IMG/VR virus record: IMGVR_UViG_3300045417_000364
Span: 1 to 50,704 of that record
Reading direction: 5' to 3' (one strand)
DNA from: a virus
Length of the DNA: 50,704 nt
Shown: positions 1 through 50,704 of the stretch, one piece after another
Layout: each line of letters begins with the position of its first letter
Numbering within the stretch: the stretch's first letter is position 1
Program-made: the position numbers and the translations under genes
Notes under the pieces: model-generated
What the model was told of the DNA's origin: nothing
Seen by the model: only the letters and a program-made list of their open reading frames with translations
Databases searched by the model: none

Positions 1-236
1 AAGTCAAATAAACTTTTTGCACCTGGTTTAAATTTGTATTCAATTTCTTTTACATTCTTTACGCACCAACGACCATAATCAGTTTCTAAGAAGCTTGTAA
101 GATAGGTGTCTGCAAATACATTTGGATCTTCATCGCCTATAGGGACCCGTGCTAATACTATCCAATCAAAGCATTCACTGTCAATAAGTTTATACATAGG
201 AGTGATGCCTTCAGTAAGTTTAATTTCAGTTGGCAT
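1..236 (-). CDS. Hypothetical protein, C-terminus cut by window edge
   Basis: An open minus-strand frame starts at ATG 236 and runs off the left edge after about 78 codons. The protein begins MPTEIKLTEGITPMYKLID and is soluble-looking, with many acidic residues and several aromatics. No family is recognised. Its start overlaps the last 11 bases of the upstream methyltransferase-like gene, so the two are probably translated as a pair in the same minus-strand operon. It has the same short-protein style as the rest of this early-type block. Confidence 0.6.
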   Translation of the reverse strand, partial: MPTEIKLTEGITPMYKLIDSECFDWIVLARVPIGDEDPNVFADTYLTSFLETDYGRWCVKNVKEIEYKFKPGAKSLFD

Positions 237-1041
237 ATCTAGTTAGGCTCAATACTGCATGAAATTCTGGACTTAGATGTTCTGGTTGGGTAACGCTTTC
301 TACCACCCAAGGATGTAATCCTAGTTGACAGGTTATGTTTATATTATATCTAAAACTTTCTGGAGTAAAATACCAAGCATGGATGTCAGCAAATTTCCTT
401 TGCTTTTCATCTCTAGCCCTATCAATCTTATGTCTCAATTGTGTGGCATAGGTTAGGTCAATAGGAATATGTCTTGGATTGGCACCGTGCACTCCATGCC
501 AATGTTCGTAAATATTATTATGTGCAGAATAAACTATATGCTTTAGATAGCTGGCAAAGGTATGTGTATTTCTTTCTTCCAAAAAAGCATCTATCATTTC
601 AGTATATTCACTTTCAGTTTGAAAATGATCATAGCAATATCTTTTATCTGGAACAGTCACAAAAAATTTAGTATGTAAAGCTGCCGCCAAACTAGCCATC
701 TCATTTAAATGATTTATAATATCTGGATAATGTTCAATATTGTGAGCACTATATAAACAGTCAAACTTTAGATTAGTATGAAAGCTAGGTCTCTTGGCAG
801 GATCTACCAATATATCAATATGTTCTGGGATTTCAGTAGTAACTGTTTCAGTAGCATATCTTGTTATTTCTTCTCTAATTTGGTCACTGGTAAAACAATC
901 CATATATTGAAGATTAACAAAATCTTTTTTAAGTAGAGTTGGACGATTATATGGTCCTATTTCTAATATTCTTGAATTTCTTGGAATAAATTTAATAAAT
1001 TCATCTTTACTAATGACATTAGGAAGTGTAACTGGATTCAT
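226..1041 (-). CDS. SAM-dependent methyltransferase-like protein
   Basis: A 271-aa protein that looks like a class I methyltransferase. Residues about 20-30 read ILEIGPYNRP, a variant of the glycine-rich SAM-binding loop, and HNIEHYPD at about residue 100 resembles the post-motif of Methyltransf_11-type enzymes that act on sugars, lipids or glycans. A second conserved-looking stretch is VPDKRYCYDHF. The start chosen is ATG 1041, which overlaps the TAA of the upstream membrane-protein gene (TAATG); a TTG at 1047 is possible but adds only two residues. Substrate unknown; glycan modification is a guess from other phage and cell-surface clusters. Confidence 0.6.
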   Translation of the reverse strand: MNPVTLPNVISKDEFIKFIPRNSRILEIGPYNRPTLLKKDFVNLQYMDCFTSDQIREEITRYATETVTTEIPEHIDILVDPAKRPSFHTNLKFDCLYSAHNIEHYPDIINHLNEMASLAAALHTKFFVTVPDKRYCYDHFQTESEYTEMIDAFLEERNTHTFASYLKHIVYSAHNNIYEHWHGVHGANPRHIPIDLTYATQLRHKIDRARDEKQRKFADIHAWYFTPESFRYNINITCQLGLHPWVVESVTQPEHLSPEFHAVLSLTRYAN

Positions 1042-1325
1042 TACCAATACCCCAAAGCTCTACCGAATCCAAATAGATGGACACAGGCAAAATAACAAGT
1101 TAACAGAAATGGCCAAGCCAGCTGTCTACGCCAATAAGCTAGTATACTAAAAACTGCGCCGATAAAACTAATTGGGTAAATGTATTTCATTGGAGGATTA
1201 TAAGCCATCCAAGCAATGGCAAATGTAGAGCTTATTACGCATAGACTGGCCATCATTTCTAAGTAGAAGGCTTTACGATCTGTTGTATAACTTTGATGCC
1301 AAAAGGCCTTAACTTTTTTTAACAT
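1041..1325 (-). CDS. Small integral membrane protein
   Basis: A 94-aa protein with three predicted membrane segments: residues about 22-42 (SLCVISSTFAIAWMAY), 48-64 (YIYPISFIGAVFSILAYW) and 70-88 (WPFLLTCYFACVHLFGF). The N-terminus is positively charged (KKVKAFWHQ), which favours a cytoplasmic N-terminus. It ends in the TAATG overlap with the methyltransferase-like gene and follows the next gene by only a few bases, so it sits inside one operon. No family recognised. Confidence 0.6.
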   Translation of the reverse strand: MLKKVKAFWHQSYTTDRKAFYLEMMASLCVISSTFAIAWMAYNPPMKYIYPISFIGAVFSILAYWRRQLAWPFLLTCYFACVHLFGFGRALGYW

Positions 1326-1329
1326 AATC

Positions 1330-1611
1330 TTATATACCTGTATTATCTAAGGTGTCATTGTACTTCAGTTTTAGTAACATAGTCATTTCTTCAGTCATTT
1401 CTAATCTACGACGATATAAAATATAACTGTCGTCATCAGTCTCACGCCAAGTTGCTCCTTCCTTATCCGCATAAGTATTACGGACCCAATCGATAATTTC
1501 CTTTTTAAGTGCCACTAGGTACCAACCATCTGGTACGCGAAATAGAATATTTACATTGGGCTCTTTGGCAAATAAAGGGACATCCAACTTAAAACTTGTT
1601 AATCTAGCCAT
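1330..1611 (-). CDS. Small hypothetical protein (F/L-x-L-K/R-aromatic tail family, divergent member)
   Basis: A 93-aa soluble protein without recognised domain. It contains FRVPDGWYLVALKKEI near the centre and ends in a stretch with MTMLLKLKYND, a weaker version of the W-F-x-L-R-W tail seen in the neighbours at 1627, 2174, 2386 and 2567. ATG 1611 is the only sensible start. Part of the minus-strand chain of small genes. Confidence 0.55.
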   Translation of the reverse strand: MARLTSFKLDVPLFAKEPNVNILFRVPDGWYLVALKKEIIDWVRNTYADKEGATWRETDDDSYILYRRRLEMTEEMTMLLKLKYNDTLDNTGI

Positions 1612-1626
1612 GATATCCTATATTGT

Positions 1627-1845
1627 TCAAAGCCATTTTAGTGTAAACCAAGTTGCCCATTTTTCCTCATAGAAAAAGAATACAGCATCTCTTGGCTCAG
1701 AATAATTACTATCAAAATCATATAAAGAAGGTATAAACCTAAAATCAAAATCACGCCCTTGTTCTAAGCCCTGTTTTTTAAGTTCCTTCACCATGTCTAT
1801 GAGTTGACCTGTTATCTCATTAGGTACAGTGACTTGAATACTCAT
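1627..1845 (-). CDS. Small hypothetical protein with aromatic W-F-x-L-K-W tail
   Basis: A 72-aa protein. The N-terminal half carries a predicted amphipathic helix (LIDMVKELKKQGLEQG), and the C-terminus reads FFFYEEKWATWFTLKWL. The tail matches the neighbouring small proteins: an aromatic beta strand, a short turn, then W-F-x-L-K/R-W. The arrangement helix-strand-strand-tail suggests a compact alpha/beta fold. Function unknown. Confidence 0.55.
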   Translation of the reverse strand: MSIQVTVPNEITGQLIDMVKELKKQGLEQGRDFDFRFIPSLYDFDSNYSEPRDAVFFFYEEKWATWFTLKWL

Positions 1846-1903
1846 ACACTATATATTAGATTTTTTTTGCTAGACCTTTAAATATGATTAAAATGTAGCT
1901 TAT

Positions 1904-2161
1904 TTAATTTATATCTTGTCCCCATAAGCGCACTGCTAAAATGCTATCAGAACAGCCTTGTTCATATCCATCCCAATAAGGCTCATACCTACTACCATCT
2001 TTACTATAACGCCAACTGTTTATGTCTTTTTCTATGTCCGCAAGCATCAACCTAACAAAGCGTTCCAGTGCTGGACGATCCAAGTGAGCAAGATAAAGAC
2101 GTCCACCTGCAAGGTTTATTATCTCATCTAATTTGTTATTAAATGTAGTACCATCATTCAT
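1904..2161 (-). CDS. Small hypothetical phage protein
   Basis: An 85-aa protein starting at ATG 2161 (MNDGTTFNN); an in-frame TTG at 2170 is less likely. It has a Leu-rich helix (LDRPALERFVRLMLADIE) followed by NSWRYSKDGSRYEPYWDGYEQG, which looks conserved in marine T4-like phage hypotheticals by my recollection. It lacks the W-F-x-L-R-W tail of its neighbours. Function unknown. Confidence 0.5.
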   Translation of the reverse strand: MNDGTTFNNKLDEIINLAGGRLYLAHLDRPALERFVRLMLADIEKDINSWRYSKDGSRYEPYWDGYEQGCSDSILAVRLWGQDIN

Positions 2162-2173
2162 AATGATCAAATT

Positions 2174-2377
2174 TTAATAATTATCATTAAACCATCTTAA
2201 TTTAAACCAATTAGCATCGCTTTCATTTTTGAAAGTAAATACACCTTCGCCTACGTAATAAAAGGTATGTGGTTGAAAGTTTTGGTCACACCAGGCTAAG
2301 CAGTAACACCAGCCAACTTTACTTTGAACGGGCTGTTGTACACTAACAACTTCCCAACCTTGCCAATCCTTACTCAT
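2174..2377 (-). CDS. Small hypothetical protein with W-F-x-L-R-W tail
   Basis: A 67-aa protein starting MSKDWQGWEVVSVQQ. The middle has an aromatic strand (FYYVGEGVFTFKN) and the C-terminus ends ESDANWFKLRWFNDNY, the clearest copy of the tail shared by this gene group. Two cysteines (C24, C29) occur near the centre. It is separated by 12 bases from the next gene of the chain. Function unknown. Confidence 0.55.
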   Translation of the reverse strand: MSKDWQGWEVVSVQQPVQSKVGWCYCLAWCDQNFQPHTFYYVGEGVFTFKNESDANWFKLRWFNDNY

Positions 2378-2385
2378 CTTTTATT

Positions 2386-2574
2386 TTAAGAAAACCTTAA
2401 TGCAAACCAATTTCGATTAGATTCTGACTTGAAGTAGATATATGGATGCAGTATTTTAGCACCAAACTCTTTTTCAAGCCAAGTTGGGAATCCTAATTTG
2501 CCACCCATCCAAATATTTGTATAATAAAAGTTTATAGCATAATCAAGATAAGGTATTACATCCAGTTTATACAT
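2386..2574 (-). CDS. Small hypothetical protein with W-F-x-L-R-F tail
   Basis: A 62-aa protein. ATG 2574 (MYKLDVIPYLD) is chosen because it overlaps the stop codon of the upstream gene by 8 bases; a GTG at 2604 would overlap it by 38. The C-terminus IYFKSESNRNWFALRFS repeats the neighbour pattern of an aromatic strand, a polar turn and W-F-x-L-R-aromatic. Function unknown. Confidence 0.55.
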   Translation of the reverse strand: MYKLDVIPYLDYAINFYYTNIWMGGKLGFPTWLEKEFGAKILHPYIYFKSESNRNWFALRFS

Positions 2575-2773
2575 CGCCACTCCAACGTAGAATAAACATG
2601 TCACGTTGAGTAGGCCTTTTAAAGCTCCACAGTGAATGTGTCATTTGCTTACCGCAGTTATTCTCAGTGCACCATGCATTAATTTCTTCTATTTTCTTTG
2701 GAGTCAGACTATCACCTTCAATCACCACACCAGGTAGTTTGAATAGACCAACTTCTACGCAACTTATTTTCAT
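2567..2773 (-). CDS. Small hypothetical protein with M-F-x-L-R-W tail
   Basis: A 68-aa protein that starts MKISCVEVGLFKLPG and ends WSFKRPTQRDMFILRWSGDV. The helix LTPKKIEEINAWCTE followed by a strand and the tail matches the layout of the 1627, 2174 and 2386 proteins, so these are probably diverged paralogues. Its stop overlaps the following gene's start. Function unknown. Confidence 0.55.
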   Translation of the reverse strand: MKISCVEVGLFKLPGVVIEGDSLTPKKIEEINAWCTENNCGKQMTHSLWSFKRPTQRDMFILRWSGDV

Positions 2774-2805
2774 TTTAGGTATGTATAATACATAGAAATC
2801 TACCC

Positions 2806-3171
2806 TTATTTTACTTCCTTCACATGTTTACAGGTTTTTCTAAATTCATAGCCTGGACAGGTACAAGACCATTTTCCGTTTATTTTATACAGTTCATAGA
2901 TATTACCTTTACTACCTTCTATTATACGGCGTTCTGCTGCGCCAACAAATTCATCTAAAATAAACAATTCATGTGGTTGGCTCTTTATAATTAAATTCCT
3001 ATCAATAACACGGATTTTAAAATCTTCTAGGCCTGTAGTAAGGCACAGATATTGCTTGCTATCAACGTGCTTAAGGGTAACCTCCTCACCTTCATATTCA
3101 TAGAACTCAGGCATTGGATAGGGAAAACGATCTTTAAATGGGTATTGTAGATTACGAACGGTAACTTTCAT
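2806..3171 (-). CDS. SWIM zinc-finger domain protein
   Basis: A 121-aa protein whose C-terminal 20 residues contain WSCTCPGYEFRKTCKHV, matching the SWIM zinc-finger pattern C-x-C-x(n)-C-x-H. SWIM domains bind zinc and mediate DNA or protein contacts. The N-terminal 95 residues are not recognised; they look like a small beta-rich domain. The zinc finger is complete, so the protein is likely functional. A regulatory or DNA-associated role in the early block is possible but not shown. Confidence 0.65.
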   Translation of the reverse strand: MKVTVRNLQYPFKDRFPYPMPEFYEYEGEEVTLKHVDSKQYLCLTTGLEDFKIRVIDRNLIIKSQPHELFILDEFVGAAERRIIEGSKGNIYELYKINGKWSCTCPGYEFRKTCKHVKEVK

Positions 3172-3177
3172 TTTGCT

Positions 3178-3423
3178 CTATTGCCATTTTGGACGACATT
3201 GTTGAGGAATCCCATGATAGCAATTCTGTGCTATGTCTATACAAGCATCACACTTAGCTTGACGTTGCAGTGCCATATAGGGAGGGTTAGGAATTGTGTA
3301 AATCCTCTCGCCCCTACATAATTGAACATCATACTCTCTTGTACCAGGACATAAAGGAGGTTTGATATCAATACTTGAGCAGCTTGTTAGAGTTATCAGT
3401 AAAACTACAGCAAACTTATGCAT
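3178..3423 (-). CDS. Small Cys-rich lipoprotein
   Basis: An 81-aa protein with a short lipoprotein signal (MHKFAVVLLITLTSC); the lipobox is LTSC with lipidation expected at C15. The mature part has six more cysteines, suggesting disulphides in the periplasm. It begins right after a sigma70-like promoter at 3449-3477 and an AGGA ribosome-binding site. It could act at the host envelope, for example in superinfection exclusion, but that is inference from location and timing only. Confidence 0.6.
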   Translation of the reverse strand: MHKFAVVLLITLTSCSSIDIKPPLCPGTREYDVQLCRGERIYTIPNPPYMALQRQAKCDACIDIAQNCYHGIPQQCRPKWQ

Positions 3424-3448
3424 GATATTTTCCTAATTAACAATCATA

Positions 3449-3477
3449 AGTTTATGCGATGTAGCTCATCTTGTCAA
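3449..3477 (-). promoter_or_regulatory. Sigma70-like promoter for the lipoprotein gene
   Basis: On the minus strand TTGACA (3477-3472), a 17-base spacer and TAAACT (3454-3449) form a good host-type promoter. Its output would read the lipoprotein gene at 3423 and the small genes after it. Confidence 0.6.
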
Positions 3478-3908
3478 GAGCCTGCATTGTAGTTTAAAAA
3501 CAACTCGCAAAAGTCGCTAAAATGAACAATGGTCTTTTTATCTACATCCAAATTAGTTTTTAAATGATCTACAATTTTTTTATCACTTTCGATATAAACA
3601 TCAATATCGTGTTCGTTGATCATTCTTAACTTGTATTGTTCATTATTTTCTTTTTCTTGATCTCTTTGGTGTAAAATCATTTTAGGCTGATTAGAAAAAT
3701 ATTTTAATAACCAACTTTTTGTTATGTGCTCAAATTGTGCAGGTCTTCCTGTTAATAATATCCATTCACCCACTGGTTTGAATACAGGTTGCATATACAT
3801 AGTCAAATTTAAATATGCATTATGATCACCAAGATCTGGAATATGGTCACAGTCTGGAATTAATACCCCATCCAAATCAAATGCTGTTATATTACTGTGT
3901 TTATTCAT
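3474..3908 (-). CDS. HAD-superfamily hydrolase-like protein
   Basis: A 144-aa protein with HAD motif I near the N-terminus (FDLDGV; nucleophile D11, acid D13), motif II in ILLTGRPAQ (T-G-R) and a late acidic motif in YIESDKKIVDHL. These support a small phosphatase of the HAD fold acting on a nucleotide, sugar phosphate or nucleic-acid end. There is little cap domain in 144 aa, as in small phage HAD proteins. Its start overlaps the end of the phosphoribosyltransferase-like gene, so the two are probably co-translated. Confidence 0.7.
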   Translation of the reverse strand: MNKHSNITAFDLDGVLIPDCDHIPDLGDHNAYLNLTMYMQPVFKPVGEWILLTGRPAQFEHITKSWLLKYFSNQPKMILHQRDQEKENNEQYKLRMINEHDIDVYIESDKKIVDHLKTNLDVDKKTIVHFSDFCELFLNYNAGS

Positions 3909-4383
3909 CTCTAAATCTTACTCCATAGTCTTTGCTTATTTTTTTACTGCCCCAAAAAGGTTCTTCGGCAAAATAAGGAAGCCTTGTACCTTGTATTACT
4001 TCGTTTCTTATGTTTTCAGGAGTATTCCAATCTGTATACAATACTGCCCAAACAAATTTAGTTTGTGGATAGTTACGTGCCATATATTCTTTGCACCTTA
4101 GATAACTATTACCAGTCACAGTGTTGTCATCCACAAAGGCCACACGTTCTGGATTACTATCTGTCATCAGTAATTTATCTTTACCTGGATAATATATGCC
4201 AATATTACGAATGGATAATAGTTGACTTACCCAAGTAGCATATATTAATCCAGTACGTGCTACACCTACAATATTTGTGGGACTGAAGTGTCCAATAGCC
4301 TTTACTATTCTATCAAAATATTCCTCACCCTCGGCGTTGGTCATACACCTCGGTTGTTCAGGAAAGTCTTTATATTTGTTCAT
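3901..4383 (-). CDS. Phosphoribosyltransferase-like protein
   Basis: A 160-aa protein, starting at ATG 4383 (MNKYKDFPEQ). NIVGVARTGLIYA and VAFVDDNTVTGNSY resemble the two hallmark segments of type I phosphoribosyltransferases; the second corresponds to the PRPP loop with paired acidic residues and TG. Substrate is unclear. Together with the HAD-like gene it may form a nucleotide-salvage or base-modification pair. A longer reading with 14 extra residues is unlikely because it would extend into the promoter. Confidence 0.6.
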   Translation of the reverse strand: MNKYKDFPEQPRCMTNAEGEEYFDRIVKAIGHFSPTNIVGVARTGLIYATWVSQLLSIRNIGIYYPGKDKLLMTDSNPERVAFVDDNTVTGNSYLRCKEYMARNYPQTKFVWAVLYTDWNTPENIRNEVIQGTRLPYFAEEPFWGSKKISKDYGVRFRDE

Positions 4384-4390
4384 GCCTTGA

Positions 4391-4419
4391 ATAATACTAT
4401 ATATTAAAGTTAATGTCAA
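4391..4419 (-). promoter_or_regulatory. Sigma70-like promoter for the minus-strand early block
   Basis: TTGACA (4419-4414) and TATTAT (4396-4391) are separated by 17 bases on the minus strand. The predicted start of transcription falls almost on the ATG at 4383, so the message may have almost no leader. Confidence 0.6.
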
Positions 4420-4436
4420 CACCAAGGAGGTGTAGA

Positions 4437-5261
4437 ATGCGAATTTTAATAACCGGACATCTTGGCTTTATAGGTCGTAATATGTGTGCTTTTTTAAAGC
4501 AACAGGAAAATTTACAAATAGATGGTTATGATTGGGATCCTAAGCACTGGCCTGATGTAAAAAAGTACGACTGGGTGATACATCTAGGTGCATTGGCTGA
4601 TATGACTGAGACGGATGTTGAAACAATTATGATACAGAATTATGACTTTAGTGTCTATCTGTTTAGTGAATGTAATAGGTACGGAGTTAACATGCAATAT
4701 GCAAGTTCTAGTTCTGTATATGGTAATACAAATAATTTTGAAGAATATGCACCATGTAAGCCACAGACACCATATGCTTGGTCAAAATATCTAGTAGACA
4801 GATGGTTTTTTGGCCAGAAACATAAAATCTATGTTCAAGGATTTAGATATTTTAATGTCTATGGTAAATGGATGCATTTACGTGGGCGCAGAGCTAATGC
4901 TATCTATAAATGGCGTGAACAAGCTAGGAAAGAAGGATTTATTGAAGTTTGGAGTAATGCAGAGCATATATATAGAGATTGGACGTGGGTAGGTGATGTC
5001 TGTCAAATCCATTTAGATTTTATGTCAAACGTGAAAGGTAGTGGAATTTGGAATGTTGGAGCAGGATTACCACATAGTTTTTTAGATATTGCACAAGTTA
5101 TAGCAGAACAGGAAAAAGTTCCATTAAAAATAATTCCGATGCCTATTGAGGAATTACCAAGATTTAGACAAAAAACTTGTGCAGATCTAAAACATCTTAA
5201 ACAAACTATTGGCAAGCGTAGTTGGTTGAATGTATATGAATGGTTGGATTACGATAAATAA
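4437..5261 (+). CDS. NAD-dependent nucleotide-sugar epimerase/dehydratase
   Basis: A 274-aa extended short-chain dehydrogenase/reductase. The Rossmann signature GHLGFIG sits at residues 7-13, a serine-rich SSSSVYG precedes the catalytic Y113-x-x-x-K117 (YAWSK), and RYFNVYG plus RDWTWVGDV are typical of the RfaD/HldD (ADP-heptose epimerase) and related UDP-sugar epimerase families. Start ATG 4437 follows a perfect AGGAGG. It likely remodels host or phage surface sugars. The exact substrate cannot be told from sequence alone. It is divergently arranged from the minus-strand block. Confidence 0.8.
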   Translation: MRILITGHLGFIGRNMCAFLKQQENLQIDGYDWDPKHWPDVKKYDWVIHLGALADMTETDVETIMIQNYDFSVYLFSECNRYGVNMQYASSSSVYGNTNNFEEYAPCKPQTPYAWSKYLVDRWFFGQKHKIYVQGFRYFNVYGKWMHLRGRRANAIYKWREQARKEGFIEVWSNAEHIYRDWTWVGDVCQIHLDFMSNVKGSGIWNVGAGLPHSFLDIAQVIAEQEKVPLKIIPMPIEELPRFRQKTCADLKHLKQTIGKRSWLNVYEWLDYDK

Positions 5262-5265
5262 TAGT

Positions 5266-5562
5266 ATGAAAATATACGAGATTTTAGGTGAAAATTGGCA
5301 AAAGGTCAATAAAAATGACAATACTGATGGTATGAGTAGTAAGGCCGTAAAGGCATATCGTAGAGAAAATCCAGGAAGTAAGCTAAAAACAGCAGTGACT
5401 ACCAAACCAAGTAAGCTAAAGAAAGGTAGTAAGAGTGCTAAACGTCGCAGCAGTTTCTGTGCAAGGATGAGCGGAATGAAAAAAGCTCATGCAAGTGCCA
5501 AGACTAAGAGGAATCCAGACAGTCCAATTAATAAGGCATTACGCCGTTGGAACTGCGAATGA
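5266..5562 (+). CDS. Basic conserved phage protein with MKIYE leader
   Basis: A 98-aa, strongly basic protein rich in Lys, Arg and Ser. The central stretch AKRRSSFCARMSGMKKAH resembles a conserved small-protein family (DUF6321-like) common in marine T4-like phages. It starts MKIYEILGENW; residues 3-5 (I-Y-E) match the prohead-protease consensus, so this may be a packaged, processed internal protein. A GATAAATA motif lies just upstream (5253-5260). Its stop overlaps the next ATG (ATGA). Confidence 0.65.
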   Translation: MKIYEILGENWQKVNKNDNTDGMSSKAVKAYRRENPGSKLKTAVTTKPSKLKKGSKSAKRRSSFCARMSGMKKAHASAKTKRNPDSPINKALRRWNCE

Positions 5563-5798
5563 AGGTAGCAGAAATTATAATGGAAGAAGGTAAGGCAAGT
5601 CAAAACTTATGTAAAAGTTCTAAGTCTAATAAGGATTTAGGAGCTAGTCAGTTAAGTAGTTGTATTAGTCAAGGGTTTCGTGCAAGGACGACTCAAAAAA
5701 AATTTACCATAAACAAGAAGCGTAAAAGTATAGCAGGGAAAAAAGTCAAGGGCGGCAATTACGGTGGCCCTTTACCAGTGTGGAAAGGCAACAGCTAA
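5559..5798 (+). CDS. Small basic phage protein with MKVAE leader
   Basis: A 79-aa lysine-rich protein, translated from ATG 5559, which overlaps the previous stop by 4 bases. It starts MKVAEIIMEEGK and continues with a Ser/Lys-rich, low-hydrophobicity body and a Gly-rich C-terminus (KGGNYGGPLPVW). The composition suggests DNA or virion interior binding. Same leader type as the genes at 5266 and 5798. Confidence 0.55.
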   Translation: MKVAEIIMEEGKASQNLCKSSKSNKDLGASQLSSCISQGFRARTTQKKFTINKKRKSIAGKKVKGGNYGGPLPVWKGNS

Positions 5799-6547
5799 TG
5801 CGTCTTAAGGAATTTGATATATCAGTACCCATAGGAAGTCGTGGACCAGATTGGGTAGACTTACAAAAAGCTTTTGTTAGTTTAGGTTATGACTTAAAAA
5901 AATTTGGTATTGATGGAACAGCCAATCCAGAACTCAGAAAAGTCATTTCTCAATTTGAACGTGATCATAAGTTAACTATCAATGGTAGTCCAGACGCAGA
6001 GATGGTCAACTTAATTAATAAGATCATGCGTGATAAAAATATAAATTTCCCAAAAAGTACGGAAGCCGATATTAAGCCCAAAGTTCAAACTCCTACTAAA
6101 TTCAATCCAAAGGCTTTGAAATCCAATCCAACAGATTTAGGATCAGTTGATCAAGCTATAAAATTCTTTACAAGCAAAGGCTATACTCCAGCGCAAACCG
6201 CTGGTATTATAGGAAATCTCAAAGCAGAAAGTGGCCCCAATCTAAATCATAGAGTAGGAGGCGATGGCGGCAGAGCTTATGGGATAGCACAATGGCACCC
6301 CCCAAGACAGGCAACATTCAAGCGTGTATTCGGTAAAGATATTAGAAATAGCAGTTTTCAAGAACAATTAGAATTTATAGATTGGGAATTAAAAAATACT
6401 GAACTTAGAGCAGGACAGATGCTAAGTAAAGCTAGAACACCAAAACAGGCTGCAATTATATTTGACAAATATTATGAACGTAGTGCAGGATTACATACCA
6501 AGCAAAGAGTAGCCTATGCGCAGGAAATAGAACCAAAGTTTACATAA
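5798..6547 (+). CDS. Tail lysozyme with N-terminal peptidoglycan-binding-like domain
   Basis: A 249-aa protein. Residues about 10-85 look like a PG_binding_1 helical domain (DWVDLQKAFVSLGYDL through a second helix pair). Residues about 115-245 match the phage tail lysozyme family: FFTSKGYTPAQTAGIIGNLKAESG places the likely catalytic Glu in NLKAESG, followed by AYGIAQWHPPRQATF. It would cut host peptidoglycan during entry. Start ATG 5798 overlaps the previous stop by one base (TAATG). The leader MRLKEF resembles the two preceding genes. Confidence 0.8.
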   Translation: MRLKEFDISVPIGSRGPDWVDLQKAFVSLGYDLKKFGIDGTANPELRKVISQFERDHKLTINGSPDAEMVNLINKIMRDKNINFPKSTEADIKPKVQTPTKFNPKALKSNPTDLGSVDQAIKFFTSKGYTPAQTAGIIGNLKAESGPNLNHRVGGDGGRAYGIAQWHPPRQATFKRVFGKDIRNSSFQEQLEFIDWELKNTELRAGQMLSKARTPKQAAIIFDKYYERSAGLHTKQRVAYAQEIEPKFT

Positions 6548-7095
6548 TGAATTTTACAGGTAAATTGCTAATAGCACCACCCAAAATTAAATCAGGATTT
6601 TGGTATAAGAGTGTAATTTTTATAACAGAAGATCATGAAAATGGAAGTATGGGACTCTTACTTAATAAAAGGAGTAGTATCTCTGTATCTGATTTCACAG
6701 ATCAAGTAGGTGAGAGATTAAATATACCAGGTTCAATTTACATAGGTGGACCGGTCAATATTAAGGCATTAACCATGTTACATAGTAATGATTGGGAATG
6801 CAATAATACCATGAAGATTAATAATATTTTAAGGCTTAGTAGTAGTGATGACCTTTTACCAAGATTGAGTGAAGGTGATGCCCCTAAATATTTCAGATTA
6901 TTCTTAGGATTATGTGGATGGAACCCATGTCAATTGCAAGAAGAATTCGATGGAGCGCCACCAAGAGATCGTAATAGTAGTTGGTTAATAGCCAATGCCA
7001 ATATTGATTTAGTTTTTCACCATGATTTAAAGGATCAATGGTTACAGTGTTTAGAAAAAAGTAGTAATGATTTTGTTCAATCAATTTTTGATTAA
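6547..7095 (+). CDS. AlgH/YqgE (DUF179) family protein
   Basis: A 182-aa protein, full length for the UPF0301/YqgE family. Recognisable segments are GKLLIAPPKI, SVIFITEDHENGSMGLLLNK, IYIGGPVNIKALTMLH and RLFLGLCGWNPCQLQEE. The bacterial family is associated with transcriptional control (AlgH in Pseudomonas) but has no firm biochemical role. In a phage it could alter host gene expression. It overlaps the lysozyme stop by one base. Confidence 0.85.
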   Translation: MNFTGKLLIAPPKIKSGFWYKSVIFITEDHENGSMGLLLNKRSSISVSDFTDQVGERLNIPGSIYIGGPVNIKALTMLHSNDWECNNTMKINNILRLSSSDDLLPRLSEGDAPKYFRLFLGLCGWNPCQLQEEFDGAPPRDRNSSWLIANANIDLVFHHDLKDQWLQCLEKSSNDFVQSIFD

Positions 7096-7103
7096 ACTTA
7101 GGA

Positions 7104-7619
7104 ATGATGGACACCCTAGTTCTTAATGCAGATGGTAATCCTTTAAGTTATCTACCTCTTAGCACTATAAACTGGCAAGAGGCCATTAGATATATAGTAT
7201 TGGATAAAGTTAGTGTAATTCAATGGCATGAGAATTGGATTGTGCGTAGTGTAAATTGGGAAACCTTTGTACCCAGTATTCTAATGCTAAAGGAATATAC
7301 TAAGCCAAAACACTATGTAAGATTTAGTAAAAGTAATGTCTTCTTACGAGATAATTATACTTGTCAATATTGTAACAAGCATCTTCAAAAGAAAGATTGC
7401 ACGTTAGATCATGTAAAGCCAGTTAGCCAGGGTGGTCGAACCGTATTTGAGAACACTGTTACTGCATGCGTTCTTTGTAACGCTACCAAGGGTAGTTATG
7501 ATAGGATGACACCAAAGATAAAACCGTATAAACCTGCTTACTTTGAATTGGTAAATAAGCGTAAAGTACTCCCATTCAATGTAAGGCAAAATTCTTGGCT
7601 GATATACATCAACTCTTAA
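7104..7619 (+). CDS. HNH endonuclease
   Basis: A 171-aa protein with an HNH module in its second half: two C-x-x-C zinc pairs (CQYC and CVLC) bracket LDHVKPVSQGG and ENTVTACVLCNATKG, which provide the catalytic His and Asn. The N-terminal half (VLNADGNPLSYLPLSTINWQ) is the usual partner domain of bacterial McrA-like HNH proteins. Either ATG 7104 or ATG 7107 could be used; the second has better spacing to AGGA. Could be a packaging-related, homing or host-degrading nuclease. Confidence 0.8.
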   Translation: MMDTLVLNADGNPLSYLPLSTINWQEAIRYIVLDKVSVIQWHENWIVRSVNWETFVPSILMLKEYTKPKHYVRFSKSNVFLRDNYTCQYCNKHLQKKDCTLDHVKPVSQGGRTVFENTVTACVLCNATKGSYDRMTPKIKPYKPAYFELVNKRKVLPFNVRQNSWLIYINS

Positions 7620-8467
7620 GAATACAATGGAATTTAACCGATCATTGTAATTTTGATTGCGACTATTGTCCTAGCATATTAAAGTCAGGACATACTCTAC
7701 TGCCTGATCCACAACTGTTCGCTAGGGGATTTGATCAAGTATATAACCATTTTGATAATTTTGAATTAAGTTTAATAGGTGGAGAACCTACATCATATGA
7801 AGGTTTGGATCTGTGTTTAACAAAGATTGGAAAAAAAGATTTTAATAAAAAGATTTGGCTTGAAACCAATGCCAGTAGAGAAAAGTCTTGGTGGGATAAA
7901 TTTGGATTTGTTTTTGATAATGTCGTTATAAGTTATCATATTCATTTTTTACCTGTAGAACATTTACTTTATGTTTTAGAAACTCTACAAAACAATAAAG
8001 TAAATTTTGTTATAAAATTACCAATTACTCCTGAGAATTGGGATGATGTAATCAAAAATAAACATAGCTTAGAAGCTAAAGGTTTCCATCCTAAAATACA
8101 ATTACTGTATCAAAATTTTACCAAGGGTAATAATAATTATTTGTCTTATAGCGAAGAACAAATAAAATTTTTTTATAAAGATAAAAACATTAGCGATGAT
8201 CAAATACCAGAACAAATTGAATACAAAAAAATACATAGGTTAAATGTATATCGTGGTAATATGTGCTGGGCTGGAGTAGATCAGTTTGTAATAGATAAGT
8301 ATGGTCATATATATAGGGGTTGGTGTGAACAGGGAGGATCTCTAGGTAATATATTTTATGACGAAATAACGTGGCCTAAGGATCCAATACTGTGTCAAAA
8401 ATCTCTGTGTGCAAATGGCTTTGATTTATTAGCTCGTAAGAGTGTAAATAGTTGGGGAAGATTATGA
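7595..8467 (+). CDS. Radical SAM protein with C-terminal cysteine-rich segment
   Basis: A 290-aa protein with CNFDCDYC near residue 20, the C-x3-C-x2-C [4Fe-4S]/SAM motif, then IGGEPT. The C-terminal part has further cysteines (MCWAG, RGWCEQ, ILCQKSLCA), like a short SPASM/Twitch region for an auxiliary cluster. No ATG is available; a TTG at 7595 inside the HNH gene gives a 25-base overlap and probably depends on translational coupling. The substrate, possibly a peptide, is unknown. The last 10 codons are duplicated 924 bases downstream. Confidence 0.75.
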   Translation: MADIHQLLRIQWNLTDHCNFDCDYCPSILKSGHTLLPDPQLFARGFDQVYNHFDNFELSLIGGEPTSYEGLDLCLTKIGKKDFNKKIWLETNASREKSWWDKFGFVFDNVVISYHIHFLPVEHLLYVLETLQNNKVNFVIKLPITPENWDDVIKNKHSLEAKGFHPKIQLLYQNFTKGNNNYLSYSEEQIKFFYKDKNISDDQIPEQIEYKKIHRLNVYRGNMCWAGVDQFVIDKYGHIYRGWCEQGGSLGNIFYDEITWPKDPILCQKSLCANGFDLLARKSVNSWGRL

Positions 8468-8469
8468 AA
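8436..8469 (+). repeat. Left copy of 34-bp direct repeat flanking inserted gene
   Basis: This 34-base segment is repeated at 9360-9393 with one mismatch. It covers the end of the radical SAM gene and the ATG of what was probably the next gene. After the repeat a 15-codon reading frame MKKNYFI decays; it resembles MKKYFW at the true start of the downstream DUF454 gene. Confidence 0.8.
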
Positions 8470-8520
8470 TGAAAAAAAACTATTTTATTACCTTGAAAGT
8501 TAATGAATTAGAGTAGATTT

Positions 8521-9363
8521 ATGAGTAAGTTAGTAATTTTTGGTGACAGTTTTGCCACTAAAGGCCGATTTTTAGACAAAGATAAAATTGCAGTAGATTA
8601 TCCAGTTTGGTACGAGTTAATGTCTAATAAACTTCAACAAAAGGTACTTCCTTTTGGATTACGGGGATCATCAATAGATTATTCTATTGAAATGTTATAT
8701 AAATATATAAATTCTAATCTGTACAGCCAATCTGATACTATAATTTTTGTCAGCACTAGTATCTATAGAAATCCTATAATATACAGAGAAGTACCTCTAG
8801 AAATAGCATACCAATGGATTGAATTTTTAGAAGGCAGTATTTTTCAAAATAAGGAGAATAAAAGACTCCATCACTATGAAAAATATAGAGAATTTTATAA
8901 AACTCTTTTTAGATTTTTTAATTCTGATACCGCTCATCAAAAAAAAGTACATGTTGCTCTCTTATTAAAATCATTACCAAATAGAACAATAATTTTATCG
9001 GCGTTTCAAGATGTTGATACAGCTCTTAAAACAGATCGTAGACACCTCTTAAATGATAACCCTAAATCCTTAGTAATAAATGCGTCTTTAAACGATATAT
9101 CAACTGAAGAATATGAAAAAGGTGTTAATTTTCAAACATTTTATAGATTTTTTAATAGAGATCCTCGCCACGCACACTTATCAAAATCAAATAACATAGT
9201 CCTTGCGGATCAGTTATGTCAATGCTTACAGAATACCTCCGATAAGTATTTTGATAGAACTAAGTTTAAGAAGAACTTTATTAAGTTAGAGCTTAACGAT
9301 AAGACAAAGAAAGTATTTGACGATGAACTATTGTCAATCTGGAAAAGTCAATTTAATATGTAA
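8521..9363 (+). CDS. SGNH/GDSL hydrolase-like protein, probable insertion
   Basis: A 280-aa protein that starts MSKLVIFGDSFATKG; GDSF is block I of SGNH hydrolases with Ser10 as candidate nucleophile. The C-terminal DPRHAHLSKSNN could supply the Asp-x-x-His pair. These enzymes remove acyl groups from glycans or lipids. The gene lies between two 34-bp direct repeats, so it seems to have entered between the radical SAM and DUF454 genes. It is AT-rich with many Lys, Asn and Ile codons. The block III/Asn residues were not clearly located, so the enzyme call is moderate. Confidence 0.6.
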   Translation: MSKLVIFGDSFATKGRFLDKDKIAVDYPVWYELMSNKLQQKVLPFGLRGSSIDYSIEMLYKYINSNLYSQSDTIIFVSTSIYRNPIIYREVPLEIAYQWIEFLEGSIFQNKENKRLHHYEKYREFYKTLFRFFNSDTAHQKKVHVALLLKSLPNRTIILSAFQDVDTALKTDRRHLLNDNPKSLVINASLNDISTEEYEKGVNFQTFYRFFNRDPRHAHLSKSNNIVLADQLCQCLQNTSDKYFDRTKFKKNFIKLELNDKTKKVFDDELLSIWKSQFNM

Positions 9364-9393
9364 GAGTGTAAATAGTTGGGGAAAATTATGAAA
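9360..9393 (+). repeat. Right copy of 34-bp direct repeat flanking inserted gene
   Basis: 33 of 34 bases match 8436-8469. Read in frame it still encodes the radical SAM C-terminus KSVNSWGKL-stop, with the stop overlapping ATG of the DUF454 gene. It therefore looks like the original junction, with the left copy the diverged one. Confidence 0.8.
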
Positions 9394-9807
9394 AAATATT
9401 TTTGGATGTGTTTTGGATTTATTAGCTTAGGCATGGCATATATAGGAGTCATTACTCCAGGATTACCTTATAGTCCATTTGTAGTTTTCGCGGCCTATTG
9501 TTTTGCTAAATCCAGCCCACGCTTACATGCTTGGATAATGAATCATCGAATATTTGGTAAATTTCTAGCCAATTGGAACACAAAACGTGTATTTCCTCTA
9601 AAGCTGAAATTTTTTATGTTGGGCAGTATGACTTTAAGCCTTATACTTATGTATACAGGCGAAGTTCCTATGCGTGGCATTATATATACTGCCATTTTTA
9701 TGTTTTGTGTTGCAATTTGGGCTTGGCGGTATCCAAGCACTGTAGAAGAACACGATCGTCGTATATTAGAGGGACGGAAAATTGGTTGGTTCAATAACAA
9801 TTTCTAA
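9388..9807 (+). CDS. DUF454 / YbaN-like inner-membrane protein
   Basis: A 139-aa protein with membrane segments at about residues 5-33 (including FGFISLGMAYIGVITPGLP), 74-92 and 98-112. TPGLPYSPFVVFAAYCFAKSSPRLHAWIMNH (quoted in part: CFAKSSPRLHAWI) is the signature of the YbaN family. Function of the family is not known. Start ATG 9388 overlaps the stop of the duplicated radical SAM tail. Confidence 0.8.
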   Translation: MKKYFWMCFGFISLGMAYIGVITPGLPYSPFVVFAAYCFAKSSPRLHAWIMNHRIFGKFLANWNTKRVFPLKLKFFMLGSMTLSLILMYTGEVPMRGIIYTAIFMFCVAIWAWRYPSTVEEHDRRILEGRKIGWFNNNF

Positions 9808-9817
9808 TAAATATGTT

Positions 9818-10249
9818 ATGAAAAAACTACTTTTAATAGTATTCTTGTTACCATTAGTGACGTTGGCACAAAAAATGCCTAATGGAGTAATGTATGATAC
9901 TACAATTTTACGTGTTACTGATGGCGACACTGTTATTATAAGTGCTAGGTTCTTACCAGCACCCCTAAAACCAGAACTCGCTGTACGGATATATGGAGTA
10001 GATACTCCAGAGAAGGGACATAGAGCACAATGCGACAGTGAAGATCAACGTGGACAGGCTGCCACTACATTTACAAAAAATGCAGTGACAAACACTCAAA
10101 AACCTAAAGTAATAATATATGGTTGGGATAAGTTTGGTGGCCGTGTACTAGGGGACTTGATTCTTAATGGTGTAAGTCTCCGTGCGGAATTAATAAAGAA
10201 TGGCTATGCTCGTGAATATTATGGTGAGGCTAAACAGAGTTGGTGCTAA
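9818..10249 (+). CDS. Exported thermonuclease-like (SNase) protein
   Basis: A 143-aa protein with a Sec signal peptide (MKKLLLIVFLLPLVTLAQ) and a staphylococcal-nuclease OB fold: RVTDGDTV (Ca-binding Asp), RIYGVDTPE (Arg, Asp and the catalytic Glu) and GGRVLGD (second catalytic Arg). All key residues are present. It would degrade nucleic acid in the periplasm, for example competing phage DNA or host scavenged DNA. ATG 9818 is chosen because it starts the signal peptide; an AATAAATA motif (9806-9813) lies just upstream. Confidence 0.8.
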   Translation: MKKLLLIVFLLPLVTLAQKMPNGVMYDTTILRVTDGDTVIISARFLPAPLKPELAVRIYGVDTPEKGHRAQCDSEDQRGQAATTFTKNAVTNTQKPKVIIYGWDKFGGRVLGDLILNGVSLRAELIKNGYAREYYGEAKQSWC

Positions 10250-10690
10250 ATGGAAGAACTACATAAAGCAGCCAAAGTAGCATTTAGTACTACATTTGCT
10301 TTTTATTTGAAAGCACATAATTTTCATTGGAACGTAGAAGGGTCAGATTTTTTAGAATATCACGATCTATTTGGTAAAATATATGAAGAAGTATATGGTG
10401 CAATAGATGATTTTGCAGAAAAAATACGTGCCTTAGGAACCTATGTACCTGGAAGTTTTAGTAGATTTAGTATGCTTGCAATATTAGAGGATGAAACTGA
10501 TATATTACCTAAAGACCAAATGGTTGCCATGCTGTTAGAAGATAATGAAAAACTAATCAAGTTATTGAAATTAGTTTTTCAAATAAGTGAAAGCCATAAT
10601 GAATATGGCTTTAGTGATTTTATTGCTTCTAGAATTGATGCTCATAGCAAACATCGTTGGATGCTACGATCAAGCCTTATATCCGATTAA
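10250..10690 (+). CDS. dps: Dps-like ferritin family protein
   Basis: A 146-aa helical protein. [11 protein letters not shown], then [22 protein letters not shown], follow the Dps pattern; H26, H38, D53 and E57 fit four of the five ferroxidase positions of E. coli Dps, while the position of D67 is Gly42. The C-terminal helix [19 protein letters not shown] is also typical. Such proteins oxidise and store iron and protect DNA from Fenton chemistry. The gene follows the thermonuclease stop directly and overlaps the convergent hemA by 14 bases at its 3' end. Confidence 0.85.
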
Positions 10691-11873
10691 AAACATCCTT
10701 TAAAGCTATAATTAATTTTTCCATCATACCATCATTGTGGAACGGAGTGGGGGCAAAACGTAATCTTTCTGTGCCTTCTGCTACCGTAGGGTAATTTATA
10801 GGTTGCACATAAATGTTATGATCTTCAAGTAGAGCATCACTCATAGCTTTACAACGGACAGCATGTCCTACTAGCACAGGTACAATATGGGTACTAGTGT
10901 TCATCATTGGAAGGTTATTTTGTTTTAGTAATGTCTTTAGCCTATTTGCACGCTCTTGATGCTTTTCTCTAAGTTCATTATGTTCTTTCAGGTACTTAAC
11001 TGCACTCAACGCCCCTGCACAGGTAACTGGACTCATTGAAGTAGTAAAAATAAAACCATGACTTACACTACGTATTGCATCAATTACTTCACTATCTGCA
11101 GCGATATATCCGCCCTGGACTCCATAAGCTTTACCTAAAGTACCATTTACTATGTCTACACGATGTTGAAGTTTAAGTTCTTCCAATTTACCTGCACCAC
11201 GCTCGCCATATAAGCCCACAGCGTGTACTTCATCAATATAGGTAACAGCCTCATATTTGTCAGCAAGGTCACATATTTCCTCCATAACACTACAAACCCC
11301 ATCCATACTATATACGCTTTCAAATACTACACAAGGAGTTTCTCCAGCGTCTCTAATGGTTTTTAATATGCCCTCAAGATTTTCCATGTCATTGTGTTTG
11401 AATATAGTTTTTGGAGCTCTACTATGACTTATACCTATAATAAGACTATTATGATTTTTGCTATCACTAACAAAGTGTATATTAGGTATAATTTTACTCA
11501 ATGCGATAAGACTCCATTCATTAGCCACATAGGCACTTGTGAATAGTAATGCACGATCCTTACGATGTAAAAAGGCTAGTTCTGTTTCCAAAGCAACGTG
11601 ATATGTACTGGTCCCGCCTATGTTTCTAGTACCACCTGATCCTGAACCAGTTTGATCTAGTGCAGTATGCATTGCGTCTATGACAACTTTGTGCTGACCC
11701 ATTCCGAGGTAATCGTTAGAGCACCAGTTAACGATGTTCTTGATTGCGTATGGACCGTACCAAATTGCGTTGGGGAAACAACCCTTTTCACGGACTATAT
11801 TATTGAATACACGATATTTGCCTGAATTTTTTAAGTCGCCAATTAAGCGTCTGAAGTGGATTTTATCTATCAT
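10677..11873 (-). CDS. hemA: 5-aminolevulinate synthase (Shemin/C4 pathway)
   Basis: A full-length 398-aa PLP enzyme of the alpha-oxoamine synthase family. It condenses glycine with succinyl-CoA to 5-aminolevulinate, the first committed step of haem and other tetrapyrroles in alphaproteobacteria. [13 protein letters not shown] (77-89), [10 protein letters not shown] (D214) and [13 protein letters not shown] (PLP lysine K248) are present, and the ALAS-specific end [19 protein letters not shown] distinguishes it from KBL, AONS and SPT. It is the only minus-strand gene among virion-type plus-strand genes. A TATAAATA motif on the minus strand lies 9 bases before the ATG. Confidence 0.93.
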
Positions 11874-11881
11874 GATAGTAT

Positions 11882-11889
11882 TATTTATA
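11882..11889 (-). promoter_or_regulatory. T4-late-type promoter motif facing hemA
   Basis: Minus-strand TATAAATA, the exact T4 late consensus. Transcription from about 13 bases downstream would begin only a few bases before the hemA ATG. Confidence 0.5.
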
Positions 11890-11897
11890 GATAAATA
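11890..11897 (+). promoter_or_regulatory. T4-late-type promoter motif facing the 11915 gene
   Basis: GATAAATA 25 bases before ATG 11915; the predicted leader holds the TGGAG ribosome site. It abuts the minus-strand TATAAATA to form a 7-bp inverted repeat with a 2-base centre. Confidence 0.55.
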
Positions 11898-11914
11898 TTC
11901 AAAATGGAGTTAGT

Positions 11915-12196
11915 ATGGACAAAAAACTAAGTTTATATGATGTAGATAGAACTGCTAGATTTCAAACACTACCAACATCAACCACAAGCAGTCAAAGTGC
12001 AGTAATAGATGCTGATAAGATAGTTCTAATTACAAATGAAGCGCATTTTATAGCATTTGGCGCTAATCCTGTAGCCACTACTTCAAGTTTTATTTTACCT
12101 GCTGGTTTTCCACTACAGGTTGCTTTTACTAAAGGTGATAAAGTCGCAGCAAGAACTTATAATAGTAATGGAAACTTAACTATACTGGCACAATGA
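11915..12196 (+). CDS. Small beta-rich virion-type protein
   Basis: A 93-aa protein rich in Thr, Ala and Ser with alternating hydrophobic strands (VIDADKIVLITNEAHFIAFG; FILPAGFPLQVAF) and no long helix. It resembles small virion decoration or fibre-associated proteins in composition. It opens a plus-strand run of four overlapping genes reaching 13585. No family recognised. Confidence 0.6.
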   Translation: MDKKLSLYDVDRTARFQTLPTSTTSSQSAVIDADKIVLITNEAHFIAFGANPVATTSSFILPAGFPLQVAFTKGDKVAARTYNSNGNLTILAQ

Positions 12197-12390
12197 CTAC
12201 TTTTACTTTCTTAGACTTATTAGATGGAGGTGAAATGAAACGTCTATATACCCCTTGTAGCTGTGATCATGAACATCATTGTGGTCAGAACTGTAAAAAA
12301 TGTGGGTGTACTACTTGTAGCTGTCCAAATTGTCTAGCTCGTAAGGCAGGAACCCATCCTGAACAACAGACTAGCAAAAGGTTTCTATGA
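12193..12390 (+). CDS. Small cysteine-rich, probably zinc-binding protein
   Basis: A 65-aa protein with nine cysteines and three histidines packed into CSCDHEHHCGQNCKKCGC and CTTCSCPNC, probably two zinc sites. ATG 12193 overlaps the previous stop by 4 bases (ATGA) but has no clear ribosome site; ATG 12235, preceded by GGAGGTG, would give a 51-aa product starting MKRLYTPC and may be the real start. The role is unknown. Confidence 0.6.
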   Translation: MTTFTFLDLLDGGEMKRLYTPCSCDHEHHCGQNCKKCGCTTCSCPNCLARKAGTHPEQQTSKRFL

Positions 12391-12959
12391 AATTTCAAGA
12401 ACTTAAGGACAAGCCTGTAAAAGATAAGGGCATTAAAAATATTGTTGCTAATTTTATGAAATTTGCTAGTAAATATATGGGACTCACGAACTCTCCTAAA
12501 CTGAAACTAATAAACAATCCCGAACAGGCTAGCCAACTACGTAGTTTTGGTGGATATAGTGATGGTAGGATTCAAATTAATATTGCCAATAGGCATATAA
12601 TGGATGTATTGCGTACACTGGCTCATGAGATGGTGCATTTTAAACAAGACAGTATGGGAGTTCTTGGTCCTGATAGTGGTACAGATGGTAGCAAACATGA
12701 AAATGAAGCCAATGCTAAGGCTGCCGTCATAATGCGTCTCTGGGGCAAGATGAACCCAGACCTATTTAAGCATAGTGTTCTTATAGCTGAATCAACAACT
12801 AAAAAAATGATACATGATCTAGCAGATCGCAAAGGCATACCTTGGGATAATGAGCCTAGTTTTTTAAAACTTACCAAACAGCTAACAGGTAAGGAGCATT
12901 TGGATGATCTAAATGCTGATCAATTACAAAAAGTATACGATTTTATCAAAAAATCATGA
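12387..12959 (+). CDS. Zinc metallopeptidase-like protein (HExxH)
   Basis: A 190-aa protein. LAHEMVHFKQ places HExxH at residues 80-84, and E105 or E107 in HENEANAKA is a good third zinc ligand, as in gluzincin or SprT-like folds. It has the leader MKFQELKDKP, similar to the other M-K-x-x-E proteins here, so it may be carried in the capsid. It overlaps both neighbours by 4 bases, giving tight translational coupling. Substrate unknown. Confidence 0.7.
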   Translation: MKFQELKDKPVKDKGIKNIVANFMKFASKYMGLTNSPKLKLINNPEQASQLRSFGGYSDGRIQINIANRHIMDVLRTLAHEMVHFKQDSMGVLGPDSGTDGSKHENEANAKAAVIMRLWGKMNPDLFKHSVLIAESTTKKMIHDLADRKGIPWDNEPSFLKLTKQLTGKEHLDDLNADQLQKVYDFIKKS

Positions 12960-13585
12960 GCTTTTTAGTTGCAAATATACCTCCAATACACTGCTTTATT
13001 AAACGCGAGTTTTTGTATGATTTTGAAAAAGGATTGGGAGAATACGAACCTTGTATTTGGATCACAATAAAAAGTATAAGAGGACAAGCATTTAGGATAG
13101 AAGCATATTTGCCTAATTATGGAGCCGTATATGATAAATTGCCTTTACATGCATTTGTCAGTAGAAATAAAAATTTGGGTCCACCATTAGGTTTAGATAC
13201 TCTTGAAATATGGGATAGTTTTAGCTATGATATAACGGTGATACAAAAAAGTTTTTTAAAAAATTTAACCTGTAAGTTTTACGCAAAAGATAGAAACGTT
13301 TATAGTGGTTCCTATATGTTTACTGTTGACCAGGCACATGCTGATCCAAATGTGATTGATACTACCTATTCTGAATGGCCAGAGGATCATAAAAGTTTTA
13401 ATTTTATAGAGTTAGATAATGGACAGTATGCAGCACAACCCAACAATCGTTGTATATTTTTAGATGCTGCTAGTAATCCTAAAGATCTTAAAGTCCCTGA
13501 CTTTAAAGTTTGTACTAAAATATATAGAGTTGAGACTAATCCAAAGTGGGCATTAGGTGAGTCTAATACTGTGACTTACGAATAA
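12956..13585 (+). CDS. Conserved T4-like phage protein of unknown function
   Basis: A 209-aa protein starting MSFLVANIPPIHCFIKREF. Segments such as RIEAYLPNYGAVYDKLP, DTTYSEWPEDHKSFNFI and AAQPNNRCIFLD match, from memory, a conserved hypothetical protein found near structural genes of marine T4-like phages. It looks like a soluble beta-rich protein, with no signal peptide or membrane segment. It is the last gene of the operon before a strong terminator. Confidence 0.65.
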   Translation: MSFLVANIPPIHCFIKREFLYDFEKGLGEYEPCIWITIKSIRGQAFRIEAYLPNYGAVYDKLPLHAFVSRNKNLGPPLGLDTLEIWDSFSYDITVIQKSFLKNLTCKFYAKDRNVYSGSYMFTVDQAHADPNVIDTTYSEWPEDHKSFNFIELDNGQYAAQPNNRCIFLDAASNPKDLKVPDFKVCTKIYRVETNPKWALGESNTVTYE

Positions 13586-13589
13586 TATA

Positions 13590-13612
13590 GGGGCACAAGG
13601 GCCCCTTTTTTT
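13590..13612 (+). terminator. Rho-independent terminator
   Basis: GGGGC (13590-13594) pairs with GCCCC (13601-13605) around a 6-base loop, followed by seven T. It closes the plus-strand operon 11915-13585. The 100 bases after it hold no gene. Confidence 0.85.
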
Positions 13613-13711
13613 GTGTTATACCTGCTATGCAGTTTTATCTTTTAATGCCCTGATTAACAAACTCTTGCTTATTACAACTCTTAAAAAATATAATATATTT
13701 ATTTGATTAAG

Positions 13712-14422
13712 TTAATTTAATTGAGCAAATAGATCATCCATTATCTTAACAACCATTTTTATATCCCTACTGGCATGGAAATGTAAAATTTTAGCTGTAT
13801 CTATATCTGTTTGATTAAATTCATCTGATACATTACGATCCATATTAACAAATAAAGACCAATTCATAGATTTATCTAATGCCTGTTCTACCTTAAGTCC
13901 TTGACTCCAAAGCATATTGTTTAGTATAAGTTGCTCTGTATGGTAACTGCTTTTATTCCAATTCGCAGCTAGATTACGCCCTAATCCCCAAGTATAATCT
14001 GTCATCGTACTAGGAAAGTATCTTACTCCTGCGTTGAAGAAATGTTCAACTAAGACCTGGCCATCTATTTCTAAAGACTTTGGGTAAGTATAATTGAACA
14101 TCATAAACTTATGGTAATGCCAAGGATTAACAGGCTTTATAGCCATGGTATCAGGATCTGTGTATAAAATATTGCAAGACTCACTATGCCACAAGTCGTG
14201 TATTAACCAAAAAGTATTTCTAAAAGCTTCATTGATATTATCTACTGTACCACTGTAAAATTTAAATTCAAAGTCAGGTTTCAAAAATTTATTATACGAT
14301 CGTAAACTCAGTTCATGAGCTTGCATATAATATGCAAATATATCGCCTTCTTCTTTTCTATCTTTAAATAGCCAATTGGTATCATTTACTTTGAATAAAG
14401 TTTTTACGAGATAATTTTTCAT
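13712..14422 (-). CDS. Glycosyltransferase-like protein (GT-A fold)
   Basis: A 236-aa protein. ILYTDPDTMAI resembles the D-x-D metal and nucleotide-sugar motif of GT8-like enzymes, FFNAGVRYFP matches their F-N-x-G-V block, and ILHFHASRD near the C-terminus could be the late His motif. It probably transfers a sugar to a phage or host surface glycan. It lies on the minus strand between two plus-strand late operons, with the small gene at 14622 upstream. Confidence 0.6.
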   Translation of the reverse strand: MKNYLVKTLFKVNDTNWLFKDRKEEGDIFAYYMQAHELSLRSYNKFLKPDFEFKFYSGTVDNINEAFRNTFWLIHDLWHSESCNILYTDPDTMAIKPVNPWHYHKFMMFNYTYPKSLEIDGQVLVEHFFNAGVRYFPSTMTDYTWGLGRNLAANWNKSSYHTEQLILNNMLWSQGLKVEQALDKSMNWSLFVNMDRNVSDEFNQTDIDTAKILHFHASRDIKMVVKIMDDLFAQLN

Positions 14423-14451
14423 TTATGAAATTTCACGTCATTGATAAAAAA

Positions 14452-14622
14452 TCACTTGTATAGCTCTTTATACACAAACTCTTTGATATATTTTTCCAGC
14501 ATAGCTAAATCTGTTATGCTTTTTGTTTTTAGGTAAGATTCTAATTTCGTTTGATAAGGGTAACTTTGAAACATTCCAGCTAGTCTACTGAAGATTTCTA
14601 ATAGGTATTGTTTTTTCGTCAT
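14452..14622 (-). CDS. Small helical hypothetical protein
   Basis: A 56-aa protein from ATG 14622 (MTKKQYLLEIFSRL), helical by composition and rich in Leu, Tyr and Lys. An upstream frame extension to 14667 is open but the promoter -10 element overlaps it, so the shorter form is preferred. Transcribed from the minus-strand promoter at 14668-14697. No family recognised. Confidence 0.5.
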   Translation of the reverse strand: MTKKQYLLEIFSRLAGMFQSYPYQTKLESYLKTKSITDLAMLEKYIKEFVYKELYK

Positions 14623-14667
14623 TATATTTTTTCTCTGTGTAAGTGTGGTATTTATTCTACAGTTCAT

Positions 14668-14697
14668 ATTATAATAAACTATTTATATTATTGTCAA
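14668..14697 (-). promoter_or_regulatory. Sigma70-like promoter, minus strand
   Basis: TTGACA (14697-14692), an 18-base spacer and a perfect TATAAT (14673-14668) would drive the small gene at 14622 and the glycosyltransferase-like gene behind it. Confidence 0.7.
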
Positions 14698-14705
14698 CCT
14701 TACCG

Positions 14706-14713
14706 CTAAATAA
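14706..14713 (+). promoter_or_regulatory. Late-promoter-like motif
   Basis: CTAAATAA, 24 bases before ATG 14730, with a GAGAGG ribosome site between. It is one base off the ATAAATA core, so weaker evidence than the others. Confidence 0.35.
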
Positions 14714-14729
14714 ATGGTGAGAGGTATTA

Positions 14730-14990
14730 ATGAAAAAAAGCACAAGAAGTATTTTAGAAGAATTAAACGAAATCAGTTTAATAAGGAATAAAGATCATCT
14801 TATAGAAACCAAAGGTGTAAATCTTGTAGGTAGTGCTATTAATCTTCTAAAATTAATAAAAGAAAATTATAATTTAGAAACTGCTATTGAATTAGAGCGT
14901 AGATTTATTAATGCAATCCGCAGTGGCGATAGTGATAAATTTAAGCGTGGTATGAATAAAGTACACGAAAGCAGGAAAAATAAATCTTAA
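14730..14990 (+). CDS. Small conserved phage protein
   Basis: An 86-aa helical, charged protein (SILEELNEISLIRNKDH; SAINLLKLIKENYNLETA; LERRFINAIRSGDSDKF). The same arrangement of segments occurs, from memory, in small hypotheticals of marine T4-like phages near head genes. No enzyme motif is visible. It sits alone between two late-type promoters. Confidence 0.6.
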   Translation: MKKSTRSILEELNEISLIRNKDHLIETKGVNLVGSAINLLKLIKENYNLETAIELERRFINAIRSGDSDKFKRGMNKVHESRKNKS

Positions 14991-15032
14991 ACTCCCAAAA
15001 AAGCCCTAATAGACAGTAATTTTGTAAAAATC

Positions 15033-15040
15033 GATAAATA
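15033..15040 (+). promoter_or_regulatory. T4-late-type promoter motif
   Basis: GATAAATA 59 bases before ATG 15092. The predicted leader of about 46 bases carries a hairpin and a strong ribosome site. Confidence 0.5.
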
Positions 15041-15051
15041 AATTTACTAGA

Positions 15052-15068
15052 CCCGTGGAGTTGACGGG
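15052..15068 (+). promoter_or_regulatory. 5'-UTR hairpin before a virion-type gene
   Basis: CCCGT (15052-15056) pairs with ACGGG (15064-15068) around a 7-base loop. It lies just after the predicted transcription start and before GAGGAG, where such hairpins can protect an abundant message. Confidence 0.5.
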
Positions 15069-15091
15069 CAAAGGCAAAGAGGAGAAAAATT

Positions 15092-15565
15092 ATGCCAATG
15101 ATGACAATGGACGTAGGCGGCACGTTAGTATCAGGCCGTCAGACAGGTATAGGTCATGTAGATAACAAATTATATGATCACTTACAAATTCGTGCTTGGA
15201 GAATAGAAGTTACAGACGTAGACTTAGATGACCCAGCTTCAGACACACCAGTGAACGGTACTCCAGCAGCATACCGCCACAGCAAACGTGAATTATTAGC
15301 ACAAGAGTTTGGTACAACAGGAGCTATTATTCAATTCAGTGCTGACACAATGATCTTAATTGGTGACAGCCACGCAATAGATAGTAATGTAATTGCACGT
15401 CGTGCAGATCGTTGTATGGGTGGCACAGGTGCGCTAGTTAACTTTGTTGAAGATGGTTACAGCAGTGGTAGCGGAGATGGTGTAGCAGGTACAGTCGCAG
15501 CTCCAGTAACCACAGCACTTGTAAAAGTTGGTAGTGTTACAAGTTTATTTGGTTTAGTTAACTGA
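15092..15565 (+). CDS. Probable abundant virion protein
   Basis: A 157-aa protein, MPMMTMDVGGTLVSGRQTG, rich in Gly, Ala, Val and Thr and with beta-strand-like alternation; no signal peptide, membrane segment or catalytic motif. Signs of high expression are a late-promoter motif, a leader hairpin, a strong GAGGAG ribosome site and its own terminator 32 bases after the stop. A head decoration, tail-tube or similar structural role is the best guess, but no family is recognised. Confidence 0.65.
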   Translation: MPMMTMDVGGTLVSGRQTGIGHVDNKLYDHLQIRAWRIEVTDVDLDDPASDTPVNGTPAAYRHSKRELLAQEFGTTGAIIQFSADTMILIGDSHAIDSNVIARRADRCMGGTGALVNFVEDGYSSGSGDGVAGTVAAPVTTALVKVGSVTSLFGLVN

Positions 15566-15597
15566 TCTATAAAATTCTCAATCGGGATGGGAAACTA

Positions 15598-15620
15598 GGG
15601 CTCTTAGGAGCCCTTTTTTT
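15598..15620 (+). terminator. Rho-independent terminator
   Basis: GGGCTC (15598-15603), TTAG loop, GAGCCC (15608-15613) and seven T. It isolates the 15092 gene as a single transcription unit. Confidence 0.88.
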
Positions 15621-15663
15621 GTTTACAAAACTTTTATACGTATAGAACTTTTAATGATTATAC

Positions 15664-15671
15664 TATAAATA
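15664..15671 (+). promoter_or_regulatory. T4-late-type promoter motif (exact consensus)
   Basis: TATAAATA, 35 bases before ATG 15699, followed by an AGGAGGA ribosome site (15684-15690). Opens a plus-strand run continuing to 18384. Confidence 0.6.
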
Positions 15672-15698
15672 ATTTGAGTTAATAGGAGGACCGAACAT

Positions 15699-16064
15699 AT
15701 GCCTACTACAGAAGAACGATTAGGTGTTGTGGAGACTAAAGTTGAACACCTAAATGAAAAAGTAGATGATATAAAGCAAAACATAAAGGATGCTAATACC
15801 AATATCAAGGAAAATCACGTTATTCTGATGAAGAAACTTGAAGATATGGATAGAAAATATGAGATAAATCGTGACGCCTATTATGAAAAATTGGAAGAGA
15901 ATAAACAGGATGAGGAAAAGGCACATAAGGCCATGAATCAAAAAATAGATAATCTTGAACAATTTAAAATGAAATGGATTTATATTGTTACAGGAGCAGC
16001 TATTATAATAGGATGGGTCAGTGCGCATGGTGATTCCATTTTTAAACTTTTAAAAACATTTTAA
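15699..16064 (+). CDS. Coiled-coil protein with C-terminal membrane anchor
   Basis: A 121-aa protein. Residues 1-95 are a charged coiled coil (RLGVVETKVEHLNEKVDDI onward), and residues about 98-113 (IYIVTGAAIIIGWVSA) form one membrane segment. The layout resembles XhlA-like haemolysin and similar phage proteins that work with holins, and hypotheticals in T4-like marine phages. Could be a lysis or membrane-contact protein of the particle. Confidence 0.65.
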   Translation: MPTTEERLGVVETKVEHLNEKVDDIKQNIKDANTNIKENHVILMKKLEDMDRKYEINRDAYYEKLEENKQDEEKAHKAMNQKIDNLEQFKMKWIYIVTGAAIIIGWVSAHGDSIFKLLKTF

Positions 16065-16078
16065 TCATTAAATAGTGT

Positions 16079-16474
16079 ATGCGATATAGATTGTATACAC
16101 TTGCAGATATAACAGCCACCGGACAATATCGTCTTGAAGAAGGTAGAGATCGAGCACGTAGTCAACAACAAAACTTTGACACCATATTAAATACAATTGG
16201 TTTACGAGCAAACGTATTTTATGAAGATTTACCCTCTGCCCTAATTGGTATACCAACAAGATATGGAATGAAGGGCAATGAATTAAATAACATTTGGAAA
16301 TTTGATTGGAGTGTGGAGAGTAAGTACAGATTTTTGTATGAAGAAGATGAGGTTGGTCTCCTAAACAAAGATTTTAGTTTAGTGCCATATATAGCAGATC
16401 TAACCGAAACCAGTAAATTTAAAACCAATTTATTCATGCCATCCATCAATATCTATTTTGAAATGCTAAGATAA
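16079..16474 (+). CDS. Conserved T4-like phage protein of unknown function
   Basis: A 131-aa protein starting MRYRLYTLADITATGQYR. The N-terminal strand, QQQNFDTILNTIGLRAN and WKFDWSVESKYRF are reminiscent of a conserved marine T4-like phage hypothetical family. No catalytic motif or membrane segment. Close spacing (14 bases upstream, 7 downstream) places it in the virion operon. Confidence 0.6.
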   Translation: MRYRLYTLADITATGQYRLEEGRDRARSQQQNFDTILNTIGLRANVFYEDLPSALIGIPTRYGMKGNELNNIWKFDWSVESKYRFLYEEDEVGLLNKDFSLVPYIADLTETSKFKTNLFMPSINIYFEMLR

Positions 16475-16481
16475 ATATGGA

Positions 16482-17192
16482 ATGCAAGAAGATCTTGTTA
16501 GCACCGCAATTATCTTTCATAAAAGACTAAATCCTAAAATATGGCGTAAAGGTAAATTAGACCCTATGGTCAGATATAAATTATTAAAAATAGCAAAAAA
16601 TTTTATTAATTATATCTCCATTAATAATTTAGGATTAAAAGATATAACTTTGAGTGGTAGTAATGCAGGCTATACTTTTAGTAAGGCAAGTGACTTAGAT
16701 TTACATTTATTGGTGTCTTTTGATCCTAAACGTAAAAATCTTATGCGTCAATTCTTTGATGCCAAAAAGAATCAATTTAACTTTAATTACAACATAACCA
16801 TTAAAGGCATTAGTGTAGAACTATATGTACAAGATATAGAACAACCCCATACAAGTGCAGGTATCTATAGTGTCCTAGATAATAAATGGTTACAAATTCC
16901 AAATAGTCAAAAAGATACTATTAATAGATTAGAAGTAAAAGACAAGTATAAACATTACGTAGGTAAAATCCGTCTATCTTTGCGGAGTGATAATATTGCA
17001 AGTATAAAAAAAGTTTTTGATGACATAAAGAATATGCGAAAACACGGCTTAGAAACTGGAGGGGAACTCAGCGTTGAAAATATAACATTTAAAGTGTTAC
17101 GTGCAAAAGGTCTTATAGAAAAACTTAGGAATCATATAAGTAAATTAGAGGCTGATAGTATGAGCCTGGAGACGCAAGATGAAAATTTATGA
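16482..17192 (+). CDS. Nucleotidyltransferase-fold protein
   Basis: A 236-aa protein. LSGSNAGYTFSKASDLDLHLLV has the polymerase-beta-type signature: G59-S60, then D71-x-D73; the strand GISVELYVQD supplies a third acidic residue. This is the minimal nucleotidyltransferase core, as in MNT, Cca-like and antitoxin proteins. The substrate is unknown; transfer of a nucleotide to a host protein or RNA is possible. A GATAAATA motif precedes the start at 16470-16477. It overlaps the next gene by 14 bases. Confidence 0.7.
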   Translation: MQEDLVSTAIIFHKRLNPKIWRKGKLDPMVRYKLLKIAKNFINYISINNLGLKDITLSGSNAGYTFSKASDLDLHLLVSFDPKRKNLMRQFFDAKKNQFNFNYNITIKGISVELYVQDIEQPHTSAGIYSVLDNKWLQIPNSQKDTINRLEVKDKYKHYVGKIRLSLRSDNIASIKKVFDDIKNMRKHGLETGGELSVENITFKVLRAKGLIEKLRNHISKLEADSMSLETQDENL

Positions 17193-17760
17193 AGTAACTG
17201 GCAAGATTAGAGAAAATCCTCAACAATCTAGTATGCAACCAGCCAAAGTTGTTAAACAGACTGGTAATGAGTTAATAGTTGCACCACAGTCAAAAGGACA
17301 GCCTACAGGCACAGAGATCACAGTGGATCTAAGTAAAAATCCACAGGCTATACAAAAAGACCCACAAGGTAATATTACAGTTAATCCTAATGCACAACCA
17401 GGTCCTACAGGACAACTTAGTCTTAAACCTGGACAGGATATTAATCTAGCAGGTGCTCCAGGTGAAATGTTACCTAACCAAAATCAAGATCAAGTTACTC
17501 CAGAAAATATGGATGAAATAGATCATTTAGAACAAGAAATGATGTCTGTACAGGACAGTTATTATCCTACAGGCTACAATGACAAATACAGAGAAAAGGC
17601 TATGATGCGTAAAGCTTATAAAAATATTACACAAAGTAAAAGTTATATGGAATCAAATGATATTGTAGCCCTAGCCAAGCGAGTAGCTTTTGTTGAACCT
17701 CAAGGTAAAACAAACAATTTTAAAGACTTAAATGATCTTAAGAAATTAGCAGGACTATGA
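17179..17760 (+). CDS. Low-complexity virion-type protein with MKIYE leader
   Basis: A 193-aa protein beginning MKIYEVTGKI. The middle (residues about 15-110) is Gln, Pro, Gly and Asn-rich and likely disordered; the C-terminal third is helical (LEQEMMSVQDSYYPTGY; DLNDLKKLAGL). I-Y-E at residues 3-5 matches the prohead-protease consensus, as at 5266. It may be an internal head or scaffold-like protein. Overlaps its neighbours by 14 and 4 bases. Confidence 0.55.
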   Translation: MKIYEVTGKIRENPQQSSMQPAKVVKQTGNELIVAPQSKGQPTGTEITVDLSKNPQAIQKDPQGNITVNPNAQPGPTGQLSLKPGQDINLAGAPGEMLPNQNQDQVTPENMDEIDHLEQEMMSVQDSYYPTGYNDKYREKAMMRKAYKNITQSKSYMESNDIVALAKRVAFVEPQGKTNNFKDLNDLKKLAGL

Positions 17761-17957
17761 AAGTTAGTGAACTTGTGCGGAGTTTTTCAATATGGACTTC
17801 AATTGAAGAGCGTACCTTATTGAAGAAACTTACTCGTCCTACAAGGCTAAGCACACTTCCTGAAAGAGAACAACAAGTCGCAGAAAGTTTAATACGTAAA
17901 AGTTTATTAATTAAGATAGGCCATTTAGACCCAAAGGTGGTAGCCAATGAGTATTGA
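17757..17957 (+). CDS. Small helical hypothetical protein with MKVSE leader
   Basis: A 66-aa protein starting MKVSELVRSFSIWTS and continuing with charged helices. It overlaps the preceding stop (ATGA) and the next start, so it is coupled in the operon. Leader type as for 17179. No family recognised. Confidence 0.5.
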   Translation: MKVSELVRSFSIWTSIEERTLLKKLTRPTRLSTLPEREQQVAESLIRKSLLIKIGHLDPKVVANEY

Positions 17958-18384
17958 TCAAGCAGTAATTAAATTTGAAACTTTGTTACGTGATGTTGAT
18001 AAAATAATACCTGCTGTCTTAAAAGATGGCAGTATAGGATACCACAATTATATTGTAAGGAAAAATGAATCAGGCTTATGGGATCTTATACAAATAGGTA
18101 AAAAAATTAAAAATAATATTGCAAGTTTTTACTTAAAATCTAGTGCTTTAATGGCGGCTCAACAACATAGATGCAATAGAATAATGGAATTAAGTAGGAC
18201 GAAAGATCTAGATCAAAGATATTGGTATAGTTATACGGATAGTATTAATTTTAAAGAAAGGTATAAAAGAGCCAAAGATGAATTCAAGCGTGATGTTTTT
18301 TTATGGCGTTATGAACAAGCTAAAGTTAGATCAGAATATTATAAAGAAGAAATAACTGGAGCATTTACTTACCTATTTAGATAA
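17947..18384 (+). CDS. Hypothetical helical protein
   Basis: A 145-aa protein, strongly helical and basic, with YWYSYTDSINFKERYKRAK and an aromatic C-terminus. ATG 17947 overlaps the previous gene by 11 bases. It closes the 15699-18384 run. The stop codon overlaps the GATAAATA motif of the next unit. No family recognised. Confidence 0.55.
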   Translation: MSIDQAVIKFETLLRDVDKIIPAVLKDGSIGYHNYIVRKNESGLWDLIQIGKKIKNNIASFYLKSSALMAAQQHRCNRIMELSRTKDLDQRYWYSYTDSINFKERYKRAKDEFKRDVFLWRYEQAKVRSEYYKEEITGAFTYLFR

Positions 18385-18387
18385 ATA
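18380..18387 (+). promoter_or_regulatory. T4-late-type promoter motif
   Basis: GATAAATA overlapping the preceding stop codon, 29 bases before ATG 18409. Confidence 0.5.
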
Positions 18388-18408
18388 TTTGATATTTAGG
18401 AACTCTGC

Positions 18409-19323
18409 ATGAACATCAAGGACCTTAAAAAACCAATTACGACAAAAACATTAAATGAAAGCCTAGCGAAACATTTTGGCTATAAATTAAATCTTGAAAA
18501 ATTTACGACTGAGCAATTGATGGACGCACGTAATAAACTCCGTACGGAACAAAGCCAATTTGAATCTACTAATAGTTATGATAGTGTACTAGAAGATCAT
18601 AAGTATCAAAAGAACAAAATGTTCCTTGATGTTATCAATCAAGAAATTGCAGAGCGTGAAATGGAGAATGAAGAAGAGCCTAAGGCAGATCATAAGAAAA
18701 AGAAAAGGAACATTAGAGAATTTTTTAGTGCTTTACGCAGACTACGTAGTTATAAGTTTCCAAAACAATGGGCAGATAATGCACGTCAACGTTTGATATT
18801 AGAACGTGATGCAAGTGAAGAAATTATTAATGAACTTATCATTCGTTATGATTTAGATGAAGATAGAGCCAAAAGCGTAATACGAGACTTAAGACTAACA
18901 GAAGGCGAAGAAGAAAAGGCAGAGTTGATCATGGCCGCCAAGGATATGACTGACCGTATTACAGGCTGGCTTGAAGACGTAGCTTCAATGAAATCAGAAG
19001 CTATGTTAGATTTATTAGACTCTATAAGAGATGAAATGGGTAGTGATATAAGCACGAGTTTTGAACAAACTGTACGTCCTGCTTTGGACGAAATTTATCT
19101 TGCATTGGAAAAAAATAGGCAGGCATTATCACAAGCAGTAGGTATATTAACAGGAGTAGTAGCTCCAGGTGGTGCAGATGTTGGGCCACCAGATATGGAA
19201 GGGGCCGCTGCTGCTGGCATGGGAGCAGAACTTGGTGGTGAGGAAGGTGCCGCTGGTCGGGCCATGCGGGAGGCTGCTTATAGTCGTAGACTAGCTACTT
19301 TACTTGCGTCAAAAAAAAAGTAA
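18409..19323 (+). CDS. Helical virion-type protein, zero-frame product of frameshift pair
   Basis: A 304-aa helical, charged protein (MNIKDLKKPITTKTLNES; FGYKLNLEKFTTEQLMDARN) with a Gly/Ala-rich C-terminal section and the end YSRRLATLLASKKK. The N-terminal part resembles a conserved T4-like marine phage protein of the head/neck region. The last codons are TCA AAA AAA AAG TAA: an A_AAA_AAG slippery heptamer directly before the stop. A -1 slip would continue into the open frame ending at 19643, giving about 411 aa. Confidence 0.65.
   Translation: MNIKDLKKPITTKTLNESLAKHFGYKLNLEKFTTEQLMDARNKLRTEQSQFESTNSYDSVLEDHKYQKNKMFLDVINQEIAEREMENEEEPKADHKKKKRNIREFFSALRRLRSYKFPKQWADNARQRLILERDASEEIINELIIRYDLDEDRAKSVIRDLRLTEGEEEKAELIMAAKDMTDRITGWLEDVASMKSEAMLDLLDSIRDEMGSDISTSFEQTVRPALDEIYLALEKNRQALSQAVGILTGVVAPGGADVGPPDMEGAAAAGMGAELGGEEGAAGRAMREAAYSRRLATLLASKKK
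19314..19320 (+). other. Slippery heptamer A_AAA_AAG, candidate -1 frameshift site
   Basis: In the frame of the 304-aa protein the codons AAA and AAG can both re-pair one base back, and the next zero-frame codon is TAA. The -1 frame is open for 107 more codons and carries no good start of its own. The run of nine A could also allow polymerase slippage. No downstream stem-loop is obvious. Confidence 0.6.
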
Positions 19324-19340
19324 CTGAAAATCAAGATAAA

Positions 19341-19643
19341 TTGTTTGATCTATTGGTGGCAAAACGTAATGCAGCAGATAGTGCTGACAATCCAGAAGTT
19401 ATTAATTGGCAGGCGCTGGGAAAACTCACACAAAACGTTCTAGGACAACGCATTGATAGTGCAGACAAATTTGGGCCAAGATTCAACGCCAATCCTGCAT
19501 TTGATCAAATATGTAGTTATGATCCTAGAGGTGTAAAACTTAAAACACGAGCTAGTGAACAACCTCAACAATCAGGGGGAGATCCCACAAAAGGCAATCT
19601 TACAAAAAGTATGGCTAAGAGCGCACTTAACCGAAGACGTTGA
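19341..19643 (+). CDS. Minus-one-frame extension of the 18409 protein (TTG start if separate)
   Basis: The open frame actually begins before 19320 and reads VTENQDKLFDLLVAKRNAA directly after the slippery site. If translated on its own, the only usable start is TTG 19341 with no ribosome site (100 aa). It ends in Gln/Gly/Lys-rich, probably flexible sequence (SMAKSALNRRR). A fused product through -1 frameshifting is the simpler reading; a homopolymer sequencing error in the run of A is the main alternative. Confidence 0.55.
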   Translation: MFDLLVAKRNAADSADNPEVINWQALGKLTQNVLGQRIDSADKFGPRFNANPAFDQICSYDPRGVKLKTRASEQPQQSGGDPTKGNLTKSMAKSALNRRR

Positions 19644-19676
19644 CTAAATTAATAATAATGTTACAATAAGGTTATT

Positions 19677-20393
19677 ATGTCATTAATCAATCCTAAATAT
19701 CTTTATAAAAGTTTAAAGCGGGATGAATCAAACGGTAAAAGATTATATGCTTGCCCTGATGGTCACAATGTTCCCAGCGTAACTACCATATTAGATCGTA
19801 CCAAACCTGAAGAAGCAAAACAAGCACTTAAAGAATGGCGTGATCGTATAGGATATGTACAGGCACAGGCTATTACTACTGAAGCTGCTGCACGTGGTAC
19901 GAGGATGCATACATACATTGAACGCTATATAAAAGGTGAAGGCCTTAAAGATTCAGTGAGCAATCCATATGCGCAGCAAAGCCTTTTAATGGCTCAAAAA
20001 GTAATTAATGAAGGATTTAATAATATAGATGAAATTTGGGGTAACGAAGTGCCAGTATATTATCCTGAACTCTATGCGGGCACCACTGATTGTGTAGGTT
20101 TGCATATGGGTGAACAAAGTATATTAGACTTTAAACAGACCAATAAACCAAAAAAAATAGAGTGGATTGATGATTATTATCTGCAGGTTACTGCTTATGC
20201 CTTGGCTCATAATGCTGTTTATGGTACAGACATACGTAAAGGTGTCATTATGATGTGCGTTAGACCCCCAGAAATAGCTCCTGGACAGTGGGGCGAACCT
20301 GAATATCAAGAGTTTATCTTAGAAAGTAATGATTTTGACCATTGGAGTCATCGTTGGTTTGATAGGCTAGAACAATACTACACCAGCCTATGA
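19677..20393 (+). CDS. PD-(D/E)XK nuclease (RecB/MGME1-like exonuclease)
   Basis: A 238-aa protein. VPSVTTILDRT and RGTRMHTYIERYI resemble the N-terminal motifs of phage RecB-like or MGME1-like exonucleases. The active site is AGTTDCVG (Asp) followed by ILDFKQTNK (D-F-K). QVTAYALAHNAVY is the usual following helix. It probably degrades or processes DNA ends during replication or recombination. All catalytic residues look present. Confidence 0.75.
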   Translation: MSLINPKYLYKSLKRDESNGKRLYACPDGHNVPSVTTILDRTKPEEAKQALKEWRDRIGYVQAQAITTEAAARGTRMHTYIERYIKGEGLKDSVSNPYAQQSLLMAQKVINEGFNNIDEIWGNEVPVYYPELYAGTTDCVGLHMGEQSILDFKQTNKPKKIEWIDDYYLQVTAYALAHNAVYGTDIRKGVIMMCVRPPEIAPGQWGEPEYQEFILESNDFDHWSHRWFDRLEQYYTSL

Positions 20394-20399
20394 TAAATA
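20392..20399 (+). promoter_or_regulatory. T4-late-type promoter motif
   Basis: GATAAATA overlapping the end of the nuclease gene, 27 bases before ATG 20419 with an AAGGGGAAA ribosome site. Confidence 0.5.
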
Positions 20400-20418
20400 C
20401 CCTATAAGGGGAAAGTAC

Positions 20419-22146
20419 ATGGCCGTAGTGCAAATATCTAAAATTCAAATACGTCGTGATATCAAGGATGCTGAACCAGAAGAAAATCTTCCTATAATAC
20501 TTTCAGCAGGTGAATTAGCTTGGTGTATTGATACCAATCAATTATACATTGGAACCTATGCTGTCAGTGATCCAGAAAATAGGAGTAACGTGGAAATTCT
20601 AACGAAAGAAAGTAATATTTTTAGTATAAGTAGCTATAAATATGGGCCAGTTAATACATTAGATAATAGTAATTACACTAGAACTATTCAACAGCGTTTA
20701 GATGATAGAGTAAATGCTAAATCCTTTAATGTTAGAGGAGATGTAATATATAACGACTCTGACGATATTAATAGAGCTATTAGACGTTTATATAAAGAAA
20801 CGTTACAGGATGGTGGATTTGTAGATAGACGAGCAGTATTAGAATTCAGTCCTGGAGTTTATAAACTTGAAGATCCAATTTACATTTATAGTTATACAAA
20901 AATAGTTGGTGCGGGTCCAGGTAGAACTATATTCAAATATTTAGGATCTGGTAGTGCGTTTATTTTTGTTGATGATAATAATAATATTAGTCAAGTTGAT
21001 TTTTTAAATCAATGTAAAAATGTAAGTTTAAATGATTTTACATTACAAATTGAGAATAGCAATACTACAGGTTTTGACATGTATTGCGTTAGACACAGTG
21101 AATTTGTTAATATAGATATAAAGAGCACATGGGATAGGGATATAAATCCTATCATGCGGAATGACAGTGTAGGCATTTTAATGAAAGTCAAAACAGAATT
21201 AATTACATGTAAAAATAATAGTTTTAATAATGTTAATATAGAAAAATTCAAATATGGTATAAGCAGCAGAGGAGATATAGTCAATAACATTATTAGAAAT
21301 AGTAGATTTAAAGGAAATGAAATTGCTGTAAACTTAGGTTATTATAATGTAAACCCAAACGTTATTGCTATTGAAGGTGAAAAGTACGGTCCAAGAAATA
21401 ATATTATATCAACCTGTACCTTTAATGATATACAAAAACATGCTATTAAAGTATGGCAAGGAACAGGTAATGTTAGCAGTAAAAACAGTTTTAGATCTGT
21501 AGGTAATAATTTTGGTGGCAATATTGAAGCAGCATTTGGACAAATAGAATTTGATGAATCAAATAATTTGAGTGTAGATGATCACAGTGATAGGCATGAG
21601 GATTTAGGCTTTTTAGGAGTTGATGCGTTAAACATAATACCATATGTTAGTGAAGTTACAGGTTATGGCAGTTACGAAAATAACTTTACTTATAAATTAA
21701 ATATGGTATATTCTATAAATGATCAGGAACTTTTTAGATTTCCAGTTCCTAAAAGTAGTACACCGCTTGTAGGGCCCACAGTTTGCAATATTGAAATTGA
21801 ATATCTTTATCGGAGTCTAGCTAATGATATTGAATATAAAAGATTAAGAAAAGGCAAGCTAACTTTATTAGTTGATACTAGGAATTATGCTAGTTCGTTA
21901 GCCCCGCTAGAATTTATAGATGAATACGACTATTTAGGACATCCCTTGACCTCAAATGTTCCTGCTCCTCTAGGTGATATAACTGATGAAGACCTATTCT
22001 TTGAATTCAAAGCAGTGCTGCATCAACAAAATAATCAATGGCAAGTGAAAGTATCATATAAGTACAATATCTCAGAATCAAGACTTAATTTTCTTCCAAA
22101 TCTAGAGTTAGGATCGATAACATATACCTATAGAATATTAAGTTAA
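20419..22146 (+). CDS. Tail fibre/spike with beta-helix domain
   Basis: A 575-aa protein. Residues 1-60 (IQIRRDIKDAEPEEN; ILSAGELAWCIDTNQLYIG) match the Mtd_N-like N-terminal module found on phage fibres. Residues about 125-380 look like a pectate-lyase-type parallel beta helix (AVLEFSPGVYKLEDPIYIYS; IVGAGPGRTIFKY). The C-terminal 170 residues form a separate beta domain, perhaps receptor-binding. The same N-terminal module starts the giant fibre at 26235, so both may dock to the same baseplate site. Confidence 0.75.
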   Translation: MAVVQISKIQIRRDIKDAEPEENLPIILSAGELAWCIDTNQLYIGTYAVSDPENRSNVEILTKESNIFSISSYKYGPVNTLDNSNYTRTIQQRLDDRVNAKSFNVRGDVIYNDSDDINRAIRRLYKETLQDGGFVDRRAVLEFSPGVYKLEDPIYIYSYTKIVGAGPGRTIFKYLGSGSAFIFVDDNNNISQVDFLNQCKNVSLNDFTLQIENSNTTGFDMYCVRHSEFVNIDIKSTWDRDINPIMRNDSVGILMKVKTELITCKNNSFNNVNIEKFKYGISSRGDIVNNIIRNSRFKGNEIAVNLGYYNVNPNVIAIEGEKYGPRNNIISTCTFNDIQKHAIKVWQGTGNVSSKNSFRSVGNNFGGNIEAAFGQIEFDESNNLSVDDHSDRHEDLGFLGVDALNIIPYVSEVTGYGSYENNFTYKLNMVYSINDQELFRFPVPKSSTPLVGPTVCNIEIEYLYRSLANDIEYKRLRKGKLTLLVDTRNYASSLAPLEFIDEYDYLGHPLTSNVPAPLGDITDEDLFFEFKAVLHQQNNQWQVKVSYKYNISESRLNFLPNLELGSITYTYRILS

Positions 22147-22184
22147 GGTATTGTTTTCACCACAAAAAAACAGCATAATATAAT

Positions 22185-24521
22185 ATGAATAAAATCACAG
22201 TGGTAAAAAGAAATGGGGAGAGAGAGCTTTTAGACTTATCAAAGTGGCAAGCCCAAGTTAGTAGAATATGTAATGGTGTTGCAGATGTTAGCCAAAGTAT
22301 GATAGAAATTAGAAGTAATCCGCATTTTTATGATGGTATAAGAACAAGAGAAATTGATGAAATCACACTACGTGCGATTGTAGATTTAATTGATGTAGAA
22401 TCAAATCCAGATATTGGACATACAAATTATCAATATGTGGCTGGCCGACAGCGGTATCATATGCTGCGTAAAGACGTATATGGCAGCATGGAAATACCCC
22501 ATATCTATGAAATAGTTAAACGGAATGTAGCCACTGGGTTATATACCAAGGAACTATTAGAATGGTATTCTGAAGCTGATTGGAATAAAATGAATGATTT
22601 TATTGATCATGAAAAAGACTTCCAATATAGCTATGCTGCTATTGAGCAATTTATTGAAAAGTATCTAATCAAAAATCGTAGTACCAAAGAAACATACGAA
22701 ACTCCTCAGGTGCGTTATATGGTGGCTGCTGCCACTATATTTCATAAGGAAGAGCCTAATGTAGCTCGTATGCGTTATATAAAGGAATATTATAATGCAG
22801 CTAGTGATGGGTTATTCACTCTTGCCACTCCTGTGCTCGCTGGGCTTGGCACTCCTACAAAACAATTTAGTAGCTGTGTGCTTATCCGTAGCGATGATGA
22901 TCTTGATAGTATTTTTGCCAGCGGAGAGATGATGGCTAAATATGCCAGTAAACGTGCTGGGATAGGTTTAGAAATAGGACGCCTCAGACCATTAGGTAGT
23001 CCTATTCGTGGTGGCGAAATCATGCATACAGGCATGCTACCATTCCTTAAAAAGTGGTTTGGTGATTTAAGGAGTTGCAGTCAAGGTGGAATACGCAATG
23101 CTAGTGCCACTGTGTTTTATCCTATTTGGCATTATCAGTTTGATGATCTTATTGTTCTCAAAAACAATCAAGGAACCGACGAAACCAGGATTCGACATAT
23201 GGATTATGGGGTTATCCTTTCGGCTTTATTCTGGAGAAGATTCAGAGAACAAAAAAACATAACCTTCTTTGATCCTAACCAGGTGCCAGATCTCTATGAA
23301 GCATTTTATAGAGATACTCAGTTATTCGAAGAATTATATATCAAATATGAGAATACACCAGGTCTTCGTAAAAAGACCATGAGTGCCGAGGAAGTATTTA
23401 AGGGAGGCATACTTAAGGAAAGAACTGATACAGGACGTATATACCTTGTGTTCATTGATAACGTATTGAATCAAGGCCCATTTGATTCCTTACATCATCC
23501 CATATATCAAAGTAATTTATGCTGTGAAATTCTGCTGCCCACACTCCCATTTAAAAGTCTTAATGACCCCAAAGGTAGAATAGCTTTATGCACCTTGGGA
23601 TCAATTAACTGGGGCAGTTTCCGTAATCCTGAAGACATGCGTCGTGCCTGCCGCATTTTGCAGCGCAGCCTATGTAACATACTTGATTATCAAGACTTTT
23701 TAAGTATACAAAGTAAATTAAGTAATGATGAAATACAGCCATTAGGCATTGGGGTCACAAACTTGGCCTACTGGCACGCTAAACGTAGCCTAAAGTACGG
23801 TGATAAGGATGCTCTTGCAGAAGTAAAAAGTTGGATGGAACACCAAGCATTCTATCTAACTGAAGCTACAGTTGAACTAGCCAAAGAGCGTGGTGCCTGT
23901 AAGGACAGTCATTTAACATATTATGGTAGAGGCATATTTCCTTGGGAACGTAGAGCCAAAGGAGTAAATGAACTAACAAACTTTACTCCAGAACTTGATT
24001 GGGAACCATTGCGTGAACAAATGAAACAGCACGGTGTGCGCAATGCTACACTAATGGCCATTGCTCCTGTTGAATCCAGTAGCGTGGTAATTAATAGTAC
24101 TAATGGTATTGAACTACCAATGAGTCTTATAAGTACAAAAGAAAGTAAAGCAGGATCGTTTACACAGGTCGTCCCAGAGTATCATAAACTTAAAAATAAA
24201 TATCAATTAATGTGGGAACAAACCGATTGTATAGGATACCTTAAAACAGCAGCAGTATTAGCAGCCTATGTGGATCAGAGTATAAGTACAAATACCTTTT
24301 ATTCGCCTAGGCATTTTCCTGATCGTAAAGTACCTAGTACGTTGATAGCGAAAAACCTTTTGCAAGCACATATCTGGGGCATCAAGACATTTTATTATAG
24401 TTTGATTGATAAACAAGGAGCCAAAGCAGATATAAAATATACTAGTGGTTCCAGCAAAGAAAGTAAAATAAATTACACAGAGATAAAAATGGAGGAGGAA
24501 TGTGATTCCTGTATATTATGA
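22185..24521 (+). CDS. nrdA: Ribonucleoside-diphosphate reductase, class Ia alpha subunit
   Basis: A 778-aa large subunit of aerobic ribonucleotide reductase. An N-terminal ATP-cone-like region (ITVVKRNGERELLDLSKW) precedes the ten-stranded barrel. Active-site landmarks are FSSCVLIRSDDDL, NLCCEILLP (the radical cysteine area) and ESSSVVINSTNGIELP. The C-terminal CDSC tail is the shuttle that is reduced by glutaredoxin, whose gene follows two genes later. It converts NDP to dNDP for phage DNA synthesis. The nrdB start overlaps its stop by 4 bases. Confidence 0.95.
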   Translation: MNKITVVKRNGERELLDLSKWQAQVSRICNGVADVSQSMIEIRSNPHFYDGIRTREIDEITLRAIVDLIDVESNPDIGHTNYQYVAGRQRYHMLRKDVYGSMEIPHIYEIVKRNVATGLYTKELLEWYSEADWNKMNDFIDHEKDFQYSYAAIEQFIEKYLIKNRSTKETYETPQVRYMVAAATIFHKEEPNVARMRYIKEYYNAASDGLFTLATPVLAGLGTPTKQFSSCVLIRSDDDLDSIFASGEMMAKYASKRAGIGLEIGRLRPLGSPIRGGEIMHTGMLPFLKKWFGDLRSCSQGGIRNASATVFYPIWHYQFDDLIVLKNNQGTDETRIRHMDYGVILSALFWRRFREQKNITFFDPNQVPDLYEAFYRDTQLFEELYIKYENTPGLRKKTMSAEEVFKGGILKERTDTGRIYLVFIDNVLNQGPFDSLHHPIYQSNLCCEILLPTLPFKSLNDPKGRIALCTLGSINWGSFRNPEDMRRACRILQRSLCNILDYQDFLSIQSKLSNDEIQPLGIGVTNLAYWHAKRSLKYGDKDALAEVKSWMEHQAFYLTEATVELAKERGACKDSHLTYYGRGIFPWERRAKGVNELTNFTPELDWEPLREQMKQHGVRNATLMAIAPVESSSVVINSTNGIELPMSLISTKESKAGSFTQVVPEYHKLKNKYQLMWEQTDCIGYLKTAAVLAAYVDQSISTNTFYSPRHFPDRKVPSTLIAKNLLQAHIWGIKTFYYSLIDKQGAKADIKYTSGSSKESKINYTEIKMEEECDSCIL

Positions 24522-25615
24522 GCAAACAACAATATGATCTACACACAAAGACAGACTATATAAATAGAAAAATGTTTTTGGATCCGGCTGGCCAGGTGGT
24601 TATACAAAGATTTGAAGAAGTCAAGTATAATAAAATAGCCGACTATGAAAAAACAGCTAGAGGTTTTTTTTGGGTTCCGGAGGAAATAACCCTATCTAAA
24701 GATGCGCAGGATTTTAAAGATGCAAGCGAAGCAGTCAAACATATTTTTACCAGTAACCTATTAAGACAAACAGCCTTGGATAGCCTACAAGGACGGGCCC
24801 CTAGTCAAATATTCACCCCAGTAGTAAGTTTGCCAGAATTAGAAGCATTGGTTTATAATTGGACCTTTTTTGAAACTAACATTCATAGTCGCAGTTACAG
24901 TCATATTATTCGTAATATCTACAATGTGCCTAAAGATGTGTTTAATACTATTCATGATACAAAAGAGATTGTGGATATGGCTTCAGGCATTGGCAGATAT
25001 TATGAACAGTTACACATGATTAACTGTGAAAAAGAACTTGAGGGTTCGGTTAAAGAGCAAGCACACATTAAAGCTATTTGGCTAGCACTGAACGCCAGTT
25101 ACGCACTAGAAGCCATACGTTTTATGGTAAGTTTTGCAACAAGTCTAGCCATGGTAGAAAATAAAATCTTTATTGGTAATGGTAATATTATCAGTCTTAT
25201 TCTACAGGACGAATTATTACACAAGGGATGGACAGGTTGGCTGATAAATCAGGTTGTCAAGGAAGACGGCAGATTCGCTCAGGCTAAAGTAGAATGTGAA
25301 CAAGAAGTTTACGCCATGTATATGGATGTAATCCGTGAAGAAAAAGCCTGGGCCGACTATTTGTTTAAATGTGGTCCTGTAATTGGACTTAATGCAAATA
25401 TTCTAAAAGACTTTGTTGACTATACTGCAACATCATCATTAAAAGAAATAGGGATAAAGTATTATACTAATATTAAGACTAATCCTATTCCATGGTTTAA
25501 CAAACACAGCGATACCAGTAAGAAACAAACAGCCTTACAAGAAAATGAATCAACTAATTATGTTATTGGTGTTATGAGCGATACGATAAATTATGATGAA
25601 CTTCCACAAATTTAG
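24518..25615 (+). CDS. nrdB: Ribonucleoside-diphosphate reductase, class Ia beta subunit
   Basis: A 365-aa R2 subunit that holds the diiron-tyrosyl cofactor. Iron-ligand segments are ALDSLQGR (Asp), FFETNIHSRSY (Glu, His and radical Tyr), LEAIRF (Glu) and LQDELLHKGW (Glu, His). Between the Glu and His of the second segment there are three residues, one more than in E. coli NrdB; this needs an alignment. The C-terminus ends in acidic residues, as expected for docking into NrdA. It makes an operon with nrdA and grx. Confidence 0.93.
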   Translation: MSKQQYDLHTKTDYINRKMFLDPAGQVVIQRFEEVKYNKIADYEKTARGFFWVPEEITLSKDAQDFKDASEAVKHIFTSNLLRQTALDSLQGRAPSQIFTPVVSLPELEALVYNWTFFETNIHSRSYSHIIRNIYNVPKDVFNTIHDTKEIVDMASGIGRYYEQLHMINCEKELEGSVKEQAHIKAIWLALNASYALEAIRFMVSFATSLAMVENKIFIGNGNIISLILQDELLHKGWTGWLINQVVKEDGRFAQAKVECEQEVYAMYMDVIREEKAWADYLFKCGPVIGLNANILKDFVDYTATSSLKEIGIKYYTNIKTNPIPWFNKHSDTSKKQTALQENESTNYVIGVMSDTINYDELPQI

Positions 25616-25627
25616 AAAGGAAAACAC

Positions 25628-25870
25628 ATGAAAGCCGTTTTATGGAGTAAGTATCACTGTCCCTATTGTGACCAAGCCAAAAGACTTTTACAGAGGGAAG
25701 GTATAGACTTTGAGGAACGTAAAATAGGTGATGGATGGACTAAAGAAGAATTGCTTGAAGTAGTTCCTACTGCTAGAACAGTTCCACAAATATTAATAAA
25801 TGATGAATATATTGGTGGGTATCAAGAATTAGCTTTATATTTCCAAACAAGAGATTACCATGCTATTTGA
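25628..25870 (+). CDS. grx: Glutaredoxin
   Basis: An 80-aa glutaredoxin with the active site C11-P-Y-C14, TVPQI (cis-proline) and the glutathione-binding GGY. It is the likely electron donor to the NrdA C-terminal cysteines and has the T4-like nrdA-nrdB-grx order. It begins 12 bases after nrdB and overlaps the following gene by 11. Confidence 0.9.
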   Translation: MKAVLWSKYHCPYCDQAKRLLQREGIDFEERKIGDGWTKEELLEVVPTARTVPQILINDEYIGGYQELALYFQTRDYHAI

Positions 25871-26150
25871 AAAAACGTTTACACAAAATGAAGTCATAAG
25901 CCTAAAGGTTAGTAGTGGAGAAGAAATATTAGGTCGATATGTTCGTGAAGATGATAGATATTTTTATCTAAGCAAACCTAATGTGCTAATGATGAACCCA
26001 CAGGGTATGGGGATGGTTCCTTACATGTTCACTGTAAATCCAGATGAAGACTATGCTATAACAAAAGCTAGTATCATTACTATATCACGCACAAGTAGCG
26101 ATGTAGCCAAACAATATCTTAGTAAAACCTCAGGGATAGCTCTAGGATAG
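25860..26150 (+). CDS. Conserved small phage protein, possibly Sm-like fold
   Basis: A 96-aa protein: ISLKVSSGEEILGRYVREDDRYFYLSKPNVL reads like the strongly bent strands of an Sm-like/SH3-type barrel. A similar small protein follows RNR or structural genes in marine T4-like phages, from memory. An RNA-binding or chaperone role is possible but unproven. The C-terminus is a short helix (AKQYLSKTSGIALG). Confidence 0.6.
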   Translation: MLFEKTFTQNEVISLKVSSGEEILGRYVREDDRYFYLSKPNVLMMNPQGMGMVPYMFTVNPDEDYAITKASIITISRTSSDVAKQYLSKTSGIALG

Positions 26151-26175
26151 AGCATTTTTATATCAAACTGTTCTA

Positions 26176-26183
26176 AATAAATA
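26176..26183 (+). promoter_or_regulatory. Late-promoter-like motif before the giant fibre gene
   Basis: AATAAATA within CTAAATAAATAG, 59 bases before ATG 26235. The leader contains CTGGAGAAC as the ribosome site. Confidence 0.45.
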
Positions 26184-26234
26184 GTGTATTAAGCGATTTG
26201 GAGCTTGTCTTCAAATGTATCGCTGGAGAACAGA

Positions 26235-29200
26235 ATGACGAGAAGGATTCAACTAAGACGAGACATTCAAGCTAATTGGGAAGAAATAAATCCTATATTA
26301 GCACAAGGCGAATTAGGTATAGATCTATCAAATAAAAATTTTAAAATTGGTAACGGTGTAGGACGTTGGGCAGAATTAGATTATGCTCTTTTGCAAGGTA
26401 GATTAAGCAGAATAAATTCTAATACTTATATAGAAACTGGTGCACAAGCAAATGATAGAGACAAAATATATTTTGTAAACAATGGCCAAACCACTACTGA
26501 GATATCCGCAGAAGAATATACCATTGTTATACAAGCATTGTTTACTGCAGATATACCAAGTACTAATCCTTATAATGGAACTATAGTTGTGCAAGGTGGG
26601 ATGGGTGTAAGCGGTGATTTAAACATTGGCGGGCAAATAAATGCAGAAGAAATATTTGGTAACAGAATAACTATTATCGATAAAATATTTGGCAATGTAG
26701 AAGGTACAGTATATGGCAATCTCATAGGTGATGTTTTTAATAGCACAGGATCTAGAATATTAGATACTGGTGGTTCAGGAGTTCCTGCACTATATATAGG
26801 AAATATTAATGGCAATATTAATAGTCCTGGTGGTAGTTTCTTTTCAAACCTTACTACCAATAGTGGATTTATTGATGGAACTATTATTGGATCTAATACA
26901 CCAACTACTATAAAAGGTACTGTAATAACTGCCACTGATAAATTTGAAGGAACATTACAAGGCAACTTAGTTGGGGATGTATATGCTCAAAACGGCACAA
27001 CTAAAATAATCGAAAATAGTGCTGATGGTATTGAGGCTACTTTTTATGGCAAGTTAATTGGTAACATAGCTGGTGATTTCAAAGGTGATATCTATGCAAA
27101 TAATAGTTCAAGAAAGGTATTTGAAAATGGTGCAGGAAATTTACCTACTGATCTAGACTACGCTCCTGCTCAATTTATAGGTAATGTTGCAGGTAATATA
27201 ACAAGTAATCAAATTAGTACATTTTCAAATATAGAAGTTAACGGTGGTAGATTAGATAATGTCATAATAGGTGATAATCTTCCTGCAAAGATAGTGGGAA
27301 CGACTATTATTGCAACAGAAGTTTTTATTGGGCAATTTGAGGGTATTATTGTTGGATCGTCAACTGGAGACATATTAGCTTCTAATGGTGTAAAAGTATT
27401 AGAAAATGGTACTGATGGAAAAAATGCCTTTTTTATAGGCGTTGTTAAAGCTAAGGATGGAACAACTACTATCTTGGATCCAGGAACAGGTGGACCAACC
27501 GATGCTTCTACTTATTTGGCTGCTGAATATTTTGGCAATGTTAGAGGTAATTTAATTGGTAATGTTGACGCAACAACTGTGACAACTGACTCTATTGACA
27601 TTGACAATATTAATATTAATGGAAACACAATTTCAAGTACCAATGGCGGTATTATCATTAGTACCCATACGTCAACTGATCCTTTAGTTATTAATAGCAA
27701 AACCTTACAAGCAACTTATGATTCTACTTTAGGTAAAAGTAACTTTACGTTAGATGGTAAAGTTAGTGTAAGTGGTATTATAGAAGCAAATGGCGGATAT
27801 TTAAATACTACGAGTGGTATTTTCAAATTATTGGATGATACGGCCACTACAATTAATTTTGCAGGAGCAGCTACAAATCTTGAGATTGGCTCTGCAACTG
27901 GTACTACCAAAATTAAAAATGACGTAACCATAGATAAGAATTCTAATATATTAGGTAATTTGACGGTAACACAAAATCTCACGGTTGAAGGATCCCTAAC
28001 GTATCTAAAGACAACTAATACTGAAATTAAAGCCAATACAATAATATTAAACAAAGGTGAAACAGGATCAGGAGTAACTGCTGGTACAGCTGGAATAGAA
28101 ATAGATAGAGGTTTAGCTCATAGTTCTTGGATAAAATGGAGTGAACCAACTGATACTTGGGAGTTTGGTATAAACGACTCCTACGCAAACACTAAGATGC
28201 TTGATCTAAGTGTTACAGGCAACGTTAGTGTAGTTGGTGATATTGATGCTGCTAACATTACAACTACTGCTAATATTAATGTAGGAGGAGATTTCCAAGT
28301 CACAGGTACTAGCCAATTTTCAGGAAATATAACAACAAATGATATTAGTGTAGATAATCTTACTGTAGAAGGCAATGAAACTGTAGAAGGGACACTTGCA
28401 GTAACTGGATTGAGTACATTAGCCACTGTAGATATTAATGGTGGCAATATAGATGACACTAAAATAGGTTATACTACACCTAGTACAATAAGAGCCACAG
28501 ATGTAGAAGTAGAACAATTAGTGGTAAAAAATCAAGGAGAAATTAGGTTTAAAGAAAGCACGGACGCAGGTAACACTTACGTAGGTTTTAAAGCACCTGA
28601 TTCATTTGTAGAAAGTTATACGTTAACTCTACCTGCTGTTAAAGGTATAGATGGTAATGTACTAGCCTTTAATGCAAATGGAGATAAACTTGAATTTGTC
28701 AGTGCAGACTTGTTTGGTGGCGGTCAGGTTGCTGTTAGTGCGGAAAATGGTGATGATGCTAATGATGGTATAAATAGACCAGTTAAAACTATTAAACGTG
28801 CTCTACAAATTGCTAGCGGACAAGTTTATGATGCTACAGGCAAAGTAAATGGCAAGAGAATAGTGATTGCAGTTGCTAGTGGTGAATACTATGAGGATAA
28901 TCCGATTATTATTCCAGATAATGTGAGTGTAGTCGGAGCTGGTCTACGTGCCTGTAATATCAGACCATTAAATAACGGTAAGGATATGCTGCGTGTGCGT
29001 AATGGCTGTTATTTTACAGAGATTACTTTTAGGGATGCTCTAAATGTAGATGGCAAACCTGTATTCACTTTTAATTATGCTGTGGCCTTTGATGATGCTA
29101 CTGACATCTATACATCAAGAACAGGCTACATAAATCTACCTACAATTAAACCAATTATAACCATTAGTCCATATGTACAAAATTGTAGTATTATTAGTTT

Positions 29201-32200
29201 CTTAGGTGGCAATGGTGTATTAGTAGACGGTAATAAAGTCAAGGTTCCTAACAGACCACAAAACGCTATTGAAGCAGAATTAGTTAATAACACATTACCA
29301 GGAATACCACAACAAGGTAAGTCAATGGTTGCCAACGCCTTTACTATGTTGAGTTTTGGTGGTACAGGTTGGCGTGTGATAAATGATGCTTATGCTCAAA
29401 TAGTAAGTTGTTTCCAAATCTTCTGTTTAAATGGTAGTTACTGTCAAAGTGGTGGATATTTAAGTATAACTAATAGTGCTACAAACTTTGGCCAGTACGC
29501 TCTACGTGCTAGTGGATATAGCCCAAATGCTTTTGATTTCAATAGAGGATTTATTACGTCAATTAGTAGCTTTTTAGGTCAAGATGTTATTACAGCGATT
29601 GGTTTTAAAGAACTACCAAATCCACATTATGTTACACGTTTTAGAGAACCTTCATATAAACAGGCCTATGATTTAATTAATGCGAATAAAGAAGAATTAG
29701 CTGATGACCTTATCAGTTGGATAAATGATCAAATAACTAATGGTACTAGTCCATTTTTTACCCAATTTATATATAATCAAGCTAAATGTTTGCGCGATGC
29801 AAAAATAGTACTTGAAGCTGTGGCTTATGATACATTGTCAGGTGGTAATAGCAAATTAATTGAAGCCGCATTATCCTACTCTGAAGCAAACAGTATTACA
29901 TTGAATTTGCAGAAGGAACAAAATATAGCAGCATTTAATAGACTACGTGATATTACTTTACCTTTAGTAACATCAACAGGACATGCCCCTATTGTAGCGG
30001 CCAAATTTAACCTCCTTATCAATGTGCTAGATGATCCAACTACAGCACCACCAATTGTAGAAATTACCAATATAGGTGATATTACTAATAATCATATAAT
30101 TACTAATCCTAATGATATAGTACCATTTAATGCTGCTAACGTAGATATTATCAATGATACTCTTTTGATTCCAATCCACGGACTAGCTAATATGCAAAAA
30201 GTAGTCTATAGTAATAACGGTAACAATGACATTCCTGGTTTGGACAATGAACAGTCCTACTATGTAGAAGTTTTAAATGCGAATACAATTAGATTATTTA
30301 CAGATGAAAGCAAGAGTAAACGAGCTGATATCTTGAGTGTAGGTATAGGAACACATAGACTAATTAAAAATGTAATAGAATATTTTATTGATGATTTATT
30401 AACCTATCACAAAGTATTCCAAAAATTAACATTGCCCTCTGATAGCTACACATTTATTCCTGGAAGATTGATTTCTGCTACGACTCAAACTGGATCGTTA
30501 AGCGTAACTAATCTTGCATATGTTTTAAGTTGGGATAAAACTACCAAAGAACTTATCGTTGCTATTGATATAGCTGCTCAAAGTCCTCGCTTCCTACTCA
30601 CTAGTATTATAACTGGAGATCATAGTGATGATAGCACAGTAATTGGTGGTATTACTCCAATTAATGTAGTCAATATCAGTGATTATTACAGTGCCACATT
30701 TAAAGTTGGCAGCACATTTGGCAGTGCCATAATACAGAATAAGTCACAATTAATTACAAAACAGATATGGCTTCACAGACCCAGTATTTGTAATAGCAGC
30801 AGTCATACTTGGGAATATGCAGGAAGTGGCATAGATTATAATGCACTACCACAGAATGGTGGTGTTACTAGAGTAGAATATCAACAGGTCAGTGACTTAC
30901 CAGGTCGTGTATATACTTCAGGCACTAATGAATTAGGTGACTTTCTCGTTGGGGATTTCATTAAAGCAGAAAACAAGACTGGTAATGTAACCTTTACCAA
31001 CACTGTGAGTATTGGTGAACTGGATGCACTGAAACTGAGTATTAACGACATTATTATTGAAGAATTCAGTATTGATATACAACTTGGCGATAGTGAACCA
31101 GGAGGTCCAAAAGATTCAAGGATCAGCACTCAAAAAGCTATTCGTAGCTTTATTCAAAATAAATTAAGTCCATTTTTAGATAGAGAAGTTACTACCAATA
31201 ACCTTGCAGGTGCTATACCACAATTGAATAGTTTAGGTTTATTAAACGCAGATGTAATACCACCAATTAGAGCCTTTCTTATATGGAAAACTAATGGATA
31301 TGGTAGTAGACTCGCACTTAAAGACACTGTGCCAAGCAGTAATGTATTACCTGCTGACATTAGCACAGAAAATTATAGCACCATAGATGTTTACTTAAAT
31401 TCTACCATAACTGCGGATGATCTTACCTTAATTGTACAGGACAACACTAACGCCCGTGGTTATCTTCTAGGTAATGTGATTGAACAAAACGTAATAACAA
31501 TCGCAAGTATTGATAAAACCTTTGAAATTCTATTTAATAATTTTGATGATTTAATCATAGAGGGGGTGGGAACTTATTCCTTAAATACCACCCCAGGCAT
31601 ACCAACTATTAGTCCTATTTTAGTTAATCAGTCAAGCAACTATGTACTTACTGAAATATTACCAAGTCAAATGCTATTGTTAGATACTACACAGACATAT
31701 AATTTTGCAGGTATAAATCCAGTAACTGGTGCTATAACTAAGGCACAAGGTTATATTAATAGTGAAGATTATGAACCCACTGGACTAGAACTTGGTGTAA
31801 TAGTACAGGTTGATAATGTTAATAAAATAAGCGGAACAGGTTATATTGATAACGTTTACAAAAATGTACCTTTACAAAGTTTAACTGGTGCTGGTACTGG
31901 TGCAAAGGCTACGCTAACAGTACGTGATAACAAAGTAGATTCAGTAGAAATGACATCTGGAGGTACTGGTTATATACTAGGAGAGGTATTAAGTGCCACT
32001 ATTCTACTACAGAATGAAGGTGTAGGTGGATTCCAAATACCAGTACTTAAGATAGAAAATAGGCTGCATATTAATAACGTGGGCGGTGTTAAGTTTAGTA
32101 ATACTCAAGACCCAGATTTAAAAGATTTTATTCAAGATGCAAATGCAACCACAGTGTCAATAAATCAAACAGGGTCAATAGAAATTTCCTTTGATGCTAA

Positions 32201-34004
32201 TGAAGGTGTAAACACAACCCCTGGTGTTGATACTATTACTATACCAAATCATGGATTGATAGATGGTGATCCTGTACTGTATGATCCTATTGGTCAAATT
32301 GAGATAGGTGGGAATTTGCAAGGACCACAGGCAGATGAGGTATATTATGTAAAGTATATTGATTCCAATACAATCCAGTTGTATACAAATTATACCTTAT
32401 TGGCACAGGAGAGAGTAATATTATACCTTTCAGGACAAGGAACTCAAAAGCTAATTGTATCTAATATTGATTTGAAAAGGAATACCATATTCTTAGCAGG
32501 ACACGGATATTTAAAAGGAACAGCTTTAAAAATTACTGGTACAGCATTGCCTGTAGGGTTTGTATCAGGTCAAGTTTATTATGTTGGATCTGTTACAACA
32601 AATAGTTTTACGTTACACGATGATAAAATTGATGCAGATAATAGTTTTGACGGTGTAGTAACGGAAGCTAAGGATATACAAAACAAACCAACAGGCACGA
32701 TGGTATTAACTAGGCTCAATATTAGAGTTGACGGTGCCATCAACACGAGTTCTAAGGAATATGCTAACTGGAGTGGACTAAGTGCCAACAATATTGCTGC
32801 CAATAATATTATTAGTGGTGTAATAAGTCCAAGTAGATTAGGTAGTTTGGCGGCAAACAATACTACGTTTTTAAGAGGCGATAGTGTTTATGCACCTGTG
32901 GTACAAAACATTTATAAACCAAATGATAGTGCTATTATACTTTTAGGTAGCTTTAAAACCAATGCAAATAATATAGCTGAATATACCAATGCTGTTAGTG
33001 TAGATGTAGATGTAGTTGATGGATCAGAAACTAGAGCCAGTCCAGATGGATTTCAGTGGACTAATTTAGGTGTAGCTAGATTTAATCGTGATCAATTTGC
33101 GGTTGGTTCAGGAACAGGTTTAGGGCAAGTTACCATAAAGGATTTAGTTGTTAATGCAGGTCAATTGGATAATAATAATGCCGCCTATTATTTGGAAAGT
33201 AGTAATCATACTATACAACCTGTAAACAAAGGTGGAACAAATATATCGACTTATACCGCAGGTGATATGTTGTATGCCTCTACAGATAGTATATTAAACC
33301 TACTTCCAATTGCAGATCCTTTTAATGTGCTCCAGGTTAAAGCAGATGGTTCCAAACCAGAATGGTCCAGCACCTTATTATTATCTGGTCTTACTGTTAA
33401 TGGTGATATTACTGTATCGGGTGCTAAAAGCACATTGAATGCATACGATATCAAAATGGATGATAATAATATTGAATTAGGTAGTGTAGAACCTGTATTC
33501 AATAGAGAGGGTGTAATAAACTATACAGGTGGGGGCAGTTTAACCACTGAAGTAACTATTCCTCTATCTAACTTAGGAACCACAGGATTGATACCAGGAA
33601 TGACTATTACTAAGGTCACTGTGGCTGGTCAACCTGGTTTGTTTGGAAATGATAGCAAGATTTTAAGTGTTGATAGTGCTACACAGTTTACGGTAATAGG
33701 TACAACTTTACCAACATCTGGAACTGTGAGATTTAATGCTGGTGGTGCTTCAGATGATACTGCCAATAACGGTGGATTAACCATTAAGAGTTCGGTAAAT
33801 AAGACACTGACTTGGAGTAAAGTTACAGGTGCATGGACTAGTAGTGAAAATATGGATCTGGCAGCAACAAAAACTTTTATGATTAATAATACTACAGTTT
33901 TAAGTGAAAATAAAGTATTAGGAAAGGAACTAAGTAGTCAAGCAGGCAAAATAATGACCAGTGGTAGTACTTGGATACGAACATTCGCCTTTATGGGAGT
34001 ATAA
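26235..34004 (+). CDS. Giant tail-fibre/adhesin, 2589 aa
   Basis: Residues 1-60 are the Mtd_N-like module (RRIQLRRDIQANWEE; GELGIDLSNKNFKIGNG). Residues about 135-450 carry repeats of the pattern G-N-L-I-G-D-V-Y-x-x-N-G and related strands, suited to a trimeric triple-beta shaft. Residues about 830-1130 look like a beta helix (VVGAGLRACNIRP). Three related modules with I-P-N/I-H-G-L and Y-Y-V near residues 1310, 1995 and 2083 look like repeated small domains. The C-terminus is short and hydrophobic (IRTFAFMGV). ATG 26235 is preferred over TTG 26205. Host-range determinant by inference. Confidence 0.8.
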   Translation: MTRRIQLRRDIQANWEEINPILAQGELGIDLSNKNFKIGNGVGRWAELDYALLQGRLSRINSNTYIETGAQANDRDKIYFVNNGQTTTEISAEEYTIVIQALFTADIPSTNPYNGTIVVQGGMGVSGDLNIGGQINAEEIFGNRITIIDKIFGNVEGTVYGNLIGDVFNSTGSRILDTGGSGVPALYIGNINGNINSPGGSFFSNLTTNSGFIDGTIIGSNTPTTIKGTVITATDKFEGTLQGNLVGDVYAQNGTTKIIENSADGIEATFYGKLIGNIAGDFKGDIYANNSSRKVFENGAGNLPTDLDYAPAQFIGNVAGNITSNQISTFSNIEVNGGRLDNVIIGDNLPAKIVGTTIIATEVFIGQFEGIIVGSSTGDILASNGVKVLENGTDGKNAFFIGVVKAKDGTTTILDPGTGGPTDASTYLAAEYFGNVRGNLIGNVDATTVTTDSIDIDNININGNTISSTNGGIIISTHTSTDPLVINSKTLQATYDSTLGKSNFTLDGKVSVSGIIEANGGYLNTTSGIFKLLDDTATTINFAGAATNLEIGSATGTTKIKNDVTIDKNSNILGNLTVTQNLTVEGSLTYLKTTNTEIKANTIILNKGETGSGVTAGTAGIEIDRGLAHSSWIKWSEPTDTWEFGINDSYANTKMLDLSVTGNVSVVGDIDAANITTTANINVGGDFQVTGTSQFSGNITTNDISVDNLTVEGNETVEGTLAVTGLSTLATVDINGGNIDDTKIGYTTPSTIRATDVEVEQLVVKNQGEIRFKESTDAGNTYVGFKAPDSFVESYTLTLPAVKGIDGNVLAFNANGDKLEFVSADLFGGGQVAVSAENGDDANDGINRPVKTIKRALQIASGQVYDATGKVNGKRIVIAVASGEYYEDNPIIIPDNVSVVGAGLRACNIRPLNNGKDMLRVRNGCYFTEITFRDALNVDGKPVFTFNYAVAFDDATDIYTSRTGYINLPTIKPIITISPYVQNCSIISFLGGNGVLVDGNKVKVPNRPQNAIEAELVNNTLPGIPQQGKSMVANAFTMLSFGGTGWRVINDAYAQIVSCFQIFCLNGSYCQSGGYLSITNSATNFGQYALRASGYSPNAFDFNRGFITSISSFLGQDVITAIGFKELPNPHYVTRFREPSYKQAYDLINANKEELADDLISWINDQITNGTSPFFTQFIYNQAKCLRDAKIVLEAVAYDTLSGGNSKLIEAALSYSEANSITLNLQKEQNIAAFNRLRDITLPLVTSTGHAPIVAAKFNLLINVLDDPTTAPPIVEITNIGDITNNHIITNPNDIVPFNAANVDIINDTLLIPIHGLANMQKVVYSNNGNNDIPGLDNEQSYYVEVLNANTIRLFTDESKSKRADILSVGIGTHRLIKNVIEYFIDDLLTYHKVFQKLTLPSDSYTFIPGRLISATTQTGSLSVTNLAYVLSWDKTTKELIVAIDIAAQSPRFLLTSIITGDHSDDSTVIGGITPINVVNISDYYSATFKVGSTFGSAIIQNKSQLITKQIWLHRPSICNSSSHTWEYAGSGIDYNALPQNGGVTRVEYQQVSDLPGRVYTSGTNELGDFLVGDFIKAENKTGNVTFTNTVSIGELDALKLSINDIIIEEFSIDIQLGDSEPGGPKDSRISTQKAIRSFIQNKLSPFLDREVTTNNLAGAIPQLNSLGLLNADVIPPIRAFLIWKTNGYGSRLALKDTVPSSNVLPADISTENYSTIDVYLNSTITADDLTLIVQDNTNARGYLLGNVIEQNVITIASIDKTFEILFNNFDDLIIEGVGTYSLNTTPGIPTISPILVNQSSNYVLTEILPSQMLLLDTTQTYNFAGINPVTGAITKAQGYINSEDYEPTGLELGVIVQVDNVNKISGTGYIDNVYKNVPLQSLTGAGTGAKATLTVRDNKVDSVEMTSGGTGYILGEVLSATILLQNEGVGGFQIPVLKIENRLHINNVGGVKFSNTQDPDLKDFIQDANATTVSINQTGSIEISFDANEGVNTTPGVDTITIPNHGLIDGDPVLYDPIGQIEIGGNLQGPQADEVYYVKYIDSNTIQLYTNYTLLAQERVILYLSGQGTQKLIVSNIDLKRNTIFLAGHGYLKGTALKITGTALPVGFVSGQVYYVGSVTTNSFTLHDDKIDADNSFDGVVTEAKDIQNKPTGTMVLTRLNIRVDGAINTSSKEYANWSGLSANNIAANNIISGVISPSRLGSLAANNTTFLRGDSVYAPVVQNIYKPNDSAIILLGSFKTNANNIAEYTNAVSVDVDVVDGSETRASPDGFQWTNLGVARFNRDQFAVGSGTGLGQVTIKDLVVNAGQLDNNNAAYYLESSNHTIQPVNKGGTNISTYTAGDMLYASTDSILNLLPIADPFNVLQVKADGSKPEWSSTLLLSGLTVNGDITVSGAKSTLNAYDIKMDDNNIELGSVEPVFNREGVINYTGGGSLTTEVTIPLSNLGTTGLIPGMTITKVTVAGQPGLFGNDSKILSVDSATQFTVIGTTLPTSGTVRFNAGGASDDTANNGGLTIKSSVNKTLTWSKVTGAWTSSENMDLAATKTFMINNTTVLSENKVLGKELSSQAGKIMTSGSTWIRTFAFMGV

Positions 34005-34005
34005 T

Positions 34006-34338
34006 ATGTCAGAACAATTAAAAATATTAGGCCAAGCAGCACCAGCAAATACTAATTTAACAGATATATATACTGTGCCGGCACAGACTATGGCCACCAT
34101 AAGTACTATCACTGTATGTAACTTATCAGCAAGTTTAACTAACTTTAGAATATCAGTGGCCGCAAATGGTGAATTAGATTCAATTAAGCAATACCTTTTT
34201 TACGATCAAGAAATTGATACTAAAACTACATTTGCAGTGACTATAGGTATAACATTAGGTCCTGGAGATAAAATTAGAGCAAAAGCTGCGACTGGCAATA
34301 CTTTAACATTTAATATATTTGGTATAGAGGTCAGCTAA
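34006..34338 (+). CDS. Small beta-rich virion-type protein
   Basis: A 110-aa protein (MSEQLKILGQAAPANTNL) with alternating hydrophobic strands (MATISTITVCNLSASLTNF; KTTFAVTIGITLGPGDKI). It resembles small beta-sandwich decoration or fibre-tip proteins and the general style of the 11915 gene. It lies one base after the giant fibre stop and is coupled to the next gene by TAATG. No enzyme motif. Confidence 0.65.
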   Translation: MSEQLKILGQAAPANTNLTDIYTVPAQTMATISTITVCNLSASLTNFRISVAANGELDSIKQYLFYDQEIDTKTTFAVTIGITLGPGDKIRAKAATGNTLTFNIFGIEVS

Positions 34339-36143
34339 TGGCGCTAGAATTATCAAACCCAACAACAAATTTAACTAAGATTAGAAATACTCTTGTGGAT
34401 GTAAACACTGGTAATGCCAGTGAAGGTACACAACGTGTAATCTTAGCCACAAATCAACCCACAATTTCTGTTTCATTAACGGGGAGCACTAGCGATGTTA
34501 ATGTTCAACAAGTCTACATACAAGATTCAGCAGCAGCATCTGGAGCTAGCCTTTTTGTTGCAGGAGCCGTAAGAGAAGATACTTTAGCTGCTGGTTCTCT
34601 TGTTTCAGGTGATTATACTTGGTTAAAAACTAACCAACTAGGGAGATTATATACAAGTGCAACAATAGATGCATCAATACCTGCTGGCTCTAATACTATT
34701 GGTCAAGTAAATTTAAATGCCGGCTCTAATACTATTGGTAAGATTGATATTAATCAAGTTTATATAGAAGATGCTACTGCCCCAGCTGCTGGTGGTCAAT
34801 CATTATTTTTAGCGGGAGCAATAAGACAGGATAATATAGCTACAACAACCACTGCTGATGGAAATTACAGTAACCTAAAAGTTAATAGTACAGGAAGGTT
34901 GTATACTCTAGCTACCCTTGACGCTGCATTACCTACAGGTACAAATATAATTGGTAAAGTTAATCTTTTACAGGGTACCAGTGGTAACGAAATTAACATA
35001 AGAAACAAGGCTGATTCTATTGCAAGTATAACATCTATACAGATAACAGGACCAAGTGGTCAATTTAGTTGTGCACCTACAAATTCAATAATGATAGTTG
35101 GGCAATTTATTACCTTATCAGGTACAGTAAATTCAGGTAGCATTTCTGGTTATAATAGTCCTACAACTTACAAAATTAGTGCTACTAATGGTAGTAATAC
35201 ATTTACTTTAATTAATTTAAATAATTCATCTCTCACGACCACCGCTGGGGGGATCACTTCTTTAACCGGTTCAGCTGCATCTCTTGAAACTGCTTTAGTT
35301 ACAAGTTTGAGAGATAGTTTACCAGAAGGCTACAATGTAATTGGTAAATTAGCACCTAATAGTGGAATTAATATTGGAACAGTTGATGCAAATATTTTAA
35401 ATGGAGTAACCGTTAGTGGTAATTTAAGCACTATTACTTCAATTACAACCGCTAATCTTGCAGCAGATGATCTACACGATGGCGTAGCAGGAACAACTGT
35501 AGTAATGAATGGCGGTTTTGCTAATAGCACAGCACCTACAGCAGTTGCAGACGGAGATGCAGCAAGGCTTTGGACTACTTTAAATGGAGCCTTACATGTG
35601 GCTGATGCAGGTGGTAGTTTAACAGTAGATGCACCAGTTACTACGCCTGTACATGTTAGACTTAGTGATGGAACCAGCGTAATAAACACACTTCCAGTAA
35701 GTTTAGTTACTGGAACTAATTCTATAGGAAATGTAGGTCTAAATGCTGGAACTAACGCTATTGGAAAACTAGCAGCCAATGACGGTGTAGATATTGGTGA
35801 TGTATCTATCAAGGATATTAATATTCTATTAAACAATACCACCACAAGTGCGTTAGCAAATGCTCTTGTAATAAAAGCAGGCGCAGGTAATTTATATATG
35901 TTAAACGGATATAATAATCATTCAAGCCCTCAGTTTATACAAATACACAATACTAGTAGCGTACCTCTACAAGGTGCGACACCAATATTAACCTTTATTG
36001 TACCTCCTAATAGTAATTTTAGTTTTGACTGGGGAGTTTATGGAAGGAGATTTAATACTGGTATTACGGTAACCAATAGTTCCACTTTGAGCTCCTTAAC
36101 TATAGGCCTACCCAATTGTTGGTTTGACGCTCAGACTTCGTAA
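34338..36143 (+). CDS. Repeat-containing fibre-type structural protein
   Basis: A 601-aa Ser/Thr/Asn/Gly-rich protein. The motif G-T/S-N-T-I-G-K/Q-V-N-L-N-x-G recurs at several places in residues about 110-490, and two longer blocks are near-copies: VYIQDSAAASGASLFVAG and VYIEDATAPAAGGQSLFLAG. The C-terminal 100 residues (LYMLNGYNNHSSPQFIQIHN) look like a beta-sandwich receptor-binding domain. No signal peptide; part of the fibre block. Confidence 0.7.
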   Translation: MALELSNPTTNLTKIRNTLVDVNTGNASEGTQRVILATNQPTISVSLTGSTSDVNVQQVYIQDSAAASGASLFVAGAVREDTLAAGSLVSGDYTWLKTNQLGRLYTSATIDASIPAGSNTIGQVNLNAGSNTIGKIDINQVYIEDATAPAAGGQSLFLAGAIRQDNIATTTTADGNYSNLKVNSTGRLYTLATLDAALPTGTNIIGKVNLLQGTSGNEINIRNKADSIASITSIQITGPSGQFSCAPTNSIMIVGQFITLSGTVNSGSISGYNSPTTYKISATNGSNTFTLINLNNSSLTTTAGGITSLTGSAASLETALVTSLRDSLPEGYNVIGKLAPNSGINIGTVDANILNGVTVSGNLSTITSITTANLAADDLHDGVAGTTVVMNGGFANSTAPTAVADGDAARLWTTLNGALHVADAGGSLTVDAPVTTPVHVRLSDGTSVINTLPVSLVTGTNSIGNVGLNAGTNAIGKLAANDGVDIGDVSIKDINILLNNTTTSALANALVIKAGAGNLYMLNGYNNHSSPQFIQIHNTSSVPLQGATPILTFIVPPNSNFSFDWGVYGRRFNTGITVTNSSTLSSLTIGLPNCWFDAQTS

Positions 36144-36157
36144 AATAGAATTAAAAT

Positions 36158-37069
36158 ATGGCTTTATTTATATCTCCCCCATTACAAGGAATCCAAGGTT
36201 TACAGGGAATCCAAAGTATACAGGGAATCCAAGGTATTCAAGGGTTCCAAGGTACTCTAGGGTTCCAAGGTATACAGGGAATCCAAAGTATACAGGGAAT
36301 CCAAGGTACTCAAGGGTTCCAAGGTATTCAAGGAATCCAAGGTACTCAAGGATTCCAAGGTACTCAAGGAACCCAAGGTATTCAAGGGTTCCAAGGTACT
36401 CAAGGGTTCCAAGGTATACAGGGAATCCAAGGTACTCAAGGGTTCCAAGGTATTCAAGGAATCCAAGGTACTCAAGGATTCCAAGGTACTCAAGGAACCC
36501 AAGGTACTCAAGGGTTCCAAGGTATACAGGGAACAGCTGGACCAAGCACTATAATAAATGCGGCATCTGTAACGACGGGGACATATTATCCGGTATTAGT
36601 AGGAGGAGTTGGATCACTTCAAACAGCACGAACTTCAACCAATTTTAGTATCGATACCCAGACTAATGTACTTTCTGTACAGGCTGCTGCTGCTCGATAT
36701 AGTGACTTGGCAGAAAACTATGTAGCAGATGCAGCCTATCCACCAGGTACTGTACTAATGGTGGGTGGAGATCAAGAAGTTACTCTAGCAGATAACACTG
36801 GTCAACGAATAGCAGGAATTGTTAGTACATCACCATCATATTTGATGAATAGTGCGTGTGAAGGTGAACATGTAGTAGCTATAACTCTACAGGGAAGAGT
36901 ACCAGCCAAAGCCCTTGGGCCTATAAATAAAGGTGATTTTATATATAGCGCAGGTGGAGGATATGTAATGGGTCAACGTGAAAAAAATAACAACTTACAC
37001 TGTTTAGGTTTGGCCTTAACCAATTTGGATCAAGCTACAGGTGTTGTAGAAGTTATGGTAGGTAAATAA
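36158..37069 (+). CDS. Collagen-like fibre protein with Peptidase_G2/IMC-like C-terminus
   Basis: A 303-aa protein. Residues about 9-127 are about 40 Gly-x-Gln triplets with x mainly Ile, Phe or Thr, a bacterial collagen-like triple helix without proline. The C-terminal 150 residues (YSDLAENYVADAAYPPGTV; GRVPAKALGPINKGDFI) match the fibre-end chaperone domain related to the Peptidase_G2/IMC family. A trimeric fibre with an intramolecular chaperone is likely. Two triplets have Ser in the Gly position (QSIQ). The start has no clear ribosome site. Confidence 0.8.
   Translation: MALFISPPLQGIQGLQGIQSIQGIQGIQGFQGTLGFQGIQGIQSIQGIQGTQGFQGIQGIQGTQGFQGTQGTQGIQGFQGTQGFQGIQGIQGTQGFQGIQGIQGTQGFQGTQGTQGTQGFQGIQGTAGPSTIINAASVTTGTYYPVLVGGVGSLQTARTSTNFSIDTQTNVLSVQAAAARYSDLAENYVADAAYPPGTVLMVGGDQEVTLADNTGQRIAGIVSTSPSYLMNSACEGEHVVAITLQGRVPAKALGPINKGDFIYSAGGGYVMGQREKNNNLHCLGLALTNLDQATGVVEVMVGK
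36179..36532 (+). repeat. 9-bp tandem array encoding collagen-like triplets, with a 126-bp super-repeat
   Basis: Units such as GGAATCCAA, GGTACTCAA and GGGTTCCAA alternate without frame changes. A block of about 82 bases beginning at 36301 recurs identically at 36427, a period of 126 bases or 14 units, which points to recent unequal exchange. All reading frames across the array are nearly stop-free for this reason. Confidence 0.9.
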
Positions 37070-40000
37070 TGGCAAATCAATGTAGTCCATTTGGAAATGG
37101 TTTTGGTGGAGGAGTAGGTGGTTTCCCAGGAGGAGTGGGTCCTGAAGATGTTCAAGGTCTACAAGGCTTACAGGGTCCTAAAGGAACACAAGGTTTACCT
37201 GGACCACCTGGTCCATCTCCAGGCACTACACCTTTAGATCCTTCCTGTAGTCGTGTAGGATCAGCAGCGCAAAGAAGTGTAACAAGCGGTGGATCTGCTA
37301 GTGGGGAAGGATCATTTTCTTTTACATTAACTGATATTGAAATTGATTATAGTGCCCATATTGATGAAGTCATATGTGAATTTCATCAACATAATGTTAC
37401 ACATATTGCCATATTAAATGAGTTAAGACGTCTTGCTGATAATAGTGATGTAATGAAAGTACATCAAGGCACAATGGCTGAAATGTTAACAAAGATAGCA
37501 GGACATCATGAAAGAATTGATTCTAATACAGATCGTATTAGGGTTGTAGCAGAACATCTGCGTGTGCTTGCAGATACTACAGGTATTACTACTCGTAGTC
37601 CATATGACTATTTGTATACATATAGTGTTTTACGAAGTTTAGAAATAGAAAATATAAGTGTAGCAACAGCTATAAATGGACATAATAGTTTACCACCGCA
37701 AACTTTAGCAAGCCCAAGTCCTGCTCAAACACCGCAGTCTGCCAGTCCATTAAGATGGGAAGGAACATGGGACGAAAATCATCCTTATAAAACAGATGAT
37801 ATAATATTTCATGGTGATAAACCATGGGTAGCAATAAGACCTAATGTTGGAGCTCTGCCGCCATGTAACCCAGATGGTAATAAGATATGGAAACCTTTAA
37901 CTGAGGCTATTGTTGTAAAAGCAGAAAAACCTAAAGAAGTTTGGAAGGGTACTTGGAATAAAAATTTAAATTATCCTGCTGGTAGTATTGTAATGTATAA
38001 GCCAGGACTTGAAAATGATAGTGTAGATACATTAGCTGATTTAGCTTATTCTGCAGTACAAGGAAAAATATATAAAGCAAGTGAGAATATTGGAGCTTAT
38101 ATACAAACAAGAGTATTACCAAGTGATGGTAGCCAATCTGACGGTCATACTTGTTGGACAGAAATAAGTTATTGTGCTGAACCTGATGAATGCGAAAATA
38201 TACCACTACTTAATGTTACTATAAAAAGCACCATAGGAGATATAACTTGTACTGAAAATAAATTAGCATTATTAGATAATGATGCTGTAATTACTGTTGA
38301 ACCAAAAAACAATTGTTTTGACTTGGACGACTTTGTAAAATTGTATCACAGAACTTATATATCTGAGAGTTATAAAGAAAGAGCACAAGCTCTTCTAGAA
38401 TATTTTATTACCAATAACAAATACACTATTAGTAATCCCTATGATCTTGATGACTTTGTAGATGAATATAGGAATGAAAATACCCCAGAAGTCTATAAAA
38501 ATATTGCCAAACTTATACTACCATATTACACATCTAATCAGGCCTACACTACAGATAAAAATTATGACATAGATGATTTTGTACAAGAATTTAAAGAATC
38601 ATATGCACCAGCGATTTATAAAGCAAGAACTTTGGCTATACTTCCGTACTTTACAAGTAATAATGAGTTTTTTATTACTAAGTGCTATAATATGGATGAT
38701 TTTGTAACTGAATTTAAAGGATCAAAGGATCCAACTCTTTATAAACAAAAAGCTGAATCTTTATTACCTTTATTTAAAAGTAACAATGCTTTTACTGTTG
38801 CGATAGAATCAGATTCCGTAGCTATTAATTGGAAGGCAATAGTCATTAATGAGGAACCACCACCACCATTTAGGCCAACTGTACCGATAGATACTATTAA
38901 AGTAACAGCCAATAAAAGCAGGATAAAGGAGGGAAATAGTGTAACTTTTACCATCGAAACAACCTTACCAAATGGCACGGAACTATACTGGAAAAATATT
39001 GGAACCACTGATACTTTTGATTTGGCTTTTTCTGATAATGAAGAAATTTTTAATAGTCTAACAACACCAGCAAGCCCCTCTGTATATCAATCTAAAAATA
39101 GTGTATATGTGGATCTTTTGAACCAAGTTGGTGTATGGGAAAGTGACGTAAATCGCAGTACTTTTGAAAGATCCTATGCTGTAGATTTTCCAGTAACTGG
39201 ATCATATATGATTTCAGGTGCATGTGATAATAAAGGTTATTTGTATATAGATGATGTGGAAATGGCATTTTTTCCTAGTTTGCAGAATACAATTAATAAA
39301 ACAATACAAGTAACAGCAGGTATTAGACGGTTAAGAATAGTAGGACATAACGATAACGGTCCTGGATCTTTTGGTTTGATTATTAAAGGTGGTGTTGCTA
39401 GTAATTCTGGTTCATTTATTGTGCAAAATGGTGTAGGCACAGTGACATTATTCACAAGGAATGATGGAGTTTCGGAACAAGAAGAAACTATTATTTTAGA
39501 AATTAAAAAAGATAGTATTACTGGGACTACTCTTACTACATCCCAAGCTGTTTCAGTAATAGATGCCATACCTACTTGGTCAATTATACCAAATACTACA
39601 AGTGTAAATGAAGTTACTTTTAAAAAATTACAGGTACAGTCCAGTAACTTTTATATTGAAAATAATACTGTTCTTTCATTTATAAAAATAGATGATCAAA
39701 TCTCTATACTGCCTGGCGGCCGTGGTACGACAATGGCTGTGTTTGAGCCTGAAACATTAACCCTTACCTTTAAAAGAACCTTTGATACATGGGGTAATTA
39801 CAGTGAGGATGATGCTTTAGTAGCAGCCTTAAATGCTGTTTCTGATGGTAAATTATTAGTCTTAATAAGTTGTGATGCACTACGAATCAATGAAGCAATG
39901 AGACAAGCTCTAAACACTCATTTTGGTGGTCAAAGTGACTTTGTTTTATTGGGTCAAGATGAAGGGAATAGAGGGAGTCACATATTCGTAGGTTATAGAG

Positions 40001-43000
40001 GGGGACCATTATTACATGAAATGTTCAGTACTAACCGCGTTCAACCTATAGTATTTTCAATAGATCTCCCTATTGAAAATACTATAGAATATAGTGTAGT
40101 AACTACAAATGTACCAAATGGATACACTGCATATTATAATTCAAATAATCCAGACGATATAATACCTTCCAGTGGTAGTTTTGTGATACAAAATGGTGCA
40201 GGAAATATTAATCTCAAAGTTAAAGCTGATAATAAAAGAGAAGAAACTGAAAGTCTAGTAGTCAACGTGACAACTGACACTGGATCAATTTTGGCAACAA
40301 GTGTTCCTGTTTTTATTAATGATACCGTACCACCACCAAGCCCAAGTTTTACTATAACACCAACAAGTAGCACAATGGCCGAATGGAGTGAAGCAGGATA
40401 TCAACCAGTCTTAGAACTTAATATTAGAACAACTAATGTAGACAACGGCACCTTGCTCTATTATACATGCGACCCACCAGAACGGAATGATGATTTTAGT
40501 TTTGCGTTTCCAGGTAGTGGCTTTGTAGAAATACAAAATAATTCTGGTATTATAAAATTAGGTGCTATCAGCGATAAATTTACCGAGGGTCCTGAAACTT
40601 TTAGGATTGAATTAAGAACTGGTAGTAGAACTGGACCAATTGTTGCGACCAGTAGTCTAATTACCATATCAGATACTAGTACGGGCACCGGTGATACCCA
40701 AGGATTTTGTTTTTGGCCTTCCAGCAGTCCCAATCCAGTAATGGTTCAGGAACTTAGTCTGTCTACTCCTCAAAACGTTGCTTATAATCCAACATTTGGT
40801 CCTACGCAAGGTGTACCAGGTGAATATAGAACGAATACCACAACCCCAGTAATAGGTAATATAACAGGTGGACCACCCAATGCAGTTGTTACTGTAAATA
40901 AATATTCAGATGCAAATGGTATGTTTAACAAAGACTATGTAGCTGGAACAAATATATCTTATACGATTACCCTTAGTAACACAGGAACATTTACAGATGA
41001 ACCTAGAATTTTCCCTGTGGCAGGAAATGTTTTTTACACATTCACTTTTAGAGGCACTCCTATCACTAGAACAAGATATGGATTGTTTAGAAATCCAGAC
41101 CGTGCTGATTTATCCTACTGGACAAATAAGATTATTAACGAAAATTTAGATCCAACAAGCAGGGAATTTTATACAAGTTTTTTCCGTTATTATGATTCAT
41201 TAGGCGCTACTAGACATGTAACAAATGACAAAACTTTTGATCCAACATCAGCAAGTGGTTGTGGATTCTATGATGATCCCCCTACAGGGATTCAAACGGT
41301 AGCACGTTATGGGCTTTACAGATGGCCAGACCGTAATAGTTTAAAATCTATGGTTAATTTAAGTTTAAGTAATAATTATCAAATTAATAGTCTTGCTTTT
41401 AACAATCAATTTTTTACCTTTTGTGATGATACACAAATTACACGACATCTTAATGATACCAAAACTTTTGATGATACCCATGCTGTTAATGCTCCTGAAT
41501 TTAGAGATCAACCTTTAAATTGGGCTGGCCCTACAAGATATGGTCTATGGCAATATCCTGATCGTGCAAGTTTAAGAGTAAGTGTAAATTATGCTATAGA
41601 ACAAGATTTAAGCCCAACAAGTATTACCTATAGAACTATATTTTTTACTTACATGACTAGTCTTGGCAGAACACGTCATCTTACACAAGATAAAGCCTTT
41701 GATGGTTCCAACACAGGTGGAGGATTTTATGATGCACCAGCAAATTGGCCAGGAGCTGATCGCTGGGCATTATATAGATATCCTGATCACGAAAACCTTG
41801 CCTATTGGACAACTTTATCATTAGATCGACAATTAGCGCCATATAGTATAGAATTTAATACCGCGTTTTTCAATGGTTTAAGTTTGGTAGGTGAAAAAAG
41901 ACATCTTACTGACAATAAAATATTTGATCCTACTACAAATGGTTGTGGCTTTAGAGCTAACCCAACAGATTGGAATCAAGGTGGTTCAGGAAATATAGAG
42001 GGTTTAGACTGTACGAAGAAATTTAAAATTTTTAATACTAATAAAGTTAATACATTTAGAATAGTAAATGAAAATTGTACTCCCGTTTACACAACAAAAG
42101 GTTTAGCTGCTAATCTTACTTTCTATGCGGAGAAGAAGAAGCCTAATCCTAATTTAACAGAGGTAGAGTTTAAAGGCTGTTGGGAAGATTGTACCATATA
42201 TAAAACACATGAAATGGTACTGCATAATCAAGTTACCTGGGTAGCGACGAGAGACAATACAGGTAATGAACCTAACAGTAAGAGTAGATATTGGCGAGAA
42301 ATACTCACAGAACAAGCAGCATTTATTGATAATCCTCCACTATGGAAAGGTGCATGGGTAAACTCAACTACATATCCTCAAAATAGTATCGTTAGCCATG
42401 ATAATAAATCATACATAGCTAAGAATTATGTGGATATAACCACCACTCCACTGCCCCCTCCACAGGCACCCAAAGATTGGAAAATTGTAGATGATCCAAG
42501 TATATATTGTGCAGTACCAGAGAAAGAAAAACCTGATGTACCTAAATCTAAATCTACAAAAGATGTAAAATTCGTTGGCCCATATGTATCAACTTACCCC
42601 ATCACGACATACGATATTGTTATACATCTTGACCCTGAACCGGACCCAGAACCAGAGGTGTTATTTGTTTCGGATATACCTGAATTTTTTAAACCAATAA
42701 TTGAAACAATATTAAATCCTACAGATGAGAATGAACCAGTAGCGTATGTTGAAGATGAAGTATATGATCCAGGTACGGTAGTTTATTTCACTCCTATATT
42801 TGAAAGCCTACCTGTTCCTCCGCAAGAGTCACTTCAACAAATAAACGTTCCAAGAATTACTGTACCACCTGAACTATATATTGCTTTAAAGCCTAATGGT
42901 CCTGGTACTCCCCCACGTAAAGATCCTAATACATGGGCCAAAATTTTACCAAAGTTAGGACCGCCTAGAACTTTATATCCTAAAAATACGGTTGTTCCTA

Positions 43001-43377
43001 TAGGTAAGAGATTGTTTGTTTCATTAGAACCAATGACCGAGGTACCAAAATTTGATCCTAATACCGGAACAAATTTAATACCAGCAGTGGTTGAAATCCC
43101 CAACGGAAAAACAGGGAGACCTGGTTGGGCGATATTAGAAGATGGTGGATTAGTAGGTGTTCCAATTCAAAGCAGTTATTTTAGGCCTGTAAAATTTACC
43201 TATAGACGTGAATGGGATTGGCGCACTCAATATTATACTAATGAAGTAGTAGTTTTTTGCGGTGTTCTTTATAAAGCCTTAGAGGATAGTTTAGGCGCAG
43301 TGCCCCCATACAACTTAGGAAATTTATTGGAAACAAGTACTAAATGGGTTGAGTTATCACTTTTGGATTTAGAATAA
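37069..43377 (+). CDS. Giant multidomain adhesin, 2102 aa
   Basis: Residues 1-70 are Gly-rich with a short collagen stretch. Carbohydrate-binding-module-like units (W-x-G-x-W...Y) occur near 228-270, 285-365, 1697-1810 and at the C-terminus. Four repeats of about 45 aa (D-L/I-D-D-F-V...Y-K...L-x-x-F) span about 417-575. Calx-beta-like domains occur near 610-840 (with a PA14-like insert), 1007-1090 and 1095-1205. Residues about 864-1005 (GGRGTTMAVFEPETLTL; FDTWG) resemble the ILEI/FAM3 domain. Four DUF4214-like repeats (R-Y-G-L-x-R-x-P-D-R) span about 1330-1645. Host attachment by inference. TAATG-coupled to both neighbours. Confidence 0.75.
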   Translation: MANQCSPFGNGFGGGVGGFPGGVGPEDVQGLQGLQGPKGTQGLPGPPGPSPGTTPLDPSCSRVGSAAQRSVTSGGSASGEGSFSFTLTDIEIDYSAHIDEVICEFHQHNVTHIAILNELRRLADNSDVMKVHQGTMAEMLTKIAGHHERIDSNTDRIRVVAEHLRVLADTTGITTRSPYDYLYTYSVLRSLEIENISVATAINGHNSLPPQTLASPSPAQTPQSASPLRWEGTWDENHPYKTDDIIFHGDKPWVAIRPNVGALPPCNPDGNKIWKPLTEAIVVKAEKPKEVWKGTWNKNLNYPAGSIVMYKPGLENDSVDTLADLAYSAVQGKIYKASENIGAYIQTRVLPSDGSQSDGHTCWTEISYCAEPDECENIPLLNVTIKSTIGDITCTENKLALLDNDAVITVEPKNNCFDLDDFVKLYHRTYISESYKERAQALLEYFITNNKYTISNPYDLDDFVDEYRNENTPEVYKNIAKLILPYYTSNQAYTTDKNYDIDDFVQEFKESYAPAIYKARTLAILPYFTSNNEFFITKCYNMDDFVTEFKGSKDPTLYKQKAESLLPLFKSNNAFTVAIESDSVAINWKAIVINEEPPPPFRPTVPIDTIKVTANKSRIKEGNSVTFTIETTLPNGTELYWKNIGTTDTFDLAFSDNEEIFNSLTTPASPSVYQSKNSVYVDLLNQVGVWESDVNRSTFERSYAVDFPVTGSYMISGACDNKGYLYIDDVEMAFFPSLQNTINKTIQVTAGIRRLRIVGHNDNGPGSFGLIIKGGVASNSGSFIVQNGVGTVTLFTRNDGVSEQEETIILEIKKDSITGTTLTTSQAVSVIDAIPTWSIIPNTTSVNEVTFKKLQVQSSNFYIENNTVLSFIKIDDQISILPGGRGTTMAVFEPETLTLTFKRTFDTWGNYSEDDALVAALNAVSDGKLLVLISCDALRINEAMRQALNTHFGGQSDFVLLGQDEGNRGSHIFVGYRGGPLLHEMFSTNRVQPIVFSIDLPIENTIEYSVVTTNVPNGYTAYYNSNNPDDIIPSSGSFVIQNGAGNINLKVKADNKREETESLVVNVTTDTGSILATSVPVFINDTVPPPSPSFTITPTSSTMAEWSEAGYQPVLELNIRTTNVDNGTLLYYTCDPPERNDDFSFAFPGSGFVEIQNNSGIIKLGAISDKFTEGPETFRIELRTGSRTGPIVATSSLITISDTSTGTGDTQGFCFWPSSSPNPVMVQELSLSTPQNVAYNPTFGPTQGVPGEYRTNTTTPVIGNITGGPPNAVVTVNKYSDANGMFNKDYVAGTNISYTITLSNTGTFTDEPRIFPVAGNVFYTFTFRGTPITRTRYGLFRNPDRADLSYWTNKIINENLDPTSREFYTSFFRYYDSLGATRHVTNDKTFDPTSASGCGFYDDPPTGIQTVARYGLYRWPDRNSLKSMVNLSLSNNYQINSLAFNNQFFTFCDDTQITRHLNDTKTFDDTHAVNAPEFRDQPLNWAGPTRYGLWQYPDRASLRVSVNYAIEQDLSPTSITYRTIFFTYMTSLGRTRHLTQDKAFDGSNTGGGFYDAPANWPGADRWALYRYPDHENLAYWTTLSLDRQLAPYSIEFNTAFFNGLSLVGEKRHLTDNKIFDPTTNGCGFRANPTDWNQGGSGNIEGLDCTKKFKIFNTNKVNTFRIVNENCTPVYTTKGLAANLTFYAEKKKPNPNLTEVEFKGCWEDCTIYKTHEMVLHNQVTWVATRDNTGNEPNSKSRYWREILTEQAAFIDNPPLWKGAWVNSTTYPQNSIVSHDNKSYIAKNYVDITTTPLPPPQAPKDWKIVDDPSIYCAVPEKEKPDVPKSKSTKDVKFVGPYVSTYPITTYDIVIHLDPEPDPEPEVLFVSDIPEFFKPIIETILNPTDENEPVAYVEDEVYDPGTVVYFTPIFESLPVPPQESLQQINVPRITVPPELYIALKPNGPGTPPRKDPNTWAKILPKLGPPRTLYPKNTVVPIGKRLFVSLEPMTEVPKFDPNTGTNLIPAVVEIPNGKTGRPGWAILEDGGLVGVPIQSSYFRPVKFTYRREWDWRTQYYTNEVVVFCGVLYKALEDSLGAVPPYNLGNLLETSTKWVELSLLDLE

Positions 43378-43700
43378 TGCCGGCTGTGAGTAGAAAAGAT
43401 GGTACTGATAAAATAGTTACCGGACATCCTTGTACTCCTGTCACAGTGACTCTACAAGGAAGTTCTAATGTATTTGCTAATAATATAGGGGTGGTTCGTT
43501 TGACAGATAAATTAAAACCCCATACTTTTGGCCCTACTTATCATAAGGGAAGACCCAACTGTAATGTAGTACATACATTACCCTTAACCAAGGCCAGTCA
43601 AACAGTATTTGCGAATAATAGAGGGGTTGGGCGTATAGGGGATAGATATGTTAGGGAAACATTAATTACAGGTAGTCCTAATGTTTTTGCAGGAGGATAA
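43377..43700 (+). CDS. PAAR-like spike-tip protein
   Basis: A 107-aa protein. Recurrent segments GSSNVFANNIGVVRLTDK, QTVFANNRGVGRIGD and ITGSPNVFAGG are the PAAR repeat pattern, which folds into a sharp cone with a zinc ion at the tip; HPC near residue 18 and NCNVVH near residue 62 can supply His and Cys ligands. It would cap the central baseplate spike. Located at the end of the adhesin block, TAATG-coupled. Confidence 0.8.
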   Translation: MPAVSRKDGTDKIVTGHPCTPVTVTLQGSSNVFANNIGVVRLTDKLKPHTFGPTYHKGRPNCNVVHTLPLTKASQTVFANNRGVGRIGDRYVRETLITGSPNVFAGG

Positions 43701-43740
43701 ACAAATCTTTGTTAAATACCCTTAACATATAGGATATGAA

Positions 43741-45228
43741 ATGCACGATAAACCAGTAGTAAGTTGTTCAGTTTACACGGGAGTAAAAGAATTATTAGAA
43801 TTTCGATTACGATATTTACATGACAGATTTGACCAAGTAATAATCGCAGAAGCTGATTTTACATTATCAGGTAACCCAAAGGAATTTACTCTTGAACGTG
43901 ATCTAGTAGATCTAGGACTTTTAAGAGATAATATAAGAATAGTCCAAGTAAAAAGAAAAGAATTACCTAAGAAGGGTATTACTTCAGACGAACGTAATGA
44001 TTTTTTGTTTGATTGTATGCGTGCCTTCATTCCAGAAAATAGTATTGTATTTGTAACTTATGAAGATGAAATTCCACACTATCTAACAGTGGACTACTAT
44101 CGTAGTATAAGTTATCAAAGTTCTATACATAATATTAGGTTACCACTTGCTCATTTAAGTGGTCATAGTGGATTTCAAATGCAGGCTCATGATGGCACAA
44201 TTGTGCAAAATAGACAAGGATATGTATGCAGAAGCGAACATTTTGAAAAATATAGTCTTAGCGATTTAAGAAGAGAAAAGAGTAGAAGTGGAAATTGGAC
44301 ATGGGTTGATTTTCCTGGCATTTATCTTTATGATGGAGGAGTAGTTCAGGATGCTGGTTGGAAATTTCAAATGATGGGATCACGTGAGTATAAGTGGCGA
44401 ATGTATGCAGATACAACCTTTTATAGCGAACATAGTAAATTAGGCAGAGAGCAGAGAAAAGAATTAATAAGAGATTTTGTTCCTACAAATCAAGGGCAGG
44501 ATCCATTAGCTGTCAGAGGTCATCATATTATTCATTATGATATCAGCAGACTTCCTGATATTATACACAATGAAGAACATCTAAAAAACTTTTTTTTACC
44601 AATCCTTGAAGGAGAGCCCAAGGCTATCACTTGGAGTTATCCTCAAATGAGTGGTATTACCATGGGCACAAACAAAAAACCCAGACTATGGATAGTAGAA
44701 GATTTTTATGATGATCCTGATAGTGTTAGAGAGTTCGCTCTTAATCAAAATTATTTTGATGATCCAGGATTTATTGGCAAACGCACTAGAGAACAATTTT
44801 TCTTTCCTGGAATGAAAGAAAAATTTGAACAAATAATGGGTATGCGTATTACCAATTGGGAAGGTCATGGAATGAATGGAAGGTTTCAACACAATGTAGC
44901 AGGTGAAGCTATAACATGGCATACTGATTTTCAAAAATTTGCTGGTCTAATATATCTTACTCCAGATGCTCCTTATAGCGCGGGAACAAGAATGGCTGCG
45001 TATAAATCCAATAGAGTAAGGCATTGTAGTGATCCACGTATTATGGACTGTTTTAATCAAATTACTTTTTTAGACGGAACTTTATATGAGGACGTTGATG
45101 TTGTAGGTAATGTATTCAATAGACTGGTTATTTATGATGGTGGCCTTATTCATGCTGCTAAAGAGTATTTTGGATATAACAAAGAGAATTGTAGATTATG
45201 GCATATGTTCTTTTTTGATGCAGAATAA
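43741..45228 (+). CDS. Fusion: GT17-like glycosyltransferase and 2OG-Fe(II) oxygenase-like domain
   Basis: A 495-aa protein. Residues 1-285 resemble GT17 (CSVYTGVKELLEFRLRYLHD; VIIAEADFTLSGNPKEF; SDERNDFLFDCMRA), which transfers N-acetylglucosamine-type sugars. Residues about 310-495 look like a 2OG-Fe(II) oxygenase: WHTDFQKFAGLIYLTPDAPY carries H-x-D, and YDGGLIHAAKEYFG with the following Arg provides the distal His and 2OG anchor. The two could glycosylate and hydroxylate a common target, such as the collagen-like fibre, but that is inference. Confidence 0.7.
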   Translation: MHDKPVVSCSVYTGVKELLEFRLRYLHDRFDQVIIAEADFTLSGNPKEFTLERDLVDLGLLRDNIRIVQVKRKELPKKGITSDERNDFLFDCMRAFIPENSIVFVTYEDEIPHYLTVDYYRSISYQSSIHNIRLPLAHLSGHSGFQMQAHDGTIVQNRQGYVCRSEHFEKYSLSDLRREKSRSGNWTWVDFPGIYLYDGGVVQDAGWKFQMMGSREYKWRMYADTTFYSEHSKLGREQRKELIRDFVPTNQGQDPLAVRGHHIIHYDISRLPDIIHNEEHLKNFFLPILEGEPKAITWSYPQMSGITMGTNKKPRLWIVEDFYDDPDSVREFALNQNYFDDPGFIGKRTREQFFFPGMKEKFEQIMGMRITNWEGHGMNGRFQHNVAGEAITWHTDFQKFAGLIYLTPDAPYSAGTRMAAYKSNRVRHCSDPRIMDCFNQITFLDGTLYEDVDVVGNVFNRLVIYDGGLIHAAKEYFGYNKENCRLWHMFFFDAE

Positions 45229-45281
45229 TCTTTTTTTTACTAAGGTGTAGAATAGACTAAATTAAGTATAAGGAGATTTTT

Positions 45282-45482
45282 ATGGATCAAAATAGATTTA
45301 GTGATTTTAAAAAATTAGTAGATGGTATGGCAAATGACTTTGATAAATTTTATGTTAAAGGTAATGCAGCAGCAGGAACAAGAGTACGCAAACATCTTCA
45401 AGAATTAGCTAAACTTTGTAAAGAAGTTAGAAACGATGTTACCGTAGTCAAAAACGCACGTAAAGAAGCATTAGATAAATAA
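45282..45482 (+). CDS. Histone H1-like small DNA-binding protein
   Basis: A 66-aa protein, MDQNRFSDFKKLVDGMAN. KFYVKGNAAAGTRVRKHLQELAKLCKEVRNDV matches the conserved part of the Hc1/bacterial histone H1-like family (aromatic-x-K-G-N-x-A-A-G-T-R-V-R-K). It is helical and basic, and lacks the long Lys/Ala tail of chlamydial Hc1. It could organise the phage or host nucleoid. A strong AAGGAG site lies upstream, and GATAAATA overlaps its stop. Confidence 0.75.
   Translation: MDQNRFSDFKKLVDGMANDFDKFYVKGNAAAGTRVRKHLQELAKLCKEVRNDVTVVKNARKEALDK
45474..45481 (+). promoter_or_regulatory. T4-late-type promoter motif
   Basis: GATAAATA at the end of the H1-like gene, 33 bases before ATG 45507. Confidence 0.45.
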
Positions 45483-45506
45483 TTGTATCAAATTAAAGGG
45501 TATAAA

Positions 45507-45866
45507 ATGATTAAAAAAGTTTTTATCGTTATTGTTGCATCCCTGTTAGGTACGTCTGCTCTGGCAGGCCCTCATCATGGGCATAGACATCATGGGCATA
45601 GACATCACGGACATGGACATCACAGTGGGTTACATCACGGACATGGACATTTACACAGCCCATCTATACATCATTGGGCTGTTCCTGCTATAATTGGAGG
45701 TGCAACTGTATATGCATTGACACGTCCAGATCCAGTAATAGTTCAGCGACCAATAATTGTTCAGCCAACCTTACAACCAGATCAAATTGTTATTGACGGG
45801 GTAGTATATACTAGACAGTTAATGATTATAAATGGAACTCAACAAGAGGTCCTAGTGAGACAATAA
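45507..45866 (+). CDS. Exported His-rich, probably metal-binding protein
   Basis: A 119-aa protein. Signal peptide MIKKVFIVIVASLLGTSALA is followed by GPHHGHRHHGHRHHGHGHH and more HG units (about 20 His in the first 50 mature residues), a hydrophobic stretch (AVPAIIGGATVYALT) and a C-terminal part with VIDGVVYTRQLM. Such tracts bind Zn, Ni, Cu or Fe in the periplasm. It sits directly before iscU. A membrane-tethered metal buffer is plausible. Confidence 0.7.
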   Translation: MIKKVFIVIVASLLGTSALAGPHHGHRHHGHRHHGHGHHSGLHHGHGHLHSPSIHHWAVPAIIGGATVYALTRPDPVIVQRPIIVQPTLQPDQIVIDGVVYTRQLMIINGTQQEVLVRQ

Positions 45867-46297
45867 TGGCCTACTCTGCACAAGTTATAGATCACTACGA
45901 GAATCCTAGAAATGTTGGTAGTTTTGATAAATCCCTATGCAATATTGGCACTGGTATGGTTGGTGCACCTGCTTGCGGGGATGTTATGAAATTACAAATT
46001 AAAGTAGATGAACTTACTGGTATAATTACAGATGCTCGCTTTAAGACGTATGGTTGTGGTAGTGCTATTGCCAGTAGTTCGTTGGTTACAGAGTGGGTTA
46101 AAGGTAAAACACTTGATCAAGCCAGTGAAATAAAAAATACTGATATAGCGCATGAATTATCTTTGCCTCCAGTTAAAATCCACTGTTCAATTTTGGCAGA
46201 AGATGCTATCAAGGCCGCAATAAAAGATTACCAATTAAAGCACAATCCTGTCAACACAAGTAAGGACTCAGGCGTTAATAATAATGTAGCAGTTTAA
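45866..46297 (+). CDS. iscU: IscU-like Fe-S cluster scaffold
   Basis: A 143-aa scaffold protein. The three cluster ligands are present at C37 (PACGD, with D39), C64 (YGCGSAIASSS) and C107 (HCSILAED), and LPPVK at 100-104 is the HscA recognition motif. It would assemble 2Fe-2S or 4Fe-4S clusters with host IscS and HscA/HscB. The last 20 residues are a flexible tail. The start overlaps the His-rich gene stop by one base. Confidence 0.92.
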   Translation: MAYSAQVIDHYENPRNVGSFDKSLCNIGTGMVGAPACGDVMKLQIKVDELTGIITDARFKTYGCGSAIASSSLVTEWVKGKTLDQASEIKNTDIAHELSLPPVKIHCSILAEDAIKAAIKDYQLKHNPVNTSKDSGVNNNVAV

Positions 46298-46324
46298 AAT
46301 GCTACTTTTTAAAAGGAAATTTAA

Positions 46325-46540
46325 ATGAAATCAGTTCTAGCAATTATTTTGGCTGCGTTTACAGCCACTGCTTTTGCAGCAGATCATAAGAAAGACGATA
46401 AGAAGGCAGCTCCTGCCGCTGCTCCTGCCGCTGCTCCTGCCGCTGCTCCTGCCGCTGCTCCTGCCGCTGCTCCTGCCGCTGCTCCTGCCGCTGCTCCTGT
46501 GGTAAAGAAAGACGAAAAAAAAGTAGAAGCAAAGAAGTAA
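46325..46540 (+). CDS. Exported Ala/Pro-repeat protein
   Basis: A 71-aa protein with a signal peptide (MKSVLAIILAAFTATAFAAD) followed by seven near-perfect A-P-A-A repeats and a lysine-rich tail. It is probably a flexible periplasmic spacer. A heptamer A_AAA_AAA at 46516-46522 lies in the correct frame for a -1 slip into the open frame 46522-46746, giving a possible 140-aa fusion. Confidence 0.6.
   Translation: MKSVLAIILAAFTATAFAADHKKDDKKAAPAAAPAAAPAAAPAAAPAAAPAAAPAAAPVVKKDEKKVEAKK
46409..46498 (+). repeat. 12-bp tandem repeat encoding A-P-A-A
   Basis: GCTCCTGCCGCT is repeated about seven times without mismatches, a recently expanded array inside the exported protein gene. Confidence 0.85.
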
Positions 46541-46746
46541 TATTTGTCAAACGTTTTGTTCCTACCATAATTAATCGCGATTTAGAAGATGTAATATATA
46601 TAGTTTTTGATGACAGTATAGCACGTAATTTAAAACGTCTGTGCTTAGTCATTGAAGATGGAATAGCATTGCCATTAAGAGTTAGATTAAAATTATGGTT
46701 GGCAAGACAACTGGCACTGTGTAAATTTGATGAAATTTATGCATAA
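46522..46746 (+). CDS. Open frame without a standard start, possible -1 frameshift product
   Basis: A 74-codon open frame reads VIFVKRFVPTIINRDLED, then helical basic sequence (KRLCLVIEDGIALPLRVRLK), and ends FDEIYA before a strong terminator. There is no ATG, GTG or TTG at its head; it is in the -1 frame of the exported Ala/Pro protein behind the A_AAA_AAA heptamer. Composition looks like a real protein. Either frameshifting, a rare start codon (ATA or ATT) or a damaged gene could explain it. Confidence 0.4.
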   Translation, partial: SRSKEVIFVKRFVPTIINRDLEDVIYIVFDDSIARNLKRLCLVIEDGIALPLRVRLKLWLARQLALCKFDEIYA

Positions 46747-46773
46747 ATAAGGACCTTCGGGTCCTTATTTTTT
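46746..46773 (+). terminator. Strong rho-independent terminator with UUCG loop
   Basis: A 10-bp stem AATAAGGACC (46746-46755) and GGTCCTTATT (46760-46769) with a TTCG tetraloop, then T residues. It ends the 45507-46746 unit and supports that the open frame before it is transcribed. Confidence 0.9.
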
Positions 46774-46788
46774 ATAATAAATATAATT

Positions 46789-47115
46789 ATGATTGAATTA
46801 ACAGCACAAGCAGCAGAAAAAGTAAAATTGTATTTAGAACGTAGGGGTAAGGGCATTGGTATTCGTGTAGGAGTAAAAACTACAGGTTGCTCTGGTTTGG
46901 CCTATGTATTGGAATATGTAGACAGCATAGAAACAACAATAAATCAATTTGTATATGATAATTATGGCGTAAAGATTTATGTAGATCCTCGTAGTTTGCC
47001 TTACTTAAATGGTTTAAAAATGGATTGGATTAGACAAGGAATTAATGAAGGATTTGAATTTATAAATCCAAATGAAAAAGATCGTTGTGGGTGTGGGGAA
47101 AGTTTTAGAATATGA
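46789..47115 (+). CDS. IscA/SufA/ErpA-type Fe-S carrier
   Basis: A 108-aa A-type carrier. The three ligands are C34 (TTGCSGLAYVLEYV) and C100/C102 (CGCGESF). GIGIRVGVKT and KIYVDPRSLPYLNG are typical. It would receive clusters from IscU and pass them to apo-proteins such as the phage radical SAM enzyme or host targets. An AATAAATA motif precedes it (46776-46783) after the strong terminator. The stop overlaps the next gene start by 4 bases (ATGA). Confidence 0.9.
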   Translation: MIELTAQAAEKVKLYLERRGKGIGIRVGVKTTGCSGLAYVLEYVDSIETTINQFVYDNYGVKIYVDPRSLPYLNGLKMDWIRQGINEGFEFINPNEKDRCGCGESFRI

Positions 47116-47294
47116 AAATGATGGATAAATTTATAGGTCAAAGAAAGTTTGTTGTAACTTTAATAGCCCTTATTGGCAATCAACTTTTAGTGTGGTTTGA
47201 CAAAATTGATGCAGGTGTATATTCTGTCGTTGCTGTTGCTGTTATTAGTGCCTATATCGTAGGAAATATATACCAAAAATTTAATCAAAAATGA
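47112..47294 (+). CDS. Small membrane protein, possible holin-like
   Basis: A 60-aa protein with two predicted membrane segments (FVVTLIALIGNQLLVW and VYSVVAVAVISAYIVGNIY) joined by a short acidic loop, plus charged ends. Size and layout fit small phage holins or holin-like proteins, but the similarity is generic. It is coupled to both neighbours by 4-base overlaps. Confidence 0.55.
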   Translation: MKMMDKFIGQRKFVVTLIALIGNQLLVWFDKIDAGVYSVVAVAVISAYIVGNIYQKFNQK

Positions 47295-47626
47295 AAAATT
47301 GGAACATTTATGATACCAAATTATGGATACATACTTTAGAAAATCGTATTGAAGATATAGATTATTATCTAAAACAAACTGTAGAATTTTGTGAATCAAA
47401 GGACATAATTAATAATCAAACAGTGTTTACCCTTAATTTTCTTACAATATTATGGGTATCCTATATGCGGGAAGAACCAATAAGTCGTAGAGAAATTTTT
47501 GAAATTCTTTGTATAGAAGATTGGGAAGACTTACCAGATGGGCCTGTTGATTTAGGGCCAACATTGGAAACGTTTGATTTACAAGAATTACTAAATGTTG
47601 TAAGTAAACAACTACCTGCAATTTAA
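47291..47626 (+). CDS. Hypothetical acidic protein
   Basis: A 111-aa acidic protein, MKNWNIYDTKLWIHTLE. The N-terminal half is helical (IDYYLKQTVEFCESK) and the C-terminal half has WEDLPDGPVDLGPTLE. No known motif. It closes the cluster started at 46789; a sigma70-like promoter follows. Confidence 0.5.
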   Translation: MKNWNIYDTKLWIHTLENRIEDIDYYLKQTVEFCESKDIINNQTVFTLNFLTILWVSYMREEPISRREIFEILCIEDWEDLPDGPVDLGPTLETFDLQELLNVVSKQLPAI

Positions 47627-47635
47627 CCTCTTTAG

Positions 47636-47664
47636 TTGACATCTTCAGTTAAAATAAATAGACT
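47636..47664 (+). promoter_or_regulatory. Sigma70-like promoter before 47686
   Basis: TTGACA (47636-47641), 17-base spacer and TAGACT (47659-47664, four of six matches). AATAAATA at 47653-47660 overlaps the -10 region, so early and late use are both possible. Confidence 0.45.
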
Positions 47665-47685
47665 ACTACTTTTGGGACATTTATT

Positions 47686-47832
47686 GTGTATAGGTATAAA
47701 CTTTGGGTACGGATAAATGAGTACCAAACAGCGTATACAATTTTATACGCAGATAATGATTATGAAGCTAAAATGCTTGGTGAAGCACAATATGGCGTAG
47801 GTAATATTTTGAATTACACAAAGGAAGACTAA
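47686..47832 (+). CDS. Very small conserved phage protein (GTG start)
   Basis: A 48-aa protein from GTG 47686: YRYKLWVRINEYQTAYTIL, then YADNDYEAKMLGEAQYG and VGNILNYTKED. The Y-A-D-N-D-Y-x-A-K and A-Q-Y-G elements recur in tiny proteins of marine T4-like phages, from memory. Its stop overlaps the following ATG (TAATG), which supports coupling. Function unknown. Confidence 0.6.
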   Translation: MYRYKLWVRINEYQTAYTILYADNDYEAKMLGEAQYGVGNILNYTKED

Positions 47833-48227
47833 TGAGTATGCATCTTGAAGGCCCATGGCTTAGCACCACAGGCAAGCGTAAAGGTAAATTTAAATTCCGT
47901 AATGCTGATGAAGCCCGTAAGGAGAGGGAGCTCAAAGAGGATTGGCACAAACTCCAAAAGAAATATGGTATAGAACAAGAGCAACGGAAACAACGTTCTG
48001 CGTTGGATCGTAGTATATATCAACCTCCAAAACTTTTCTATAGGGGTATGGATGTCCCACGTATTCCAAGTCTTAACAGCGGTATAGATAGTGCTGCGGC
48101 TACTAAGGTGCCACCTAAGGTCTATACAGGAACAAAAATAAAAGGCATTGGTACCATGCATAAGAGTAACGCTGTGCCTATCTTCACAGATGATGAAGCT
48201 AAGGACATCGCCAATATGCGTAGATAA
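47832..48227 (+). CDS. Conserved T4-like phage protein of unknown function
   Basis: A 131-aa protein. GPWLSTTGKRKGKFKFRNA, a charged helix (REL...WHKLQKKYG) and the C-terminal GIGTMHKSNAVPIFTDDEA with NMRR are features I associate with a conserved hypothetical of marine T4-like phages. Basic N-terminus and acidic C-terminus; soluble. No catalytic motif seen. Confidence 0.6.
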   Translation: MSMHLEGPWLSTTGKRKGKFKFRNADEARKERELKEDWHKLQKKYGIEQEQRKQRSALDRSIYQPPKLFYRGMDVPRIPSLNSGIDSAAATKVPPKVYTGTKIKGIGTMHKSNAVPIFTDDEAKDIANMRR

Positions 48228-48259
48228 ATTTTGATGAGCAATTTAATTATTGAAATTAG

Positions 48260-48288
48260 TTGACAACCAGTTTAAATTGTCATATTAT
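48260..48288 (+). promoter_or_regulatory. Strong sigma70-like promoter for the envelope-protein operon
   Basis: TTGACA (48260-48265), exactly 17 bases, TATTAT (48283-48288). It lies about 50 bases before ATG 48338 and would drive the membrane protein and three exported proteins that follow. Confidence 0.7.
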
Positions 48289-48337
48289 TGCAATTGCAGT
48301 TGTAGTTTTTTTTAACCCCCCCTACTTAGAGGAATCT

Positions 48338-48466
48338 ATGTTTAAATTTGCAGCAGGAGTAATTTTTGGTATTGTTATTAGTACAATTGGTTTTGGCGGT
48401 TTGGCAAATATCGGCGACAAAAGTATTCAAAAAGTACAGGAAGTCGCCAAGGAGGTTGCACAATGA
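48338..48466 (+). CDS. Very small membrane protein
   Basis: A 42-aa protein from ATG 48338 (AGAGGA ribosome site): MFKFAAGVIFGIVISTIGFG is one membrane segment, followed by the amphipathic helix SIQKVQEVAKEVAQ. It overlaps the next lipoprotein gene by 4 bases. Function unknown; it may anchor or regulate the exported proteins behind it. Confidence 0.55.
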   Translation: MFKFAAGVIFGIVISTIGFGGLANIGDKSIQKVQEVAKEVAQ

Positions 48467-48930
48467 AACGTTTTTTACTTATCCCAGCATTTGCCGTTCT
48501 TACTGCCTGTGGTGGAATGGAAAAAGTTCCTGAACGTACTAGTTATGCTCAACCAGATTGGTATGGAAAGTGCGCTCAAGAAGGTCGTGAAGGTTGGTTT
48601 TGGATGGCTAAAGATTTTGTCTATGCTTGCGGAGCAGGGGAAAGTCAATTTGCACAAGCCGCAGAAGAACAGATGTATGCCATTGCTCTTAACAACTTTG
48701 CCAAACGTATTAATGGACGTGTTAATAGTGAGACCAGTATTGATATGACTGACAAGAAACGTACTTCACGTACTAATATCAGTTATAAAGTCACTGACAC
48801 TACTGTAGTTGAACATCTCCAAAAGGAGCAAGGTCGTTTTACCATGGGTGGGCGCCATTATACATTTGTACGTCTAAAAATGCGCAAGGAAGTTTTCGAT
48901 CGTTTAGTTCAGGAAAATCGTGACCAATGA
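48463..48930 (+). CDS. LPP20-like lipoprotein
   Basis: A 155-aa lipoprotein: signal MKRFLLIPAFAVLTAC with lipobox LTAC and lipidation at C16. The mature part (FVYACGAGESQFAQAAEEQM through helical and strand segments to YTFVRLKMRKEVFDRLVQ) resembles the LPP20-type domain seen in bacterial outer-membrane lipoproteins. Such a domain is unexpected in a phage and could alter the host surface after entry. Confidence 0.7.
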   Translation: MKRFLLIPAFAVLTACGGMEKVPERTSYAQPDWYGKCAQEGREGWFWMAKDFVYACGAGESQFAQAAEEQMYAIALNNFAKRINGRVNSETSIDMTDKKRTSRTNISYKVTDTTVVEHLQKEQGRFTMGGRHYTFVRLKMRKEVFDRLVQENRDQ

Positions 48931-49262
48931 GACCTTTACAATTAGGTCTAGTAGTATTGGGTGCGGTATATTTGGCGGGGTGCGCTAGTACCCCTCCTAA
49001 AACTGCCCGGCAGTTCTGCTATACAAGCAAAGATATTACAGTACAAGATGGTGAAAAAGTTAAAAGCCAAACTCAAGTACGTTGTAATGATGATCCAATA
49101 GAAACTATACCTATTAAGAAAATGGGTGTAAGTCCAAAATGTTTTGAAAATCCTTATCAACAGCGTTTGCCTAACGGGCGTTTAGTGGAAGGAATTAACT
49201 ATGTTTGCCAAAAAAGGGATGGTAGTTGGGAAATTATTGACAGCCGCGGCATTAATCGTTAG
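48927..49262 (+). CDS. Small lipoprotein
   Basis: A 111-aa lipoprotein: signal MRPLQLGLVVLGAVYLAGC with lipobox LAGC and lipidation at C19, then ASTPPKTARQF. The mature part has cysteines at intervals and a C-terminal RDGSWEIIDSRGINR. Start overlaps the previous stop by 4 bases. No family recognised. Likely sent to the envelope together with its neighbours. Confidence 0.65.
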   Translation: MRPLQLGLVVLGAVYLAGCASTPPKTARQFCYTSKDITVQDGEKVKSQTQVRCNDDPIETIPIKKMGVSPKCFENPYQQRLPNGRLVEGINYVCQKRDGSWEIIDSRGINR

Positions 49263-49593
49263 TACACCAGTTGAGGCACAATTGCGCTGGAGTGAAAGTG
49301 CTTATAGTATCATAAACTCATTTAATAAATTCTTTGATAAGTTGAGTGAGGGTGATGTAAGAAAGAATACTCAGGCTATATTAACGGCTGTGACTCACCT
49401 TAATAATGGAGAATTTGTACGCTGGTACAGTGATGATAGTTATAATCACGGCCTTGTAGAAATTATTGCTACTAGTAGATTAAGTGGTAAATTATGTCGT
49501 AGAGTATACAGCACTGTTTGGACAGAAAAAAGTTCAGAAAATAAGGAATTTTGGGGATGTTTGAATGCTGATGGAAGCTGGAGTTTTTTTTAG
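49201..49593 (+). CDS. Exported protein with surface-antigen-like C-terminus
   Basis: A 130-aa protein. Signal peptide (VVGKLLTAAALIVSTPVEA) predicted before QLRWSESA. The C-terminal half has YSDDSYNHGLVEIIATS, KLCRRVYSTVWTEK and WGCLNADGSWSF, resembling the C-terminal cysteine pair and Gly-Ser-Trp end of the rickettsial 17-kDa surface-antigen type. ATG 49201 has a GGAAGGAA ribosome site and overlaps the previous gene by 62 bases; ATG 49219 is an alternative. Confidence 0.65.
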   Translation: MFAKKGMVVGKLLTAAALIVSTPVEAQLRWSESAYSIINSFNKFFDKLSEGDVRKNTQAILTAVTHLNNGEFVRWYSDDSYNHGLVEIIATSRLSGKLCRRVYSTVWTEKSSENKEFWGCLNADGSWSFF

Positions 49594-49643
49594 GTAGTAA
49601 ATATATTTAATATATGGAGGATATTGATTAACTAAATATCTTT

Positions 49644-50704
49644 ATGATTCTAGCGTTGTTAACATTTTTTACTGGTATAGCAATATCAACGATTGCTATC
49701 TATTATTCTGTATTAGGGCTGGCTAGCATATTTAGTGCTGCTGCTTTTAGTGTTGTTATAATGGGTACAGTACTAGAAGTTGGCAAATTAGTCACAGCAT
49801 GGTGGCTTAAGGCTAATTGGTATAAAACCCCGTGGACCTTAAAAGGATATCTTACAATAGCTGTAATTACCCTAATGCTAATTACCAGTATGGGAATATT
49901 TGGCTATCTAAGTAAGGCTCATAGTGATCAAAATTTAGTTAGTGGTGATATACAGGCTAAATTAATCCTTATTGACGAAAAAATCAAAGTAAGTAGGGAG
50001 AATATTGACTCTGCTAGAAATCAATTAAAACAATTGGATGCTGCTGTAGATCAAATTATTAGTCGTACCACAAGTGAACAAGGTGCAGCAAGATCAGACC
50101 AAATACGTCGTAGTCAAGCCAAAGAAAGGGCAAGACTGTTTAAAGAAATTGAAACTGAGCAAAGCACTATTCAAAAATTAAATGAAGAAGCTGCTCCAAT
50201 ACGTGCTGAAGTGCGTGCGGTAGAGGCAGAAGTTGGTCCAATCAAATACATAGCAGCTTTGATCTACGGTGACAACCCAGATCAAAATTTACTAGAAAAA
50301 TCAGTAGTTTGGGTAATATTAACTATTGTTTTTGTTTTTGATCCCTTGGCAGTTTTACTATTATTAGCTAGTCAAATGAGTTTTCAATGGGCGCTCCAAG
50401 AGCGTGATGAAAAAAGACTATTGGACAATGGTAAAGAAAAAATGCGCCCTAAGAGCAAAGATGAAGAACCTCCTAAACATGAACAAGATAATGGCCCAGT
50501 AACAGAGCAACAGCTTGAACAAATTAAAGAATCTGCTGCTAAACCAGTTGAACCATCTATAGTGAAAAGTTATGTTTACAAGCCAGCTGTATTCTTCAAA
50601 AGGCATTCTCAACCTCAAGAGGAAACTGCGCCTGTTGAACAATCTAAGGTAGAAGTAAAACTAGAAGAACCTATTGGCACACAAGATAAGAATAATCAAC
50701 CAGT
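49644..50704 (+). CDS. Large membrane plus coiled-coil protein, cut by window edge
   Basis: An open frame from ATG 49644 (MILALLTFFTGIAISTIAIY) to the window end, at least 353 codons. It has four hydrophobic segments (residues about 1-20, 25-45, 75-95 and near 220-240), two coiled-coil stretches in between (IDEKIKVSRENIDSARNQL; ETEQSTIQKLNEE) and a Pro/Glu-rich C-terminus (TAPVEQSKVEV). The head (FSVVIMGTVLEVGKLVTAW) looks like a coiled-coil membrane protein annotated in many T4-like phages. Possible tail or membrane-contact protein; no firm function. Confidence 0.65.
   Translation, partial: MILALLTFFTGIAISTIAIYYSVLGLASIFSAAAFSVVIMGTVLEVGKLVTAWWLKANWYKTPWTLKGYLTIAVITLMLITSMGIFGYLSKAHSDQNLVSGDIQAKLILIDEKIKVSRENIDSARNQLKQLDAAVDQIISRTTSEQGAARSDQIRRSQAKERARLFKEIETEQSTIQKLNEEAAPIRAEVRAVEAEVGPIKYIAALIYGDNPDQNLLEKSVVWVILTIVFVFDPLAVLLLLASQMSFQWALQERDEKRLLDNGKEKMRPKSKDEEPPKHEQDNGPVTEQQLEQIKESAAKPVEPSIVKSYVYKPAVFFKRHSQPQEETAPVEQSKVEVKLEEPIGTQDKNNQP

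Follow-up and report, generated by a model that had tools for sequence, protein, structure and literature searches.

Gene organization of the locus

The window, by which we mean the whole stretch of DNA analysed, is a virus record of 50,704 bases, and close to its right-hand end the plus strand carries a module of four small genes. The 5′ edge of the module is a σ70-type promoter, TTGACA-N17-TATTAT, at 48260-48288 (11/12 matches), and behind it follow tm42 (48338-48466), encoding a 42-aa protein with a single hydrophobic stretch; LPP (48463-48930), encoding a 155-aa LPP20-like lipoprotein with the lipobox LTAC; lip2 (48927-49262), encoding a 111-aa lipoprotein with conserved cysteines and without a confident family or fold match; and anti17 (49201-49593), encoding a 130-aa exported protein that appears distantly related to PF16998 (17-kDa surface antigen). 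Neighboring genes overlap, tm42 and LPP by 4 nt, LPP and lip2 by 4 nt, and lip2 and anti17 by 62 nt. Directly upstream of the promoter region lies g47832 (47832-48227), which matches phrog_27048, a family of unknown function, with an E value of 3.8e-30.

A preliminary description of this DNA had placed a near-perfect promoter of this sequence and four overlapping genes at 48260-49593, the first gene encoding a 42-aa membrane protein and the third a second lipoprotein, and on each of these points it proved correct. What it overlooked was M353 (49644-50704, plus strand), the usual downstream neighbor of the module, whose product is a membrane protein, coiled-coil-like in its middle part, and which is cut by the end of the window, together with the lysis-type genes that lie next door in relatives.

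The dN/dS values of the module genes were 0.05-0.28 in the 18 gene pairs for which the ratio could be computed, one further pair being saturated. Mean column identity was 69% for LPP, 44% for lip2 and 38% for anti17, from row sets that differ between the proteins.

Occurrence of the module

A pattern scan of IMG/VR found relatives of LPP in 176 stretches, and a degenerate DNA pattern for LPP found at least 120. The comparisons below use the best 80 of the 176, many of which are near-copies of one another, and a held-out set of 49 of 78 new loci among the matches listed, whose LPP is not identical to the earlier ones, close kinship being possible.

Among the 80 LPP loci, profile HMMs detected lip2 in 78, anti17 in 76 and M353 in 71, and in the testable held-out loci all three were present on the same strand (lip2 in 40/40, anti17 in 35/35 and M353 in 26/26). 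LPP stands without lip2, anti17 and M353 in locus L053, and M353 is missing from L006, in both cases on contigs that continue; the contigs of L013 and L072 end too early for M353 to be called, and the remaining misses fall at contig ends. The module is therefore conserved across many uncultivated phages, and its genes stay together. On the 354-kb contig of L053, LPP is accompanied by tm42 and sits beside further lipoprotein-like ORFs. Locus L013 has a gene at 6514-7725 between LPP and lip2 that by eye looks like a cysteine desulfurase, on a contig that also carries relatives of IscU and IscA.

While the module is recurrent in uncultivated phage contigs, tblastn (E ≤ 0.01) against 50,697 deposited phage records returned no relative of LPP and none of anti17, and the module has thus probably escaped study. 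A single scan of a genome collection with two patterns found no cellular relative of LPP, and among the matches listed in a search of the open literature no title or beginning of an abstract described an LPP20 protein in a phage.

Elsewhere in the window, an IscU gene at 45866-46297 scored over the NCBIfam cut-off and had BLAST relatives in 39/80 loci, and an IscA-type gene at 46789-47115, with relatives in 38/80, scored just under the IscA equivalog cut-off and over that of TIGR00049. Between them, at 46325-46540, a small exported-looking protein consisting mostly of AAAP repeats is encoded, with BLAST relatives in 5/80 loci. The 80 cellular IscU matches considered, of 593, came mostly from Burkholderiales and in part from Gammaproteobacteria, at 75-85% identity, which gives a hint, and only a hint, of a Burkholderiales host. 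The minus strand encodes a 5-aminolevulinate synthase at 10677-11873 (TIGR01821, 561.7 bits, cut-off 338.55), and L015 ends with what by eye looks like a similar gene. Burkholderiales as a rule take the other heme route and not that through 5-aminolevulinate synthase.

LPP and the LPP20 family

The lipobox pattern was found in all 80 LPP sequences, with S, G or A and never Asp at position +2. According to the enterobacterial sorting rule such residues point to the outer membrane, and this is thus the location indicated for LPP.

The preliminary description had called LPP an LPP20-like lipoprotein, and at the level of profiles the likeness was borne out. With a profile of 26 cellular LPP20 domains, all 91 LPP ORFs (including some from shared contigs, and leaving out the short or weak matches L249-L251, L272, L274 and L275) ranked above every other of 15,865 ORFs; 77/91 scored E ≤ 0.01, and the first ORF other than LPP appeared at E 0.26. 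Comparison of LPP with LPP20 by hhalign gave a probability of 54%, as against at most 1.2% for five controls. The curated Pfam family was not reached, however: the window LPP had no match to PF02169 at E ≤ 1, and of 24 LPP relatives three matched, the best at E 0.031 and none at the gathering cut-off. By profile, then, LPP is a distant LPP20/FlgP relative that falls below the Pfam cut-off.

Likeness to the SHS2-like α/β fold of Lpp20 and FlgP is more weakly supported. The AlphaFold model of LPP had a pLDDT of 63.9 and a pTM of 0.56, with residues 89-110 below 50. Its top Foldseek match was 9hmf_A, a flagellar scaffold chain of C. jejuni that we take to be FlgP (E 0.0095, probability 0.91, TM 0.32/0.43), and the top VIA match was H. 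pylori Lpp20 (5ok8_A, rmsd 3.6, 88 residues aligned) with a Z score of 7.1, the next row scoring 5.2 and values of 7-8 being common in unmatched models. A conserved stretch of LPP, residues 84-118, sits where FlgP has its ring-forming β-hairpin, which the FlgP report describes as inserted after a helix (PMC12222027).

The other products of the module

The relatives of lip2 carried the lipobox pattern in 75 of 78 cases, never with Asp at +2, in agreement with its description as a lipoprotein. Its predicted fold (pLDDT 78.2, pTM 0.46) had no convincing match in fold searches, the best Z score being 4.0. At the sequence level lip2 matched an Rz-like spanin family with E 0.006 over residues 9-49, which is mostly the signal region, and the Cor family phrog_1119 with E 0.11 over residues 8-50.

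For anti17, which had been described as a surface-antigen-like exported protein, the resemblance to PF16998 was recovered with E 5.5e-4 over profile positions 14-109 of 116, while the score of 20.2 bits remained under the cut-off of 26.6. Of 35 anti17 relatives 19 matched PF16998 at E ≤ 0.1, the best at 1.3e-5, and in a set of 14 records none exceeded the cut-off and six reached E ≤ 0.001. An A.A-type cleavage site was present in 52/76 anti17 sequences and the lipobox pattern in 17/76, so that pattern is not fully specific; most members look secreted rather than lipoproteins. We considered a common origin of lip2 and anti17 from their shared C-terminal 'C..dG.W', and make no such claim since profile comparison gave it a probability of 2.7%.

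Relatives of tm42 were found by BLAST in 36/80 loci, with dN/dS of 0.23 against L003 and 0.15 against L006. Sequence searches of Pfam, PHROGs, NCBIfam, PADLOC and PDB, in combinations that varied with the protein, assigned none of the module proteins to a family with confidence; PADLOC returned nothing for any of the four, and a structural-family match was found for none of them.

Gene neighborhood, gain and loss

In most relatives genes for a holin-like protein and a SleB-type cell-wall hydrolase occupy the junction that corresponds to 48228-48259 of the window (plus strand); the window lacks the two, and only the promoter region lies between g47832 and tm42. In 68/80 loci a hydrolase related to that of L005 or L028 is encoded on the strand of LPP, 74-1053 nt ahead of it; the L005 enzyme matched PF07486 (Hydrolase_2) with E 4e-22. 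The hydrolase was followed in 66 of the 68 by a gene for a hydrophobic protein of about 105 aa, which we call holin-like from its hydrophobic pattern, no family having matched. In L069, L073 and L075 a glucosaminidase-type enzyme takes the place of the hydrolase (PF01832, shown for L069), and in 9/80 loci neither enzyme was present in the stretch examined, L024 being cut at that end. Such an enzyme lay within 1.3 kb upstream in 36/42 testable held-out loci. Relatives of g47832 were present in 76/80 loci, and in L168 a protein that resembles it by eye is encoded immediately ahead of M353.

In the window itself, tblastn with the hydrolase and the holin-like gene gave matches no better than E 2.3, and neither PF07486 nor PF01832 matched the window fragment; a Phage_lysozyme2 gene lies elsewhere, at 5780-6547. 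The 354-kb contig has LPP near 30 kb and its sole PF07486 match some 230 kb away, at 264 kb, and two further LPP contigs of 102 kb and 72 kb, possibly fragments, had no PF07486 match.

M353 is more widely distributed than LPP, with at least 590 confirmed stretches; of the best 80 of these, 11 have LPP and 69 do not. Eleven of the 69 have the hydrolase and the holin-like gene, M353 following immediately in L100, and a lipobox scan near M353 found no lipoprotein gene in these 11 loci and a candidate in seven of the other 58. A tree of 71 hydrolases, 59 with LPP and 12 without, required five changes in the presence of LPP, and well-supported branches impose at least four of these; confidence is lower at a few very long branches. 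The tree was built from non-identical hydrolases of at least 150 aa.

We also considered M353 as a gene of lysis only, and dropped this since in three large phages, XacN1, RAS14 and SCTP-2, its neighbors are of replication type or carry no annotation. No SleB-type match was present in the stretch examined in 56 of the best 80 M353 loci, and a glucosaminidase was present in none of the 80. Relatives of M353 lie directly after a glucosaminidase gene in Pelagibacter phage Mosig and four genes after a chitinase-holin pair in Flavobacterium phage immuto.

Transcription signals

In the region 45.0-50.7 kb of the window the module promoter is the best of 25 promoter-like sites, and given that 21.7 ± 5.1 are expected by chance, it proves little by itself. 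Among relatives, a σ70-like site with at most 2/12 mismatches was found within 300 nt upstream of LPP in 75/79 loci (L024 was excluded because its upstream sequence is too short), compared with 8.75/79 in dinucleotide shuffles. Dereplication gave 35/38 at 90% LPP identity and 13/14 at 80%, and held-out loci gave 45/46, compared with 20% of random places. The distance of the site upstream of LPP is in most loci either about 180-230 nt, enough to accommodate a tm42-type gene, or about 60-80 nt; in L053 the 300-nt region ahead of LPP holds no promoter-like site with at most two mismatches. A host-type promoter of the module's own is thus real and conserved.

There was no excess of σ70-like sites upstream of lip2, anti17, M353, iscU, iscA or the hydrolase, and little upstream of the holin-like gene (14/66, 8.4 expected), whereas the excess upstream of g47832 was clear (60/73, 11.0 expected). 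In the window a site of this kind, TTGACA-N17-TAGACT, lies upstream of g47832 at 47636-47664 and overlaps AATAAATA at 47653. Since the hydrolase-holin unit also stands behind a σ70-like promoter, a host-type promoter by itself does not separate a role in exclusion from one in lysis.

The octamer NATAAATA, which we read as a T4-type late transcription motif, is concentrated at gene starts in the window: of 20 plus-strand sites, 12 are no more than 80 nt ahead of the start of a listed ORF (46 starts, a zone of 7.3% of the strand), six of them in the structural block and the others ahead of iscA and further non-structural genes. Upstream of LPP it was absent from 79 loci (4.6 expected) and from 46 held-out loci, and no late motif lay within 250 nt of the hydrolase or holin-like gene. 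Exact TATAAATA was also absent from the window and from 26 loci when up to 1300 nt ahead of LPP were searched; that search was too narrow, NATAAATA being the motif enriched at gene starts.

M353 has a different signature. Exact NATAAATA starts within 30 nt before its ATG in 46/71 loci with LPP and in 29/69 without, compared with 0.7% of random ATGs, and 72 of these 75 motifs are 12-16 nt before the ATG. The motif often overlaps the stop codon of anti17, in varying codon contexts, and in the window ACTAAATA, with one mismatch to the motif, lies at 49631-49638 (plus strand), 13 nt ahead of the M353 start. The spacing known from T4 would put the start of the transcript at or near the M353 ATG, so that the message would be nearly leaderless. 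These signals suggest early expression for the module and late expression for M353; the two probably belong to separate transcription classes, which makes a right-hand border of the module at 49593 sensible.

Morons are gained or lost as units with a promoter of their own. The module seems moron-like in this respect: it has a promoter to itself and is acquired or lost as a whole.

Function of the module

The preliminary description had proposed a set of exported envelope proteins behind a host-type promoter. The export signals and the promoter stood, and the promoter region lacks a T4-type late motif; that the same promoter class also serves the hydrolase-holin unit qualifies the reading. Its proposal that such a set could block superinfection or change the surface of the infected cell is weighed here against three others.

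We favor, at a probability of roughly 0.45, the reading that the module is an exclusion or receptor-change cassette acting on the infected cell's outer membrane, a reading for which we infer timing, localization and exclusion alike. The σ70 RNA polymerase of the host would transcribe the cassette, probably early, and its products would reach the infected cell's envelope: LPP, with its LPP20/SHS2-like character, and lip2 would become outer-membrane lipoproteins, anti17 would go to the periplasm or the surface, and tm42 to the inner membrane. Surface receptors altered or jammed in this way would cause further phages, sister progeny included, to fail to adsorb or inject. The export signals, the host-type promoter that the module has to itself, its gain and loss, and its survival apart from the lysis pair fit a cassette that modifies the host. 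A precedent is the outer-membrane lipoprotein Llp of T5, which jams FhuA from the periplasmic side, and exclusion proteins are expressed early by many phages, as set out in PMC9586334.

Several observations speak against exclusion. The hydrolase is close upstream in 68/80 loci, as expected of a lysis accessory, and its unit has a σ70-like promoter as well, that of g47832. Homology to a proven exclusion protein was not seen beyond the weak match of lip2 to Cor, and PADLOC was empty for all four proteins. LPP is also highly conserved, whereas receptor-directed proteins are often variable.

The frequency of the hydrolase and holin-like gene upstream of the module makes a role in lysis a serious rival to a block of superinfection, and the main one. 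The module would then complete the hydrolase-holin cassette, LPP and lip2 disrupting or weakening the outer membrane in the manner of spanins, and tm42 or M353 would serve as their partner in the inner membrane. The constant strand and short distance of the hydrolase, the substitution by a glucosaminidase in three loci, the position of M353 relatives in Mosig and immuto, and the spanin match of lip2 all agree with this. That match, however, covers mostly the signal region. As an i-spanin tm42, at 42 aa, is seemingly too short, and M353 has a coiled-coil-like part but is found without LPP in 69 of its best 80 loci. The hydrolase-holin pair occurs with M353 in 11 loci that lack both the module and a nearby lipoprotein gene, though seven other module-less loci have a candidate for one; nine LPP loci have neither enzyme in the stretch examined; LPP is distant from the SleB-type gene on the 354-kb contig; and a separate promoter stands between the pair and the module. 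We regard a lysis accessory as a real possibility, though less likely than exclusion.

The best fold matches of LPP, to the presumed FlgP chain and to Lpp20, bring in another function, in which LPP would assemble beneath the outer membrane and reinforce it, preserving the barrier or delaying lysis from without during the stress of infection. According to two reports, FlgP makes concentric rings beneath the outer membrane (PMC12222027), and the barrier is protected by FapH, a lipoprotein whose gene shares an operon with flgP, while H. pylori Lpp20 itself is dispensable for it (PMC11756786). Given this last observation, and a modest LPP model in which the possible hairpin at 89-110 is uncertain, reinforcement seems improbable. 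More speculative still, LPP might polymerize as FlgP does, forming rings or a lattice beneath the outer membrane that, together with lip2 and anti17, would shut the surface to rivals or hold the membrane until lysis; we know of no phage that builds such an outer-membrane scaffold, and would give the idea long odds.

That the exported proteins are components of the virion or tail is very improbable: a gene block that by eye looks structural, with one PHROG virion match, lies in the same window, but the proteins carry lipoboxes and signal peptides, have their own promoter without the late motif, and have no structural-family match.

Through the module an LPP20/FlgP-like lipoprotein becomes linked to phage infection, and its envelope proteins adjoin lysis genes in most relatives yet keep a separate promoter. 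Its four small genes can be expressed directly in assays of exclusion, outer-membrane integrity and lysis.

Comparison with known systems

With the LPP20 lipoproteins (PF02169; H. pylori Lpp20, FlgP) LPP shares the lipobox and a relation at profile level, but it scores below the Pfam cut-off, is encoded by phages, travels with lip2 and anti17, and had no cellular relative of its own in the one two-pattern scan of the genome collection. Similarly, anti17 aligns with most of the 17-kDa surface antigen profile (PF16998, positions 14-109 of 116) while remaining under the curated cut-off, and its members mostly look secreted rather than lipidated. The lipoproteins of the module adjoin hydrolase and holin-like genes, as those of spanins and lysis cassettes do, in most relatives though not in the window; they differ in that an i-spanin/o-spanin pair was not recognized, in having their own promoter, and in their absence from certain phages in which the hydrolase-holin pair is present. 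From the superinfection-exclusion lipoproteins T5 Llp, Cor and TP-J34 Ltp the module differs in comprising several proteins instead of one, and the only sequence match seen was the weak one of lip2 to Cor (E 0.11); like them, it encodes small phage lipoproteins, and it does so as a unit of its own behind an early-type promoter.
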